Under the pieces are notes generated by a model. It was not told where the DNA came from. It saw nothing but the letters and a program-made list of their open reading frames with translations, and ran no database searches. Below are positions 1-64,000 of a stretch of 64,000 bases of DNA, piece by piece (position 1 is the stretch's first letter; each line of letters starts with the position of its first letter). Made by a program: the position numbers and the translations under genes. This DNA is from Bacteriovoracales bacterium. Its GTDB lineage: Bacteria > Bdellovibrionota > Bacteriovoracia > Bacteriovoracales > Bacteriovoracaceae. The DNA lies in NCBI GenBank assembly GCA_028346125.1, contig JAOMEV010000008.1, positions 1 to 64,000 on the forward strand, given 5' to 3'.

Positions 1-43
1 TTGCCTAAAATAAATGATTCCTAGACAATAATTATAGAGGAAC

Positions 44-73
44 TTAGGATTAAATTATTAGTAATAATCCTAA
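44..73. promoter_or_regulatory. Perfect 9-bp inverted repeat upstream of ftsK
   Basis: TTAGGATTA at 44-52 is repeated as its exact reverse complement TAATCCTAA at 65-73, with a 12-base loop. It ends 17 bases before the ftsK ATG. No T-tract follows, so an intrinsic terminator is unlikely. An operator or a 5'UTR hairpin near the ribosome entry site is possible. No good Shine-Dalgarno sequence is visible between it and the start codon. The role is inferred only from position. Confidence 0.4.
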
Positions 74-90
74 CATCTCTAAAGATTTTA

Positions 91-2325
91 ATGATTGGAA
101 AAATACACAAGTTTCAGTTACTCTTTCTATTTTGTCTGACCATAGGCTCAATTTTTTCTTTTTATTTTCAGGATTCAATTCCTGATAATTATTTTTATAT
201 TAATTCTTTAGGTCATAGTTTTAACTTTTTAACTTTCTACTCTGCTTCAGTTTTGGTCTTTATTGGATATATATTTGGACCTTGGGTCTTTGTGCCATTT
301 TTTATATTCACACTCCTTTATAGCTTTCTAATTTCAAAAAGAAACTTATGGCCAGATGTTTTAGGTGTCGTTCCCCTAACTTTAGGTTCCCTTATTTTAG
401 GCTATTGGCTTATTCCAGAGTTTTTAGGAGAGGGCATATTTCAGTTTATCAAGGACACTTTTAATTTATTTGATCAAATAATGCTGTTTTTTGTGTCTTT
501 ATTTTTATTTTTCTTTATTTTCTTCAGGAATATTAGCTTTTTGCCTCGAATGATTTTCGGGAAAATTATGGAGATGAATTCCTGGTTTTCTTCAAAGGCC
601 CAAAGGCCTTTAAACTTTTCATTTTTTAACACAAAAATTTTCCAAGGTTTTATGCCTAAATTAAATTTAAGACTGTCTTTTTTTCTCAAAGGGAAAGAGG
701 CCGAAAAAGATTTTTCAAAAAGCAATCATGAAAAATTTAAAAAAGGTTCGAAGAAAGAAGTTTTAACTGATCTTAAAGATAGAATTAATTCAAAAAAACA
801 AAAAACACTCTCCAAAAATGAAGGTGACTCTGACAAAAAACCCTATTTTGAGCTCATTAAAAGCTTAATTAAATCTTTTCCAGATCAAAAATATTCAAAT
901 CAGCCCTCGGAGGAATACTTCAAAGAAATTACCGAAAGAATTGAGAATAAACTTGGTGAATTTAAAATAGATGGGGGGGTTATTAATGTTTTGAAGGGTC
1001 CTGTCGTAGATACCTTTGAGTTGGAGTTGGGTCCAGGAGTTAAGGTTTCTAAAGTTAATGGTCACTTACAGGATTTAAGTATGGCCCTTTATGGGTCACC
1101 CATCAGAATTGTTTATCCTATGAAGGGTAGAACAACTATGGGTATTGAAGTACCCCGTTCACCAAGAGAAGTCATTTATCTTAAAAGCATTCTTGAATCC
1201 GAAAATTTTTCGAAAGACTCCTCCCCATTACTTATCGCCATGGGACAAAATGCTTTTGGAGATATTTTTATTGTTGACCTTGCTTCTATGCCTCATATGC
1301 TAGTTGCTGGTGCAACAGGGGCAGGAAAATCAGTATTTTTGAATTCATTATTGGTTTCCTTAATCACAAAGAATACGCCCAAAAACCTTAAGCTTTTACT
1401 TGTAGACCCCAAGCAATTAGAGTTTGCACTTTATGAAGGGTTACCTCACTTGATAATGCCTGTCATAACTGAGTCGAAAAAAGCAAGTTTGGCTTTTTCT
1501 TGGGTTATTCAAGAAATGGAAAGGCGCTATAGCATTTTAAAAGAGCTCTCAGTAAGGAATATAGATAGTTTTAACAGTAAGATAGGTGCCGGCATCTCAG
1601 ATGAGGTTAGGCTAAAGATTAAAGAGTTTTATAATCCTACTTGTGATGACTATCTTCTGCCTTATCTTGTTGTCGTTGTTGATGAGTTTGCAGATCTAAT
1701 TTTGAGTAAAAATGGGAAAGATATAGAGAATAACGTTTGTAGGCTTGCGGCCAAAGCACGGGCCGCAGGAATCCATCTCATTTTGGCGACTCAAAGACCC
1801 TCTGTAGATGTTATAACCGGTCTCATAAAATCAAACTTTCCAACTAGAGTTTCATTTAAAGTATCAACAAGTGTAGATTCTAGAACTATCCTGAATGCTA
1901 TGGGTGCTGAATTTTTGCTTGGGAAAGGAGATATGCTATTTAAGTCGGGGATTGAGACCTCTAGGGTACATTCTGCATTTGTAGATGAAAAAGAAATAGA
2001 GTTTTTATTGGATGGCCTTAAAGAACTTCCCCAAAACTTTGATGACCGTATTCTTGACTATCTTGAAAATGAAAATAATGTAGACTCAGGCCATAAGCGA
2101 GGTATGAGTGGGTTGGTATCTGGTGAGGAGACTGATGAGTTATTTGATGAAGCTTTAGGCATTGTCATGTCTCACAAATTGGCAAGTGCCTCTATGCTGC
2201 AGCGCCGCCTTAAAATAGGCTACAATAGGGCCGCTAACTTAATTGAAGAAATGGAGTCGAGAGGCATTGTTAGTAAAGCAGATGGACCTAGGCCTCGAAA
2301 AATTTTAAACAATAAAATTAATTGA
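91..2325 (+). CDS. ftsK: DNA translocase FtsK/SpoIIIE
   Basis: ATP-driven double-stranded DNA pump anchored at the division septum; it clears and resolves chromosomes at cell division. The 744-residue protein has four or five hydrophobic helices in residues 8-150, a Lys/Ser-rich linker to about 260, and then the RecA-like motor. Walker A GATGAGKS is at 407-414 and the Walker B segment VVVVDEFADL lies near 531. The last ~65 residues form the winged-helix gamma domain that reads KOPS-type polarity sites in this family. The linker is short compared with E. coli FtsK (1329 aa), so this is the compact SpoIIIE-like form. The ATG at 91 is the first usable start, but its Shine-Dalgarno sequence is weak. 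It stands alone in front of the rpsB cluster. Confidence 0.95.
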   Translation: MIGKIHKFQLLFLFCLTIGSIFSFYFQDSIPDNYFYINSLGHSFNFLTFYSASVLVFIGYIFGPWVFVPFFIFTLLYSFLISKRNLWPDVLGVVPLTLGSLILGYWLIPEFLGEGIFQFIKDTFNLFDQIMLFFVSLFLFFFIFFRNISFLPRMIFGKIMEMNSWFSSKAQRPLNFSFFNTKIFQGFMPKLNLRLSFFLKGKEAEKDFSKSNHEKFKKGSKKEVLTDLKDRINSKKQKTLSKNEGDSDKKPYFELIKSLIKSFPDQKYSNQPSEEYFKEITERIENKLGEFKIDGGVINVLKGPVVDTFELELGPGVKVSKVNGHLQDLSMALYGSPIRIVYPMKGRTTMGIEVPRSPREVIYLKSILESENFSKDSSPLLIAMGQNAFGDIFIVDLASMPHMLVAGATGAGKSVFLNSLLVSLITKNTPKNLKLLLVDPKQLEFALYEGLPHLIMPVITESKKASLAFSWVIQEMERRYSILKELSVRNIDSFNSKIGAGISDEVRLKIKEFYNPTCDDYLLPYLVVVVDEFADLILSKNGKDIENNVCRLAAKARAAGIHLILATQRPSVDVITGLIKSNFPTRVSFKVSTSVDSRTILNAMGAEFLLGKGDMLFKSGIETSRVHSAFVDEKEIEFLLDGLKELPQNFDDRILDYLENENNVDSGHKRGMSGLVSGEETDELFDEALGIVMSHKLASASMLQRRLKIGYNRAANLIEEMESRGIVSKADGPRPRKILNNKIN

Positions 2326-2399
2326 TTTACCCTTTCAGACCTATAGAGAAATCAACTAGAAAGAAGCTTGCTCCTTTATTTTGACTATGCTAGTTAGTA

Positions 2400-2425
2400 T
2401 ACCCTTAACGAGGGTTTTCCTCTTT
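2400..2425 (+). terminator. Possible intrinsic terminator after ftsK
   Basis: ACCCT (2401-2405) pairs with AGGGT (2411-2415) around a 5-base loop, followed by a T-rich run (TTTCCTCTTTT). The stem is short, so termination may be partial. It lies between ftsK and the rpsB leader and would separate the two transcripts. Confidence 0.4.
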
Positions 2426-2446
2426 TATTAATAACATTCACCTAAT

Positions 2447-2497
2447 AAGATGGTCCGTATTTTTATATCGGTTCGAGGTGATGAGAATAACCATCTT
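2447..2497 (+). promoter_or_regulatory. Stem-loop in the rpsB 5' leader
   Basis: AAGATGGT (2447-2454) is complementary to ACCATCTT (2490-2497), closing a ~35-base interior. Inside it, CCG at 2455-2457 can pair with CGG near 2469-2471. The structure ends about 25 bases before the rpsB ATG. In several bacterial groups ribosomal protein S2 represses its own operon by binding the rpsB leader. This hairpin is a candidate for such a site, but I do not recognise a known family in it. Confidence 0.4.
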
Positions 2498-2521
2498 TAT
2501 AGAATTAAGGAGTTCTAGATT

Positions 2522-3316
2522 ATGAGTAACGAATTAACTTTACAAAACTTACTTGAAGCCGGTGCACACTTTGGACATCAAACTCACAAATGGAACCCAA
2601 AAATGAAGTCTTACATTTTTGGAGAGAGAAATGGCATCTATATTGTTGATTTGGCCAAAACTATTCCTCTGGCAAAAAAAGCATATGATTTTCTTAAAAA
2701 AGTTTCATCTGAAGGGAAACCTATTCTTTTTGTTGGTACAAAAAGACAGGCATCTGAAACAGTTAAGCTTGCGGCTAAAGACTGTAATGCATTTTTTGTT
2801 ACTCACCGTTGGTTAGGTGGAATGCTAACAAACTTTAAAACAATCGGTCTTTCCATTGATAAACTTCGTAAAGTTGAAAAAATGAAAGAGACTGGTGATT
2901 TTGAGCTTTTAACTAAAAAAGAAAGAATTAAAATTGATAAAGATGTTCTTAAGCTTGAAAGAAACTTGGGTGGGATTAAGGATATGAGAAAGCTCCCAGG
3001 AGCACTCTTTGTTGTTGATCCTAATAATGAAAGAATTGCGATTAGAGAGGCCAATACTTTAAATATTCCAGTTGTGGCCATCACTGATACTAATTGTAAT
3101 CCAGAAGGCGTTGATTTCGTTGTTCCTGGAAATGATGATGCTATGAAGTCAATTGTACTTTTCACAAGCTATTTTGCTAACTCTGTTATTGAAGGCGGAA
3201 ATGTTGCGGCTTCTAAGTCTAAGAAAGATGGGACAAAAGGTGAAAGAGATGCAGCTTTGGAAAAAGAAATTATTTCAAAGTACGAAAATGATATTGATCT
3301 GAAGGATGAAGTATAG
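2522..3316 (+). CDS. rpsB: 30S ribosomal protein S2
   Basis: Structural protein of the small ribosomal subunit, needed for docking S1. The 264 residues match the normal family length. The N-terminus carries the S2 signature region (LLEAGAHFGHQTHKWNPKM) and the middle has the conserved THRWLGGMLTNF segment at about residue 95. A Lys/Asp/Glu-rich tail follows residue 230. The SD AAGGAG (2507-2512) supports the ATG at 2522. It is followed after 28 bases by tsf, the usual rpsB-tsf pair, and is preceded by a structured leader. Confidence 0.98.
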   Translation: MSNELTLQNLLEAGAHFGHQTHKWNPKMKSYIFGERNGIYIVDLAKTIPLAKKAYDFLKKVSSEGKPILFVGTKRQASETVKLAAKDCNAFFVTHRWLGGMLTNFKTIGLSIDKLRKVEKMKETGDFELLTKKERIKIDKDVLKLERNLGGIKDMRKLPGALFVVDPNNERIAIREANTLNIPVVAITDTNCNPEGVDFVVPGNDDAMKSIVLFTSYFANSVIEGGNVAASKSKKDGTKGERDAALEKEIISKYENDIDLKDEV

Positions 3317-3344
3317 AACTAATTGAAAAAATTGAGAGGAAGAT

Positions 3345-3995
3345 ATGTCTGTAAATGCAAGTGATGTTAAGGCCCTTAGAGAAAAAACTGGCGCAGGAAT
3401 GATGAACTGTAAAAAAGCTTTGTCTGAATGTGGTGGTAATTTAGAAAAGGCCATCGAATTTTTGAGAAAAAAAGGTCTCGCTGCGGCGGAAAAGAAGCAG
3501 AGTCGAGTCGCTGCGGAAGGTCTTGTTCACTCCTATATTCATAGTGGAAGAATCGGTGTTCTTCTTGAAGTAAATTGTGAAACAGACTTTGTTGCGAAAA
3601 ATGAAGATTTCAAGACTTTTGTTCATGATGTGGCCATGCATATTGCAGCTGCCGACCCTAAGTTTGTTCGTTCTGATGAAATGGATCAGTCATTTAAAGA
3701 TAAAGAAGTGGAGATTTGGACCGCTCAACTTAAGGATGAAGGAAAACCTGAAAAAATAATACCTAAGATTGTAGAAGGGAAATTGAACAAGCTAGCTGAA
3801 GAAGTTTGTTTATATGACCAAAAGTTCGTAAAAAACACAGATGTTACAATAACAGACCTTGTTAACGAGCTTACTCTTAAACTTGGAGAAAAAATTTCGA
3901 TCAGGCGATTTTTGAAGTGGAATCTTGGTGAAGGTATTGAGAAAAAACAAGATAACCTTGCTGAAGAGGTTTCAAAGATGACAGGAAAACAATAG
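3345..3995 (+). CDS. tsf: Elongation factor Ts
   Basis: Nucleotide exchange factor that releases GDP from EF-Tu. The N-terminal UBA-like domain carries LREKTGAGMMNCKKAL, and the EF-Tu-contacting motif TDFVAKNEDF lies near residues 80-90. At 216 residues it is shorter than E. coli EF-Ts (283 aa) and closer to the compact form of Thermus, so part of the second core subdomain or the coiled coil is missing. The SD GAGAGGAAG precedes the ATG. It is cotranscribed with rpsB and closed by the terminator at 4016-4043. Confidence 0.97.
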   Translation: MSVNASDVKALREKTGAGMMNCKKALSECGGNLEKAIEFLRKKGLAAAEKKQSRVAAEGLVHSYIHSGRIGVLLEVNCETDFVAKNEDFKTFVHDVAMHIAAADPKFVRSDEMDQSFKDKEVEIWTAQLKDEGKPEKIIPKIVEGKLNKLAEEVCLYDQKFVKNTDVTITDLVNELTLKLGEKISIRRFLKWNLGEGIEKKQDNLAEEVSKMTGKQ

Positions 3996-4015
3996 TTATC
4001 TCACTTATAAAGCTT

Positions 4016-4043
4016 AAAAGGGACCATAGGTCCCTTTTTTTTT
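4016..4043 (+). terminator. Intrinsic terminator of rpsB-tsf
   Basis: AAAAGGGACC pairs with GGTCCCTTTT around the loop ATA, followed by nine T residues (4035-4043). This is a textbook rho-independent terminator lying just after the tsf stop codon. pyrH therefore needs its own start or readthrough. Confidence 0.85.
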
Positions 4044-4082
4044 GTTATTTTAAGAAGATAATAATTGAAATGGAGAGAGTTG

Positions 4083-4790
4083 ATGAAATATAAAAGAGTT
4101 CTCTTGAAGCTTTCTGGGGAAGCCTTGGCCGGTCAAAAAGGGCATGGGATAGATCAAGAGACCTTAGCTCGGTTCTCAAACGAAATTAAGCAATTAATTG
4201 TTACTGGAGTTGAAATAGCTGTTGTCATAGGTGGTGGCAACATACATAGGGGAGTGTCTGAATCAACTCTAAATATGGATAGGACGACCTCTGATCATAT
4301 GGGAATGTTGGCCACTGTTATCAACTCATTGGCGCTGCAAGATAGTTTGGAGAGATGTGGTGTTACAACGAGAGTTTTATCAGCAATTGAAATGCGTGAG
4401 GTCGCAGAACCTTATATAAGACGTCGCGCAGTCAGACACCTTGAGAAGGGAAGAGTTATCATTTTTGCCGCAGGAACTGGGAACCCGTACTTTACAACTG
4501 ATACCGCAGCAGCTTTGAGGGCCAATGAAATAGATGCTGAGATCATTTTGAAGGCCACGAAAGTTGATGGAGTTTATGACAAAGATCCTATGAAACACTC
4601 CGATGCTGTTAAATTCGAGACTTTAAAATATATTGATTCCTTAAATAAAAACTTAAAAGTGATGGATTCTGCTGCTCTCAGTCTTTGTATGGATAACGAT
4701 ATTGGAATAATTGTTTTCAATGTCTTTCATAATGGTAATATTGAGAAGGCCATTATTGGTGAAAAAATAGGTACTTTGGTAACTAATTAG
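4083..4790 (+). CDS. pyrH: UMP kinase
   Basis: Phosphorylates UMP to UDP in pyrimidine nucleotide synthesis; hexameric bacterial amino-acid-kinase-fold enzyme. The N-terminus has the phosphate-binding KLSGEAL segment. GGGNIHRG near residue 55 and the [12 protein letters not shown] stretch near 135 are characteristic. The reading frame is open from a TTG at 4065, but the ATG at 4083 is preferred because GGAGAG at 4072-4077 sits five bases before it. That gives 235 residues, the usual length. It is followed by frr in the conserved pyrH-frr order. Confidence 0.97.
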
Positions 4791-4813
4791 GCAAAAACTT
4801 CGGCGGAGATATT

Positions 4814-5371
4814 ATGTTAGAGGAAATAAAGTTCAATTTAGAAGACTCTATGGATAAAACTGTAGACTCCTTAAAATACCAGTTAACTAAGGTTAGAACT
4901 GGGCGAGCCTCGGCAAGTGTTCTTGATGGAATTCTTGTTGACTATTATGGTGTTCCCACTCCTGTGAAGCAAGTTGGCCAAATTAGTACCCCTGAAGCTC
5001 GTCTTCTTCAAATTCAACCTTTTGATAAGACTTTGATTGCACAGATAGAGCGTTCAATTCTTGGAGCGAACATTGGTTTGACACCTTCTAATGATGGCAA
5101 TCTCATCAGAATACCTTTTCCGGTTTTAACAGAAGAAAGACGAAAGGATCAGGTTAAGGGAGTCAAAAGGTATGGTGAAGATGCCAAAATAGCTATAAGA
5201 AACTCCCGAAGAGAGCAAAATGAAGCAGTAAAGAAGGCCGAAAAAGGTAAAGAAATTTCTGAAGACGACTCAAAAAAGTTTCAATCTGAAATTCAAGACC
5301 TAACTGATGTATATGTTAAAAAAATTGATAAAATTATAGACGACAAAGAAAAAGAACTTTTAACAGTGTGA
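4814..5371 (+). CDS. frr: Ribosome recycling factor
   Basis: Splits post-termination ribosomes together with EF-G. At 185 residues it is the standard size. It contains the conserved LRTGRAS-type motif (as VRTGRASASVLDGI, residues ~28-41), the VDYYGVPTPVKQV segment, and the helical C-terminal arm with EERRKDQVK. SD GGCGGAG precedes the ATG. It ends in TGA three bases before uppS. That TGA serves as a real stop here, which matters for reading the internal TGA in cdsA. Confidence 0.98.
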   Translation: MLEEIKFNLEDSMDKTVDSLKYQLTKVRTGRASASVLDGILVDYYGVPTPVKQVGQISTPEARLLQIQPFDKTLIAQIERSILGANIGLTPSNDGNLIRIPFPVLTEERRKDQVKGVKRYGEDAKIAIRNSRREQNEAVKKAEKGKEISEDDSKKFQSEIQDLTDVYVKKIDKIIDDKEKELLTV

Positions 5372-5374
5372 CAA

Positions 5375-6154
5375 ATGCTAGAAAACTCTGAGAATAACTC
5401 TTTAAATCATGTTGCCATAATAATGGATGGCAATGGTAGATGGGCACAATCACGATCTCATTCGAGGATTTGGGGCCATATACGTGGAGTCAAAGTCGTT
5501 TCAGATATTGTCGAAGAAGCTGATAACTGTGGTATTAGGGCTTTGACGTTATATGCATTTTCTACTGAGAATTGGAGTCGACCATTTATCGAAGTAAAGA
5601 CTTTGTTCACCCTTCTAAAAAAGTTTTTAATTAAAGAAAAAGAAAGGATATTAAAAAACAGGATAAGATTTAGGATTATTGGCGATATAACTTCTTTGCC
5701 AAGTTCTACTCTCAAGCTGGTAAAAGAGTTAGAAGGAATCACTAAAGACTTTGAAGGTTTAAAGTTAACTTTTGCTTTTAGTTATGGCTCAAGGGCCGAA
5801 ATTGTTAACTCTGTTAATAAGTATATATCTCAAAACCCAGGAGCTCCTCTTTCAGAAGAGAAACTTGGTAAATTATTATTTAACGCTGATTCTGGTGATG
5901 TTGATCTTTTAATTAGGACTGGAGGGGATTTTAGAGTCTCCAACTTTCTTTTGTGGCAACTTGCCTATGCAGAACTTTTTTTCACCCCTACTCAATGGCC
6001 AGAGTTCAGCAGGGAAGAGTTTAAGAAAATTTTTATAAACGTTTCTTCTAGGCAAAGAAGGTTTGGAGGAGTGAAAGAAAGTTCTAGCCTTCTTGAAAAC
6101 ACTTCTATTGCCAAAAGAAATAAAGCCGTTCTTGAAGAGTCTTTAAGGTTTTAA
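5375..6154 (+). CDS. uppS: Undecaprenyl diphosphate synthase (isoprenyl transferase)
   Basis: Builds the C55 lipid carrier for peptidoglycan and O-antigen from farnesyl diphosphate and isopentenyl diphosphate. The catalytic aspartate is Asp18 in IIMDGNGRWA. The C-terminal RTGGDFRVSNFLLWQ block and the AYAELFFTP segment bind diphosphate and Mg2+; the family usually has RTSGEQRLSNF, so a few positions differ. 259 residues is normal. It starts three bases after frr and ends three bases before cdsA, so translation is probably coupled. No strong SD is visible. Confidence 0.96.
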   Translation: MLENSENNSLNHVAIIMDGNGRWAQSRSHSRIWGHIRGVKVVSDIVEEADNCGIRALTLYAFSTENWSRPFIEVKTLFTLLKKFLIKEKERILKNRIRFRIIGDITSLPSSTLKLVKELEGITKDFEGLKLTFAFSYGSRAEIVNSVNKYISQNPGAPLSEEKLGKLLFNADSGDVDLLIRTGGDFRVSNFLLWQLAYAELFFTPTQWPEFSREEFKKIFINVSSRQRRFGGVKESSSLLENTSIAKRNKAVLEESLRF

Positions 6155-6157
6155 ATC

Positions 6158-6976
6158 ATGTCTAAAAATACAATTTTAAGAATTATCTCAGCGCTGGCAC
6201 TTATTATAGTTATTGGAAGTTGCTTTATGGCAGGGCCAATTGAAAGCCTTATCCTCATTTTAGTTATTGGTGCAATTATTGTTGATGAGATATTTTGCAA
6301 TTTTTTTAAAGAAAAAAGGTTTTCAGGCCTTTATTTCTTTTCACAGTCTCTCTGTATTGTACCGTTTTTGTTTTTTAATTTTATTTTCAAAAATGAACTC
6401 GTCTATGGTCTTTTTGTCAAAATGTCTCTTGCTTTAAATATTGTCCTTCTTTTTTACCTTATCTATAGTGAAATTGACTCTGAGCTTGTTTGGAAGAAGG
6501 GAAAAAATTATTCTATCCTAACAGGCCTTTTTGTTCTCTTTCCTATAATGTCGGTAGCGGCTATTATTAATTCAGTTGATTGGTTTCACTTCGTTGTAGT
6601 TCTCCTTGTTGTGAATTATGCTATGGACACTGGTGCATGGTTTATTGGAAAAAACTTTGGGAAAAGAAAGCTTTGGCCCTCTGTAAGTCCAAAAAAAACT
6701 GTCGAGGGTCTTTTAGGAGGAGCAGTCTTTGCTGGCCTACTTGGAGGACTTTTTTGACATCTCTTTTTTGGTAAAATGGAAATGAAGTTTTTCTTTTTTT
6801 TCTCGATATTTGGAATATTATCCCAGTTAGGGGATCTTGTTCAGTCGAAGTTCAAAAGGCAGTGTGGTATTAAAGATAGTTCATCTTTGATTCCTGGTCA
6901 TGGGGGCTTCTACGATAGATTAGATAGTTTACTTTACCTAGCGCCATTTTTTGCCGCATCAATTTATTCATTTTAG
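6158..6976 (+). pseudogene. cdsA: Phosphatidate cytidylyltransferase split by an in-frame TGA
   Basis: CdsA makes CDP-diacylglycerol from phosphatidate and CTP, the precursor of all phospholipids. One reading frame encodes 199 residues of multi-spanning membrane protein (6158-6754), meets TGA at 6755-6757, then continues in the same frame for 72 codons to 6976. The second part holds the family signature: SKFKR, then [12 protein letters not shown] and DRLDS, with the catalytic acidic residues. Joined length would be about 271 residues, normal for CdsA. There is no frameshift. The enzyme is normally essential, so the options are stop readthrough, assembly of two separately translated halves (ATG at 6776, poor SD), a second cdsA elsewhere, or a sequence error (TGG to TGA). 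Confidence 0.85.
6755..6757 (+). other. In-frame TGA stop inside cdsA
   Basis: The codon after Leu-Phe at the end of LLGGLF is TGA and the next base is C. UGA followed by C is the leakiest stop context known in bacteria. A single G for A would give Trp in a hydrophobic segment. The frame before and after is unchanged. Confidence 0.9.
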
Positions 6977-6989
6977 TTTTGGATTAATT

Positions 6990-8531
6990 ATGTTGTTAAA
7001 GATTTTTATTTTCATCGTTTTTTTAGGACCGTTAATTTTTTTTCACGAATTAGGACATTTTTTATTTGCCAGACTTTTTGGAGTGAGAGTCGAAGTTTTT
7101 TCATTAGGGTTTGGTCCAAAGCTTTTTAAATTTAAAAAAGGTGATACTGAATATGCCTTGTCCCTCATTCCTTTGGGTGGCTATGTAAAAATGTTTGGGG
7201 ATGACCCGTTTAGTAAAGATAGCATTCCAGAAGAAGAAAGGGAGTTCAGTTTTAACCATAAGGGAAAATGGGCAAGATTTTGGATTGTTCTAGGTGGCCC
7301 TCTGGCCAATTTTATTTTGGCCTTCTTTATTTTCTTCAGTCTTTTATTTACTGGGGAGCGTATCCCTGAAATGAGAATGGGTGTCATAAAACCGGATAGT
7401 TCTTTTTATTCTCAAGGACTAAGGTCTGGAGATGTTCTTAGAAAAATCAACGGTCAAAACATTTATAATATTTCAGATATTGCTCTTCAAAAAAAGGGAA
7501 CAATCAATACAGTTTCTTTAATGCGGAATCAAATAGGTAAAGTAATAAAAGTAAACTTTTCAAGTGATCAGTTTTTCAAAGAATTTATTAAATACCCCCC
7601 TCTTTTAAGGAAACCTTTTTTAATCGATGAGAAAGGGAATAAACTTCGAATTTCGCAGTTTGCTAGAGGCCCCTTTACCGGTGAGTCCTTGGATACTTTT
7701 TCGGTGGATGGGGGGCTTAATAATCTTTTCCTTTTTAAGTTTGGATCAGAAAAAACCCAGTCGCCTCAAAAATTAAATATTTCTTTTAAGGCTTCAGATG
7801 ACCTTCTTCGCACTCTATCAAAGAGTAGACTTTATAGCTTAGATTTAATGGTTAAAAATGTGAAAATGGGTTCTCCTGCTGATAAGGCCGGTATAAAGGC
7901 GAAAGATATTATCTTTTCCATAGAAGGAAAGGGCGTTACGAGTTTTCATCAGTTAAGGGAAAAAATTCAAAATGGTGGGAACAAGCCTGTCAAAATGACT
8001 GCTTGGAGAGAAGGGGTTAAAAAGTCTTTTTCTTTAATTCCTGAGGTTCAAAAAATACAAGGAAAAGAAATTAAAATTATTGGTGTCTGGAGTTCTGGGG
8101 ATTACCTTCCGCTAAACTTTGTGGTTACGGAGTCGAAAGGGCTATGGGGCTCTTTATCTAATGGCCTTTTTAGGACCTGGGACTCAATTGAAAAAACAAT
8201 GACTGGCTTTCAAAAATTGATTACTGCTGAGTCTTCATTAAAAAATATAGGAGGGCCTCTTTCTATTGGTAAGGTGGCCACTGACTCTTTTAATACAAGT
8301 TTGTCCTATTTTTTCCAGCTTATGGCCTTAATTTCAGTGAATTTAGGAATCATTAATCTTTTGCCGATTCCTGTCCTTGATGGGGGGCATATTATGTTTA
8401 TTTTTCTTGAAATTATAAACAGGGGTCCACTATCTAGAAGAAAGATGGAGATTGCTCAACAGGTGGGCCTTTCTCTATTGCTTATGTTAATGATAGGCGC
8501 AATTTTCAACGATTTTACGAGGTTTTTCTAG
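6990..8531 (+). CDS. rseP: RIP zinc metalloprotease RseP (site-2 protease)
   Basis: Intramembrane protease that cleaves anti-sigma factors and signal peptides inside the inner membrane. The zinc motif HELGH is at residues 19-23 in the first membrane helix, and the third ligand is Asp464 in PIPVLDGGH. Two PDZ domains lie between, at roughly 115-200 and 285-370. The frame is open from 6951, but the ATG at 6990 with GGATTA upstream places the HExxH at the usual distance from the start. That gives 513 residues, a little longer than E. coli RseP (450). It follows cdsA directly, the common cdsA-rseP order. Confidence 0.95.
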   Translation: MLLKIFIFIVFLGPLIFFHELGHFLFARLFGVRVEVFSLGFGPKLFKFKKGDTEYALSLIPLGGYVKMFGDDPFSKDSIPEEEREFSFNHKGKWARFWIVLGGPLANFILAFFIFFSLLFTGERIPEMRMGVIKPDSSFYSQGLRSGDVLRKINGQNIYNISDIALQKKGTINTVSLMRNQIGKVIKVNFSSDQFFKEFIKYPPLLRKPFLIDEKGNKLRISQFARGPFTGESLDTFSVDGGLNNLFLFKFGSEKTQSPQKLNISFKASDDLLRTLSKSRLYSLDLMVKNVKMGSPADKAGIKAKDIIFSIEGKGVTSFHQLREKIQNGGNKPVKMTAWREGVKKSFSLIPEVQKIQGKEIKIIGVWSSGDYLPLNFVVTESKGLWGSLSNGLFRTWDSIEKTMTGFQKLITAESSLKNIGGPLSIGKVATDSFNTSLSYFFQLMALISVNLGIINLLPIPVLDGGHIMFIFLEIINRGPLSRRKMEIAQQVGLSLLLMLMIGAIFNDFTRFF

Positions 8532-8535
8532 AGGA

Positions 8536-9165
8536 ATGAAATCACTATTTGTCGACACTACAGATCATTTTTCAATAGGCTTACTTTCTTCGGATTGGTG
8601 TTGGATAGATTATACCTACTCCACAGAGATAAAAAGCTCTGCTGGTAAAATACATTCTCTTATTCACAATTTGCTAGAAAAACACGACCTAGTTATGACC
8701 GATATAAAAAGAATATTTTTTTTGAATGGCCCTGGCTCTTATACAGGTGTAAGGGTTTCTGAGGGGATGGCGCAGGTCTTTTCTTGGCTTTCGCTGGAAA
8801 CCTTTTCTTTTTACCATCATGATGTTCCGAAGCTAATAGGTACAAAAAAAGGCCATTTTGTAACACCTGCATTCAAAAAAGAGCTTTTTTCATTTTCCTG
8901 GGATGGAGAAAAAGAAAAACAAGAATTAATTGGAGAAGAGGATCTAGAAAGTTTTATCAAAAGCAATGACCTTATGGATTATCCTTATTATTTTATAAAA
9001 CCTGGCCCTTTAAAGAGCGCTGAAACTAAAAGTGAGGCGATTTATACAACTGATCTTATAAAAAAGTTTTCAAAAGAAATTTTTCCTAAAGTCTTTGAAA
9101 AAAGGCTTCGTCGAGAACCTTTCTACTTTAGAAGCTTAGAAAAAGAGTTTAAGCCCTCTTATTGA
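8536..9165 (+). CDS. tsaB: tRNA threonylcarbamoyladenosine biosynthesis protein TsaB
   Basis: Partner of TsaD and TsaE in making t6A37 in ANN-decoding tRNAs; an ASKHA-fold scaffold rather than the catalytic subunit. The motif GPGSYTGVR at residues 65-73 matches the YeaZ/TsaB hallmark, and the N-terminus (LFVDTT) has the expected first strand. 209 residues is slightly shorter than E. coli TsaB (231). The C-terminal half is poorly conserved. It begins four bases after the rseP stop with SD AGAGGA, so it is cotranscribed. Confidence 0.85.
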   Translation: MKSLFVDTTDHFSIGLLSSDWCWIDYTYSTEIKSSAGKIHSLIHNLLEKHDLVMTDIKRIFFLNGPGSYTGVRVSEGMAQVFSWLSLETFSFYHHDVPKLIGTKKGHFVTPAFKKELFSFSWDGEKEKQELIGEEDLESFIKSNDLMDYPYYFIKPGPLKSAETKSEAIYTTDLIKKFSKEIFPKVFEKRLRREPFYFRSLEKEFKPSY

Positions 9166-9201
9166 ATGACATTTACCTAGACAATAGTTAACCTGTAGAT
9201 C

Positions 9202-9861
9202 ATGGACTTCTCTTATTTACCAAAAAGGATCCACTTTTTTTGGCCTATTTTCCTTCTTATTTTTTATATTTGGGGGCCGAATCTTTTTTTGGTTGTTTTG
9301 TTATTTTCTTTTTTAATTCTCCTTGTTTTTTTTAGAAAAGCTCGTTTGGTCATTCATGAGGACTCTTCAGTTCCTGATGGCTTTGTAATTTCCCCTTCGA
9401 ATGGAAAAGTACTCACAATTCGGAGAGGGGTTTTTCACGAAACATTTGGTCAAAATTTGACCGAATTAAGAATTTCTCTTTCGTGGTTTAGCGAGGTTGG
9501 ACTAAGCTTTCCTGTGACTGGAGAGGTGGAAAGCTATAAATTAAGAAAGGGGGTCTCTCTTTTGAGGCTGGGTCGAAAAAAGCTAGAGGACGAAAATAGG
9601 CCTTTGATTCACGCGAAGCTTCTTGCAATCAAAGGAAAAAATGGAGAAGACATAGGCATGGAGTTTCTGAAATGTGAGCTTGGTCTTGAAGCTGATCTTT
9701 GGGTTAGGCCTGGAGATAAGGGAAAAAGGAAGGCAAGGCTTGGTTATTTTCCCTTTGGTGGAACAATACTTGTTTATTTTTCTGGAGATTATGAGATATT
9801 GGCAGGCCAGGGTGAGAATTTAGTTAGAGGAGAAACACCTCTTGCGGGAAAATTTTATTAA
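9202..9861 (+). CDS. Phosphatidylserine decarboxylase-like protein, active site lost
   Basis: Two hydrophobic helices (residues ~10-45) are followed by a Psd-fold region with PDGFVISPSNGKV, as in the short Psd family found beside pssA in many bacteria. In active members, autocleavage at a Gly-Ser pair in an FGS-type motif forms the pyruvoyl group. Here the equivalent is FGGT (residues 185-188) with no serine. The usual VHVNR-like histidine motif is also absent; the aligned stretch reads EVGLSFPVTG. It is probably not a decarboxylase; it could be a structural partner of PssA or a decaying paralogue. A complete psd lies at 56248-57150. It precedes pssA by 38 bases. Confidence 0.7.
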   Translation: MDFSYLPKRIHFFWPIFLLIFYIWGPNLFLVVLLFSFLILLVFFRKARLVIHEDSSVPDGFVISPSNGKVLTIRRGVFHETFGQNLTELRISLSWFSEVGLSFPVTGEVESYKLRKGVSLLRLGRKKLEDENRPLIHAKLLAIKGKNGEDIGMEFLKCELGLEADLWVRPGDKGKRKARLGYFPFGGTILVYFSGDYEILAGQGENLVRGETPLAGKFY

Positions 9862-9899
9862 TAATTAAGTATTTTTTTATATTTGGAGATTTTGTTGTC

Positions 9900-10628
9900 A
9901 TGGCCGGGACTTTAAAATTAGCATTTTTTCTACCGAACACTTTTACAGCTCTTAATATGGCCTGTGGGTTTTCCTCGATACTTTTCTCTTTTGAGGGAAA
10001 GTTTTACAACGCATGTTTAGCACTTATTTTGGGTGCCATATTTGATTCAGTTGATGGGAGGCTTGCTAGGTTTACTGGGACGCAATCTGCGTTTGGAGAG
10101 CAATTTGACTCTTTGAGTGATTTAATCTGCTTTGGTGCCGCACCAGCATTCCTGGTCTATAATTGTTTCTTTTTAGAAAGCGGAAAGTTGGGGCTAGTAG
10201 TTTCGTTTTGCTATCTATTATGTGGTGCGCTTAGACTGGCCAGGTTCAATTCTAATATTGATAAAGTGAGTTCAGACTTTTTTCAAGGATTACCAATACC
10301 CGGCGCGGCTCTTGCCCTTTCAGGTTATGTATTATTTTTTTTAAAAGTAGATCTTTTTAAAGGGCTAACCTATCCAGTGGCCATTTATGTGCTTTTCTAT
10401 TCTATTCTGATGATTTCGAATATTAGATTTAGCTCTTTTAAGAGCTCTCCTTGGATCAAAGAGCATAAAAAAACGGTTCTATTGATTATCTTTCTCCTCT
10501 TGGCCCTAGTATTTGTTTTTGAACATTACGTACTCTTTGTTATCATGACAATATATGTTCCTATTTCATTAGTTTATTTCTTTGTAAATAAAGGTGAGTT
10601 TAAGGATGTTTTTATATGGAAAAGTTAA
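9900..10628 (+). CDS. pssA: CDP-diacylglycerol-serine O-phosphatidyltransferase
   Basis: Transfers phosphatidate from CDP-diacylglycerol to serine, giving phosphatidylserine for PE synthesis. The CDP-alcohol phosphatidyltransferase motif is complete: Asp52, Gly53, Ala56, Arg57, Gly66, Asp70 and Asp74 with the D-G-x2-A-R-x8-G-x3-D-x3-D spacing. 242 residues with about eight membrane helices fits the membrane-bound (Bacillus-type) PssA, not the E. coli soluble form. Its substrate comes from CdsA and its product goes to Psd (56248-57150). The 3' end overlaps the next gene by 23 bases. Confidence 0.95.
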   Translation: MAGTLKLAFFLPNTFTALNMACGFSSILFSFEGKFYNACLALILGAIFDSVDGRLARFTGTQSAFGEQFDSLSDLICFGAAPAFLVYNCFFLESGKLGLVVSFCYLLCGALRLARFNSNIDKVSSDFFQGLPIPGAALALSGYVLFFLKVDLFKGLTYPVAIYVLFYSILMISNIRFSSFKSSPWIKEHKKTVLLIIFLLLALVFVFEHYVLFVIMTIYVPISLVYFFVNKGEFKDVFIWKS

Positions 10629-11739
10629 CAAAGTAATCCTCCTTTATACGATTTTAGGGCTTCTAACTTCTTGTTCTAAATTCACTAAAACTTCTTCGAA
10701 AGGATCTACTCGTGTAACACAAATAAGCCCCTTTTTGTGGGGCAACGAAAGTTTAGTAGATCAAGTTTCAAAAAAAATTGTATCCAAAAAAAGTGATGTA
10801 GAGTTTATTCAACCCTCAATTGGTTTCATTGAAGGTGAAATAAAAGATAACTCTACTGAAGTTTCTGACTCTCGCCAAAAGTCTGAACCATTTCTTCTAG
10901 TCACCGAGAAGTTAGAAGAAATTGACTTGAAAGGAGGAGGAATTGCTCCTTTGCTTGAGGATAACGAAGAAGAAAGTGCAAAACTTTCTAAGACCAAAAT
11001 TACAAATAGAGATAAACTTATCGACTTTTCTCAAAAATTACCAGATGGCAGCAAGGAAAGTGATACTTACAAGCAAGCATCGAATAAAGAAATTTTTAAT
11101 CAGTCATTAAATCAGGGAAGGAGCTCTGTTGGTTTTGCCTATCTTAGGGATTTTGGCAGCTATACAGGAGGAGCGGGTGGAAGTGATTCTTTTAAGAGGA
11201 TATTCGGAGACTCTAGTGATGCCGTGAGTGTTGGTTTTTTAATGCTTTCTTTTAAGCAGTTTTTTAAAAAGGGTAAAACTAACTTTTCTTATAGGGTTAA
11301 TGGAGGAGTTGGACTAAATCAGGCACCAGCATTATTTGGTGCAAGTGGAGATAGAGCAAAAGAAGTTATTTCTCTTTGGACAATTCCATTTGATGTAACA
11401 CTTGATATGGAGATGATGCTTGGCAAAAGTTTGAAGCTTGAACTTCAAGGAGGCCCTTCTCTAGTAGGCCTTTTTCAAAATAGAAATGATAAAATGGAAG
11501 GTGAGGATAAAAAGAGAGTTGGTCAGTTTGGGTTTGGAGGAGTGATTGGCTCAGCTTTAAAAATAGATCTCATGCAATATAAGAGGATGGCCAGCCTAGA
11601 TTTACTTTCCTCTCTTTCGGTCTCTGATTATTACCTAAATATTGAGATGCGTTATCACGCCTACTTTCTCGGTTTTTTAGACGATGTTAAAGTTAATGGA
11701 CTTTCTTTAGGGCTTGGCATTAGCTACGACTTTTTGTAG
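10606..11739 (+). CDS. Predicted outer-membrane lipoprotein, unknown function
   Basis: The signal sequence ends in a lipobox, LLTSC with Cys23 from the ATG at 10606. That start has AAGGTGA eight bases upstream; a GTG at 10594 is also in frame. Residues ~25-170 are charged, Ser/Glu/Lys-rich and probably disordered. Residues ~180-377 alternate hydrophobic and polar residues, with many glycines and a terminal aromatic segment (YDFL), which suggests a small outer-membrane beta-barrel fused to a lipid-anchored linker. I do not recognise the family. It overlaps pssA and is probably cotranscribed with it. Confidence 0.7.
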   Translation: MFLYGKVNKVILLYTILGLLTSCSKFTKTSSKGSTRVTQISPFLWGNESLVDQVSKKIVSKKSDVEFIQPSIGFIEGEIKDNSTEVSDSRQKSEPFLLVTEKLEEIDLKGGGIAPLLEDNEEESAKLSKTKITNRDKLIDFSQKLPDGSKESDTYKQASNKEIFNQSLNQGRSSVGFAYLRDFGSYTGGAGGSDSFKRIFGDSSDAVSVGFLMLSFKQFFKKGKTNFSYRVNGGVGLNQAPALFGASGDRAKEVISLWTIPFDVTLDMEMMLGKSLKLELQGGPSLVGLFQNRNDKMEGEDKKRVGQFGFGGVIGSALKIDLMQYKRMASLDLLSSLSVSDYYLNIEMRYHAYFLGFLDDVKVNGLSLGLGISYDFL

Positions 11740-11803
11740 AAGTAACTAAAGTGGCTTAGATTTATCCTTTTTAATTCAGTTTACCAAAATTTAGATAACT
11801 TTT

Positions 11804-12586
11804 ATGGAAAATTACTTTTACAAGGCCAAGGTCTCCTACAAGGGATCTCGTTACCTCGGTTGGCAGGTTCAGAAAGAGGGGCAAGGCGAGACTGTACAGG
11901 GGCAAATCAATAAAGCTCTTAGGAAAGTTTTTAAATCTGGCGAGCTGAAGACAGTTGGGTCCGGTAGAACGGATACTGGTGTCCATGCACTAGAGCAGGT
12001 CTTTAGAATTTCAGCTCCTTTTTTTATTAAGGAGAGTTCTCTTACTCCAGCATTAAACTCTCTTCTTCCTTCAGATATTCAAGTCTTGGATGTTCAAACT
12101 TGTTCTGAAAGCTTTCATCCTATATTTAGTGCTAATGCTAAGGAGTATATCTACACTTTTAGTACTCATTGGCCACCAAACCCTTTTTTTTGTGACTCTA
12201 TGACATTTCTTAAGGGAAACTTCGACTTTTTGAAGATGGAAGAGGCCACAAAGTGTTTTGTGGGTAAGCATATTTTTAAAAACTTTTATTGTGAAGGAAC
12301 GCCCGTTTCAACTTACGAAAGAGAAATTTTTGAATGTAGCTTATCCAGTGGGAACCTTTTTCAAGGGCCTTTTACAGAAAAACTGCCACCATACTTTTTA
12401 TTTAGGGTAAAAGGGTCAGGATTTTTAAAGCAAATGGTTCGCCTGATGATGGGAGCGGTTTGGGAAGTCGGAAAGGGGAAGCTTAGTTTGAGTGAACTCA
12501 AGGGTGCTATAGCCTGCGAAACTTTAGGCAAAGTAGGTCCCGTGGCGCCTGCACAGGGCCTTTATTTAAACCGAGTTTTTTATTAA
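11804..12586 (+). CDS. truA: tRNA pseudouridine(38-40) synthase TruA
   Basis: Isomerises U38-U40 in the anticodon arm of many tRNAs. The catalytic aspartate is Asp57 in GSGRTDTGVHA. The N-terminal KVSYKGSRYLGWQ strand and the C-terminal GSGFLKQMVRLMMG segment are typical. 260 residues is normal. The SD before the ATG is weak. It is the last gene of the cluster; an intergenic stretch of 156 bases with a promoter for tig follows. Confidence 0.95.
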   Translation: MENYFYKAKVSYKGSRYLGWQVQKEGQGETVQGQINKALRKVFKSGELKTVGSGRTDTGVHALEQVFRISAPFFIKESSLTPALNSLLPSDIQVLDVQTCSESFHPIFSANAKEYIYTFSTHWPPNPFFCDSMTFLKGNFDFLKMEEATKCFVGKHIFKNFYCEGTPVSTYEREIFECSLSSGNLFQGPFTEKLPPYFLFRVKGSGFLKQMVRLMMGAVWEVGKGKLSLSELKGAIACETLGKVGPVAPAQGLYLNRVFY

Positions 12587-12635
12587 TGAGGGTCTCAAAA
12601 AACCTTATAATTCTTGCTAAGGTGAGTATCTCCAA

Positions 12636-12664
12636 TTGACTTTTTCGCCCTTTATAGCTATTTT
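12636..12664 (+). promoter_or_regulatory. Predicted sigma-70 promoter of tig
   Basis: TTGACT (12636-12641) and TATTTT (12659-12664) are separated by 17 bases. Transcription would start near 12671, giving a ~70-base leader before the tig ATG. Prediction from consensus only. Confidence 0.5.
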
Positions 12665-12742
12665 CGACTCTGTAGGAAAAAAGTTGCGCGTTGCGTCTCT
12701 AATTTTAATTCCCTTTAATTTCAACATTATAAAGGATTGGTC

Positions 12743-14026
12743 ATGGCCTATACTATTGAAAGCATAAATGGTTGCACAAAAAAACTTCAGTTTAACTTTG
12801 AGACTTTGGATCTTTCTGAACAAGTCAAACAAGCTGTTTTAGAAAAAAGAAAGTCGGCTAACTTGAAAGGTTTTAGAAAGGGTAAAGCACCTTTGGATAT
12901 GGTCCAAAAAATGTATGGACCCCAAATTGAAAGTGAGGCCCTTAATCAATTTGTAAGAAACCAATTTTTAGAGGCCATTGATAAAGAAAAATTAAAAGTT
13001 GTGGGTTATCCGAAATTTGAAAATATGAAATATGATGGGAAAAATGCTGTAGAGTTTGATGCTCTTGTTGAAGTATTTCCTGTTATTGAAATGAAAGACT
13101 TTTCTAATCTTGAGTTTAAAAAAGAAGAGCTAAGTGTTTTAGATGATGATGTTGACTCTCTTAAGAAAAATTACCTAGAGTCTAAAGCTGAAATGGTTGA
13201 GATCACCGATGAAAATACAGAAATTACGAAAGGATATTTCGCTGTAATAAATTTTCAAGGCCAAAAAGAAGATGGAGAAAGACCTGAAAATATGAAAGGT
13301 GAAGAGCATCTTCTTGAAATAGGATCCGGACAATTTATTCCAGGATTTGAAGATGGAATGATGGGAATGAAAAAGTCTGAAAAAAGACAAGTGAATGTTA
13401 CATTTCCTGCCGATTACCATGCACCAGATCTTCAAAGCGCGAAGGTTGTCTTTGATGTTGAGCTTTTGGAAATTAAAGAAAAAAAATACCCAGAACTTAA
13501 TGATGAGCTTGTAAAAGAGTTTGGTTTTGAAAGTGTGGAAGCTTTTGATAAGAAAAATAGAGAGTCTCTTCTTGATCAAAAAACGAAAGCTTCTGAAGAA
13601 AAGCTAAACCAAGAAATTATTGAAACACTTGTTAAAGAAAATGAATTTGATGTTCCTCAATCACTTGTTGAACAGCAAGAAGAATTCTTGAAAAATGATC
13701 TTAAAAACTCTCTTACACAAAAGGGTTTCAATGAGCAAATGATGGAAGAGTATTTTGAAAAATGGGGCGATGATCTTAAAGTTAAGGCCATTTTTCAGGT
13801 GCGTTCAAGCCTTATTCTTGATCAACTTGCGAAAACCTATAATGTTGAAACAGATAATTCGGACCTCGATCAGAAAATTGAAGAGACGGCCAAAAGTTCT
13901 GGAATGAAAAAAGAAGAGATAGAGAAGTACTATAATTCAAACGAAAAAATTAAGAGCAATCTTCTTTATGCGATAAGAGAAGAAAAAACATTTAAAAAAT
14001 TAAAAGAAAATTTAAGAATTTCTTAG
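12743..14026 (+). CDS. tig: Trigger factor
   Basis: Ribosome-bound chaperone and prolyl isomerase that receives nascent chains at the L23 exit site. The ribosome-docking signature GFRKGKAP is at residues 43-50. The FKBP-type PPIase domain follows (about 150-245, with GQFIPGFEDGMMGM), and then the long helical chaperone C-domain. 427 residues is standard. The frame extends to a TTG at 12737, but the ATG at 12743 has AAAGGA six bases upstream. It is a single-gene unit with its own promoter, closed by the hairpin at 14034-14059. Confidence 0.96.
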   Translation: MAYTIESINGCTKKLQFNFETLDLSEQVKQAVLEKRKSANLKGFRKGKAPLDMVQKMYGPQIESEALNQFVRNQFLEAIDKEKLKVVGYPKFENMKYDGKNAVEFDALVEVFPVIEMKDFSNLEFKKEELSVLDDDVDSLKKNYLESKAEMVEITDENTEITKGYFAVINFQGQKEDGERPENMKGEEHLLEIGSGQFIPGFEDGMMGMKKSEKRQVNVTFPADYHAPDLQSAKVVFDVELLEIKEKKYPELNDELVKEFGFESVEAFDKKNRESLLDQKTKASEEKLNQEIIETLVKENEFDVPQSLVEQQEEFLKNDLKNSLTQKGFNEQMMEEYFEKWGDDLKVKAIFQVRSSLILDQLAKTYNVETDNSDLDQKIEETAKSSGMKKEEIEKYYNSNEKIKSNLLYAIREEKTFKKLKENLRIS

Positions 14027-14033
14027 AAAGCTA

Positions 14034-14059
14034 GGGGGTGAGAAAAGCTTTTCGCCCCC
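14034..14059. terminator. Hairpin between convergent tig and the FAH-family gene
   Basis: GGGGGTGAGAA pairs with TTTTCGCCCCC (five G-C pairs, then mixed pairs with two G-U wobbles), making an ~11-bp stem in the 38-base gap between two convergent genes. The T-tract is short on both sides, so strength is uncertain. Position suggests a shared bidirectional terminator. Confidence 0.55.
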
Positions 14060-14064
14060 TTATC

Positions 14065-15081
14065 TCACTTTTCCCAATCTTTTAATTCCCTCGGTACCCC
14101 AAACTTATTTTTTATGGACCCAATTCCTTCAATTTTGAGTTCCAGAGAATCTCCAGGCTTTACCCATTTATTGAGCTCTAAACCTGATCCTTTACCGATT
14201 GTTCCTAATCCAAAAAGGTCTGTTGGTAATATCCACTCATCTTTCGATGCGTGGCAAATTAAATCCGAGAACCCGAATTGAGAAGAGTCTGTTTTCCCTT
14301 TAGAGAGTGTTTCTCCATTTAAGATGACTTCTGTTTGAAGGGAGGGGACATTATCCAAGTCATCAAACTCGTCGGCTGTGACAATGACAGGTCCTAATAC
14401 TGTACAGAAGTCCTTGCTTTTGCTCGGTCCAAGGTGAAGGTCCCATTCTCTTTTTTGAATATCTCTTGCTGAGACATCGTTGATAATAGTTAAGCCGAAA
14501 ATATGGTTTTTTGCATTATATCTCTTTATGTTTTTTCCCTCTTTCCCAATGATAAGGCCCAACTCCAGTTCAAAGTCTAATTTTTTTGTTTTTTGTGGCC
14601 AGGGAATTTCTTCGCTAGTTCCCAGAAAAGAATTGTGAGATTGCCTAAAATAGATAGGATCTTCATACCATTCTGAAGGAAGGTTTCCCCCAAAGCTTTT
14701 TTTTGCATGCTCTTCGTAACAAAAAAAGTCTCTAAAGCTATTAATGGAATCAAGAGGGGACGTGAGTATATTATCTTTATCATGGAGCTTATAACTCAGG
14801 GGAACTCCGGATCTTGTTTCTTTGATACCCATTTTCTCTAGGAAAAGATATATAGCAAAACCTTCCTCGATTACATCAAATGGGTTTTCAACCAATTTCA
14901 AAATGGTGCTTAGTGAAGTGGGCAGTTTATAAGAAGCTTTTTCAAGAGGATTGAACTTTCCCTCTCTTTCGTATTCAGCGACGAAACTTAGGTGTGGATC
15001 AAGAATGTGGTTTTTATAAATAATTCCAAGGTGTGGTTTTTGGCCTTTAAAGTAGGGATTATGGTACCGGCAAATTTTCAT
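14065..15081 (-). CDS. Fumarylacetoacetate hydrolase (FAH) family protein
   Basis: Metal-dependent hydrolase or hydratase of the FAH superfamily; substrates in this family range from fumarylacetoacetate to acylpyruvates, and the sequence alone does not say which. The C-terminal catalytic half shows DFELELGLIIG (metal-ligand glutamates) and NDVSARD. ATG 15081 (338 aa) is chosen over 15108 because AAAGGG lies about eight bases upstream and this start begins right at the end of hisC. It is translated in tandem with hisC. Confidence 0.8.
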   Translation of the reverse strand: MKICRYHNPYFKGQKPHLGIIYKNHILDPHLSFVAEYEREGKFNPLEKASYKLPTSLSTILKLVENPFDVIEEGFAIYLFLEKMGIKETRSGVPLSYKLHDKDNILTSPLDSINSFRDFFCYEEHAKKSFGGNLPSEWYEDPIYFRQSHNSFLGTSEEIPWPQKTKKLDFELELGLIIGKEGKNIKRYNAKNHIFGLTIINDVSARDIQKREWDLHLGPSKSKDFCTVLGPVIVTADEFDDLDNVPSLQTEVILNGETLSKGKTDSSQFGFSDLICHASKDEWILPTDLFGLGTIGKGSGLELNKWVKPGDSLELKIEGIGSIKNKFGVPRELKDWEK

Positions 15082-15082
15082 T

Positions 15083-16201
15083 TCAAGACCCTTTAAGCAT
15101 AGTTTCAAATTGAGGATAAAGTTTATTAAATGCCTCGTAGAAGTGATTCATCTCACTTTCAAGGCCTATAGAAATCCTTACGAAGTCGGACATACGGTTC
15201 GCATCGAGTTTTCTTATGATGACACCTTCATTTAAAAGATTAGAAAATAACCAATCGCTATTAACTTTCGATTTGGTTGGTAGGGTCACAAAATTGGTAA
15301 AGGATGGTATTGGAGCGAGTCCCTTGTCAGTGAGATAAGTGAACAGCTTTTCATATTGAGCTTTATTTTCTTTTAATACTCTTTTTATAAAATTTTGATC
15401 TTTAATGGCCTCACAAGCGGCCATCTGACCAAGCAGATTTGGCTCAAAAGGAGGCTTGACCTTAGAAAGAGTCGTAACAATTTCTTTTGTCGAAATGCCG
15501 TAACCGACTCTTAGACCAGCTAATCCATAGGCTTTGGAAAATGTTCTTAAGGTTATTAAGTTATCAAGGTTATAATTTAATGAGTTCGGGTATTCTTTTT
15601 CTTTTTCAGCGTATTCGACATAGGCTTCATCTACAATGAGGAGCGTGGTGGGAGGTAATTTTTCAAGAAGTTGCTCAAATTCTTTTTTGGTAATCATGGT
15701 CCCTGTTGGATTATTTGGGTTCGCTAAATAAACCAGCTTTGTTTTGGGGCCAATTTCATTGGTAAGTCTATCCATATCAAATCTTTGATCTTTTGTTGGC
15801 CCAATAAGAATAAGATTGGCTCCAGAGGCCTTAGCAATAATATAAAATCCAATAAAAGAGTTGGCGGATGTTACGACTTCATCACCCACAGAGAGGAAGG
15901 CTTTTGCTATGTATGTCATGACTCCTTCGCTACCACTCCCTAGCACGACCCGGTCCATTGATATACCGTGAAAGTCTGCGATTTCTTTTTTGAGATTAAA
16001 GCCATTCATATCGGGGTAACGATGAATCTCGGAGTAATTTTTATGAATAATTTCCAAGGAGTTTGGCGAGGCACCCATAGGGTTCTCATTACTGGCCAAC
16101 TTGGATATTTTTGTAAGCCCTTTCTCTCGAGCTAATTCTTCTATGGGTTTTCCTGCTTGATATGGAACTAAGCTCTCAATAAAGGATGGTGGAGTAGGCA
16201 T
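15083..16201 (-). CDS. hisC: Histidinol-phosphate aminotransferase (class I/II PLP family)
   Basis: PLP enzyme converting imidazole-acetol phosphate to histidinol phosphate; close relatives transaminate aromatic amino acids. The N-terminal LASNENPMGASP and the PLP-lysine motif TLRTFSKAYGLAGLRVGYG are HisC hallmarks, along with YLANPNNPTGT and VDEAYVEYA. 372 residues is normal. No other his gene is nearby, and it pairs with an FAH-family gene. A role in tyrosine/phenylalanine transamination feeding aromatic breakdown is therefore possible; that is an inference from context. Confidence 0.85.
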   Translation of the reverse strand: MPTPPSFIESLVPYQAGKPIEELAREKGLTKISKLASNENPMGASPNSLEIIHKNYSEIHRYPDMNGFNLKKEIADFHGISMDRVVLGSGSEGVMTYIAKAFLSVGDEVVTSANSFIGFYIIAKASGANLILIGPTKDQRFDMDRLTNEIGPKTKLVYLANPNNPTGTMITKKEFEQLLEKLPPTTLLIVDEAYVEYAEKEKEYPNSLNYNLDNLITLRTFSKAYGLAGLRVGYGISTKEIVTTLSKVKPPFEPNLLGQMAACEAIKDQNFIKRVLKENKAQYEKLFTYLTDKGLAPIPSFTNFVTLPTKSKVNSDWLFSNLLNEGVIIRKLDANRMSDFVRISIGLESEMNHFYEAFNKLYPQFETMLKGS

Positions 16202-16358
16202 TGGCAGTTTCCTTTGAAGTTCTATCTATAAGATCTATACCATAATATTTTTGAAATGGTTTATATAGATCATGAAATGAAGGTCGTTAATTTTTGTGGA
16301 CTGCATGATTTTTGAGTGATAGAAATTTTTAAACGAGTTAGAAAAGGTTTGTGATTCT

Positions 16359-16778
16359 TTGACAGCATATCATTACGGACAGTTTACTTTAGATCATTTA
16401 AAAGCGATTCAAAAAGGCATTGATCTTTTTAATGATGAAAAATATTGGGAATGCCATGAGTATTTGGAAGATCTCTGGCTAGAGGATAGTGCAGATAATG
16501 CAAGACTAGTTTACTGGGCCATTTTGCAAGTCGCAGTTTGTTTATATCATTATAGGGAAGACAACCTTGTAGGTGCTCAAGGAATGTTAAAAAAGGCAAA
16601 AAATAAAATTTTGAGATGTGAAAAAGAAAAAGTTGAAACACCTTTAATGTATACTTATTTAGACTGGGAAAGATTAAAAGCTACTATTAATAAAATACCC
16701 GAATCTTCGTCTTTAAAGGATTTTGAAATTCTTTCAAAGTTCAAGTTTAATCCCGAACCAAAAAATTGGAGGATTTAA
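16359..16778 (+). CDS. DUF309 family protein
   Basis: A 139-residue helical protein. The pattern GIDLFNDEKYWECHEYLEDLW, a run of helix and then AILQVAVCLYHY matches DUF309, whose function is unknown. The start is TTG at 16359, with GAAAAGG about eleven bases upstream; no ATG is available at this end. It ends one base before the next gene's ATG, so the two are coupled. It diverges from hisC across 157 bases that hold no other gene. Confidence 0.75.
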   Translation: MTAYHYGQFTLDHLKAIQKGIDLFNDEKYWECHEYLEDLWLEDSADNARLVYWAILQVAVCLYHYREDNLVGAQGMLKKAKNKILRCEKEKVETPLMYTYLDWERLKATINKIPESSSLKDFEILSKFKFNPEPKNWRI

Positions 16779-16779
16779 A

Positions 16780-17505
16780 ATGTCTCATATTTTAAAAGCA
16801 TTTTCTTCCACACTGTCGGTTTTTAAGAAAGATAGGGTCATTCTAATTCTTAGTTTTATTCCTATCTTTTTAGGGGTCATCCTCTATTCTTTTTTTGGAA
16901 ATTGGATATTATCAGACGTTCTAACAAAATTAAAAAGTTGGATAGAAGGTTACTTGTCAGGAGATTTGGGAAGTATCCTCTATTATATTATCTTTTTCAC
17001 TTTTTCTTTAATCTTTATCTTTTTAATTAATTGGACTTTTGTTCTTATTGTTTCAATTATTTCATCACCATTCAATGATATGATTAGTGAAAGAGTTGAA
17101 AGGTTCATCGGAAATAAAAGAGATGATGGTAGAAATGATGTAAAAAAAATATTAAAAAATTTTTTCAAAAATATTTTTAATGAAATTAAAAAAGTAATTT
17201 TTATTTTGTCATTGACGTTGATTATTTTTCTATTAGATATTTTGGTCCCCTTTTTGGCACCTATCGGAATCTTTTTATCGGCCCTTCTGATGTCTTCAAC
17301 TTTTTTAGATTATAGCTGGTCTAGAAAAGAATTCCCCCTAAGAAAGTGTATAGTGGATTTAAAAGGATCACTTCTAATTTATGGCATCTCTGGTCTATTT
17401 TTTATGGGACTGTTGGCCTTACCTATTATTAACCTCTTTGCTTTACCTTTTGGTGTGGTTTACTACACTCTTCTATTCTGTGAAGGACCTTTAAAGGAAA
17501 ATTAA
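16780..17505 (+). CDS. EI24/CysZ-type membrane protein
   Basis: About four to six hydrophobic segments in 241 residues, with FSTLS- and FLDYSWSRKEFPLRKC-type motifs like those of the EI24 domain (CysZ sulfate permease relatives). The start ATG at 16780 has a perfect GGAGGA SD at 16768-16773; the frame's upstream extension into DUF309 is discarded. Substrate is unknown. Its stop codon TAA shares the bases TTAA (17502-17505) with the stop of the gene on the other strand. Confidence 0.7.
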   Translation: MSHILKAFSSTLSVFKKDRVILILSFIPIFLGVILYSFFGNWILSDVLTKLKSWIEGYLSGDLGSILYYIIFFTFSLIFIFLINWTFVLIVSIISSPFNDMISERVERFIGNKRDDGRNDVKKILKNFFKNIFNEIKKVIFILSLTLIIFLLDILVPFLAPIGIFLSALLMSSTFLDYSWSRKEFPLRKCIVDLKGSLLIYGISGLFFMGLLALPIINLFALPFGVVYYTLLFCEGPLKEN

Positions 17506-18344
17506 TCTCCCCAGTCATTTACAGGAGAGGGCAAGCTTTTTGGGGGAATGTAGTTTGGGTCAGGTTTTGGTGGTGTAATATTTATATTTTCTTCTTTCGG
17601 TAGCCATTCTTCTTTCTGTTTTAGGATTCCGGGTAGAATAAGTGAATCTTCAGATACTGGCGCTAATATCTCTAGGATTTTTGATTTTTTTACTTTTTTT
17701 TCAACTTTTTCATTTTCTATAATAAAAAAAACTCTTTTATCAATTTTTTTACTAGAATCAATAACCTTGAAATTTGAAAATAAAATAAAATCGTTCAGTC
17801 TTTTTTTTATGTTAATTAAAATTCGTTTTGATAAATTTTTCATTAATGATTGGATTTCACTTGGAGTTTTATTTTCTAAAATCTCAAGCCAAGTGAAGAA
17901 TAGATTGAGAGGTAATCTTTTATTTGCCAATGATTTATCTTCAACAATATTTTTGAAATCCTTATAAAAGGCGGAAAAAAGCCATTCTGAAAAAGGTTGA
18001 AGATTAGCATTTTTGACTTTTTTTAAAAAGGTGGAATCTACTTTATCTGGATCAATATTTTTTGGTGCATTTTCTAAAGTTAGGAAATTAATAATAGTTT
18101 TATAGGTTTGAGATTTAATAATATTATATAAATCGGACTTAGTAGTTTCGGGAAAGGTTATTTCAAAGAAATCTATATTTTTTTTGAATGTTTCCTCTTC
18201 AGCTTTATTCAAAGAATAATTTTGATAAGATTTAATTAAGTAAACAAACTCGAGAGGGAGATCCTTATGAACTTTATAAGATTTGGTCTCGGCTAGGCCT
18301 ATAAAAGAAAATAGAAAAATAAGAAAGTATATTTTTTTAATCAT
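17502..18344 (-). CDS. Secreted protein of unknown function (280 aa)
   Basis: An N-terminal signal peptide (MIKKIYFLIFLFSFIGLAET) is followed by a Lys-rich helical region and a Pro-rich tail ending in PLP-type repeats (PPKPDPNYIPPKSLPSP). No family is recognised. It is the third of three secreted-protein genes behind the Fe-S oxidoreductase on the same strand, with two bases between it and the preceding gene, so an operon is likely. Confidence 0.65.
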   Translation of the reverse strand: MIKKIYFLIFLFSFIGLAETKSYKVHKDLPLEFVYLIKSYQNYSLNKAEEETFKKNIDFFEITFPETTKSDLYNIIKSQTYKTIINFLTLENAPKNIDPDKVDSTFLKKVKNANLQPFSEWLFSAFYKDFKNIVEDKSLANKRLPLNLFFTWLEILENKTPSEIQSLMKNLSKRILINIKKRLNDFILFSNFKVIDSSKKIDKRVFFIIENEKVEKKVKKSKILEILAPVSEDSLILPGILKQKEEWLPKEENINITPPKPDPNYIPPKSLPSPVNDWGD

Positions 18345-18346
18345 TT

Positions 18347-19408
18347 TTATTTTTTACCCTGATTTAAAAATTCTTTTGAGCTAAGATTGTTTACACCTTC
18401 GAGAAGGTAAAACTCGCCATCTTTAGTTGTTAGAAGCTTTCCATCCATAGCAATTATTTGTGTTGTAAAGTCTAAATCTGAAACAATGGATAACTTTTTG
18501 TTTTTGATATTAATTTTTGCAATTTCAAACCCTTCCTTATTTTTATTTAATTTTATATTCTTTACAAAATAGATAAAATCATTTTTGTACCTACATTCAA
18601 TATTTCCAATGTCGTTAGTTTTCGATTGATATAAAGTTTCAAAATGATTATTAGGTTCACTATTTATTTTTTGATATAAAATTTGAGATTTATTTGATTT
18701 TAAATCCATTGCAAAAATCCCTACAAATAGATATTTTTCATTTTTGCAAAGTTCTATTTTTTCATTTTGTTCTTTTGATTTTAAAAGTACTTTTGATTTT
18801 GACTTTTTGAAATTATGGTGGATAAGGCCAGAATATCCTTTTTTATTTAAATCTGTGTAAATTATAGAAGATTTATTAAGCATTTCTTTTTGGGGAATGA
18901 AAAAAGGATTTATTTTGTTTGAGATTTTTACCTTAAATTTTAATTTTGAATCATTTACATTTTTAAAGGAGATGATATTTTCATAGGAGTTAAAATATGA
19001 AACCCAATTGTCTTCTAAATGCAACTGAGGAGAGCTACCTTTTCCAACAAAAAAAGGTGTCTTTCCACCGAAATTTATAATAAATATTTCTTTGTTCTTT
19101 CCAATATTAGAAATGAGTTGGAATGAATTATTCTTTTCAATAATAAGTCTTTTTCTTATAGAAGAAGAATAAATTATGTATTGTGTATTTCTCTCTCCTT
19201 TTAGAACTTCATAAATTTTAAAATTTGAAGCAAGAAGGAGATCTCCGGATCTTTTTTGATAATAAATGTATTTTCCCTCATTTGATAAAAATCTAATTTT
19301 ATTTGGATCTTGATTCGTTGCTAAAACCTTCAGGGAGCTTTTGGAAAAGGAGTTATTAACAAAAAAAATAAATAATAAAAATAAATTAATTTTTATTTTC
19401 AATTCCAT
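18347..19408 (-). CDS. Secreted protein, possible beta-propeller (353 aa)
   Basis: A signal peptide of about 22 residues is followed by repeated short beta-strand patterns of the kind seen in TolB/WD40-like propellers (for example NEGKYIYYQ, DNWVSYFNS, NEKYLFVGI, KNDFIYFVK at regular spacing). This is a visual impression, not a family match. Its start lies inside the last 23 bases of the upstream gene, indicating translational coupling. Confidence 0.6.
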   Translation of the reverse strand: MELKIKINLFLLFIFFVNNSFSKSSLKVLATNQDPNKIRFLSNEGKYIYYQKRSGDLLLASNFKIYEVLKGERNTQYIIYSSSIRKRLIIEKNNSFQLISNIGKNKEIFIINFGGKTPFFVGKGSSPQLHLEDNWVSYFNSYENIISFKNVNDSKLKFKVKISNKINPFFIPQKEMLNKSSIIYTDLNKKGYSGLIHHNFKKSKSKVLLKSKEQNEKIELCKNEKYLFVGIFAMDLKSNKSQILYQKINSEPNNHFETLYQSKTNDIGNIECRYKNDFIYFVKNIKLNKNKEGFEIAKINIKNKKLSIVSDLDFTTQIIAMDGKLLTTKDGEFYLLEGVNNLSSKEFLNQGKK

Positions 19409-21332
19409 AAAGTGTCCAAGAATTTATGCTATGAACTCCTTCATAGGATTTTAAGGCATTATAGATAAATGACCAATTAACGAGTCGAGGAGAATGCAAG
19501 TCATCTATTGCTGTTCTTACACTTAAAAAATAATTAAATTTTTTCTCAATAATACCATCGATAATAAAAGGAATGGGCCGGCACTGATTCATCGAGCTAA
19601 TTTTGAATCTTGAGGGATAAATTTCTCCTATACAACCGACACCATGGATAATTCCTCGGCCGAGCTTAAGGAATTCCTTAAGTTGATTAAGATTTGTAAT
19701 TTCTTTTTGTCTTAAATTGAATCGCTCAAGGGTTAAGTTTACAGAAGAGAAGCTATTATCAGAAACATTACTAGGATGATAGTTAAGTTTAGGTTCATTT
19801 TTATAAGTAATACTTTTGATAACTTTCTTATTAACGATTATTTTTTTCGAACAGGTATTTTGTTTACATTTTTTATAATCGTAAATGACATGGCAGCCAC
19901 TTTTGTAATTTATTCTGGCAGGGTTAAACTTATTTTTATTACTTATTAAACATTTAATATCGCTTAGCACAGGTTCAACTTTTTTTAAAATACCTTCAAG
20001 AACACGATTTTCTGCTAGAGGTAAGCTTTTATCGTATCCCGGTATATATGACAGACACACTTCTTTTTTGGACAATTTACTTTCATAACACATTTTGAGT
20101 GGCCAATAATCATCATATTCTTCTCTATAAATAGATGTGAAAAAAACTTTATTTGATTGAAATGAGCAATTTTCTAAGGACGAGTTATTTATTTTTCCTT
20201 TCGTAAAGTGCATGATTATTCTGAAAAGGTTCGTGATGCTATGGTTGTAAATTCTAGAAGGGCAATCATGATAATTTGAATAAAGCTTGCTCTTTATTAA
20301 AGAGTTAGAAGATTCATTACAGGAAGGTGAAGGAAACAATGAAGTTCTTCCCAGTTGACCGGTTAAAGAGCATATTTTGGGATTTTTATTAAATAATGAG
20401 GCACATTTTCTTTTCTGTTTCTGGTTAACTTCCTTAGACCTAAGGGTTTGTTTGCATTTGTAGGTTAATTTGTAGTCTGGAAGCTCCTTATTCACAACTT
20501 TTGTCCATGCGTCTTGTGCCAAGTATAAGGAACAAAAATTTTCCGATGAATGTATGTTGTCACATAAATTTTTTAGATAGTATTTTTTGTTCTCTTTGAT
20601 CTCTTTTTTGTATAAATTAATTTCTTTTATTTTTTCATAAATTAACTGTTCAGATTCTTTTGACGCAAAATTTAATTGTTTAACTATTTTTTTCTTTTCC
20701 TTTATTAACTTAGGGATTTTACAAAGGTAAGTAATCAGAGGGCTTTCAATCCATTTATTGTGATTTTTTTTACATTTAGAATTAGTTTTACCTACTTCAA
20801 AATCTAATTTTTCAAATGTTCTAGAAAAATATTCTTTTGAAAAAAGGAGAGAATACTCTTTGTACTGAGGACATTTATTATTGTAGATAAAGTCTAAAAA
20901 TAATTTTAATGAGGTTGATCCTTTTTCAAAACTGTTATCATTTTTTTTAATTACTATCGGAATGATAGAGTTTTGTTCTAAGGCGTTACCGATAAGACCA
21001 TTCTCCATTAGGGCATAAAAATTACATGTATTTTTTGATATCAAATCAAGGGTCTTATTTTTGGAAAAAAAAAGGAGAGATCTCAAAAAAATAGAGTTTA
21101 TTTTTACATCTAGGGCGTCTTCAAAGTTATCGACTTTATTTTTTTTGGAGAGTTCTAAAATTTTTTGTTCTTGGTCCTTATTTATTTTTGAAAGGGCCTT
21201 AAAAGTTTCTAAAATACCTAATGTTTGAGATTTCGTTTGAGAAAATGCGGGGGCAATAAGATTAACATGCCCCAGAATTAGGGGGAGAAATATGTATCTA
21301 GTCCAAAGATTTTGCCAAAATGGAAGCAACAT
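19386..21332 (-). CDS. Large cysteine-rich secreted protein, unknown function
   Basis: The N-terminus (MLLPFWQNLWTRYIFLPLILG, then APAFSQ) looks like a signal peptide cut near residue 33. The ~648-residue protein contains about twenty cysteines, several in close pairs, including a CHVIYDYKKCKQNTC cluster near the middle. This suggests a disulfide-stabilised periplasmic or exported protein. I do not recognise it. ATG 21332 or the TTG at 21338 may be the start; both lie inside the end of the Fe-S oxidoreductase gene, so the two are coupled. Confidence 0.6.
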   Translation of the reverse strand: MLLPFWQNLWTRYIFLPLILGHVNLIAPAFSQTKSQTLGILETFKALSKINKDQEQKILELSKKNKVDNFEDALDVKINSIFLRSLLFFSKNKTLDLISKNTCNFYALMENGLIGNALEQNSIIPIVIKKNDNSFEKGSTSLKLFLDFIYNNKCPQYKEYSLLFSKEYFSRTFEKLDFEVGKTNSKCKKNHNKWIESPLITYLCKIPKLIKEKKKIVKQLNFASKESEQLIYEKIKEINLYKKEIKENKKYYLKNLCDNIHSSENFCSLYLAQDAWTKVVNKELPDYKLTYKCKQTLRSKEVNQKQKRKCASLFNKNPKICSLTGQLGRTSLFPSPSCNESSNSLIKSKLYSNYHDCPSRIYNHSITNLFRIIMHFTKGKINNSSLENCSFQSNKVFFTSIYREEYDDYWPLKMCYESKLSKKEVCLSYIPGYDKSLPLAENRVLEGILKKVEPVLSDIKCLISNKNKFNPARINYKSGCHVIYDYKKCKQNTCSKKIIVNKKVIKSITYKNEPKLNYHPSNVSDNSFSSVNLTLERFNLRQKEITNLNQLKEFLKLGRGIIHGVGCIGEIYPSRFKISSMNQCRPIPFIIDGIIEKKFNYFLSVRTAIDDLHSPRLVNWSFIYNALKSYEGVHSINSWTLYGIENKN

Positions 21333-23334
21333 CCTCAACTTCTATGTTCTCCGTTTCAGTGACCTGAGCTTTTGTTGAGTTAAAGTTTATCATGCAATAG
21401 GAACAACCAGTAGCAAGTTTTTCAACCTTTTTTTCTCCAATTTGTCTTAGGCGGTTCTTTGCAATATGTTCACCCTCTGGAAGTTCATACCACATATTTC
21501 CACCACCCATGCCACAACAGAGGGCCTTATCCTTGTTGGCATCCATTTCTTTGATTTTAATCCCTTTAATCGAGTTGAGGATTTTTCTTGGTGCATTATA
21601 TTCTCCGTGGTGCCTACCAAGGTAACAGGGGTCATGAAAGGTAAGTTCTTCTTTAATTTCCTTATTGGGTTTTAGTTTTCCTGTGTCAATAAGATCTGAA
21701 AGAAGCTCCGTATGATGGATTGTTTCAAATTGTCCATCTTCAAACTTTGCGTACTCTTTTCCTATTGTATGTAAGCAATGAGGGCAGTGAGTGACGACTT
21801 TATCGAATTGGTATTGGTTTAAATTGGCTATATTCTCTATGGCCACTTCAAAAAATGAGTATTCATCACCAAAACGTCTAATCGGATCACCATTACATTT
21901 TTCTGTTTTTCCTAAAACCGCAAATTGTACACCGGCTTTTTTAAGAAGCATTATCGTATCTTGAACGACTTTTTGGTTGGCTGCATCGTATGAGCCAGCA
22001 CACCCTACGTAGTAGAGGTAATCAACTTTTTTACCTTCCTCAATAACGGGTACGTCAAGGCCTTCTGCCCATTTAAATCTATCGTCTTGGGTAATACCCC
22101 AAGGGTTTCCGTTAAGTTTTATTTTGCTAACTGTATCTCCAGCACTAGGAGGGATTTCTCCCAGTGTAAGAGTTTTATATCTTTTGGCCTCTAAAATAAT
22201 ATTAACGTGTTCTATATTTGAAGGGCATTCCTCCATGCAGGCGCCACAAGTTGTACATGCATCGAGTTCATTGGCCTGGTAAAGAGGCGATTCTTCCCAA
22301 AAGTCCGCATCATTTTTCCCACTTTCTTTAACAGAAAGTGAAAAGTCTCTTGCCTTGGTAATAATGGTTTTAGGATCAAGATTTTTACCACTGAGGTTTG
22401 CAGGGCAAACTTCTGTACATCTGCCACATTCAACACAGGTAAGGAGGTCATACCTATTTTTCATTGTCATTTCTGAAATTTTTCCTAGGCCAAAAGTTTC
22501 GGCCTCTTCGTTTTCAAAGTCCATTGGGTTTAATATGGCCCCTCGTCTTTGAGGCGTAAGCAGAGCACTTAAAGGAATCCCTATGATGTGAAAAAATTTT
22601 GTGTGTCCAAGGCTTGCAATAAAACCCATCGTGGAAACCATATGGATGAGCCACAGACCCTGGTATACTGCAGACCAAGTGTGCTCTGAAAGCTTAATGT
22701 TAGAAAAAAGGAATGCGATAAAATAGCCTATGGGCGCCCAGGTTTTTTCCCCTATAGGCATCCCTGTTGCATATATTCTGATTCCTTCGATAAGAAAACC
22801 AATCACAACCAAGCTGCCTATTAGCCAGTACATAAAAAGTTCACTTTTAGGTTTTGTGGCCGAAAGGGTCTCTGGGTTTTTTACGTATCTTCTATAGTAG
22901 GCAAAGCCAAGTCCTATCAAAATGGCGACACCAGCAATATCCGCTAGAAAAGATACAACAATGTAAACTGTTCCATGGAAGACTTTAAAAGGAGTATCGT
23001 AATGGATGGCAACTAAGTCAGTGGCAATCCAAAGTATTATAAAACCATAGTAAATTAGACTGTGAAAAAAGCCGACATAGGATTTACGTGTGACTTTCCC
23101 GGTAAAAAAAAGGGTTTGGAAAAAGTTTGACCAGTTTAGTTTTTTTGGAAGAAGTCCTTCTTCCCCTTTAATTGATTTGATTCCCTTCCCGCCAGTTACA
23201 AAAAGGAGTTTTTTGTAGAGGCCTTGAAGGAGTACAATTGTACTTATGACAAGTAGGGAATACATTAGAATTTTAAAGGATTGTGGAATATTCCACATTA
23301 TTTCCCTTGAAGCTGAACTTGATACTGAGCTCAT
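21298..23334 (-). CDS. Membrane-bound Fe-S oxidoreductase (NarI-like helices, 2x[4Fe-4S], CCG domains)
   Basis: The N-terminal ~275 residues form about six membrane helices with histidines suited to haem b (NarI-like). Two 4Fe-4S motifs follow, CVECGRCTEVCP (~300) and CTTCGACMEECP (~361). Two heterodisulfide-reductase-type Cys-rich domains come next; the second keeps CCG (ALCCGMGGGNMW) plus GCSYC, the first has CNG in place of CCG. This architecture is known from proteins that pass electrons from ETF to the quinone pool in bacteria lacking ETF:QO. That role is inferred; no etf gene is in the window. SD AGGGAG fits the ATG at 23334. Confidence 0.85.
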   Translation of the reverse strand: MSSVSSSASREIMWNIPQSFKILMYSLLVISTIVLLQGLYKKLLFVTGGKGIKSIKGEEGLLPKKLNWSNFFQTLFFTGKVTRKSYVGFFHSLIYYGFIILWIATDLVAIHYDTPFKVFHGTVYIVVSFLADIAGVAILIGLGFAYYRRYVKNPETLSATKPKSELFMYWLIGSLVVIGFLIEGIRIYATGMPIGEKTWAPIGYFIAFLFSNIKLSEHTWSAVYQGLWLIHMVSTMGFIASLGHTKFFHIIGIPLSALLTPQRRGAILNPMDFENEEAETFGLGKISEMTMKNRYDLLTCVECGRCTEVCPANLSGKNLDPKTIITKARDFSLSVKESGKNDADFWEESPLYQANELDACTTCGACMEECPSNIEHVNIILEAKRYKTLTLGEIPPSAGDTVSKIKLNGNPWGITQDDRFKWAEGLDVPVIEEGKKVDYLYYVGCAGSYDAANQKVVQDTIMLLKKAGVQFAVLGKTEKCNGDPIRRFGDEYSFFEVAIENIANLNQYQFDKVVTHCPHCLHTIGKEYAKFEDGQFETIHHTELLSDLIDTGKLKPNKEIKEELTFHDPCYLGRHHGEYNAPRKILNSIKGIKIKEMDANKDKALCCGMGGGNMWYELPEGEHIAKNRLRQIGEKKVEKLATGCSYCMINFNSTKAQVTETENIEVEDVASILAKSLD

Positions 23335-23544
23335 ATCTTTCTCCCTAGAAGCAAAATTTGTAAGGCCAATATTTCACCTAATAAATAAAATGTAAATTAA
23401 GAGACATTGAGTTATTTTTATTTCTAATCGGTTTGTTTTGGAAAAATTTTTTATTAAAAAAAACTTTTTTAGGTAGCTGCATTATACTTTTTAGCTATTA
23501 TATTGTATTGAATCCTTTAGTCGTTGGTAATCTTTGAGGTTAGG

Positions 23545-24573
23545 ATGAAAAGGAATATAAGTCCGTTGATGTTGGGCCTTATTTTTTTGCCTTTTTTTTA
23601 TGGTTGTAGTTCTCCAATAACCTTAAATTTAAAGGGAAAAGCTTTTGATTTGGCCCCAACCAAAATAGTTTGGTTTCAAATAGCAGGTTTTTCGGAAGAG
23701 CATCTTTCTTTATTAAAATACGCAGGAAGTCAGGCAAATCGGAAATTGAGCTTTGAAAATGGTCATTGTTTTGGAAAAGCATGGCGTCATAACATTTTTA
23801 AATTAAGGCCGAACGCTTTTGAGAGTTTTATGTCCCAGATGACAGGGAGGCGGAATTTCAAATCTAATTGTGAAGATTTTAGAGTTAAACCTTTTTGGTT
23901 GTATATGGAGAGTGGAAAGAAGGAAGTTGGTATATTTGAAAGAGGCCCAGTAAAATTTTCTTTTCCAGACCTTAATAGTTGTGATGGTGAAGGACAGAAT
24001 TTTTATCAAAAAAAGGCCAGCTATTGGTTTTCTTTAAGGAAGCCTTTAGGAAAAAATGAACAAACGTTTCATTACTTGGAAAATACCCCTTTTAGTAAAA
24101 AGGGTGTTTATTATGATAGATCTTGTCACAAAAAATATTGTGACAGTGGTTTTGTGAGTAATATTAAATCAATCTATGAAAGGTGGGCAAAAAATAAAGA
24201 ATCCTTTGTTTTTATAATTAGAGATTTTAAATATTTATCGGAGTTAAGAAAGAAAAATATTTTAAAAATAAAGAGGATGCTTTTTGATCTAGAGGAGATA
24301 TATTCCTTTTTTCTAGATAAGTTAGATAAACAAGGTGATCTCTTGGTTTTATTGACAGGGGCTTCACCTTCAAATTTTGAGTATCCTTTATCAGGTAAGA
24401 GTTGGTTTGACTTTGAAAAGAAAGGAAAGAATATTCTTTATAGGAGACCTTCTTTGATGTCTCCCATTGTTGCTGCTGGCGCTTCTGCAGAGAACTTTTG
24501 CGGTCTTTATCATGAGTCTGAAGTTTTTAAAAGGCTTCTTTGGAAATCAAGTGCTGGAAAGCTTATTGAGTAA
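23545..24573 (+). CDS. Lipoprotein, possibly a degenerate alkaline-phosphatase-fold protein
   Basis: The signal peptide ends in the lipobox FFYGC with Cys21, counting from ATG 23545 (SD GAGG just upstream; a TTG at 23524 is also in frame). The body opens with a KIVWFQIAGF strand, has a SFMSQMTGRRN segment and later GDLLVLLTGASP, an order reminiscent of sulfatase/phosphatase-fold proteins. The metal-binding Asp/His residues expected there are not evident. Function unknown. It is transcribed away from the Fe-S operon and overlaps the 3' end of hslO by 11 bases. Confidence 0.6.
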   Translation: MKRNISPLMLGLIFLPFFYGCSSPITLNLKGKAFDLAPTKIVWFQIAGFSEEHLSLLKYAGSQANRKLSFENGHCFGKAWRHNIFKLRPNAFESFMSQMTGRRNFKSNCEDFRVKPFWLYMESGKKEVGIFERGPVKFSFPDLNSCDGEGQNFYQKKASYWFSLRKPLGKNEQTFHYLENTPFSKKGVYYDRSCHKKYCDSGFVSNIKSIYERWAKNKESFVFIIRDFKYLSELRKKNILKIKRMLFDLEEIYSFFLDKLDKQGDLLVLLTGASPSNFEYPLSGKSWFDFEKKGKNILYRRPSLMSPIVAAGASAENFCGLYHESEVFKRLLWKSSAGKLIE

Positions 24574-25396
24574 TTTCTTCTTTTGAAAAATGGAAGCGTT
24601 TTTTACAGTACTCGCACCCCATTTCAATAACTTTTTCATCTTTTTTAAAAAAGTTTTCCTTATCATTTTTCCAAAGATTTTTAAGTGTTAAAAGCATTCT
24701 TTCTTGTGAGCATGGACAACGGAATAAAATTTCACGCTTATTGATAAGAGACATACCTAAAGATTCAAATGAACTAATAATTTCTTTGTCGTTGTTGAGA
24801 CCTTTTTGGAATATTTGTTGAAGGGCCTCTTTAGTATTTAAAAGATAATCATCAAGTGGAACACTTTTTGAAATTGGTTTTTTATCAACATCTTCCGCTG
24901 GGAGCTCCATAACCATAATGCTTTGGTCGCTAACTTCAGAAATTTGGATTTTACTATTAATTTGAAACGATTTAGTGAGAACGCCATTTATAGCTTGATC
25001 AAAATGGGTTTCATTTAATTCTATGTAAGAAGTATAAGGTTGCTGGCTGTTGGGAGAAATCTTAGTAAAGCGACAAGTTCCTGTTATTTTTGAAGGAAGT
25101 AAGTTGAAATTTTCTGGGGCCAGTAAGGTTCTCATTTGGCCTGACCAGTTCGTTTCAATCTTCCATCTAAAATAAGGGCTTTCTGAGTCAATGTAAATTC
25201 CGAACCCCTCCCTAGGTTTGAGTAATGAAATCATTGGCTGGAAGGAGAGGACAAGGTCTCTGAAGTAAGAAAACCCATTTTCTTTAAGATTATGAATTAA
25301 AATGAGTTCCTGGATAAGCTTTTGCCCTTCAAAGAAGTGAATCAAAAAATTATTTTTCCTATCTAGAAAGCTATACAATTGGGATTCGGCCAGCAT
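24563..25396 (-). CDS. hslO: Hsp33 redox-regulated chaperone
   Basis: Holdase chaperone switched on when its zinc-binding cysteines are oxidised. The C-terminal redox switch is complete: Cys227 and Cys229 (CPC) then Cys261 and Cys264 (CEYC), matching the family's CxC-x(27-32)-CxxC spacing. 277 residues compares with 292 in E. coli. The N-terminal core is more divergent than usual, so identification rests mainly on the cysteine signature and length. It diverges from addB across an 87-base gap. Confidence 0.85.
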   Translation of the reverse strand: MLAESQLYSFLDRKNNFLIHFFEGQKLIQELILIHNLKENGFSYFRDLVLSFQPMISLLKPREGFGIYIDSESPYFRWKIETNWSGQMRTLLAPENFNLLPSKITGTCRFTKISPNSQQPYTSYIELNETHFDQAINGVLTKSFQINSKIQISEVSDQSIMVMELPAEDVDKKPISKSVPLDDYLLNTKEALQQIFQKGLNNDKEIISSFESLGMSLINKREILFRCPCSQERMLLTLKNLWKNDKENFFKKDEKVIEMGCEYCKKRFHFSKEEITQ

Positions 25397-25483
25397 AATG
25401 TTCCTCTATCTTTGAGAACTTATTTAAAGTTGGGTTTTTGATTACTAGTTATTTTGCATAATGTAAATATGGTGGGTTAAATT

Positions 25484-27934
25484 ATGCTTGACGTTGTATT
25501 GTGGAAAAGTCACGAAGATATTTGCAGTTTAGATTTTCTAAAAAATGAAAATAACTCAATAGAATTTATTTGTCCTAACCCAGAATTAGCTGATGAGTTA
25601 AGGCCAATTGTTCAGAAGGAACTGACTTTTTCTCAGGCAAAAACGGTTACGATTTCTAATTTCATCCAGAGAGAGCTTAGATCAGGGCCACAAGTTGAAA
25701 GCTCAGTGAAATATAGGTTCTTGTCAAAGTCGGAAATTTTGCTTCACCTTGGATTGTTGTGGAGAAAAGCATATCCACAAGCTCCAGAATACTTGTTTTT
25801 AAAGGTCTATACGTTATTTTCTGAATTGAGGAGTTTTACTTTAGATCGTAATTTATTTTTGGAGGCCCTAGAGCTTTGTTCTGGGGATCATTTTAAAATG
25901 GCGTTATCCTTTTGGGATTATTTTGAAAAGAATAATTTCATGGATGAGCAAAAAGCATATGGAGTTTTATCCGAATTTTATTGGGATAAGAAAACTTCAC
26001 TTTCTAGTTTTAGTGATAACCTAAAAACATATGTGATTTGGGGTTTTGACTATTTGTCAGGTCTCCAAATTGATTTGATTAAGGCGATGTCTGAATCATC
26101 AAATGTATTTGTGCCATTCCCTTTAGAGGTTTATGAGGAATCTTCTTTCTATGATTGGATTAGATGGGTTCTGCCTTCTAATGATAGTAGCGATGAACAA
26201 CTTAATTTTTCAGATTATGGCCCATTAGAGGTTATTTCATCAGAGAAAGAAAGCTTGGGTTTAAAATTAAAAAATTATTTGAAGGACTGTGGTGAAAGTA
26301 TAGATTTTATTATTGCTGATGATAAAATGAATTATTCTGATATTAATATTATCCCTTTTGAAAACATTTCATTTAAGCATCCTAGTGATCTTTTTTCGCC
26401 AATCTTGGAAGAAGAAATTAAAAAGCTTTACGAAAACTTCTTTATCCGAACTAGCTCGGAGACCGAAGAATATGACTTGGGGGATTTGGAGAAATATTTA
26501 AAAGAAAAACTTCAAATTGAAATTCTTAAGGAGGATACAGAGAAATCCTTTAGGCAAATAAAAGTTTTGTGTTTGTTGATGAAAAACTTTACAAAGTTAG
26601 GTGAGTTACTCGATATAGAAGGCAACAAAAAATTAGATTCTTATTTTTTTTATTTAATAAAAAGCATTTCTGAGCTTGAGTTACCACGAAACTTTTCTTT
26701 TCCACTAATTGGAAATTCGACAATAGGTAAAATAAAAAGCTTAAAGCAGTTTGATTCAATTGAAAGTAAAAAACTGAATGTTCTCATTGTTACTGATGAA
26801 CATGATCCATTTAAAAAGACAGAAGATATATTTTCAGAGGATCTTTATAGCTTTTTGAGTGCGATTGGTCCTTTAAAAAGAGGAAGCCTAAATAGTGAGA
26901 TAAACAAGTCAAAAATAAAAGAGATATTAAAAAAAAGAAGTATATTGCTTATAGAGTCGAGTGCCTTAAACAATGAGCCATTTTGGAAAGAATTTGCATT
27001 CAATGAAATTATTGAAAAAAAACAAGATAAAAAAATTTCCAAAAGTAGGAATTACTTAGGGAAAAAAATCAAAAAAGAATTGATTAAGGAATTTGTATGG
27101 TCACCGTCGAGCTTACAAATATTTTATGATTGTCCTAGGAAGTTTTACTTTAAGTATGTGGAAGGAATTAATCATCGATTTTCACCAAAAGAGCATTTAG
27201 GTTATGACCAAAAGGGAATAATTGAGCATAAAATAATTGGTGCTTATTTAAGCAAATTTAGGATTTGGAATGATAAAGAGTTTAAATCTATTGTTGAGAA
27301 GACCTTAAATGATCATTTAAATGAAAAAGACATAACGTTAGATATCTTTGATTATAAAAGAAATATATTAGAAATTGAGAATTTTTCAAGAAGAGGGATT
27401 TCATCACTTTTAATGATGGGAGAAGAAGTTAATGACTTAGGGCTTTCTTTTGAATTTGAACCTCAAAAAAAGTTTAAGGATAAGAAAGTAAAAGGAGTGA
27501 TCGATTTATTGGTTGAATCGGGAGATGGACAAGGTATTTTGGACTTTAAAAGGTCTAAGGGGGGAATTCCAACAATAAAAGAGTTTTTGGACTTTAATCA
27601 CATTCAGATTTGGTTTTACCTTTCAAATTTTGACATAGACCTAGGAAAATTAAAGTTTTTTGGTTTTTTAAATTTAGAGGACCTTCAATCTTCTTTGATT
27701 TATTATCGTCCGGAGTTATTAGACTCCAGTGTTCAAAATGAATTTAAGAAATTTTTAAAAGAAACAAAAGCAAAAAAATGGGACTCTTTAATTAGTGAAA
27801 ATATTAATTCTTATTTAAATTTTGAGAAAAAACTAATACTGAAGTCTTATAACGAAAAAAAATTCAATGCAAAACCAAGATTAAAAAAGATATGTAACTT
27901 TTGTGAGTATAAAAATGTTTGCGAAAAACAATAG
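25484..27934 (+). CDS. addB: AddB-like exonuclease subunit with Fe-S nuclease domain
   Basis: Second subunit of the AddAB double-strand-break resection complex. There is no Walker A in the N-terminal half, consistent with AddB-type inactive helicase domains. The C-terminal PD-(D/E)xK nuclease shows GVIDLL and ILDFKRSK. The iron-sulfur staple uses Cys550 (YDCPRKFYF) and Cys804, Cys807 and Cys813 (CNFCEYKNVC). 816 residues is short for AddB (about 900-1150). It starts at ATG 25484, and addA follows seven bases after the stop. Confidence 0.85.
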   Translation: MLDVVLWKSHEDICSLDFLKNENNSIEFICPNPELADELRPIVQKELTFSQAKTVTISNFIQRELRSGPQVESSVKYRFLSKSEILLHLGLLWRKAYPQAPEYLFLKVYTLFSELRSFTLDRNLFLEALELCSGDHFKMALSFWDYFEKNNFMDEQKAYGVLSEFYWDKKTSLSSFSDNLKTYVIWGFDYLSGLQIDLIKAMSESSNVFVPFPLEVYEESSFYDWIRWVLPSNDSSDEQLNFSDYGPLEVISSEKESLGLKLKNYLKDCGESIDFIIADDKMNYSDINIIPFENISFKHPSDLFSPILEEEIKKLYENFFIRTSSETEEYDLGDLEKYLKEKLQIEILKEDTEKSFRQIKVLCLLMKNFTKLGELLDIEGNKKLDSYFFYLIKSISELELPRNFSFPLIGNSTIGKIKSLKQFDSIESKKLNVLIVTDEHDPFKKTEDIFSEDLYSFLSAIGPLKRGSLNSEINKSKIKEILKKRSILLIESSALNNEPFWKEFAFNEIIEKKQDKKISKSRNYLGKKIKKELIKEFVWSPSSLQIFYDCPRKFYFKYVEGINHRFSPKEHLGYDQKGIIEHKIIGAYLSKFRIWNDKEFKSIVEKTLNDHLNEKDITLDIFDYKRNILEIENFSRRGISSLLMMGEEVNDLGLSFEFEPQKKFKDKKVKGVIDLLVESGDGQGILDFKRSKGGIPTIKEFLDFNHIQIWFYLSNFDIDLGKLKFFGFLNLEDLQSSLIYYRPELLDSSVQNEFKKFLKETKAKKWDSLISENINSYLNFEKKLILKSYNEKKFNAKPRLKKICNFCEYKNVCEKQ

Positions 27935-27941
27935 GTAAAAA

Positions 27942-30900
27942 ATGAGAAGTCCTAACGAAGAACAAAAGATAGGAGTCGAACATAATGGTAATTTCTTGTT
28001 GCAAGCAGGGGCAGGCTCAGGAAAAACTTTTGTTTTAATAGAGCACGTTGTTTATAAAGTTAAGAACTTTATTTATGAAAATAAAAAGTTGGCCGAGAAA
28101 GATTTTGAAGAGGCACTTAAAAGGTATTTGTCTTCAGTTGTAATAATGACCTTCACAAAAAAAGCCGTTCGCGAGATTATAGAAAGAATAAAAGAAACAT
28201 TTGAATTAAAAAGTAAAAGTGAGGACGAATTACAAAAAAAATGGGTGATGGCCAAAGATAATATTCAATTTTTAACGGTGTCTACCATTCATGGTTTTTG
28301 TTTTAAAATTATATCACGACCTTATTTTACCTTAATACCGGTGAATATAGATATTTTAAATGAAATATCTTTTCAGAGAAAAATAGAGAGTTTGTTTAAC
28401 GATTGGTTCTTATCGATTGAAAAGAAAGGAATTAATTTTTCAAGTAATATCTATAACTCTATTTTGGTGAACTCAGAAAGTATAATCAAATCCCTTTGTT
28501 CTGTTTATGGTTCCCCAGAATTGAGACTCCTTTGGGAAAAAAATAATGACTTAAAGTTATCTAAAAAAGATTTTAAAGATTATTTTAAGGAGTTGCTACA
28601 TGCATGTGACATTGAAGATATCTTTGAATGTGATTTTAACCTAAGCGTTTACAGCGATTTTAGCAAAAAAAAGTGGTTCTCTTTTTTAAGCGATTACGAA
28701 AAAATTAAGTCCAAAGGTTATCCATCAGATTTAAATGATCTAGATGAAATATTGAAATTTTTAAATGAAAATAAGGGAGTTAGGTCTCCTGATAAAAAAC
28801 TTGATCTAAAAATCGTTAACGAAAAAATAGAAAAGATAAGAAAATTAAGAAAGTTAATAGTTGAACATTATGAAAGTTATTCTAGTTTTTTTAAAGCTGA
28901 AAAGAATGGGTCATTTTATGAATGGAAAGAGATATTAAACGATATTTTTTCTTATATTAATAAAAATTATCATCGGTATAGGGGCTATAGCTACGCTGAT
29001 ATGGAATATTATTGCTTTAAAGGATTAAAAACAAATGATTTTATAAAAATTAAAGTTAGAGAGGAATTTGATTATTTTATTTTCGATGAATTTCAAGATA
29101 CCTCTAGAATCCAATTTGATATTTTAAAAGAGATTCTAAATAACAATTTTAAAAATTTATTTTGTGTCGGTGATATTAAACAAGCAATATACGGATTTAG
29201 AGGCGGAGAACTAGAAGTATTTAGGGAGTGTGAATCAACTGTAAAAAATAATTACAAACTATTAAATAACTATAGATCTGATTCCAATATCATATATTTT
29301 AATAATAGCTTGTTCTCTTATGTATTTTCTCAAAAATTTGGTGAAGTTAGAAAATGGGAGAGTCAAAAATCACCATTTATAAAAAGTGAGGGGGTTTTAG
29401 GGAAAATAAAAACAAGTATTCAAACGACAGATACAGATAATAAAAAATTAAGTTCCTATGAAATGGATTATTTTGAATCATTAGTCATATTCGATAAAAT
29501 TGTTGAATTAAAAAATTCTGAAGATGATATATGCGTACTTTATAGAAAATTAGGTCCTTCTAGCCTTTTAATAGAGCTTTTATTGAAGGAGAATATAGGA
29601 TTTACTTCCCAGGTAAAGATTCCTTATGAGGAGGATCCTTTATTTGGGATTTTTCAGCTTCTCATTGAATCTTATTTGGAAAGAAAAACTTTGGTTAAAG
29701 ATGGAGGAAAATTAGAGACATATAAAAACTATTGTCAAATTATTTTAGATTGTTACCTAAAATATCTTGAAATTGATTATGAATTAGTTATTGATAATAT
29801 TTTTTCAAAATTTTTTAATAGTGTAAGAGATTATGGAGTATTTGAGGCCTTTAAGAGATCTATTTTTCAAATGAAACTAAGTGGTTTCAGCTCGGAAAAA
29901 TTTAAAATAATTGAAGAAATATGCCTTTCATCAAATGATAATTGTCACTTAATTTGGAAGGAGTTAACAAGGCATGGTGATAGAAAGCAGAGCTTTGAGT
30001 TTAAGAATGGGCAAAATCCTGAAAAAATTACTCTTATGACAACTCATTCGAGTAAAGGGCTGGAGTTTGGCTCAGTAATTTTAGCAGGCATTCATACAAA
30101 TGGCCGAAGTGTTTCGGATGGTTCTTTTATAGGAAAGTTGCCTGGTAGCTATAAATGGAAAGAAAATTCCATGCAGAAGAAGCCTTTTAAGTCACCCTAT
30201 TTTATTTTAGAAAACTATTTGCAAAAAAAGAGAAATTTGGAAGAAGATAAAAGGCTCTTTTATGTTGCTTGTACTAGGGCAAAGAAAAACCTCTTTTGGA
30301 CCGATTTGGAGTTCAAAGGGAATGCATTATTCAATAACGAAAAGAGCTGGATAAATTATTTAAGGAAATGGGAAGAAAACCTTATAACCAAAAAAACTGA
30401 TCAGGAATTTAATATAAGCACATATTATAGGAAGTTGGATAGGAATGAAGGGGATTTTTCTAAGAGTGAAATTCCACCTTTTTACCAACTTAATCCTTTA
30501 GGCCTTAAAGGAAGATCGCCTATAGGTAAAAAATATGGGGACAATGATGTGTCTTTAGGAGTTTTATCTGAAATTTCTGTTACTAAACTTTCATCAATCG
30601 TGAGCTGTCCAAGAAAATATTACCTTGATAATATTTGTAAGTTCGGCGAGGAAGAATTAGAAATTATAAAAAATTTAGAGGATGTAAAAGGTGTAAGTGA
30701 AAACAACTTTTTTGATGAAGAAGGGGATCGATCAAATTTACGTGTGAAAAAATCGTCAAAAAAGAGAGGAATTGATATTCATTCCAAGATTGAGAAGTAC
30801 TTCGAATTGTCCCGAATTGAAAAAGAAAGACTTTTACAAAAATTCCCCTCTATTTCTTATGCGATCAATAATATTTCAAATTACCAGGATGATTACAATT

Positions 30901-31307
30901 TAATATTTGAGCACCCTATAAAATTCTCGTTATTTAACTTTATGGTAAGTGGACAACCAGATCTTATTATGTTTCCTAAAATTGAGGGCAAAAATTTCCG
31001 GATAATTGATTTTAAAACAGGTGAAAGAAATATAAAAAATGAAGAAGTTTACTTTTTTCAATTATTTAATTACGGTTATGCATCTTTCAATTTAGGTTTC
31101 TTGGATGAAGGGGCAACCATCACTTTATCTTTGCTTTACGTTGATTCAGAAAAGGTTGTAGAAAAAGAAATATCCTATTCTAACATTGTTGACCAATTAA
31201 GTATTTATTTTAAAAAAATTTCAAATCTGCATGAGGTAAATTTAGAGCATTGTTCTATTTGCCAATATAAAAATATATGTCAAAGCAAAGTTGCACAGAT
31301 CAATTGA
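27942..31307 (+). CDS. addA: AddA-like UvrD-family helicase-nuclease
   Basis: ATP-dependent 3'-5' helicase and nuclease of the AddAB complex, which produces recombinogenic ends for RecA. Walker A AGAGSGKT is at 22-29. The DEFQDTS box is at 382-388, then GDIKQAIYGFRGG, NNYRS, TTHSSKGLEF and YVACTRAKKNL: all SF1A motifs in order. The C-terminal nuclease has GQPDLIMF and IIDFKTGE. It also carries Cys889 (SCPRKYYL) and Cys1104, Cys1107 and Cys1113, the same Fe-S pattern as its partner, which is unusual for AddA. 1121 residues is normal. Confidence 0.9.
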   Translation: MRSPNEEQKIGVEHNGNFLLQAGAGSGKTFVLIEHVVYKVKNFIYENKKLAEKDFEEALKRYLSSVVIMTFTKKAVREIIERIKETFELKSKSEDELQKKWVMAKDNIQFLTVSTIHGFCFKIISRPYFTLIPVNIDILNEISFQRKIESLFNDWFLSIEKKGINFSSNIYNSILVNSESIIKSLCSVYGSPELRLLWEKNNDLKLSKKDFKDYFKELLHACDIEDIFECDFNLSVYSDFSKKKWFSFLSDYEKIKSKGYPSDLNDLDEILKFLNENKGVRSPDKKLDLKIVNEKIEKIRKLRKLIVEHYESYSSFFKAEKNGSFYEWKEILNDIFSYINKNYHRYRGYSYADMEYYCFKGLKTNDFIKIKVREEFDYFIFDEFQDTSRIQFDILKEILNNNFKNLFCVGDIKQAIYGFRGGELEVFRECESTVKNNYKLLNNYRSDSNIIYFNNSLFSYVFSQKFGEVRKWESQKSPFIKSEGVLGKIKTSIQTTDTDNKKLSSYEMDYFESLVIFDKIVELKNSEDDICVLYRKLGPSSLLIELLLKENIGFTSQVKIPYEEDPLFGIFQLLIESYLERKTLVKDGGKLETYKNYCQIILDCYLKYLEIDYELVIDNIFSKFFNSVRDYGVFEAFKRSIFQMKLSGFSSEKFKIIEEICLSSNDNCHLIWKELTRHGDRKQSFEFKNGQNPEKITLMTTHSSKGLEFGSVILAGIHTNGRSVSDGSFIGKLPGSYKWKENSMQKKPFKSPYFILENYLQKKRNLEEDKRLFYVACTRAKKNLFWTDLEFKGNALFNNEKSWINYLRKWEENLITKKTDQEFNISTYYRKLDRNEGDFSKSEIPPFYQLNPLGLKGRSPIGKKYGDNDVSLGVLSEISVTKLSSIVSCPRKYYLDNICKFGEEELEIIKNLEDVKGVSENNFFDEEGDRSNLRVKKSSKKRGIDIHSKIEKYFELSRIEKERLLQKFPSISYAINNISNYQDDYNLIFEHPIKFSLFNFMVSGQPDLIMFPKIEGKNFRIIDFKTGERNIKNEEVYFFQLFNYGYASFNLGFLDEGATITLSLLYVDSEKVVEKEISYSNIVDQLSIYFKKISNLHEVNLEHCSICQYKNICQSKVAQIN

Positions 31308-31370
31308 TATGATAGAATGGGGAATAAAAATGGTTCAGGAAGAACCCCATGGGATAGTAGGATGCTGTTC

Positions 31371-32105
31371 ATGTCAAGATTCTTTATTCTATTTAGCGGA
31401 TATTTATTCATTTATATTTTTCCGATAGATTCTCGATCTTCGGAAGAAAACCTATATTCATTTTCTTGGTTGGATAAAGATAAAGAAGTCTATGTCTTGC
31501 AGAATAGAAAATATCGAAAAAAAAGAAGTTTTTATTTTTCAGGAGGTGCTGGAATTACAACGTCTGGCGCTTTTACTAATGCTTATTCATTTCCTATTAA
31601 TGCAGGTTATTTTTTTAAAGAAGAGTGGGGGATTGATTTAAGTTTTACAAAAAATATTGGAAAGGAAAATACTACTGCTGAATTAGTAAAAAACCCAAGT
31701 GGTGCATCGGGATCTGTTCCTTTTAGAGTATTTATAAAAAACTATATTGGAGCTCAATTACTCTGGAGTCCTTTTTATAGTAAAATAAATACATTTAATA
31801 AAATAGTGTACTTGGATTGGATGTTTGGAATAGGTGGGGCTTTTGTAAGTGAAAGTAATAATAGAAATATAGTTAATAGTTATGATGTTTCGAAAAGAAG
31901 TGTGACTGATGATAGCTTAGATGTTTCTGATAGTAGCTTTGGATTAATGTGGAGTACTGGTCTCCAATTTTACTTAAGCAAAGATTATTACTTAAAATTA
32001 GGTATGACAGCAATCCACTTTAGTACAAAAACCTCTGCAAATGGTTCTGATACAACTTTATATAATAACTATGATCTAACCTTAGGCCTAGGTTATATTT
32101 TTTAG
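31371..32105 (+). CDS. Outer-membrane beta-barrel domain protein of the Glt-like cluster
   Basis: A signal peptide is followed by alternating beta-strand segments and a terminal phenylalanine (LGLGYIF), as in small outer-membrane barrels found beside gliding/TPR genes in myxobacteria and relatives. ATG 31371 is preferred, with AGGA eight bases upstream; the frame is open from 31317 and an ATG at 31362 is also possible. In Myxococcus, GltA/GltB-type barrels hold the Glt complex to the outer membrane; the same role is inferred here. It lies 63 bases after addA and starts the six-gene operon. Confidence 0.65.
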   Translation: MSRFFILFSGYLFIYIFPIDSRSSEENLYSFSWLDKDKEVYVLQNRKYRKKRSFYFSGGAGITTSGAFTNAYSFPINAGYFFKEEWGIDLSFTKNIGKENTTAELVKNPSGASGSVPFRVFIKNYIGAQLLWSPFYSKINTFNKIVYLDWMFGIGGAFVSESNNRNIVNSYDVSKRSVTDDSLDVSDSSFGLMWSTGLQFYLSKDYYLKLGMTAIHFSTKTSANGSDTTLYNNYDLTLGLGYIF

Positions 32106-32118
32106 GAGACCATAGAAT

Positions 32119-33564
32119 ATGGCGCTATGGTATAAGTTAAAATTACTATCTATTATTTTTTTTCAGTTGATCCTCCTGGGTAATAATGTCGAAGCCTCTT
32201 TGAAAAAGGCCGAGAGATATTATGTAGAGACCGGTAAAAGTCGAAAAAATTATCTACTTATTGCCAAGAATTTGATGAAAGATGGTTATCACTTTTCAGC
32301 AGTTCCCCTGATAAAAGAGGTTCTGTTTCACCACAAAAACAAATTGAGAAGAGCATTTGATGATATTTTAGAAGAATCTATATCCAAAGTGGGAGTAAGG
32401 CAGTTTGAGTCGATGGATTTCAAAATTTTAATGAGGTCTAAAACTCCTTATGTAAGATATATAATAGCAAGAAAGCTTTTTAGGATGAAGTTGTATAAAA
32501 GGTCTCTATCTATTTTAAATTTGGATAAAATTAAAATTGATCATCCGATTAGGCCTTTCTCTTTAATGTTAAGAGGAAGTATTTTTTCTATAATGGGTAA
32601 TTATGAAAAATCAATTGATTCTTTTAAGGAGTGCGTTGAGAAATCAAAAGATGAATTAGATGATAAGGTTACAAAAAAAGAAAAAAGGCAACTATTGATA
32701 AATAAAGATATTTGCCTTCTTGGAATTTCTAGGACCTACTTTGCGAAAAAAGATTATAAAAAAGCGAGCTTTTTTTACTTGGATATAGAAAAAGAATCAT
32801 ATATATGGCCAGAAGTTTTATTCGAAGAAGCTTGGAGTAGTTTTTATCAGAGAGATTATAATAGAACATTAGGAAAATTAGTAACATATAAGGCGCCTGT
32901 TTTTTCACATATTTTTAATCCAGAGGTTAAAGTTCTTGAGGCATTAACTTATTTAGAATTGTGCCTTTGGAAAGATTCTAAAAAATCTGTTGATTTGTTT
33001 TACAAAACATTTCAGTCTCCGCTAGAAAAAATAGATAAAGTTCTTGAGACCTACGGGAAGAGATACAAACCTTATTATTTATTGGCCAAAAAAAGGCTTA
33101 AACAAGAGATAGGTGGTGGTGAAGTTTTTAATAAAATGTTTCTGTCAATTGTAAGGGACCCAGCATTTTTAGAAATGTATGATTCTTTTGATAGGGGTGG
33201 GGCAGAAATAAAAAAAATAAAAAGATTAAAAAATACAAAGTTTAAAAAGTTTTTAATAGGAAATATAAGAGAAACTTTAATTTTGCAAAGGAATTTAATA
33301 GGTGCTTACGTAAGAAAAAGTTTAGATTTCTATTCTGCAATGATTACAAAAAACTTAACAGATATGAGCTATATTAAACTAGAAGTACTTTCAAGATTAA
33401 GAAAAGAAATTCTTGATAATTCTATTACAAGTAGAAGAACTAGAGGTGATATAAAATATTTAAAAAGAAATGAAAAACAATACTTTTGGAATTTTAATGG
33501 AGAATTCTGGGCCGATGAATTAGGCGATTATGTATTTGCTTTAAAATCAGAGTGTAAAACGTGA
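32119..33564 (+). CDS. Secreted TPR-type protein of the Glt-like cluster (GltC-like?)
   Basis: A signal peptide (~26 residues ending near VEAS) is followed by 450 mostly helical residues. At least three TPR-like helical pairs are visible (around SLMLRGSIFSIMGNYEKSIDSF and LLGISRTYFAKKDYKKASFFY). It is very basic. Position and domain type resemble the periplasmic TPR proteins of the Myxococcus Glt complex, but I cannot assign a specific member. Its stop TGA overlaps the start of the next gene (TGATG), so the two are coupled. Confidence 0.65.
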   Translation: MALWYKLKLLSIIFFQLILLGNNVEASLKKAERYYVETGKSRKNYLLIAKNLMKDGYHFSAVPLIKEVLFHHKNKLRRAFDDILEESISKVGVRQFESMDFKILMRSKTPYVRYIIARKLFRMKLYKRSLSILNLDKIKIDHPIRPFSLMLRGSIFSIMGNYEKSIDSFKECVEKSKDELDDKVTKKEKRQLLINKDICLLGISRTYFAKKDYKKASFFYLDIEKESYIWPEVLFEEAWSSFYQRDYNRTLGKLVTYKAPVFSHIFNPEVKVLEALTYLELCLWKDSKKSVDLFYKTFQSPLEKIDKVLETYGKRYKPYYLLAKKRLKQEIGGGEVFNKMFLSIVRDPAFLEMYDSFDRGGAEIKKIKRLKNTKFKKFLIGNIRETLILQRNLIGAYVRKSLDFYSAMITKNLTDMSYIKLEVLSRLRKEILDNSITSRRTRGDIKYLKRNEKQYFWNFNGEFWADELGDYVFALKSECKT

Positions 33565-36443
33565 TGAAAAAAAAATATACTTATTTTATTATTTTGTTCT
33601 TTTTTTCTTCTCTTGTTTATTCAAATGATAAAGACAAAAGAAGTGAATATTTAAATATTCTTGATCAAGAAATTAATGAAATTGTTAGATTATCCAAGAG
33701 TGTCGGACGAAAAAATCCTACTGTCTTTGTAAGAATGATGTATGTTTTTATTCAAAAAGGAAAACTATTAAAAGAACAAGAAAACGAAAAGTTTTTAAGG
33801 ATATCACCAAAAAAAAGAGTAGATCTTGATAAACGGAGATTTTTTAAAAAGTCTGAGAAAAATTTTAGGAAAGCTAAAAAGATTGCCAATTTCGGTATCA
33901 GAAAATTTAAAAATTTTTCAGGGAAAGGATATTTTTTCCATGGTCTTTCTGAAGTTGCGTTGGAGCTAGGTGAGAAAAAAGGTTTTCATGAAAATATAAA
34001 AAAAGTTTTTAGGAATTCAAAAAAGGGTAGCGATATACATAAAAAATCCAGTATAACGCTAGCAGAATATTATTACAATAATAAGTCTTTTAGCAAGGCG
34101 ATTAGGTTCTATGAAAATGGTTTAAAAGGAAGAAAGGATAGATGGTGGACTAAAGACGCTTACAACCTATCCTGGTGCTACCTTTTAACGAATAATAATA
34201 AAAAGGCATTAAGGCTATTAAAACAAGTATACTATTTAAGTAAAAACCCGAACTTTATAGATGTTTCTTATCGATCTGAAAGGGAATTAGGTTATTTCTT
34301 TGTCATGGCCGGAAAGTTTTCAGATTCAATTAAATTTTATAAGGCCGGTGATGGAAAATTAGAAGAAAAATTAGTTAGAGTTTCTAAGTATTTAGTTCGA
34401 AAAGGAAAGCATACTGCTGCGGAAAAGCTTTTGGAATACGGGCTTTCTAATATTGATAAGAGGGAAAAAAAGACTAATTTAGAACTTCAAATTTTGAAAC
34501 TATACAGTAAGTTTGGTAAATATAGTAAACACTTAAAAATATCAAGAAAAGTATACAAGAAAGCTGAAAAGGACCAGCTCGATAATTATCAAATAGAAAC
34601 TTTTAAAAATGAGCTAAAACTTGTGGTTGGAATTATTCAAAAACAAGTTATTTCCAAAAGATATAGAAGAAATAAGCGTCTATTAAAAAGAAAACTATTC
34701 CAAACAATCAGGTACTTTGAATATTTGGCGCGCCTTGAGGAATCAGATTCTTATAAATGGAACTTCTTGGCCGGTGAAACTTATTTTGGGCGTAAAAATT
34801 ATAAAAAAGCACTTTTATATTATGAGAGGATATTAATTTCATTTAAAAGTTCCAAAAAAAATAAAATTGTAAAGAAGGCACTCGAAGGGTTTTTAGCATC
34901 TTTAAAAAAAGCAAAAATTGAAAATGAAAAAAAAGATTCTTTAACTATATTTGGTCTAAAAAATATTATTCTCTTTGAACCAAAGACTAAGAGAAGTAAC
35001 TTGTCACACCAAAGACTTTTCTCACTTTACTTAAAGAAGAAAAAAATAAACGAGTGTGAAAATATAATTTTTAATTATTCAAAAATTTTTAGAGGGGAAA
35101 GTAAGATTTTAGAAGAGATGATTACAAAAGTTATGAGCTTCTATAAGAGGAATGGAAACAAAAAATCATTATATTTTTGGGCACAAAAAATAAAAAATAA
35201 AGAATTTAGTGTTGGCCCTAATTTGGTAAAAAAATCTAATCTAATTCTTCTAAGTTTAAAGTTTTCTAAAGTAGAGTCGGATAATGTAAAAGGAAACAAA
35301 AAAGATGCGTTAGCAGGTTATCTAAAAATTTATAGAAATTCCAAAAATGATGCTGAAGTAAGAAAAAATAGCGCATTTAATGCAGCTGTTATATTTTATG
35401 AAGGAAAGGATTTAAGGCGGTCTTACTATTGGGTGAAAAAGGCACTTAATTTAATACGTCGGAAGGAAATATTTAAGTTTGAAAAGACGATTATATCCAT
35501 TGCAGATGAACTTTTTAATAGAAGGTATTTTAAAGAGTCATCTGATCTATATTTTTCTTCATTGAAAAAAGTCTGTTTCACAAAATCAAAAAACAAAGGT
35601 TTACTTTTAAAAAATTCAGTACTTATTTATTTGAGTAATGGATCCCATAAAAAAGCACTTGAGAGTCTAAAGTGGGGTGACCGGTGTAAGATTGATGGTG
35701 ATGCAAAAAATTTCGTTCGACTAGAATTAATTAAGTACTTTAATGAGAATAGCAAGCTGTCTGATTTAGAAAAATATTTAAATTTATTTTCCGCGAATAA
35801 AAGAATGAGACCATCTCTAATATTTTACTATGATAAGCTTAAAGCGTACCTTTTTAGGAGTGGAAGATTTGAAAAGTCGAATAGAGTAAAAAGTAAAATG
35901 TTAAATTATTATAAACAATCGAAAAAACTAGGTTATAAGATACCACTAGAAAGTCTAGAGGCCATTAGCAAAATTGTAAAAAATAATATAGATAAAAAAA
36001 TAAGTCGACTTAATAGAGTGGTTTTTAACTTTCCAGAAAATAAATTTAATAAAGTTTTGAAATATAAGCTAAAAAAATTAGATGAAATAACATCTGAATG
36101 CTTGAATTTAATGAGCTTGGGGTCTAGTTATGGTATAGTCAATGGTTATAATATTTTGATTAAAGCATATGATGATTTTATAAATGAAGTTTTAAGATTT
36201 TCTCCTAAAGGTAGAAGTAAAGAATATATTTCTTCCTTTCGTGCAAGCATGAAAAGACTGATTGGGCCATTAGAAAAAAGAGGCAGAGAATTTCGGTATG
36301 AAGCAAGGGAAAAAATATTAAAAAACTCTATATTAAGTCATGAAAATTATAAGTTACTGCTAAGCCCTCAGGATAATTTCATAAATATAAAATATTTTCC
36401 ACTAAAGGACGGAATTTTAATGGATAGGGGAGGGTTAAATTGA
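33564..36443 (+). CDS. Large secreted TPR protein of the Glt-like cluster (GltD/AgmU-like)
   Basis: 959 residues starting MKKKYTYFIILFFFSSLVYS (signal peptide), then a long array of helix pairs with TPR consensus pieces, for example AEYYYNNKSFSKAIRFYENGL and GETYFGRKNYKKALLYYERI. It is strikingly lysine-rich. In Myxococcus, GltD (AgmU) is a large periplasmic TPR protein that travels with the motility complex. The match here is in size, location and repeats, not proven homology. ATG 33564 is preferred to the GTG at 33561. The last codons overlap the next start. Confidence 0.65.
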   Translation: MKKKYTYFIILFFFSSLVYSNDKDKRSEYLNILDQEINEIVRLSKSVGRKNPTVFVRMMYVFIQKGKLLKEQENEKFLRISPKKRVDLDKRRFFKKSEKNFRKAKKIANFGIRKFKNFSGKGYFFHGLSEVALELGEKKGFHENIKKVFRNSKKGSDIHKKSSITLAEYYYNNKSFSKAIRFYENGLKGRKDRWWTKDAYNLSWCYLLTNNNKKALRLLKQVYYLSKNPNFIDVSYRSERELGYFFVMAGKFSDSIKFYKAGDGKLEEKLVRVSKYLVRKGKHTAAEKLLEYGLSNIDKREKKTNLELQILKLYSKFGKYSKHLKISRKVYKKAEKDQLDNYQIETFKNELKLVVGIIQKQVISKRYRRNKRLLKRKLFQTIRYFEYLARLEESDSYKWNFLAGETYFGRKNYKKALLYYERILISFKSSKKNKIVKKALEGFLASLKKAKIENEKKDSLTIFGLKNIILFEPKTKRSNLSHQRLFSLYLKKKKINECENIIFNYSKIFRGESKILEEMITKVMSFYKRNGNKKSLYFWAQKIKNKEFSVGPNLVKKSNLILLSLKFSKVESDNVKGNKKDALAGYLKIYRNSKNDAEVRKNSAFNAAVIFYEGKDLRRSYYWVKKALNLIRRKEIFKFEKTIISIADELFNRRYFKESSDLYFSSLKKVCFTKSKNKGLLLKNSVLIYLSNGSHKKALESLKWGDRCKIDGDAKNFVRLELIKYFNENSKLSDLEKYLNLFSANKRMRPSLIFYYDKLKAYLFRSGRFEKSNRVKSKMLNYYKQSKKLGYKIPLESLEAISKIVKNNIDKKISRLNRVVFNFPENKFNKVLKYKLKKLDEITSECLNLMSLGSSYGIVNGYNILIKAYDDFINEVLRFSPKGRSKEYISSFRASMKRLIGPLEKRGREFRYEAREKILKNSILSHENYKLLLSPQDNFINIKYFPLKDGILMDRGGLN

Positions 36444-37393
36444 AAAAGCCTTTATTGTTTTTTATTTTTTCAATTCTTCTTTTTTCATGTTCTTCTAAAA
36501 AGAAAAGATCAGTTTTAAAAAAAGTTGAAAAAAAGGATGATTACTTCATTTCTACTAAAGTTAAAAAAATAAAAAAATTTAATCCATACTCTTTAAAAAA
36601 TTTAAACTTTAAAAAATATAAAAATAAAAGATATGAAAAAGAAAACGATTATTATAAACATTCGATTTCTAACTCCAATATAGTTGGTAAAGAATCTCTA
36701 GATCTTTATACCTATTCTGAAAAAATGAAGACACTCGGCGAGATAAAAGAGCCGATAGCTGTTGCTGCTAATTATTGTTATTTAAATAGAATAGATCAAG
36801 GACTAGATGTTCTAGATAAAATTTATTTCAGCTATAAATTACAATCTAAGTATTGGAACCAAATGGCCGTTTGCTATTATTTGAAGGGAGATTACAGGAA
36901 AGCTGATATTTATTTTAATAAATCACTTTCGCTAAATAAGAATTTTGTCCCCTCAATAAATAATCTGGGTGTTTTATATAATAAAAGAAAATTTTACCAA
37001 AGAGCATTTGAAACATTTAATAAATCTTCAAAAACGAATTCTTTTTCTGTTACACCTATTTTAAATAAGGCCCAATTATTATTAAAATTTAATTTGTACC
37101 AAGCTGCCTGCCCTGTTTTCGAGACATTACATAAAGAAGATTCTTTTAATAAAGATATTGGTCATGGACTAGGAACTTGCTATCTGCTAAAGGGAGAATA
37201 CTCGAAATCATTGGCCATCTACAGGGATTTAAAAATTAATTTAAAAGATGACGAGATACCTTATGTTCATTATTTAGTAGCATTGAAATTGATGGGGAGA
37301 TACAACGAAATAAAAACCTTAATATCAAATGTAAAAGCTAACTTTAGAAGTAAATATGCAAGAAGGATATTTGATTTTGCGAGGTCGAGATGA
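36440..37393 (+). CDS. TPR lipoprotein (GltE-like)
   Basis: Lipobox LLFSC with Cys17 makes it a lipoprotein. Residues ~135-230 hold clear TPR units (MAVCYYLKGDYRKADIYFNK, then LGVLYNKRKFYQRAFETFNK). Myxococcus GltE (AglT) is a TPR lipoprotein next to GltD, so order and architecture agree. The start is a TTG at 36440 overlapping the previous TGA, backed by a very strong SD (GGGGAGGG at 36427-36434). The N-terminal 70 residues of the mature form are Lys-rich. Confidence 0.75.
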   Translation: MKKPLLFFIFSILLFSCSSKKKRSVLKKVEKKDDYFISTKVKKIKKFNPYSLKNLNFKKYKNKRYEKENDYYKHSISNSNIVGKESLDLYTYSEKMKTLGEIKEPIAVAANYCYLNRIDQGLDVLDKIYFSYKLQSKYWNQMAVCYYLKGDYRKADIYFNKSLSLNKNFVPSINNLGVLYNKRKFYQRAFETFNKSSKTNSFSVTPILNKAQLLLKFNLYQAACPVFETLHKEDSFNKDIGHGLGTCYLLKGEYSKSLAIYRDLKINLKDDEIPYVHYLVALKLMGRYNEIKTLISNVKANFRSKYARRIFDFARSR

Positions 37394-37659
37394 GTATTCT
37401 ATTAAATAAAAAGATGGCATTTTTTTTGCTTTTTTCCTTGGCCTCTTTTGTCCTCGGTAGTCAAGAAAAGGATAATGTTAGATTTCAATATAAGAAGTAT
37501 GAAAAATTTGACTTTGAAGACTTGGTTATTGAAGGTGAGACAAGTTCTCCTAGCGATTTATCTATAAAACCAAATTATAATAAAAAATTCAAAAACCTGT
37601 TGCCCTATAGGAAAAACTTTAATTCAGAAATAAAAAAATCAATAGAAAGAATTAGGTGA
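37390..37659 (+). CDS. Small secreted protein of the Glt-like cluster
   Basis: 89 residues: a signal peptide (~23, ending VLGS) then a polar chain containing FDFEDLVIEGE. ATG overlaps the preceding TGA (ATGA) with GAGG upstream, so it is translated as part of the operon. I do not recognise a family. Its conserved position between the TPR lipoprotein and the FHA protein makes a structural role in the complex likely. Checking orthologous clusters for the DLVIEGE motif would settle whether it is a defined component. Confidence 0.6.
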   Translation: MSILLNKKMAFFLLFSLASFVLGSQEKDNVRFQYKKYEKFDFEDLVIEGETSSPSDLSIKPNYNKKFKNLLPYRKNFNSEIKKSIERIR

Positions 37660-37675
37660 GTTCAATTGGTAATTT

Positions 37676-39712
37676 ATGTCGTTAATTAGTCAAAAAAAAT
37701 ATTTTGAATTAAAGTCAGATGAAGACACCAATAATGACTTTTGTTTTTTAATTAAAAAAACAAGAGTCGTTATTGGTAGTACAGAGTCGTGTGATATTAT
37801 CATACCTTTTCCTGAAGTTTCTCCTATTCATTCAATTATAGAAATAAAAGATGGTAAATTTAAAGTTTTTGATATGAATTCTGAAGGGGGTACTTTCCTA
37901 AACGGAGTTAAAATACTATCGGAAGAGTTTAAGCTTGGTGATAAATTTTCATTTTCTAGTTTTGATTTTATCTTTAAGAAATACGAAAAAATTGATTTGC
38001 CACCCATTCTTGATATGGTTGATCCGGTAAAAGATTTCTTAGAAGACCCCCCTGAGTTTGAATTAAAAGATGATAAAATCGAAGAAGATGTTAAAGAAAA
38101 AAAATCACCAAAACCATTAAGCTTAAAAAAAAGGTTCATTAAAAAAGAAATAAAAAAAGTAAAGTTTCCTCTCGATAAAGACTCTAAAGCTTCCTATAGT
38201 GAATATATCTTTGAAGATGCTGATAACTTGCTACCTATTTTTAAATATAAAAAAAATAAAATGGCCATTGAGGTTTCAGTACTACATCGAAATGAAATAT
38301 TATCGATAACTTACTTTGACTCTTCTATTCGAAAACAATTTTTGATAGGTAAATCAGGAAATAAAAAAAATGAAATTGAATTCCCGGTTTTAAACAAAAA
38401 TGATAAGCATTGTTTAGTACAAAAAAAACGAGGTAAAACTTATATTAATAGAATACCTGGATTTGACTTTTTCCATCTTAGCGATGAAAAAACAGGAAAA
38501 GTACCTAATGAGTCAGTTCATTTGGAATCTAGTGATATCGTCCGTTTGTATAAAGGTGAAATACAGGTTTTCTTGAGGTTTTCCGATTCTCCTCCTAAAG
38601 TAGATCCAGCTCCTTTCTTTTCCAAGGATAATGAGTTAAAAAAATTCAGTTTTCTTGTCTTCTTTCTTTTGTTTATTTTCTTCATTGGAATAGGTAATGT
38701 TGAGTTTAATCGTGAAATTAAAGAAGAAAAATTACCAAAGTTAGTTGCTACTATTCTCTATAGACCAAAGCCAAAACCTGTAGAGAAAAAAGTTATACAC
38801 AAAGTTGGCTCTAAAGAAATAAAAAAAACAGAAAAGTCTCCTATTGTTAAAAAAGATAAAAAATTGAAATCTGAAGTGAAAAAAGTTGAATTAAAAAAGG
38901 AATCAAATAATCAAGTCACAAAGAAAAAAGTTAAAAAAGTTATTTCCGCCAAACCTTTAAAAATTAAAAAAGGAAAAGCATCTAAAAAAAATAAAGTTAT
39001 TAAGAAGGTTAAAATAGTTGCCCCTTCGCCTCAGAAGAAAAAAATAGTTAAGTTTAAAAAATCATCTTCCAAAAGCAGGAAAACAAGAAAATCTCCAGGT
39101 AGGATAAAGGTTTATGACGCTACTAAATTTAACTTTGACTCTACTGTAAGCAAAATGCTTGCAAAAGGCGGTTCAACAAGAGTTGCTAAAGTTAAAAAAA
39201 ATAAATTAAGCGGAATCGGTTTTAGTGGTATAAAGAGCGGTGGGCAAGGTGAAAAGGTTAAAGGAGTACACTTATCCGATGATGTCGGTGATCTAGAAGG
39301 CAGTAATGATGGTGCACTAGATACAGGGAAAGGACTTGAAGGCCTTTCTAATAAAAAAGGCATTTCTTTGTCCAGCTTTCCTAGTAAGACCGTTATTTTA
39401 GGAAATTATGACCCTTCACTTATTCGGAAAATACTTGTAGATAACATGCCTCAGTTTAAGCATTGCTATCAAAGAATTTTGGATTCAAAGAGTCGATTAT
39501 TTAATGGAATTATTTGGTTTCGATTTAAAATCGGCGCCTCTGGTCGGGTTTTAAATGCAGGTATTTCTAAGCAGGAATCTAAAGTTCCTTCTCAGGTTAA
39601 AAAATGTGTTTTAAATGTTTTACGTGGAATTCAGTTTCCACCACCAAAAGGTGGTGGAATTGTAGAGGTCAATCAGCCATTGAACTTTCAAGGAAAAAAT
39701 TTAACAAGATAA
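37676..39712 (+). CDS. FHA domain-transmembrane-AgmX/PglI C-terminal domain protein (GltG/GltJ-like)
   Basis: An N-terminal FHA phosphothreonine-binding domain (VIGS at 32-35, SPIHS with His52, GTFLNG at 72-77) faces the cytoplasm. A second beta-rich domain follows (~190-315), then one membrane helix (~325-341). A Lys/Pro-rich periplasmic stretch comes next, and a TonB-C-like AgmX/PglI domain (~573-675) with HCYQRILDS and GIIWFRFKIGASGRV. This is the layout of Myxococcus GltG/GltJ, which connect the ExbB/ExbD-type motor to outer-membrane parts. It is the last gene of the plus-strand operon; its stop is four bases from the stop of the opposing ExbD gene. Confidence 0.85.
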   Translation: MSLISQKKYFELKSDEDTNNDFCFLIKKTRVVIGSTESCDIIIPFPEVSPIHSIIEIKDGKFKVFDMNSEGGTFLNGVKILSEEFKLGDKFSFSSFDFIFKKYEKIDLPPILDMVDPVKDFLEDPPEFELKDDKIEEDVKEKKSPKPLSLKKRFIKKEIKKVKFPLDKDSKASYSEYIFEDADNLLPIFKYKKNKMAIEVSVLHRNEILSITYFDSSIRKQFLIGKSGNKKNEIEFPVLNKNDKHCLVQKKRGKTYINRIPGFDFFHLSDEKTGKVPNESVHLESSDIVRLYKGEIQVFLRFSDSPPKVDPAPFFSKDNELKKFSFLVFFLLFIFFIGIGNVEFNREIKEEKLPKLVATILYRPKPKPVEKKVIHKVGSKEIKKTEKSPIVKKDKKLKSEVKKVELKKESNNQVTKKKVKKVISAKPLKIKKGKASKKNKVIKKVKIVAPSPQKKKIVKFKKSSSKSRKTRKSPGRIKVYDATKFNFDSTVSKMLAKGGSTRVAKVKKNKLSGIGFSGIKSGGQGEKVKGVHLSDDVGDLEGSNDGALDTGKGLEGLSNKKGISLSSFPSKTVILGNYDPSLIRKILVDNMPQFKHCYQRILDSKSRLFNGIIWFRFKIGASGRVLNAGISKQESKVPSQVKKCVLNVLRGIQFPPPKGGGIVEVNQPLNFQGKNLTR

Positions 39713-39716
39713 TATT

Positions 39717-40220
39717 CTAATTAAATGAATTCACAGAAAGTTTAAATTTCATAAACCCTGCGTTAGCACAAGTTTCCATCACTTTCTTGATGTCACTATA
39801 TTTAAGGCTTTTTTCTACAACTAGTGTGACTAAACCTGTAAACTTTTTCGCATCTTCTGTTGTTTGTTCAATTTGTTGGATTTGTTCTCTTTTTTTAACA
39901 AGCTCATCATAGAGTGGTAAAATTTCCTTATCTAATATTTTTTCATCCTCATTTTTAGAATCAAATATTTTTTTTTCGTCCACCCATATTGAATTTTTAG
40001 CCACTTGTACAACTATACCATTTTGACTTGGGGTAGGAGATTCTGAAAAAGGCAAAGAGATTTCTTTTGGAACAGTATAGAGCACACCTGTAGTATTGTA
40101 ATTTTTTAGCAAAAATACTAATAGTATTATAAGTATATCTAGTAAAGAAGTGATGTCCACATCAAAAGACAGCCTGTTCCTTCTAGAAAATTTCTTTTTT
40201 AATGATCTACCTGTTGACAT
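39717..40220 (-). CDS. ExbD/TolR-family stator protein (second copy)
   Basis: One membrane helix after a basic N-terminus, with VDITSLLDILIILLVFLL; Asp28 is the proton-carrying aspartate of the family. 167 residues with a periplasmic domain. With the neighbouring ExbD and ExbB it forms the AglS/AglQ/AglR-type proton-driven motor unit known from Myxococcus gliding. It is last in a three-gene minus-strand operon that converges on the FHA gene. Confidence 0.85.
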   Translation of the reverse strand: MSTGRSLKKKFSRRNRLSFDVDITSLLDILIILLVFLLKNYNTTGVLYTVPKEISLPFSESPTPSQNGIVVQVAKNSIWVDEKKIFDSKNEDEKILDKEILPLYDELVKKREQIQQIEQTTEDAKKFTGLVTLVVEKSLKYSDIKKVMETCANAGFMKFKLSVNSFN

Positions 40221-40224
40221 AAAA

Positions 40225-40755
40225 CTAACTTTTTATATTTTCGAAAATTATTTTGTTAAATAGTTCTCTAATTCTTACTTCACCATTTATTGGATCTTTT
40301 ATAAATATGGACTCATCTGTATTTCTAAAGTAACGAATATTATCCAAAATTCTTATTAACTTTTCGTAAGTAATATCAACGATAGGGTTGATTATTATAG
40401 ACTTTTCTTTTTTATTTTCTTTTTTAATTTGAACCAACTCTTTATGTAAATCTTCCACGTTGAATTTATCTTTTTCTACATTTTCAATTTTTTTCAAAAG
40501 CTTTAAAGGAGATCCAGAGTAGAGAGAAAGGCTTTGATCTTCTATTTTAAGAGTGAGACCCAATGGTATTTTTTTTGAGGGAGGTGTTTCTGTTTCTGAA
40601 ATAATAGGAATATCAATAGGTATTTCAAAAATCTTTTTTAGGTCCGAAGAAAATAATAAGAAAAAAATAAATATAAATACGGCATCTAACAAAGGTGTTA
40701 AATTCGGTTTCAATAAAATATTTTTCTTTTTTCGTCTACTAGGGGTTTTATACAT
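40225..40755 (-). CDS. ExbD/TolR-family stator protein (first copy)
   Basis: 176 residues with NLTPLLDAVFIFIFFLLF; Asp24 is the conserved helix aspartate. The periplasmic part diverges from that of the second copy, as in Myxococcus AglQ and AglS, which are both needed. It lies one base after the ExbB gene and four bases before the second ExbD, so the operon is tightly coupled. Confidence 0.85.
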   Translation of the reverse strand: MYKTPSRRKKKNILLKPNLTPLLDAVFIFIFFLLFSSDLKKIFEIPIDIPIISETETPPSKKIPLGLTLKIEDQSLSLYSGSPLKLLKKIENVEKDKFNVEDLHKELVQIKKENKKEKSIIINPIVDITYEKLIRILDNIRYFRNTDESIFIKDPINGEVRIRELFNKIIFENIKS

Positions 40756-40756
40756 C

Positions 40757-41422
40757 TTAGGCCTTGCGAGGCTTTTGCTTACTGGTTCCTAAAAAATCTA
40801 ATAACTTCACTGAGTACTCATCAATTTCGTTTACAATTTTATCTGACTTTGCACTTAAATAAGTATGTATGACCATCATTGAAATTGCGGACACTAGGCC
40901 AAGATACGTTGTATTCATTGCTTTTGATATTCCCATAGTCAGGAGTTCTGACTTTTGTGTCGGATCTGCAGCTGCTACGGCGGCAAAGGATTCTATCAGG
41001 CCTTGTATTGTTCCAAGTAGTCCTATAAGTGTAGATATATTTGAAACTAGATTTAAATAGGTTAACCTTTGCTCAATTCTTGGTATAACTTCCAAAGCTG
41101 TGGCGTCTATTGCATTTTGAATTTGTTCCACTGACTGAGCTGCTCTTTTAAGGCCACTTTTTAATACTCTCGGTAGCATGGCCTGTGTTCCTGAGCATGT
41201 GCGAATGGCCCCTTGGACATCATTTGATAAAATATATCTTTGGATTTCATTCATAAATGATGGGCCGTCCACATCAAATTTGAATGCTAGTTTTAAAAAC
41301 CTTTCAAGCGCGACAGCTATTCCGAAGCCCCATACGATCATGATGGCCCACATAAATGAGCCTCCATCATTCCAAAATATGGCCAATCTGTTGATTAGAG
41401 CATCTACTGACAGGTCACCCAT
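40757..41422 (-). CDS. MotA/TolQ/ExbB-family stator protein (AglR-like)
   Basis: 221 residues with three membrane helices (~18-36, ~130-150, ~165-190). Motifs LIGLLGTIQGLIESF and AMNTTYLGLVSAI match the TolQ/ExbB family. Together with two ExbD proteins it should form a proton channel that drives the facing Glt-like complex. ATG 41422 has AGAGG six bases upstream. The 93-base gap before it probably holds the operon promoter. Confidence 0.88.
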   Translation of the reverse strand: MGDLSVDALINRLAIFWNDGGSFMWAIMIVWGFGIAVALERFLKLAFKFDVDGPSFMNEIQRYILSNDVQGAIRTCSGTQAMLPRVLKSGLKRAAQSVEQIQNAIDATALEVIPRIEQRLTYLNLVSNISTLIGLLGTIQGLIESFAAVAAADPTQKSELLTMGISKAMNTTYLGLVSAISMMVIHTYLSAKSDKIVNEIDEYSVKLLDFLGTSKQKPRKA

Positions 41423-41515
41423 ATAAAACCTCTTTGTAATTAAAGAAAATTTAATTCATCAACTTATAATTTTAGATTAAGTTGTTGCTTTATGAATTGA
41501 GGAAGATTTTGCCTG

Positions 41516-42106
41516 TTAAGAAAGGTCGTAATGTTCCGGAAAGAGCTCTCTTTCGATGCCCTCAATAAAGATATGGATAATTTTTATATGGATTTCTTGG
41601 ATTCGATCAGTTATTTGGCCTTCCACAATTATTGGAATATCTACCAGAGGTTTTAACTTACCTCCGCCTTTACCTAAGAGACCAATAACTTTCAGACCTT
41701 TTTTTCTTGCTATTTCTGTCGCTAAAATGACATTTTCTGAGTTACCACTTGTGGAAATGGCCAGTAAGCAATCACCTTTGGCTCCCCAAGCCTCGATATA
41801 GCGTCCAAAAACCTCTTGATAGCCAAAGTCATTGGCCACGCAGGTAAGGTGGCTAGGGTCATTGATAGCTGTGGCAGCGAGGGGTTTCCTGTCCTTCCTA
41901 TAGCGGCCAGTTAGCTCCTCTGCGAAGTGCATTGCATCGCAAAGTGAGCCGCCGTTACCACAGCTGAATACTTTTCTGTCTTTTCTGAAAGTACTAACAA
42001 ATTCCTTAATAGCCTGTTCCATTAAAGCCAAATTATTTTTATTTTTAATAAAATCACTCAAGGTGTTCATCGCTTGATTTAGACTATTATCAATAAAATT
42101 TGGCAC
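41516..42106 (-). CDS. gmhA: Phosphoheptose isomerase (SIS domain)
   Basis: Converts sedoheptulose 7-phosphate to D-glycero-manno-heptose 7-phosphate for the LPS inner core. The GNGGS loop, AEELTGRY, ISTSGNSENV and QEIHIKIIHI are GmhA hallmarks, including the zinc-site His/Glu region. 196 residues is normal. It starts 11 bases after the trxA stop, so it is cotranscribed. It supports a Gram-negative envelope with heptose-containing LPS. Confidence 0.93.
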   Translation of the reverse strand: MPNFIDNSLNQAMNTLSDFIKNKNNLALMEQAIKEFVSTFRKDRKVFSCGNGGSLCDAMHFAEELTGRYRKDRKPLAATAINDPSHLTCVANDFGYQEVFGRYIEAWGAKGDCLLAISTSGNSENVILATEIARKKGLKVIGLLGKGGGKLKPLVDIPIIVEGQITDRIQEIHIKIIHIFIEGIERELFPEHYDLS

Positions 42107-42117
42107 GGATTATTTCC

Positions 42118-42441
42118 TTAGCAAAGTTCTTCTAAAGTTTTTTTAATTTCTTCTTTTGGCTGGAGCCCAACCAAAGTTTTTGCAGCTTCGCCGTCTTTGA
42201 AAAATATCATTGTTGGGATTCCACGAATGCCATATTTTTGGGCCAAGTCACCATTTTCATCAACATTGACTTTAACAACCGAAGCCTTATCTCCAACTTC
42301 AGTGGCCACTTCGTCTAAGACTGGAGCTAATGACCTACAGGGGCCGCACCATTCCGCCCAAAAATCAACTAGGACTGGCTTATCTGATTTTATTACGTCA
42401 GCGTCAAAATGTTCTTCATCAGTCTTGTTTACAGAACTCAC
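42118..42441 (-). CDS. trxA: Thioredoxin
   Basis: Small disulfide reductase. The WCGPC active site has Cys32 and Cys35, and the cis-Pro loop GIRGIPTM is present. The frame is open much further upstream, but the GTG at 42441 with a perfect AAGGAG seven bases before it (42449-42454) gives 107 residues, the canonical length. An ATG at 42474 would add eleven residues and lacks an SD. It diverges from the RDD gene. Confidence 0.95.
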   Translation of the reverse strand: MSSVNKTDEEHFDADVIKSDKPVLVDFWAEWCGPCRSLAPVLDEVATEVGDKASVVKVNVDENGDLAQKYGIRGIPTMIFFKDGEAAKTLVGLQPKEEIKKTLEELC

Positions 42442-42580
42442 TCTCTTTCTCCTTGTAACCATTTCATTACTCATATAACAAGGTTGATGTTTTGTATAGA
42501 ATCGAGGAGAAAGAATGGTGCACTCTATGTCGAAAAAATTTCTTATTTCGAGAGATCGACCTTTAAGATAGAATATTATT

Positions 42581-43075
42581 ATGAACCGGAAGTATTTACT
42601 TAAATCCCCACTGAAAGTAGCTAGAATTACGAGGCTTATTGCGAAAGCAATTGATTTGTTTATTGTTTTGATCATTTCAATTTTTTTTTACCCAGGGGGT
42701 ATTATTCTTGGAGTACTCTATATCTCCATATGTGATGCATTGCATAGCGGGCAATCTGTAGGGAAAAAATTTATTGGCTTTTCTGTGATCTCTCTAGATG
42801 ATGGAGAACCTTGCTCTTTTAAGCAGTCTTTTGTAAGGAATCTGCCTATTTCAGTCCCACTTATTTTTTCAATTTTTCCAATTTGGGGATGGATATTTTC
42901 AATTTTAATTGCGCCACCTCTGATTCTTTTAGAAATTTATCTTCTTTTTAAACTCGATTCGGGACATAGACTGGGTGATGTTATGGCGGATACTTCTGTT
43001 GTTGGAGTATCCGGATCGAAAGTTACCTACAAGAAGAAGCAGTCAAGTTGGTTTGAACCTACCAAAGAAACCTAA
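42581..43075 (+). CDS. RDD family membrane protein
   Basis: 164 residues with three hydrophobic segments. The Arg-Asp-Asp-type signature appears as the ARITRLIAKAIDLF first helix and GQSVGKKFIGF, followed by FVRNLP and GHRLGDVMADT, which fits the RDD family. The role is uncertain; some members transport ions or osmolytes. SD is weak. The 3' end lies 94 bases before polA. Confidence 0.8.
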   Translation: MNRKYLLKSPLKVARITRLIAKAIDLFIVLIISIFFYPGGIILGVLYISICDALHSGQSVGKKFIGFSVISLDDGEPCSFKQSFVRNLPISVPLIFSIFPIWGWIFSILIAPPLILLEIYLLFKLDSGHRLGDVMADTSVVGVSGSKVTYKKKQSSWFEPTKET

Positions 43076-43169
43076 TTTTTCATTGCATAAACTTTTTCAA
43101 AGTCAAAATGAGCTTTTTTTGCTGAGGATGAAATGTTACAAGGAAAAAAAATCCTTGGAGAGCAGAAAA

Positions 43170-45881
43170 ATGGAAAAAAGGCTTATTATCGTTGATATTA
43201 GTAGTTTTATTTTTAGGGCCTATTACGCAATTAGGCCTATGAATGCGCCAGATGGTACACCAACAAATGCTTTAAATGGTGTTCTTTCAATGTTGTTGAA
43301 GCTTATTGATAAATATAAGCCCACGCATCTTATACTGGCCCAAGACTCTAAAGAAAAAACATTTAGGCATGATATTTATGATCAATACAAGGCCAATAGA
43401 TCTGAACCTCCTGAGGATCTAATTCCCCAATTTAGACTTATTGATGAAATGACTAAAAAAATGGGTCTAAAGTGTAAGCGCATTGTTGGCTTTGAAGCTG
43501 ATGATATTATTGGCAGTCTTTGTATTCAATGGAAGTCTTCCTTTGAAGAAATTTTTATTGCTTCCAGTGACAAAGATCTCATGCAGTTTGTCGGTGAAAA
43601 CACTAAAATGCTCGATACAATGAAAGATAAAATTTATGACTCGGATGGAGTCAAAGAAAAGATGGGAGTTTGGCCTCATCAGATTGTCGATTTTCTTTCT
43701 ATTGTTGGAGATTCTTCAGATAATGTGCCAGGAATGAAAGGCATAGGGGTTAAGGGTGCTTCACAACTATTATCTCAATACGAGACATTGGATGGGTGTA
43801 TAAGTCATAAAGGAGAATTGAAAGGGAAAAGACTTATAGATGCTTTTGAAAACTATGTAGAAGATGCTCTTTTGTCCAAGAAGCTGGTTAGTATAAATGT
43901 AGAATTAAGCTTGGAGACTAACTTTGAAGAAACAAAGCTTTCCTTCTGTCCAACTAATGATCTAATCGACTTTTTAAAAGAGCTTGGCTTTAAGAGAGAT
44001 GTTACTAGGTTGGAGAATTTAGCAAAGGAGTTTGAAAAAAATAATGGAGGTAATATACCTGAAGAAAGAGAGAAAACCTTCAATCATTCTATAGTAAAAA
44101 GTTCAGATCAAATTAATGAAATTTTACCTTTAGTCCAAAAAAATCAAACTTTATCTCTTTACACAGAATATGACTCCTCTCCTTTGGTTAAAAAAGAGCT
44201 TTTAGGTTTTTCTTTAAGTTTGGATAGTGAAAGCTCCTTTTATTTTCCTGTTAATCATCAGGGAGAAGCAAGTGATTCATCTCAAAACTTACGAAAAGAA
44301 GATGTTTATAAGTTTTTAAAGGATATTCTAAGAAATGATAAACTTGAGATTATTTCAGAGCACTCTAAGAGAGACTTTCTCTTTTTTAAAAGTTTAGGTG
44401 AAATCAAGGCCAAAATTTTTGATATTGTTCAGGCCCATTATGTTATCGATAGTTCTGGAAATCATGCCATAGGAGCCTTGGCACAAAAATATTTAAATAG
44501 GGAACTTCATACTTTAGATAAGAAAGGCCCATCTTTTTCTCACCTTGATGTTGAATCGGCTTCAAATTATTTGGGCATTCGCTCGTGTAGCTCTTATTCG
44601 TTGGCAGAATATTTTAAAAACGAATTGAAGACTTTAAATTTAGACTCAGTTTATTTTGATATGGATTTAAAGCTCCTTCCTATTTTAGCGAAAATGGAAG
44701 AAGAAGGAATTTTGATTAATGAAAAATTTTTTCAAGAATTGGAAGATGATTATTTAGAAAAGTTGAACGTTATTCAATCTAATGTGAGTCAAGCTCTTTC
44801 CGAAGTTGGGGAAGGCGATGAGCTTAATTTAAGATCGCCCAAGCAAGTTGGCCATCTTCTTTTTGAAAAATTAGGCCTTCCTGTTATTTCTAAAACAAAA
44901 ACAGGTTATTCTACAAGCGCGGATGTTTTGGAGGAGCTTGCTGCTAAAGGAGTTAGTGAAATACCAAGAATGATTTTAGAGTTTAGGGAACTTGATAAAT
45001 TGCTCTCAACTTATGTTAAGGCCATTCCTGAGCTTAAAAACCCTAATACTAGGAGAGTTCACACCCATTTTAACCAGCATACTGCAGCTACAGGGCGATT
45101 ATCTTCTGTTCATCCTAATTTGCAAAATATCCCGGTTAGGACAGAGAATGGGAAAAAGATTCGAAAAGGCTTTATCGCTTCTCCAGGTAAGCTTTTGCTA
45201 ACGGCCGATTATTCTCAAGTAGAATTAAGGCTTCTGGCCCATTTCTCTGAAGACCCTACAATGCTGAAGGCCTTCCTGGACAACCAAGATATTCACACTC
45301 AAACGGCTTCGGAAGTTTTAGGTATTCATATAAACGATGTAACTTCAAATGATAGGTCTATGGCCAAGTCTGTTAACTTTGGGCTTATGTATGGACAATC
45401 ATCTTTTGGCCTTGCGAAGGCCTTAGGCATTTCTCGAAGAGAGGCAAAAAATTATATAACGATGTATTTCGAAAGGTTTAGCCGCGTTAAGAGTTATATG
45501 GATTCTTTAAAAGAGCTTTGTGAGGAAAAAGGCTATACTGTGACTTTATTTGGAAGGAAACGGTTTCTTCCTGATATCCATTCAAAAAATAGAACAATTA
45601 AATCTGCTGCAGAGAGGATCGCTGTTAATAGTCCTATTCAAGGAACAGCAGCAGATATCATAAAGATGGCAATGATTGATATAAATAAAAATATGAAAGA
45701 GAAGGGCTTACAGTCTAAAATGCTTCTTCAAGTTCATGATGAACTTATTTTTGAAATTGCAGAGGATGAAATTGATGTCATGAGAGAGATAGTCAAGTCT
45801 TGTATGGAGGGCGTTGTAAAATTAAGGATTCCCCTCAGAGTTGACATGGCGACGGGCGTCAACTGGTTCGACCTTAAGTGA
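43170..45881 (+). CDS. polA: DNA polymerase I, proofreading residues partly lost
   Basis: Fills gaps and removes RNA primers. The N-terminal 5' nuclease begins IIVDISSFIFRAYYAIRPM and keeps the acidic cluster (GFEADDIIGSL). The C-terminal polymerase has DYSQVELRLLAHFSEDP, the O-helix KSVNFGLMYGQ and QVHDELIFEI. In the middle, the 3'-5' exonuclease motif reads LSLYTEYD where E. coli has FAFDTETD, so the first catalytic Asp is Tyr. The region aligned with Asp501 reads IRSCSS, so that residue is also missing. Proofreading is probably inactive. ATG 43170 is supported by GGAG at 43157-43160. 903 residues is normal. Confidence 0.95.
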   Translation: MEKRLIIVDISSFIFRAYYAIRPMNAPDGTPTNALNGVLSMLLKLIDKYKPTHLILAQDSKEKTFRHDIYDQYKANRSEPPEDLIPQFRLIDEMTKKMGLKCKRIVGFEADDIIGSLCIQWKSSFEEIFIASSDKDLMQFVGENTKMLDTMKDKIYDSDGVKEKMGVWPHQIVDFLSIVGDSSDNVPGMKGIGVKGASQLLSQYETLDGCISHKGELKGKRLIDAFENYVEDALLSKKLVSINVELSLETNFEETKLSFCPTNDLIDFLKELGFKRDVTRLENLAKEFEKNNGGNIPEEREKTFNHSIVKSSDQINEILPLVQKNQTLSLYTEYDSSPLVKKELLGFSLSLDSESSFYFPVNHQGEASDSSQNLRKEDVYKFLKDILRNDKLEIISEHSKRDFLFFKSLGEIKAKIFDIVQAHYVIDSSGNHAIGALAQKYLNRELHTLDKKGPSFSHLDVESASNYLGIRSCSSYSLAEYFKNELKTLNLDSVYFDMDLKLLPILAKMEEEGILINEKFFQELEDDYLEKLNVIQSNVSQALSEVGEGDELNLRSPKQVGHLLFEKLGLPVISKTKTGYSTSADVLEELAAKGVSEIPRMILEFRELDKLLSTYVKAIPELKNPNTRRVHTHFNQHTAATGRLSSVHPNLQNIPVRTENGKKIRKGFIASPGKLLLTADYSQVELRLLAHFSEDPTMLKAFLDNQDIHTQTASEVLGIHINDVTSNDRSMAKSVNFGLMYGQSSFGLAKALGISRREAKNYITMYFERFSRVKSYMDSLKELCEEKGYTVTLFGRKRFLPDIHSKNRTIKSAAERIAVNSPIQGTAADIIKMAMIDINKNMKEKGLQSKMLLQVHDELIFEIAEDEIDVMREIVKSCMEGVVKLRIPLRVDMATGVNWFDLK

Positions 45882-45906
45882 TAATGCGGTGATTTTCTAA
45901 ATAATG

Positions 45907-45926
45907 GAGAATTTCTCTTTTTTTTT
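45907..45926 (+). terminator. Weak terminator after polA
   Basis: GAGA-ATT-TCTC is a four-pair hairpin followed by nine T residues. The stem is short, so only partial termination is expected. Confidence 0.3.
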
Positions 45927-45938
45927 GATCCCTTACCC

Positions 45939-45966
45939 TTGACAGGGATGCCTTAGATATTAAATT
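45939..45966 (+). promoter_or_regulatory. Predicted groESL promoter
   Basis: A consensus -35 TTGACA (45939-45944) is followed after 16 bases by TAAATT (45961-45966). Transcription would begin near 45973, about 64 bases before groES. No CIRCE element (TTAGCACTC-N9-GAGTGCTAA) is present, so HrcA control of the usual kind is not indicated. Confidence 0.5.
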
Positions 45967-46001
45967 GATTGGGACAAATTATTTGGCGACTCAATAAAAT
46001 T

Positions 46002-46016
46002 TCTATCAATGATAGA
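46002..46016. promoter_or_regulatory. Palindrome in the groES leader
   Basis: TCTATC-AAT-GATAGA, six-base arms around three bases, lies about 20 bases upstream of the groES start and just before the SD (GGAGGA). It could be an operator or a small RNA hairpin affecting ribosome access. There is no direct evidence of function. Confidence 0.35.
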
Positions 46017-46036
46017 TTTATACGATGGAGGAAAGT

Positions 46037-46324
46037 ATGCAAGTAAGACCATTACAGGACAGAGTTCTTGTTGAAAGGTTAGATGAAGAAACTAAGACTG
46101 CTGGTGGGATCATTATCCCAGACAATCACACAGAAAAGCCTGCTCAAGGTAAGATTGTTTCTGTAGGTCCAGGGTATCGTTTGAATGATGGAACTGTTCG
46201 TTCTTTAGATGTTAAAGAAGGGGACACTGTTCTTTTCGGAAAGTACTCAGGAACTGAGGTTAAAGTAGAAGGTCTAGATTACCTTATTATGAAAGAAGAC
46301 GACATTCTTGGCGTTCTTCAATAA
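46037..46324 (+). CDS. groES: Co-chaperonin GroES
   Basis: Lid of the GroEL folding chamber. 95 residues; starts with [13 protein letters not shown] and has the mobile-loop segment [14 protein letters not shown] at about residues 16-29. The frame is open from an ATG at 46025, but the ATG at 46037 is the ribosomal start because GGAGGA precedes it by four bases. It is the first gene of the groES-groEL operon. Confidence 0.97.
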
Positions 46325-46345
46325 ATAGAATGAAATTTTACGTAG

Positions 46346-48031
<1,686 letters not shown>

Positions 48032-48068
48032 GGCGTGTTCAATCACTTAACATTTAGATAGTAGAATA

Positions 48069-48095
48069 GGGAAGCTTCGGCTTCCCTTTTTTTTT
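48069..48095 (+). terminator. Strong intrinsic terminator of groESL
   Basis: GGGAAGC and GCTTCCC form a 7-bp stem capped by the extra-stable TTCG tetraloop, followed by nine T residues. The best terminator in the window. Confidence 0.92.
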
Positions 48096-48103
48096 GGAAA
48101 GTT

Positions 48104-48811
48104 GTGGAAAAAGGAAATAAATATTTTGTTATTGTTGGTAAAAAGCCTGAAGAGGGCTTTTCAAAAACGAGGCTTGCAAAGGATCTTAACGGAGAGGGAT
48201 CAAAAGGTTTGTATGACTCTTTTATAAAAGATTTCTTTTATAACTATTCAAAGAGGACAAACTTAGAAAACATTTTTGGAAAATTACTTTTATTCGTGAC
48301 TCCAATATCTGAAGATTCCAAAAAATACTTTGAATCCATTTTAAAATCAAATTTAATAGATAACTTTGAAATAAAGTATCAATCAAATCAGAGTTTTTTT
48401 TTTAGATTAAAAGATATTTTTGAAAGAATTAATGAAGATAATGAAGACTCTTTTATTCATTTGACAGGAACAGATATTCCAGATTTTCCCTTTCATTATA
48501 TTGAAGGTTACTTTGGCAAAGATATTAATAAAGAAGATGTTTTTATTGGTCCAGATGAAGATGGTGGCTTTTACTATATTGGAACGGCAGGAAAGAATTC
48601 ACAGATTTTTGAGTTCGATTATAATTTAATTAATGAATCGGTTATTGACCGGGTTATAAATAGATGTCGAGAGCTTAATCTTGGGGTAAGAGTACTGGAA
48701 AAATGGTCGGATATTGATAATTTGGAAGATTTAAAGAATTGTTTGTGTCGTAGCCCTGAAAAAATAATTCCTTACACCTATAAAAAGTCAAAAAAGTTGG
48801 GAATTATTTGA
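48104..48811 (+). CDS. DUF2064/TIGR04282-type glycosyltransferase-like protein
   Basis: 235 residues with a nucleotide-sugar-transferase-like fold. KKPEEGFSKTRLAKDL near the start, LTGTDIPDFP near residue 125 and GPDEDGGFYYIG near 149 are hallmarks of this family (rSAM/selenodomain-associated transferase 1). Substrate is unknown. The start is GTG at 48104. Its SD (GGAAAG) begins right after the T-run of the groEL terminator, leaving no room for a separate promoter downstream of the hairpin. Confidence 0.75.
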   Translation: MEKGNKYFVIVGKKPEEGFSKTRLAKDLNGEGSKGLYDSFIKDFFYNYSKRTNLENIFGKLLLFVTPISEDSKKYFESILKSNLIDNFEIKYQSNQSFFFRLKDIFERINEDNEDSFIHLTGTDIPDFPFHYIEGYFGKDINKEDVFIGPDEDGGFYYIGTAGKNSQIFEFDYNLINESVIDRVINRCRELNLGVRVLEKWSDIDNLEDLKNCLCRSPEKIIPYTYKKSKKLGII

Positions 48812-48884
48812 CGTGTAAATTTAATTTCTAAATATTTTTTATATTAATGACGAAGATTGATTGAACCATCAAAAGGGTCACTCA

Positions 48885-49334
48885 ATGAAGTCGAGTTCAA
48901 TTTTATTTTTAAGAACAGAAAAGAAATTACCGCCCTTTTTTTTCCTACTCTCAGACTCATTGTCTGAATTAAACATTAAGTTTGTACCGGTTGCGCCAAG
49001 AGATGTAGGGGCCTTTATTGAGAAAGAGAAAAGAGTGGTTTTTTCTTTAGTGCAAGATATAAAAGGAATGGAAAGATTACACCATTTTAGAAATCAATAC
49101 TTAGATTTTTATTTAAAAAATAAGAGATTGTTTTTAATAGACTTGAGTTCATTTGGTAGCTTATTACTAACAAGAAATTATATTATCGAAAGTGTTTATT
49201 TTCATATCCCTCTACCCTCGAGCATCGAAAAAGTTCGTAGGATGGCCGTTATTATTTTAAAAAATATTCATGGTAGAGAAGTAAGTTGGCCTGGAGGTAA
49301 AAGTCCAAAGCTCGCAACTCAAATATTTAAGTGA
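48885..49334 (+). CDS. Protein of unknown function (149 aa)
   Basis: No signal peptide; alternating strand/helix pattern (SILFLRTEKK, FVPVAPRD, VVFSLVQD, LFLIDLSS), which could be a receiver-like or Rossmann-type fold. The phospho-acceptor site of a response regulator is not evident. ATG 48885 is preferred because AAAAGGG lies upstream; the frame is open from a TTG at 48861. The stop overlaps the start of the next gene. Confidence 0.5.
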   Translation: MKSSSILFLRTEKKLPPFFFLLSDSLSELNIKFVPVAPRDVGAFIEKEKRVVFSLVQDIKGMERLHHFRNQYLDFYLKNKRLFLIDLSSFGSLLLTRNYIIESVYFHIPLPSSIEKVRRMAVIILKNIHGREVSWPGGKSPKLATQIFK

Positions 49335-49738
49335 GCGTAAGAATGAAAAGTCATCTGTCAGAAGAAAGTCAAAAGGTTCTAATTTTACTAAAGCTGGATT
49401 CACAACACCTGTTTGATAGAATAAAAAATAGAATGAATGAGTATTTAAGAACTTTTGAAGTTAAGAGAACTAGAGTCCATTTTAAAGATATATTTCGCAA
49501 TAGGTACAATGAAATTCATGTTGATGATTTAAAGGAATGTTCCTCAGAAGTTATCGTTGCTTTGGACAAATATTATTCTAGAGTAGATGACATGTCTTGG
49601 TATTTAAACCATACAGAGGATCTTCCAAACTTGGTTAGAGATAACCTCCATGTAGGTATGAGAGATTTAGAAAAATCCTTAAGTATTTTAAACCTCCACA
49701 TTGATGCAAATCTTAGAATTGATGATGAAGGTGAATAA
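49331..49738 (+). CDS. Small helical protein of unknown function (135 aa)
   Basis: Mostly alpha-helical and charged, with a Asp/Glu/Lys-rich pattern; no signal or membrane helix. The GTG at 49331 overlaps the previous TGA (GTGA); an ATG at 49343 is an alternative. No family recognised. Tight packing with its neighbours argues for a common process. Confidence 0.5.
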   Translation: MSVRMKSHLSEESQKVLILLKLDSQHLFDRIKNRMNEYLRTFEVKRTRVHFKDIFRNRYNEIHVDDLKECSSEVIVALDKYYSRVDDMSWYLNHTEDLPNLVRDNLHVGMRDLEKSLSILNLHIDANLRIDDEGE

Positions 49739-49739
49739 A

Positions 49740-50453
49740 ATGCCTTGGGGCAAAACTTATTTTGCATGGCATAATTACTTATCTATGAAGCTTTTTATAC
49801 TTTTCACGGCTTTTTTGTACTCACAGAATTCTTTTCCGAATGAGGGTCTTTTTTCTGGGAGAATTTCTAGGATTAGTGAGGAAACGGGTCTTGTTAGGGT
49901 AAAAGTAGATTTTTCAAATTTTCGTTACCTGAATAAAAAAGATAAAGTTTCATTTTGGGATAAGGGAAGCAATCTAGAGAAATGTAATGGGTTTATTATT
50001 GGAAAAACGAATGAATACTTGTTGCTTCGGATTCCTAATTATAACCTTTGTCATAATAAAGCCTATATGAGAGAGGGTGCTTTTATCACCTTCTTTAGCC
50101 AAGACTTAATTAATAACTTAAAAATGGGTAGAGAGCTGATGGCCATCTTGAAAAAGAAAAGAATGGCCTACTTAAGCAAAGTTAAACGGGGTAAGAGAGA
50201 GCTCGCGTCTTATATGGAAAAAGTTGATGCCATGAATGATAGGTATGTTGTTTTGCGCAAAAAATTGGAGATGGAGTGGAAAAGAGAGCTATCGTCATTA
50301 GAAGAAGATAATGTTGAGTCTGTCCGGAAGCACAAGCGGGCCGTCCTCAAACTTGAGGAAATAGAATTTAAAATGGAAAAATATAAAGTTGAAGAAGAGA
50401 GTCTTAAGTTGGATAGGTGGGCCCTTGATTCACGGTTGTATTTTAGAAAATAA
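49740..50453 (+). CDS. Secreted coiled-coil protein of unknown function
   Basis: ATG 49740 has GAAGGTG upstream and starts two bases after the previous stop. A signal peptide (core LFILFTAFLYS) is followed by a beta-rich domain (residues ~35-125, with a single pair of cysteines), then a long charged helix (~130-235) that is probably a coiled coil. No family recognised; the layout (exported small domain plus coiled coil) is reminiscent of periplasmic adaptor or stalk proteins. Confidence 0.55.
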   Translation: MPWGKTYFAWHNYLSMKLFILFTAFLYSQNSFPNEGLFSGRISRISEETGLVRVKVDFSNFRYLNKKDKVSFWDKGSNLEKCNGFIIGKTNEYLLLRIPNYNLCHNKAYMREGAFITFFSQDLINNLKMGRELMAILKKKRMAYLSKVKRGKRELASYMEKVDAMNDRYVVLRKKLEMEWKRELSSLEEDNVESVRKHKRAVLKLEEIEFKMEKYKVEEESLKLDRWALDSRLYFRK

Positions 50454-50470
50454 ACTGATGTCTTCAGTTT
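50452..50470 (+). terminator. Possible hairpin after the coiled-coil gene
   Basis: AAACTGA and TCAGTTT (7-bp arms, 5-base loop) overlap the stop codon region. No T-tract, so it may be only a 3'-end stabilising hairpin. Confidence 0.3.
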
Positions 50471-50592
50471 GTTCCGCAACGTAAAATAAGCAAAAAACCA
50501 TTTATAACTCTTTAAGTTTTAGAAGCTTTCCTCTAGTATGAGAAGGATTTTTGTCAAGAATAGAAACAGTGCATTGTAAGAAGGGAGTCCCT

Positions 50593-52257
50593 ATGCAGGT
50601 TATGAGGTTTACGAAAAGATATGAAAAGTTCATTGTCCCAATCCTCTTGTTATTTTCTCTATCTTTGATCGGTTGTTTAAAAAAAACGAAAACAGTTAAA
50701 AGGAAGGGAAACTTAGGGGGTGTTTTCAAAATTAATCTAGGGCAACAGCCGACGACTCTCAATGCGCTCTCATCGACAGGTTATTATGCAAGCCAAGTTC
50801 AGGGTTACATTTTAGAGGGACTATTGGATAGGGATGTTGAGACTTATCAGTGGAAACCAAACCTTGCTAAAGAGTGGAAAACTTCTAAGGACGGCTTAAG
50901 CTATGAATTTACTATAAGGGATGGTGTTAAGTGGCATGATGGCAAGCCCCTTACTATAGAAGACGTTAAGTTTAGTTTCGACGCTATTGTAGACAAAAAA
51001 AACAGATGGAAAACAGCTCATGTTAAGCCCTATTACGAAAATATAGGAGAGGCGAAAATAATTGCGAAAAATAAAATCCGTTTTACTGCTAAGAAAAAAT
51101 ACTTTAGAAACTTTGATGTTGTGGCCGGTTTGACGGTTATTCCAAAGCATCTTTATGAAGATACAAGCAAGGAAAATCTCAAAAAATTAAATAAAACTCT
51201 CATTGGAACGGGAGCCTATACCCTCAGTGAGTTTAATAGAGGGAAAAATATCATCTTGAAGAAGAGCTCCAATTGGTGGGGTCTTAATAACAAATCTCAA
51301 AAAGGGATTAATAACTTTGATAAAATATTATTGAGATTTATTAAGGATGAAACGGTTGAGCTTATTAGGGCCGAAAAAGGAGATATAGACTTTCTTGGTT
51401 TGAACGCTGAGCAGTTTGTTAAAAAGGCCCAAGGAAAAAAATGGGGTAAAGATATCCATAAAGTAAAATACCAAAACAAAAGCCCTAAAGGGTATGGGTT
51501 TATTGGATGGAACTTAAGAAACCCTTTATTCAAATCTAAAAAAACAAGACTAGCACTCTATCATTTACTTAACAGAGATTTAATGATTGAGAAGTTTGAG
51601 CATGGAATGAGTCTACCGGCGACGGGCCCTCAATATCAGCAGAGCATTTATGCGAACCCTGAAGTTAAACCAGTTTCCTTTGATCCTAAATTGGCCCTTA
51701 AGCTTTTAAAGGAAAATGGCTGGAAAGATGATGCGGAAGATTCAATTCTTTATAAAGACATTGATGGAAAAAAGGTTCGTTTTAGTTTTACTATTTTGGA
51801 GCCAAGAAAAGAATTTGTTAAATATTTAACAGTTTTTAAAGAAGATGCTAAGAAGGCCGGGATCGATGTTCAAATTCAGTTTTCTGAATGGACAACTTTT
51901 ATCAAGCTACTTGATGAAAGGAAATTTGAAGCTGTAAGGCTTGGTTGGAGCGGTGGTGCCGTCGAGTGGGATCCAAAGCAAATTTGGCATTCTTCCTTTG
52001 CAAAGGCCGGTTCTAACTTTATAGGTTATAAAAATGAGGAAGTTGATAAGCTTATCGATTTGGCAAGAGAAACTCTTGATCAGCCAAAAAGACAAAAGAT
52101 TTTGAGAAGAGTTTATCGAATTATTGCCGAAGACGCTCCCTATGCCTTTCTTTTTAATGGTAAATATGGTTTTTATGCCCATAGAGAAAGAATCGGAAGG
52201 AAAAAGGATGCCTATACCTTTGGGATAGGAACGAGCTATTGGTGGATTAAAAAGTAG
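50593..52257 (+). CDS. Peptide ABC transporter substrate-binding lipoprotein (YejA/OppA family)
   Basis: Captures peptides in the periplasm for the permeases that follow. Lipobox LIGC with Cys28; the SBP_bac_5 fold is shown by WKPNLAKEWKTS, the IRDGVKWHDGKPLT motif and ALYHLLNRDLM. ATG 50593 has AAGGGAG five bases upstream, and the signal peptide fits this start better than the frame's ATG at 50551. 554 residues. The permeases that follow point to the YejA branch, which imports modified peptides such as microcin C in E. coli. Confidence 0.85.
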   Translation: MQVMRFTKRYEKFIVPILLLFSLSLIGCLKKTKTVKRKGNLGGVFKINLGQQPTTLNALSSTGYYASQVQGYILEGLLDRDVETYQWKPNLAKEWKTSKDGLSYEFTIRDGVKWHDGKPLTIEDVKFSFDAIVDKKNRWKTAHVKPYYENIGEAKIIAKNKIRFTAKKKYFRNFDVVAGLTVIPKHLYEDTSKENLKKLNKTLIGTGAYTLSEFNRGKNIILKKSSNWWGLNNKSQKGINNFDKILLRFIKDETVELIRAEKGDIDFLGLNAEQFVKKAQGKKWGKDIHKVKYQNKSPKGYGFIGWNLRNPLFKSKKTRLALYHLLNRDLMIEKFEHGMSLPATGPQYQQSIYANPEVKPVSFDPKLALKLLKENGWKDDAEDSILYKDIDGKKVRFSFTILEPRKEFVKYLTVFKEDAKKAGIDVQIQFSEWTTFIKLLDERKFEAVRLGWSGGAVEWDPKQIWHSSFAKAGSNFIGYKNEEVDKLIDLARETLDQPKRQKILRRVYRIIAEDAPYAFLFNGKYGFYAHRERIGRKKDAYTFGIGTSYWWIKK

Positions 52258-52269
52258 GGAGAGAAAGCG

Positions 52270-53310
52270 TTGTATACCTATATTTTGAGACGACTTTTAA
52301 CCATGATTCCAACTCTCTTTGGAGTGACCCTTGTTGTTTTTTTTATAATCAACTTAGCGCCCGGAGGGCCTGTTGAGCAGAAAATTCAGCAACTTCGTTT
52401 TGGAGGGATGGGTCAAGTTTCTGGCTCTGGGAATGGAACCGGGAGTGACGCATCAGAAACAGGAATTTCTAAAGAAGTCATTGAGGCCCTTAAAAAACAA
52501 TATGGTTTTGATAAACCTGTTCATGTGAGATATTGGATTTGGCTAAAAAACCTTGCACGGTTGGATTTTGGTGAAAGCTTCACTCATGAAGAACCAGTTT
52601 TAGACGTTGTTGCCTCGAAGTTCCCTGTTTCTCTTCAATTTGGGATCGTCTCCTTTGTTTTGACTTATCTCATTTGTATTCCTTTTGGGATTATAAAAGC
52701 AATTTACCATGGTAGTAAGTTTGATTTGTGGAGTACAGTGCTTCTAACAATTCTCTACTCTATCCCAGGCTTTATGCTGGGGGTTCTTTTGATCGTTTAT
52801 TTTGCAGGGGGCTCATTTGTTGAATGGTTCCCTGTAGGAGAGCTTTATTCAGATAATTATGAAGATTTAACTTTATTAGGACAGATCCTAGATCGGATTC
52901 ACCACTTTATTCTCCCTCTCGTTTCCTATATGATTGGGAGCTTTACAGTCTTGACGATGCTCATGAAGAATACAATCTTAGATGAAATAAAAAAGGATTA
53001 TATTCGAACTGCCAGGGCAAAAGGGTTATCCGAAAAGGTTGTTCATCTCAAGCATTGCTTGAGAAATGCTCTAATTCCTATAGTAACTGGACTGGCCGAC
53101 TTTTTGACGGTCTTTTTTGCAGGCTCTCTCCTTCTTGAGCTTATTTTTAATTTGGATGGAATGGGGCTCATGGGCTATAAAGCGGTTTTGGAGAGAGATT
53201 ACAATGTTGTGATGGGCCTTATTTTTGTTCAAAGTGTTCTGATGCTCGTTGGTCGTTTGATTAGTGATGTCATCTACGTTGTTGTAGATCCAAGGATAGA
53301 TTTCTCATGA
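52270..53310 (+). CDS. yejB: Peptide ABC transporter permease (YejB-type)
   Basis: 346 residues with about six membrane helices. It opens YILRRLLTMIPTLFG, then APGGPVEQKIQQL, as YejB does, with a Gly/Ser-rich insertion near residues 42-62. The ATPase-contact EAA loop (RTARAKGLSEKVVHLKHCLRNA) is intact, so it needs an ATPase partner. The start is TTG at 52270 with GGGAGAG upstream. Its end overlaps the next gene (ATGA). Confidence 0.85.
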   Translation: MYTYILRRLLTMIPTLFGVTLVVFFIINLAPGGPVEQKIQQLRFGGMGQVSGSGNGTGSDASETGISKEVIEALKKQYGFDKPVHVRYWIWLKNLARLDFGESFTHEEPVLDVVASKFPVSLQFGIVSFVLTYLICIPFGIIKAIYHGSKFDLWSTVLLTILYSIPGFMLGVLLIVYFAGGSFVEWFPVGELYSDNYEDLTLLGQILDRIHHFILPLVSYMIGSFTVLTMLMKNTILDEIKKDYIRTARAKGLSEKVVHLKHCLRNALIPIVTGLADFLTVFFAGSLLLELIFNLDGMGLMGYKAVLERDYNVVMGLIFVQSVLMLVGRLISDVIYVVVDPRIDFS

Positions 53311-54323
53311 TTGAAAAATACATAGATAATGAACTTACTTTAAAGCGTTGGAGAAGCTTTAAAAGAAGAAGACTCGCAGTAGTTTCTTGTTTTATTTTGT
53401 TTGCAATGCTTATTGCTACATTCTCTTCTCCTTTTTTGGCCAATAGTCGGCCTATTGTTATGAAGTATAAGGGAGAGTATTTCTTTCCTGTAATTAAGAA
53501 TTACCATCCTAGGAATTTTGGGATAACTGACCTTCTTTCAATTGATTATCGAACTGTTAAATTGGGCCAAGAAGATTTTGCAGTTTGGCCCTTAATTAAA
53601 TGGGACCCTTTTGAAAGCAATGAAAATGTTGATAATTACCCTTCCCGCCCATCAGATATTAATCTTTTAGGTACGGATGATAGAGGGAGAGATGTCTTAA
53701 CTCGCCTTCTTTATGGCTTTAAATACAGCATCGTTTATGCCGTTGTCGTATGGGTTTTGACCACCATTATGGGCGCTATAGCTGGAGCTATAATGGGCTT
53801 TTTTGGGGGTAGAATTGACTTTTTGGGACAGAGGGGTGTTGAAATACTTCAAACTGTTCCGCAGTTTTTTATACTTTTAACTTTGATCGCTATTTATCGG
53901 CCTGATCTCCCTATGCTGATTTTTGTTTCATGTGCCTTGGGATGGATTGGGATGAGTTATTATATAAGAGCGGAATTTTTAAAAAATAGAAAACGTGAAT
54001 TTGTTGAAGCGGCTAAATCTTTGGGAGCTTCAACAAGCTCGATTCTTTTCAAGCATATACTCCCGAACTCCCTAACGCCTATTATAACTTTTGCTCCTTT
54101 CATTATTGCTGGAAACATTTCTGCTTTGGCAGGGCTTGATTACCTGGGCTTCGGTTTGCCTGTTCCTACGCCGAGCTGGGGAGAACTCTTAAGCCAGGCT
54201 CAGAAAAACTTCACCACAGCGTGGTGGTTGGCTCTTTTCCCTGCTCTTGCTCTTTTTTCTACGTTATTTTTACTAAGTATTATTGGAAGTGGGATAAGAG
54301 ATGCGATTGATCCAAATGCTTAA
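53307..54323 (+). CDS. yejE: Peptide ABC transporter permease (YejE-type)
   Basis: 338 residues. A long N-terminal extension between the first two helices contains KYKGEYFFPVIKNY and DDRGRDVLTRLLYG, typical of YejE rather than OppC. The EAA-type loop is near residues 240-255 (EFVEAAKSLGASTSSILFKH). It overlaps yejB by four bases. A yejF-type ATPase gene, normally next, is missing: the operon ends here at a hairpin. Confidence 0.85.
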   Translation: MIEKYIDNELTLKRWRSFKRRRLAVVSCFILFAMLIATFSSPFLANSRPIVMKYKGEYFFPVIKNYHPRNFGITDLLSIDYRTVKLGQEDFAVWPLIKWDPFESNENVDNYPSRPSDINLLGTDDRGRDVLTRLLYGFKYSIVYAVVVWVLTTIMGAIAGAIMGFFGGRIDFLGQRGVEILQTVPQFFILLTLIAIYRPDLPMLIFVSCALGWIGMSYYIRAEFLKNRKREFVEAAKSLGASTSSILFKHILPNSLTPIITFAPFIIAGNISALAGLDYLGFGLPVPTPSWGELLSQAQKNFTTAWWLALFPALALFSTLFLLSIIGSGIRDAIDPNA

Positions 54324-54329
54324 TAATTT

Positions 54330-54349
54330 GGGAGCTTCGAGAAGCTCCC
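54330..54349. terminator. Hairpin after the yej-type operon
   Basis: GGGAGCTTC-GA-GAAGCTCCC, a perfect 9-bp stem in a 34-base gap between convergent genes. Only TTT follows on the plus strand, so it may act in both directions or serve as an mRNA end stabiliser. Confidence 0.6.
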
Positions 54350-54357
54350 TTTAGAGA

Positions 54358-55065
54358 TTATTTTGTAAGACTCATTAAAAGCCCAATGAGACCACCTAAA
54401 ACGCCGCCCCAAACAACAAGCCACCCGAGGTGCTTTTTGATCATTTCCTGGATAATGGTTTTAACCATTTGAGGGGTAAGCTCGTCGAGCCTATTTTTTA
54501 CAATTACCTCAACCTTATTAATAAGCTCACCACTTTTTGGCCCTTTGTTAAGACTATTTTGAAAATCATCCGTTTTGGTAAAATCAATGATTGTACTCTT
54601 CATTTTTTCTGTAAAAGGGTCTCTCATCGGCTCTAGTGCAGCTGTGCCTCCCACCATCATGAGCATTGGGCCAAAGGATGACTTTTCAATGGTTTCGATA
54701 AGTCCATTGAAGAACTTTTTATAATCAAGGTTTTCTAGAAGGCCAGAAATATCAAAGCTTTCTAGGAGCGAACCTTGTTGTTCTTTAAAAAACTTATCCA
54801 TATTTTGTTTTGTAAAAAATTGGCCCATAATTAGTGAGTGGATACCCTTTTTGAAGTCCTCAAACCTATTTGGGATGACCCCAGAGCCATAAAGCCCGGG
54901 AACCTTTTCAAAGAGCATATAAATTGCTAGCCAATTTGTGATGGCGCCAGAAAGAGCGAAGTAGCCAATGGAAAGAATTTGATCTTGGTAAATAGGTGAT
55001 AAGTGGCCTAACAAAATAGTTAAGATGGCCAATAAGTTTGTTGTAAAGCTTTTATTAATTTTCAA
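54358..55065 (-). CDS. DUF445 family membrane protein
   Basis: 235 residues with a helix at each end (N-terminal TNLLAILTILLGH and FALSGAITNWLAIYMLF, C-terminal WLVVWGGVLGGLIGLLMSL) around a soluble, helical middle. The GAITNWLAIYMLFEKVPGLYGSG stretch is typical of DUF445. Function unknown. It ends the minus-strand pair that begins with htrA, 13 bases upstream. Confidence 0.75.
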   Translation of the reverse strand: MKINKSFTTNLLAILTILLGHLSPIYQDQILSIGYFALSGAITNWLAIYMLFEKVPGLYGSGVIPNRFEDFKKGIHSLIMGQFFTKQNMDKFFKEQQGSLLESFDISGLLENLDYKKFFNGLIETIEKSSFGPMLMMVGGTAALEPMRDPFTEKMKSTIIDFTKTDDFQNSLNKGPKSGELINKVEVIVKNRLDELTPQMVKTIIQEMIKKHLGWLVVWGGVLGGLIGLLMSLTK

Positions 55066-55078
55066 CTTTTCTCCTGAG

Positions 55079-56146
55079 TTAATAAGACAGAGGCGTCAAT
55101 TTAACTTGTATTTTGTGAATCTTACTATTTCTTAAAAAGGTGACCTCAATAGTGTCACCAACTTTATGGTTATCAAGAACATGATAAATATCATTATAAG
55201 AGTTTGTCTCTTTTCCATTTATCTTTAGTATAATATCCCCAAGGTACCTTTTGCCATAGGCGTCTTGCCTCACTCCTCTTAGCCCGGCTTTTTCAGCAGC
55301 ACCACCTTCTTGGGTGTAAAGAACAATGAGACCCTTTCCTTTTCCTGTGTAATTCTCTTCTATACCTATACCCAAGCCTGGGCGTATAATTTTTCCGTAC
55401 TTTATCAGTTGCGGAACTACCCTTTTTATCGTGTCGACAGGCACAGCAAAACCTAAACCCGCGCTTGCGCCGCTTGTACTTACAATACTTGTGTTCATTC
55501 CAATGAGCTTTCCCTGAGAGTTTAGTAGGGGGCCACCAGAATTTCCGGGATTGATTGATGCATCAGTTTGTATAACCCCTTTGATTGTTACGCCGCCAAA
55601 GCCTTCAATGACCCTTTTTAAAGCTGAAATAATTCCAGATGTCATAGAATGGTCAAGCCCATAGGGGCTACCAATCGCCAGGGTTTTTTGTCCGACAAGA
55701 AGAGTGCTTGAAGAGCCAATATTTAAGGATTTAAGTGATAAAGGCTTATCTAGAAGTTTTAAAACAGCAATATCTTTATTGGGCTCCGCACCTACAAGCT
55801 TTGCTTTATATTGTTTTTTGTCTTTATGAAAAGAAACAAGGAAAGAATCTCCACTAGAAACTACATGACTATTTGTGACTATGTGGCCACCTTGATCCCA
55901 GACAAACCCTGAGCCAATACCGGATCTTCTTTCCTGTCTTTGACCAAAAGGCCAATGAGATTGGCCTGCTCTTATATTGGTAATGTTAACAACCGATTGT
56001 ACTGATTCTTGAAATATTTTAATGGTATTTTTCTCACTTTCCAAAAGCATTTTAAGGTCATCCAAATTTTTTGTATTAGAAAAGCTTTTTGAAAAAGAGA
56101 AAAGAAGAAAAAAAATCACAAAATAAAATTTATTTAATTTCAACAT
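55079..56146 (-). CDS. HtrA/DegP-family periplasmic serine protease
   Basis: Envelope quality-control protease. A signal peptide (~23 residues) precedes a trypsin-like domain with the triad His94 (TNSHVV), Asp125 (NKDIAVLKL) and Ser203 (GNSGGPLL). One PDZ domain follows (~255-345). At 355 residues with a single PDZ it resembles DegS more than DegP, though the signal peptide looks cleavable. It diverges from psd across 101 bases. Confidence 0.92.
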   Translation of the reverse strand: MLKLNKFYFVIFFLLFSFSKSFSNTKNLDDLKMLLESEKNTIKIFQESVQSVVNITNIRAGQSHWPFGQRQERRSGIGSGFVWDQGGHIVTNSHVVSSGDSFLVSFHKDKKQYKAKLVGAEPNKDIAVLKLLDKPLSLKSLNIGSSSTLLVGQKTLAIGSPYGLDHSMTSGIISALKRVIEGFGGVTIKGVIQTDASINPGNSGGPLLNSQGKLIGMNTSIVSTSGASAGLGFAVPVDTIKRVVPQLIKYGKIIRPGLGIGIEENYTGKGKGLIVLYTQEGGAAEKAGLRGVRQDAYGKRYLGDIILKINGKETNSYNDIYHVLDNHKVGDTIEVTFLRNSKIHKIQVKLTPLSY

Positions 56147-56191
56147 ATTGGGTCTCCCTAATTTTAGAGAATTAATTATGAGGTGAAAAAT

Positions 56192-56243
56192 GGCCCTAAT
56201 GCCACGGATATAATATATTCCAGTAACAATTTTTCAAGGGCCT
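56192..56243. promoter_or_regulatory. Divergent htrA/psd promoter region with GGCCCT inverted repeat
   Basis: A consensus -10 box TATAAT (56209-56214) on the plus strand lies between GGCCCT (56192-56197) and AGGGCC (56238-56243). Flanking A5 and T5 runs extend the pairing with one bulge. AAGGG at the right arm also serves as the psd SD. With transcription starting near 56221, the left arm would not be in the psd mRNA, so DNA-level binding is more likely than an RNA hairpin. Confidence 0.35.
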
Positions 56244-56247
56244 TTTT

Positions 56248-57150
56248 ATGGAAATTAATGTTTTTAATAGAGAAAAAGATTGCTTTCAACAAGAAAAAGT
56301 TTACGGGCAAAAGATGATAAATTGGCTTTATGGAACGAAGACAGGTCTATTGGCAAGCTCTCTTCTATGTGGCCAGAGGGTAAGTAAACTTTATGGCCTA
56401 ATTCAAGACAGTCAGCTTTTGAGTCAGCATAAGATTAAAAAATTTATCAAAGATTTTGATATAAAGATGTCAGAGTTTGAGCCTGAGGAAGGTGGATCAA
56501 AAGATCAACCTTTTTCCAGTTTCAATAAATTTTTTGTAAGGAAGTTTAAAAAGGGTGAGAGAGCGTTTCCGAGTCGGACAGCGGATATGGGGTCTTTTGC
56601 CGAGGGGCGTTATTTTGGCTTTGAGTCTGTTGGTCCCCAGGTGAAGGTGCCTGTAAAAGGCAAGTATTTAGACCCAGTATCAATTATCTCAAATGAAAAA
56701 TGGAGCAATTACTTTTTGGATGGCCCTCTTGTAATAGGACGTCTGTGTCCTACTGATTACCACAGGTTTCATTTTCCTGATGGAGGAAAAGTCCTTGATT
56801 TTTACACAATCTCTGGAGAGTTACATTCAGTTAACCCTCTGGCCATTAAGCAAAAGAAAGATGTTTTTCTAAAGAATGAAAGGCATGTAACCATTTTGGA
56901 AACAGAAAATTTTGGAAAGTTGGCCTATGTAGAAGTAGGTGCCATGATGGTTGGTAAGATTGTGCAAAGTTTTGAGGGGAAGTCGTTTTCTAGGGGCCAG
57001 GAGAAGGGCTACTTTCTGTTTGGGGGCTCTACCGTCATCGTTATTGGAGAGAAAGGAAAATGGCGTCCAAGTAGCGATATAGTAAACTTTTCTAAAGAAG
57101 GTATTGAGGTCTTTTTAAAGCTGGGCAATGTGATTGCGCAAAACGCTTAG
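56248..57150 (+). CDS. psd: Phosphatidylserine decarboxylase
   Basis: Decarboxylates phosphatidylserine to phosphatidylethanolamine using a self-made pyruvoyl group. The cleavage motif GGST has Ser261 as the future pyruvoyl residue, and the catalytic His region DYHRFHFPDGG lies near residues 169-180. 300 residues is normal for the long family. This is the catalytically complete copy; the psd-like gene at 9202-9861 lacks the motif. Start ATG 56248 has AAGGG nine bases upstream. Confidence 0.92.
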   Translation: MEINVFNREKDCFQQEKVYGQKMINWLYGTKTGLLASSLLCGQRVSKLYGLIQDSQLLSQHKIKKFIKDFDIKMSEFEPEEGGSKDQPFSSFNKFFVRKFKKGERAFPSRTADMGSFAEGRYFGFESVGPQVKVPVKGKYLDPVSIISNEKWSNYFLDGPLVIGRLCPTDYHRFHFPDGGKVLDFYTISGELHSVNPLAIKQKKDVFLKNERHVTILETENFGKLAYVEVGAMMVGKIVQSFEGKSFSRGQEKGYFLFGGSTVIVIGEKGKWRPSSDIVNFSKEGIEVFLKLGNVIAQNA

Positions 57151-57283
57151 TTAATTCTTTTTAACGCGTTTTAGTTGGTTATTTAAGACCTTTTTTACAC
57201 CTTATTTGAGGAAAAATTTATATTTGTTATAATTCAAATACATTAATTGGGATCAGGTTCAATTCTAAATTAGGTGGTTTTCC

Positions 57284-57640
57284 GTGTATAACTTTTTGGT
57301 TGTAGATGATGAAGAAGACATTAGAGAAATCATAAAGATGGCCCTTGAAGAGGAATTTGAGTGTCATATAGATGTGGCAGAAGATGGCCTAGATGCCTTC
57401 CTTTTTGCGAAAGAAAGATTTTATGACCTCATGACTGTAGATTATGCGATGCCCTTTCTTAACGGGGTTGAGTTGGTTGAGGCCATTAAAAATAAAGAAA
57501 ATAAATGTAAAACGTCAGGTATTCTGATGGTTTCTGGACGCATAGACGAGGTGGACAACTATGGAAACCTCCTATTTTTTGAAAAACCTTTCAAAATGAA
57601 TAAAATTGTTTCCTTCGCAAAATACCTTCTAACAAAGTAG
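57284..57640 (+). CDS. Single-domain response regulator (CheY-like)
   Basis: 118 residues, receiver domain only. Asp8 and Asp9 (VVDDEED) form the acidic pocket, and Asp53 (TVDYAMP) is the phospho-acceptor. The conserved Thr/Ser is in MVSGR and the Lys in FFEKPFK. No histidine kinase or output domain is adjacent. Start GTG 57284 has AGGTGG upstream. It stands alone between psd and the next operon. Confidence 0.88.
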   Translation: MYNFLVVDDEEDIREIIKMALEEEFECHIDVAEDGLDAFLFAKERFYDLMTVDYAMPFLNGVELVEAIKNKENKCKTSGILMVSGRIDEVDNYGNLLFFEKPFKMNKIVSFAKYLLTK

Positions 57641-57767
57641 CCAGATAAGCTTTGAATTCCAAAGCTTTTCTTTGGTTTCCAATTGAGCCTTTCATTGTAT
57701 TTACTTAATTTTACTTGAAAACTATTGGCATTATTCTTGCTCCATTTTTCTACAAAAGGAGCAAAAA

Positions 57768-58085
57768 ATGAAATTACAAAAATGGATCATTGATAAATAC
57801 ACGGACTTGTATGGTCTAAAAACGCTAAAGGAAATTTCAAAGGACACTGGAATTCAGGTTACAAGAGTTTTTAGGTTAATGCATGGAAAGGAAATGAAAA
57901 TTGGGGAATTTGAGATTTTTCAGGAGAAAGTTTTCAATAATTTTGAAAAGGGGTCTTCTGTAATTGAACTGGCAAATGAGTGTTTACTCAAATTGGGAAA
58001 TCAAAAGCTTGGAGAAATTGATGAGTTTTTGAGAAGAACACTAAATATTGCAGAATTAAAGAGAAACAAAGGAGAAAAAAAGTGA
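57768..58085 (+). CDS. Small possible HTH regulator (105 aa)
   Basis: KTLKEISKDTGIQVTRVFRLMHGKEM (residues ~18-43) has the length and pattern of a Cro/XRE-type helix-turn-helix, and the protein is mostly helical. A strong AAAAGGAG SD supports ATG 57768. It overlaps the next gene by four bases, so it may control its own operon. Identification as a DNA-binding protein is an inference from the helix pattern. Confidence 0.55.
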   Translation: MKLQKWIIDKYTDLYGLKTLKEISKDTGIQVTRVFRLMHGKEMKIGEFEIFQEKVFNNFEKGSSVIELANECLLKLGNQKLGEIDEFLRRTLNIAELKRNKGEKK

Positions 58086-58576
58086 AATTACTTTTTTTAG
58101 AAAGGGTGATTCTTGAAACTTTAGGCAGAGGAAAAAGAGAGTTACACAAGATATGCCAGGATTGTTCTGTGGAAAAGAATGTTGTTGAAAATATATTATA
58201 TAAGTTTTTTAATGAAAAATTGATTTTAAAAAATAAGGAGGCTTTCCTACTAGATTTCAGTAAAAGAGAAGATTTTTTGGAGGAGATAAAAAAGAAGGGA
58301 AATATAAAGGAAGAGTTAAAGGAGCTCCTGAATTATTTTTTAAACATATTTATTAATTCAGAAAATAAGGTTCAATTTGGCCTAAAAAAGGTCTGGGTAG
58401 GTGAGAAGGATGAAAAAATGCTAGAGCTTTACTTGTCAAAAATTGACTTATTACTTAAAAAAGCAGAGGCTTCAAATAAGAGCAATAATAGTAATAAAAA
58501 ATTATCTTTGAAAAAAGTAATTTTTTGGGGATCTTGTGAATACGAGCTTCTTATAAAAGAGGCCCTAAAACGTTAG
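58082..58576 (+). CDS. Protein of unknown function, possible winged helix (164 aa)
   Basis: Starts GTG 58082 overlapping the previous TGA, with GGAG upstream. The first ~60 residues (VILETLGRGKRELHKICQDCS, then VVENILYKFFNEKLILKN) resemble a winged helix that reads ELHKI...VVENILYKF. The remainder is charged and helical. No family recognised. It lies eight bases before the LhgO-like gene. Confidence 0.5.
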   Translation: MKLLFLERVILETLGRGKRELHKICQDCSVEKNVVENILYKFFNEKLILKNKEAFLLDFSKREDFLEEIKKKGNIKEELKELLNYFLNIFINSENKVQFGLKKVWVGEKDEKMLELYLSKIDLLLKKAEASNKSNNSNKKLSLKKVIFWGSCEYELLIKEALKR

Positions 58577-58584
58577 GTATAAAA

Positions 58585-59685
58585 ATGCTCTCCATAGATG
58601 CAGTTGTTATAGGTTCGGGAATTAATGGGATGCTTACAGCTTTAGAGTTTTCAAAGGTATTCCCAGATTTAGAAGTTGTTATTTTTGAAAAAGAAAAATA
58701 TTCCGGTGAACATTCAACGAGTAGAAATAGCGGCGTTTTACATGCTGGTATTTATTATCCTTATAATTCGTTGAAAAGAGAAATGTGTATAAAGGGAAAT
58801 AAAATTTGGGATGATTTGGCCACAGAAAAAGATATAAAGATCAATAGATGTGGAAAATATGTCGTAGCATGCGGTGATGAGGAATTACCTATTTTATCTA
58901 AGTTTTATAAGAGGGCCGAAGAAAATGGTGTAGAAGAAATTCGTTGGGTTGAGGGGGAAGAACTAGATAATTTAAAAGAGCTTGTTGACGTAAAAAAGTC
59001 TTTTTTCTCCTCAAAGACAGGGAGTATTGATCTCTCTGATACTATAAAAAAATTTGAAAATGAACTTTACAATAAAAATATACCCTTAATGAAGGATAGT
59101 GAGGTCCTTAATATTAAGGTTGAAGATGGTCAGTTTATTGTGGAGACAAAAAATGAAGTTTTAAAAACAAAGATTCTCATTAATTCTGCAGGCCTTTATT
59201 CTGTAAAAATTAGACGTATGCTAGGACTTTTTGACCTTGAAGATTACTGGGTAAAAGGTTTTTACCTTAAATATTCAAAAAAAATGAAGTGTACTTCCTT
59301 AATTTATCCAGTCCCTCTAAAAAACCTAAAAGGGTTGGGCGTTCATACAAGTTTTGATTCAGATGGAACAGTTCGATTTGGTCCGAATGCTTTTGATACT
59401 AATCAAATTTATTATGGCCATGAGGATCAAGATTTTGAGACGATGTACCAAGCAATATGTAGAGTATTTAAATGTGTTCAAAAAGATTTTTTGAGTTTTG
59501 ATTATTCAGGAATCAGACCTAAAATAAAGTTAAATGGCGAGCTTTATACTGACTTTTGGGTTAAAGGGCCTAAAGAGCATGGAATATCTGGTTACTACGA
59601 AATGTGTGGAATCGAGTCGCCAGGTTTTACAGCTTCACCGGCCATTGCTAAGTTAGTTATTGAAAAAATTTTGAATGAAAATTAA
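58585..59685 (+). CDS. L-2-hydroxyglutarate oxidase-like FAD-dependent oxidoreductase
   Basis: 366 residues of the DAO (glycine oxidase-like) fold. The dinucleotide motif GSGING is at 10-15, followed by EKEKYSGEHSTSRNSGVLHAGIYY, the LhgO hallmark covering the FAD-binding loop. The C-terminus has GYYEMCGIESPGFTASPAIA. LhgO removes L-2-hydroxyglutarate made by promiscuous dehydrogenases and passes electrons to the quinone pool; that substrate is likely but unproven. Its stop shares TTAA with the opposing gene. Confidence 0.8.
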   Translation: MLSIDAVVIGSGINGMLTALEFSKVFPDLEVVIFEKEKYSGEHSTSRNSGVLHAGIYYPYNSLKREMCIKGNKIWDDLATEKDIKINRCGKYVVACGDEELPILSKFYKRAEENGVEEIRWVEGEELDNLKELVDVKKSFFSSKTGSIDLSDTIKKFENELYNKNIPLMKDSEVLNIKVEDGQFIVETKNEVLKTKILINSAGLYSVKIRRMLGLFDLEDYWVKGFYLKYSKKMKCTSLIYPVPLKNLKGLGVHTSFDSDGTVRFGPNAFDTNQIYYGHEDQDFETMYQAICRVFKCVQKDFLSFDYSGIRPKIKLNGELYTDFWVKGPKEHGISGYYEMCGIESPGFTASPAIAKLVIEKILNEN

Positions 59686-60146
59686 CTTTCAATATTTCTC
59701 TCAAAGCCATACGTTGTAAGCATTTCTGATAAAAGGTATGTTAGACCGCTGTGGTGACTTTTAGAGACAAACTCATTTATACAGTTTAAATACGAAATAA
59801 TGTCCTTAAAATGGCATTTAAGACCATTTTTTTCTAACCAGGAATAAAAATATTCAATGGCCTCTATCCAATCAGAATAAGTGTAAGAAGATTTGGCCAT
59901 ACTCTCTTTAAGGAGGGAAAGTGCATTTTCATGAGGGGGGGATGTTTTATGATGGTGGTAAAGGGTTTTTGAAAAAAAATTAAATTGGTCATGATCTCTA
60001 CAGGATAAGGCGAGTCCTTCCAGTTCTACATCACTTAGATATTGTATAGAATGGCAATACCTAGCATTTTTGAGTGAAGAGAGCCAAGACTCCTTTTGTC
60101 TCTCTTCTTTTCCTAGTTGTGATGCAAGATGTTTCAAATTGAGCAT
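59682..60146 (-). CDS. Protein of unknown function (154 aa)
   Basis: Soluble and helical, with many His, Ser and Tyr (for example YHHHKTSPPHENAL and KSHHSGLTYLL). ATG 60146 is preferred; a TTG at 60164 is in frame and neither has a good SD. No family recognised. It lies 36 bases downstream of metH on the same strand and is probably cotranscribed with it, so a link to methionine or cobalamin metabolism is possible but unsupported. Confidence 0.5.
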   Translation of the reverse strand: MLNLKHLASQLGKEERQKESWLSSLKNARYCHSIQYLSDVELEGLALSCRDHDQFNFFSKTLYHHHKTSPPHENALSLLKESMAKSSYTYSDWIEAIEYFYSWLEKNGLKCHFKDIISYLNCINEFVSKSHHSGLTYLLSEMLTTYGFERNIES

Positions 60147-60182
60147 AATTTTATTTATGGTCAAAAATTGATCTAGGCAAGA

Positions 60183-63100
60183 CTATTTTTCTTTAAAGGA
60201 TACTTTTTTTGGTTGGTAACCTAAAGAGCTTGAAAGCCACTTTTCGAGGTCCGCTTTGCTATACTTTTTCCTTTTTGCATAATCAGCAACTTGATCTTCG
60301 TTGACTAGGCCAATATTAAAATATTTTGATTTTTCATTAAAAAAGTAAAGCCCTGAAACTGAGCTAGGAGGATTCATGGCCATAGAGCTTGTTAGAGATA
60401 CTCCTGTCACATGGTGGGCATCGAGTAGCCTCCATAAGGTCAGTTTTTCTGTGTGATCAGGACAAGCGGGGTATCCATGGGCCGGGCGAATCCCCTCATA
60501 TTTTTCTTTAATGATATCCGATTTGGAAAAATCCTCTTTTAAATTGGGGTTGAAAAAGTGTCGAGCTTTTTTGTGCATGAGCTCTGCAAAGGCTTCGGCC
60601 ATGCGGTCTCCAAGGGCCTTTATGAGGATAGCAGAGTAATCATCATGCTTATCTTTAAAAAGCTTTGCATACGCCTCTACATCCTGTCCCATAGTAACAA
60701 CAAATCCTCCTATATAATCGACGATGCCAGTATTTCTTGGAGCTATAAAGTCACTAAGACAGAATGACGTTTCGCTATTATTATTTATTTTTTGTTGTCT
60801 TAAAAAATGGAAAGTTTCTTTCTCTTTTTCAGAGTTATAAATTTGAACATCATCGCCAATACTATTTGCCTTCCAAATTCCTATAGTTGATATTGGTTTG
60901 AACCTTTTATTTTCAATAATATCTTTTAGAAAAATTTTAGCATCTTCAAACAGTTCTTTGGCCTGCTTTCCATACTTTTTATGAGAAAGTATTTTTGGGT
61001 AGGTTCCTTTAAGCTCCCAAGTCCAGAAAAGGGGAGACCAGTCGATATAATCAGCAATTTCTGAGAGTGATATATTGTTAAAGATTTTATTGCCTACAAA
61101 TGATGGTGAAGGGGTAAAAGTTTTTTCCCATTCAATTTTATAATAATTTTCTCTTGATTGGTTTATTTTTTTAAATGCGATATTTTTTTCTTTACGTAGG
61201 AAATTTTCCTTTAGCTTTATTTGGGACTTTTTTATTTCCTCTTTATAATTTTTACTTTTTTTAGGGTCTAAAAGTCTTTGGCAAATATTGACGGCCAGAG
61301 ATGCATCAGAAACTTGAACAATAGCTCCATCATAATGAGGTGCTATTTTTACCGCGGTATGTGTTTTGGAAGTTGTTGCTCCACCCACTAATATGGGAAT
61401 ATTTAATTTTAGGTCTTGAACTTTTTGTACATTGTAAATCATTTCGTCTAAAGATGGAGTAATAAGTCCACTCATACCCAATATATTGGCTTTATGTTTT
61501 TTTACAGCTTTTAGTATTTCTTCAAATGAAACCATAACACCAAGATCAATCATTTTGTATCCATTACAGGCCAAAACAACTGATACGATATTTTTGCCTA
61601 TATCATGGACATCACCTTTTACTGTTGCAATAACAAAAGTGCCCTGTTCTCTAAAGTTTGGATTATTCGCTTTTTCATCGTCCATAAATGGTTCAAGATG
61701 GATAACTGCTTTTTTCATAACTCGAGCACTTTTGACCACTTGGGGAAGAAACATCTTCCCTTCTCCAAAAAGGTCGCCTACAATTTTCATCCCATCCATA
61801 AGAGGTCCTTCGATAACATCGAGAGGCTTTTCTTTTTTCCTTCGCACTTCTTCTGTATCCTCAACTATAAAATCAGTAATACCATGAATAAGTGCATGTG
61901 AAATTCTTTCTTCTACTGTTTTTTTTCTCCACTCCAGATCGGCCTTTTTTTTCTTTCCCCCTTTTCCTTTAAATTGTTCAGCATATTCTATAAGGTTTTC
62001 AGTTGCATTTGTATTTCTATTAAGAAGAACATCCTCCACTTTTTCTAAAAGGTTTTTTTCAATTTCATCGTAAACACTTAGCATACCTGCATTGACAATT
62101 CCCATATCCAGGCCAGATTTAATAGAGTGATAGAGAAATGAAGAGTGCATTGCTTCTCTTACATAATTATTTCCTCTTAAACTAAAACTTACGTTGCTTA
62201 TTCCACCACTTGTGAGGGCCCTGGGACAAGTTTCTTTAATTTCTTTAATTGCCTCAATAAAGTCGAGAGCGTAATTATTATGTTCTTCCATGCCCGTTGC
62301 AACTGTTAAAACATTGGGGTCAAAAATTATATCTTCTGGCGGGAAATTTATAGATTCTAGAAGAATATATGCCCTTTTGCATATTCTAACTTTATCTTTT
62401 TTATTGGCGGCCTGTCCTTTTTCATCAAATGCCATGACGATAACAGCTGCTCCATATTTCATAATTTCTTTAGCGTGGTAAAGAAATTGTTCTTCTCCTT
62501 CTTTTAAAGAAATTGAGTTTACTATTGCTTTACCTTGGATGCATTTTAGTCCAGATTCAATAACTTCCCATTTTGATGAATCAATCATGAAAGGAACTTT
62601 TGAAATATCAGGCTCAGAGGCCAAGAGGTTTAAAAACTTAATCATGCATTCTTTGGAGTTGAGAAGACCTTCATCAAAGTTGATGTCAACAATATTTGCA
62701 CCATTTTCAACTTGTTGTCTTGCTACTGAAAGGGCTTCTTCAAAATTATTTTCTTTAATGAGCCTTTTGAACTTAGGGGAACCTGTAACGTTTGTTCTTT
62801 CTCCAACCATTAAAAAAGGTTTATCTTCTTCATCAGAGAGATTAAGCGGTTCAATACCACTCAATCTTGTTTTAATTTTTATGTGTGGAATTTTCCTAGG
62901 AGAGTGGCTTTTTGTTTTTTCTACAATGGCCCTAATATGATCAGGGGTTGTACCACAACACCCGCCAATGAGGTTAACAAGACCAGCATTTGCAAAATCT
63001 TTTAAGTGTGTTGCCGTATCATCGGGAAGCTCATCATAGCCTGTTTTGCTGAGGGGGTTGGGAAGTCCGGCGTTTGGGTAACAGCTAATAAAGCAGTCAG

Positions 63101-63887
63101 AAATTTTTGAGAGTTCTTCAATATAAGGTCTCATGGCAATTGCCCCAAGGGCACAGTTAATTCCAACTGATAATGGTCTAGAGTGGCGAATGGAGTTCCA
63201 AAAAGCCTCTACTGTTTGACCTGATAATGTTCTTCCAGAAGCATCTGTAATTGTCACAGAAATCATTAGGGGAATGTCTTTATCTGGGAAGTCTTCCTTA
63301 AACTTAATGATAGCATAAATTGCTGCTTTTAAGTTTAATGTGTCGAAAACTGTTTCAACGATAAAAAGGTCAACACCGCCCTCAGAGAGCCCGACTGCTT
63401 GTTCATAGTAGTTATTGCAAAGTTCATCAAAAGAAACTGCTCTGTAGGAGGGATCATTTACATCAGGACTTATGCTTGCTGTTCGATTTGTTGGACCGAA
63501 AGCTCCTGCAACCCAGGCCTTTTTATGAGGAAATTTTTTTAAATATTCATTTTTTGATTGGCAGGCGATTTCAGCGGATTTGATATTAATTTCTTTTGCG
63601 AGATGCTCTAATTTGTAATCAGCTTGAGCTATTTTTGTACTGCTAAATGTATTAGTAGATATTATTTGAGAACCGCTTTCTAAATACTGGGTATGGATTT
63701 CCTTAATAACATTGGGCTTTGTAAGAGAAAGGAGATCATTGTTACCTTTAAGGTCCGACTTATAATTCTTAAGTTTTTCTCCTCTAAAATCACTTTCAGT
63801 AAGGTTGTATCTTTGAATCATTGTCCCCATGGCACCATCTAAATAGACGATTTGTTTTTGGAGAAGTTCGATTAAATTATGGTACAT
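60183..63887 (-). CDS. metH: Cobalamin-dependent methionine synthase
   Basis: Transfers a methyl group from methyl-tetrahydrofolate via cobalamin to homocysteine. All four modules are present in 1234 residues. The homocysteine domain has zinc ligands Cys in GINCALGA (~242) and Cys-Cys in [10 protein letters not shown] (~311). The pterin domain follows. The B12 domain has the axial histidine in GDVHDIGKN (~761), and the AdoMet reactivation domain has [17 protein letters not shown] (~1132). ATG 63887 has no strong SD. The cell therefore needs or makes B12. The 113 bases upstream inside the window show no recognisable riboswitch; a leader could continue past the window edge. Confidence 0.96.
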
Positions 63888-64000
63888 TATTTGGCCTGTA
63901 TCGTATTTTTGGTTAATTTTTTGGTGTTAATTAAGATCAGATAAAGCTTTTTACAATTTTTAGAATCGATTCAACGTCGTTCATTATATAAAAATGAACA

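Follow-up and report, generated by a model that had tools for sequence, protein, structure and literature searches.

The nine adjacent genes at positions 31371-41422 of the window, the whole 64,000-nucleotide stretch of DNA analysed here, almost certainly encode a trans-envelope force transducer of the Glt/Agl class. Considered together with its output, the locus is probably a Glt/Agl-class transducer that drives MglA-controlled surface gliding or applies force at prey contact. As judged from its predicted proteins, it corresponds to the "expanded core complex" that Luciano et al. (2011) defined, with GltH-K not seen and one outer-membrane barrel instead of two.

All nine frames are open and lie at the coordinates given in the initial annotation. 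Together with two flanking genes, they are arranged as follows:

25484-27934, plus strand: AddB-like gene, flanking (PF12705/PF00580/TIGR02785 evidence for an addBA pair; synteny)
27942-31307, plus strand: AddA/RecB-like gene, flanking (same evidence for the addBA pair; synteny)
31371-32105, plus strand: GltA/GltB-like outer-membrane 8-stranded beta-barrel (TIGR04565, PF13505, AF2 model, fold matches)
32119-33564, plus strand: GltC-like periplasmic TPR protein (NF033756, alignment of relatives)
33561-36443, plus strand: GltD-position long periplasmic helical (TPR-like) solenoid (HD100 profile match, AF2 model, Foldseek)
36440-37393, plus strand: GltE-position TPR lipoprotein with a TTG start (TPR Pfam matches, HD100 profile match, lipobox)
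37390-37659, plus strand: CglF/GltF small secreted protein of 89 aa (NF033764)
37676-39712, plus strand: GltG-like inner-membrane protein, FHA-TM-AgmX (NF033760, NF033768, PF00498)
39717-40220, minus strand: ExbD/TolR-like stator subunit of AglQ/AglS type, with Asp28 within its TM helix (PF02472, E = 4.5e-14)
40225-40755, minus strand: another ExbD/TolR-like stator subunit, with Asp24 within its TM helix (PF02472, E = 5.6e-14)
40757-41422, minus strand: ExbB/TolQ/AglR-like stator channel subunit (PF01618, E = 3.8e-25)

The AddB- and AddA-like genes, on which TIGR02785 scores below its cut-off, are not part of the proposed machine. Within the plus-strand set, neighboring genes overlap or almost touch (32105/32119, 33564/33561, 36443/36440, 37393/37390, and 37659/37676). 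This set (31371-39712) converges with the minus-strand set (41422-39717), their ends lying 4 bp apart, in agreement with the two facing operons originally described. The layout is not due to chance: every related locus examined has its plus-strand genes in the same order, as far as its contig extends. A promoter scan returned fewer sites than shuffled sequences and was uninformative. The proteins had also been called lysine-rich, which applies to the GltD-like (16.7%) and GltG-like (17.8%) proteins, as compared to 9.9 +/- 2.8% in 30 other window proteins, but not to ExbB (5.4%) or the barrel (6.5%).

The beta-barrel assignment of the first gene is borne out by sequence and predicted structure alike. 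Its product scores 85.3 bits against TIGR04565 (OMP_myx_plus; cut-off 60) and matches Pfam PF13505. The AlphaFold (AF2) model has exactly 8 strands, with pLDDT mostly 86-98 within the barrel, and its closest fold matches in the PDB are OmpA, OmpW, Ail, and OmpX. The longest ORF begins at 31317, and the ATG at 31371 yields a signal peptide and a length as in relatives. No other barrel was seen in the locus or elsewhere in the genome, which is 68% complete, and Halobacteriovorax marinus likewise has one per locus; the GltA and GltB pair that Luciano et al. (2011) include in the expanded core complex is thus represented by one protein.

The periplasmic chain shows graded similarity to its Myxococcus counterparts. 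The GltC-like protein matches NF033756 with E = 5.3e-33 over profile positions 276-620 of 622, at 114.6 bits versus an equivalog cut-off of 450. The C-terminal NEKQYFWNFNGEFWADELGDYVFALKSEC hardly varies across the aligned relatives, and a search of this protein against solved structures gave no match. The following 960-aa protein (33561-36443) matches Pfam TPR models weakly and does not match the GltD family model, yet its AF2 model is an all-helical rod or solenoid (mean pLDDT 85), whose Foldseek matches are mostly TPR-type superhelices, e.g., Ctr9, Ski3, and OGT. Of the two secreted TPR proteins initially annotated, the GltC-like one stands, and its neighbor is weakly TPR by sequence and a helical solenoid in the model. 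The next protein is, as proposed, a TPR lipoprotein, with TPR Pfam matches over cut-off and a lipobox (LLFSC17) whose Cys17 is invariant among aligned relatives. Seven of the ten alignment members match NF033758, the GltE model, but the window protein itself does not at E <= 0.01. The predicted small secreted protein has a sole family match, to NF033764 (gliding_CglF; E = 1.5e-7, 31.3 bits versus a cut-off of 90); CglF is GltF (PMC4488436). Given their position between GltC and GltG and their profile matches in Bdellovibrio HD100, the solenoid and the TPR lipoprotein count as GltD and GltE of the expanded core complex.

The domain composition proposed for the GltG-like protein is likewise upheld. 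It matches NF033760 (E = 1.7e-35, 122.7 bits versus an equivalog cut-off of 650) and combines a cytoplasmic FHA domain (PF00498, E = 5.5e-13), one TM segment (approximately residues 319-345), a Lys-rich periplasmic linker, and an AgmX/TonB-like tail that scores 58.3 bits against NF033768 (cut-off 40). Phospho-binding by the FHA domain is doubtful because Ser occupies the usual phosphothreonine-binding Arg position, in H. marinus as well. Two relatives additionally encode free-standing lipoproteins with an AgmX tail after gltG.

The stator is of the AglRQS type, with one MotA/ExbB protein and two ExbD proteins. The aspartates highlighted in the initial annotation, Asp28 (39717-40220) and Asp24 (40225-40755), are both located in the ExbD helix and invariant among relatives, and the channel threonines are retained (GLLGTIQG and AMNTT). 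A solved-structure search with ExbB matched TolQ/ExbB. Membership in the Tol-Pal system was considered and rejected: the stator has no TolA/TolB partners beside it, and the same genome carries TolQ-TolR-TolA-TolB-like genes on another contig (C117, L095). MotAB are found on a further contig (C113, L096), both sets being assigned by reading sequences and gene order. The window stator is neither the cell's Tol-Pal stator nor its flagellar stator.

Additional support for the Glt/Agl-like identity, which the profile searches above sustain, comes from Bdellovibrio HD100. When the window proteins and related sequences were turned into profiles, each of the nine found its counterpart in the HD100 0.78 Mb cluster (Bd0828-0838), with order kept: barrel (E = 3e-14), GltC (2.5e-24), GltD (1e-34), GltE (2.5e-12), GltF (4e-5), GltG (7e-26), ExbB (1e-45), and the two ExbDs (8e-9 and 6e-18). 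Proteins of the HD100 cluster also match the GltC, GltE, CglF, and GltG models directly, the CglF counterpart matching NF033764 with E = 3.7e-12. In the HD100 genome (G073), Glt-type stators occur at 0.40, 0.79, 1.40, and 2.28 Mb. These positions appear to fit the four published clusters, Bd0412-0420, Bd0828-0838, Bd1473-1483, and Bd2368-2377 (PMC2797640), with locus tags assigned by position.

Describing the motor as complete, however, was an overstatement. The locus contains one barrel and, as judged from its own gene content, none of GltH, GltI, GltJ, and GltK; across the 68% complete assembly, a search for AgmX-tail proteins showed no second full-length one. The scores for GltC, GltG, and CglF all fall below the NCBIfam equivalog cut-offs, in a Myxococcus comparison that is based on NCBIfam models and published papers.

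A GltC profile match is present in 274 of 291 Bdellovibrionota genomes. Within the window's family, a strong GltC orthologue (E <= 1e-128) occurs in 93 of 97 sampled genomes, and a further genome has a truncated version (hand count). Loci of the window's arrangement (type 1) are preceded by addB/addA-like genes in all cases examined. Where the available sequence extends beyond the stator, gmhA comes next, joined in some loci by trx. Of the 11 type-1 loci compared by position, nine have a stator facing gltG; in G161 and G164 it is located elsewhere. Many relatives have a second, rearranged copy (type 2; e.g., L076, L078, and L090), and one congener (G264) has this copy only. Type 2 comprises all nine components on one strand in the order barrel-GltC-GltF-ExbB-ExbD-ExbD-GltD-GltE-GltG, with the stator inside the cluster in H. 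marinus, G132, and G264. The window ExbB is 67-71% identical to type-1 relatives, 45-60% to type-2 copies, and 31-33% to HD100 stators.

In a concatenated tree of GltC, GltG, and the stator proteins, types 1 and 2 group together (100/100), apart from the HD100 copies; the tree is unrooted and has long branches, and the groupings put to the test were chosen with the tree already in view. A GltC-only tree was weak and missed the minus-strand loci, and the concatenated tree was used instead. One-to-one orthology to Bd0828-0838, which most genes' scores favored, was discarded on rejection of a clade of type 1 with the HD100 0.78 Mb cluster (p-AU 8e-112). Because the tree joins both Bacteriovoracaceae copies apart from HD100, separate multiplication is the simplest reading, and Bacteriovoracaceae and Bdellovibrio probably multiplied the machine independently. 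A more speculative extension, which we consider unlikely, is that the Bacteriovoracaceae expanded Glt/Agl independently into two specialized motors, the near-universal one, seen in the window with its single barrel and facing stator, being dedicated to gripping prey or entering it and not to gliding.

From these components, and by homology to the Myxococcus gliding machinery, we infer the assembly of a machine that would couple proton use to force at the cell surface. Proton flow through the stator, with its one ExbB, two ExbDs, and protonatable Asp28 and Asp24, would cause cycling or rotation, which would exert a pull on GltG across the membrane. Force would then be relayed via the periplasm to the outer-membrane barrel by GltC, GltE, GltF, the rod-like GltD, and the AgmX tail of GltG, with cytoplasmic control probably exerted via the GltG FHA domain and MglA. 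In Myxococcus xanthus, AglR binds GltG (PMC3169522), and GltA, GltB, and GltC bind one another (PMC4488436).

In this predatory lineage, gliding or prey engagement, taken together, has about an even chance of being the biological output. This reading is favored because MglA is universal in good family genomes and because disrupting Bd0838 (aglS) with a transposon abolishes prey attachment, killing, and rounding in HD100 (PMC6561027). Searching with H. marinus MglA gave a match in each of the 62 good family genomes, and the window's own genome encodes MglA (G000:C6:1744-2325) with 76% identity to it. H. marinus (G008) has recR-mglB-mglA at 57 kb, as described for BMS_0053/0054 (PMC3983030), and the HD100 genome has an MglA-like match at 3.61 Mb. 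Gliding tests of Bacteriovoracaceae were not found in the literature searched, and the window organism is uncultured.

The main rival to gliding or prey engagement retains the machine class and assigns it a different cargo. Like Nfs, the M. xanthus paralogue of GltA-H, which rotates spore-coat glycan by means of AglRQS (PMC3858216), the motor could move or compact surface polysaccharide or remodel the envelope, e.g., during growth inside prey or resting-cell formation, without moving the cell. NfsA-H is without I, J, and K, none of which was seen in the window locus either. Moreover, host-independent growth induces three of the four operons in HD100, and early predation induces one (PMC2797640); the HD100 copies therefore probably differ in function. 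However, MglA is kept in all good family genomes, the operon has no polysaccharide export genes, and the copy containing aglS is required for prey attachment in HD100, which makes a polymer-moving role rather unlikely.

Alternatively, the stator and the GltG tail could energize outer-membrane uptake, secretion, or constriction in the manner of TonB or Tol, with the TPR proteins as a scaffold. The stator falls into ExbB/ExbD/TolQR according to Pfam and NCBIfam, the tail of GltG bears a weak resemblance to TonB, and the free-standing AgmX-tail lipoproteins of two relatives would suit such a role. The separate TolQRAB set in the same genome argues against it, as do the lack of a TonB-dependent receptor in the locus, a barrel of 8 strands and OmpA size that is too small for TonB-type transport, and GltC, GltF, and GltG family matches that are specific to gliding systems. 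We thus regard a TonB/Tol-like energizer as quite improbable. Despite the high divergence and the replacement of the FHA Arg by Ser, a decayed or unused copy is hardly credible in view of the nine open frames, the invariant stator Asp residues and GltC C-terminus, the near-universal presence in the family, and the occurrence of the same Ser in H. marinus, which therefore does not reflect recent decay.

A 2026 review still calls the Bdellovibrio gliding motor unidentified (PMC13104615), and the window's locus offers a simple, family-wide site for testing this question. HD100 has four clusters with a stator, whereas many Bacteriovoracaceae genomes have only one or two copies. Their main copy resides at a fixed locus in nearly all family members, including the genome matching cultured H. 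marinus SJ. Consequently, single-gene tests of cell movement versus prey engagement would be more direct in this family.

Compared with known systems, the window locus shares its stator subunit families and TonB-like tail with TolQR-TolA and ExbBD-TonB, but at the TolQ motif GIAEAL the window stator reads GISKAM, with Lys in place of Glu. The similarity to the M. xanthus Agl-Glt gliding machinery (AglRQS and GltA-K) is more extensive: counterparts of GltA/B, GltC, GltD, GltE, GltF, GltG, AglR, AglQ, and AglS are present, with the D-E-F-G order the same. In M. xanthus, the aglQ D28N substitution blocks both motility and sporulation (PMC3858216). Unlike the window locus, M. xanthus has a mutually stabilizing GltA and GltB pair, distributes its genes over three clusters rather than a single locus, requires GltH, GltI, GltJ, and GltK, none of which was seen in the window locus, and encodes a GltC of about 673 aa versus 481 aa. 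Paralogues of the Glt machine do other jobs, as Nfs moves spore-coat polymer (PMC3858216). Myxococcus Nfs (NfsA-H) has the same component types in one region, like the window locus, but borrows the AglRQS stator, whereas the window stator adjoins its operon. In Bdellovibrio, where the Glt/Agl architecture has already been described (PMC3169522, PMC2797640), HD100 Bd0828-0838 has the same order, barrel-GltC-GltD-GltE-CglF-GltG plus ExbB-ExbD-ExbD. It differs in having two adjacent barrels and a co-directional stator, as opposed to one barrel and a facing stator, and identity to the window proteins is mostly 14-33%. Publications from 2010-2011 onward already describe the machine class and report it from Bdellovibrio, and the window locus adds a branch to this known family.

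The AgmX tail domain of GltG, the FHA-TM-AgmX inner-membrane protein, makes up nearly the whole of some small secreted proteins, most of which are lipoproteins. The matches to the tail model (NF033768) are all sub-threshold. In two relatives, gltG is immediately followed by one or more genes for such tail-only proteins, which are possibly decoys or adaptors of the Glt/Agl motor.

Tail-only small secreted proteins (all sub-threshold to NF033768)
L004:17388-17795, one protein, relative
L006:17239-17592 and 17576-17959, two proteins, relative
L099:6494-7084, one protein, window's own genome (contig C135)

The GltC profile has no match in some Bdellovibrionota genomes, all of them small (1.2-2.1 Mb), from families f2, f4, f5, f10 and f13, nor in G196 (1.6 Mb), a member of the window's family in which searches for both proteins found the GTPase MglA retained and GltC absent.

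Tandem short MotA/ExbB-like matches lie in separate open frames elsewhere in the window's genome (G000:C57:7939-9437 and C90:580-1172). In Bacteriovorax sp. MedPE-SWde, two inserted genes (L007:17161-19181) separate gltG from the facing stator: the product of one is LolA-like (PF17131), and the other encodes a predicted outer-membrane protein.

AddB/AddA-like recombination nuclease-helicase genes lie immediately 5' of the glt genes in all type-1 loci examined (window, L002-L007, L075, L077, L079-L081, L092-L094); in the window they occupy 25484-31307, directly upstream, with 63 bp separating them from the barrel ATG.
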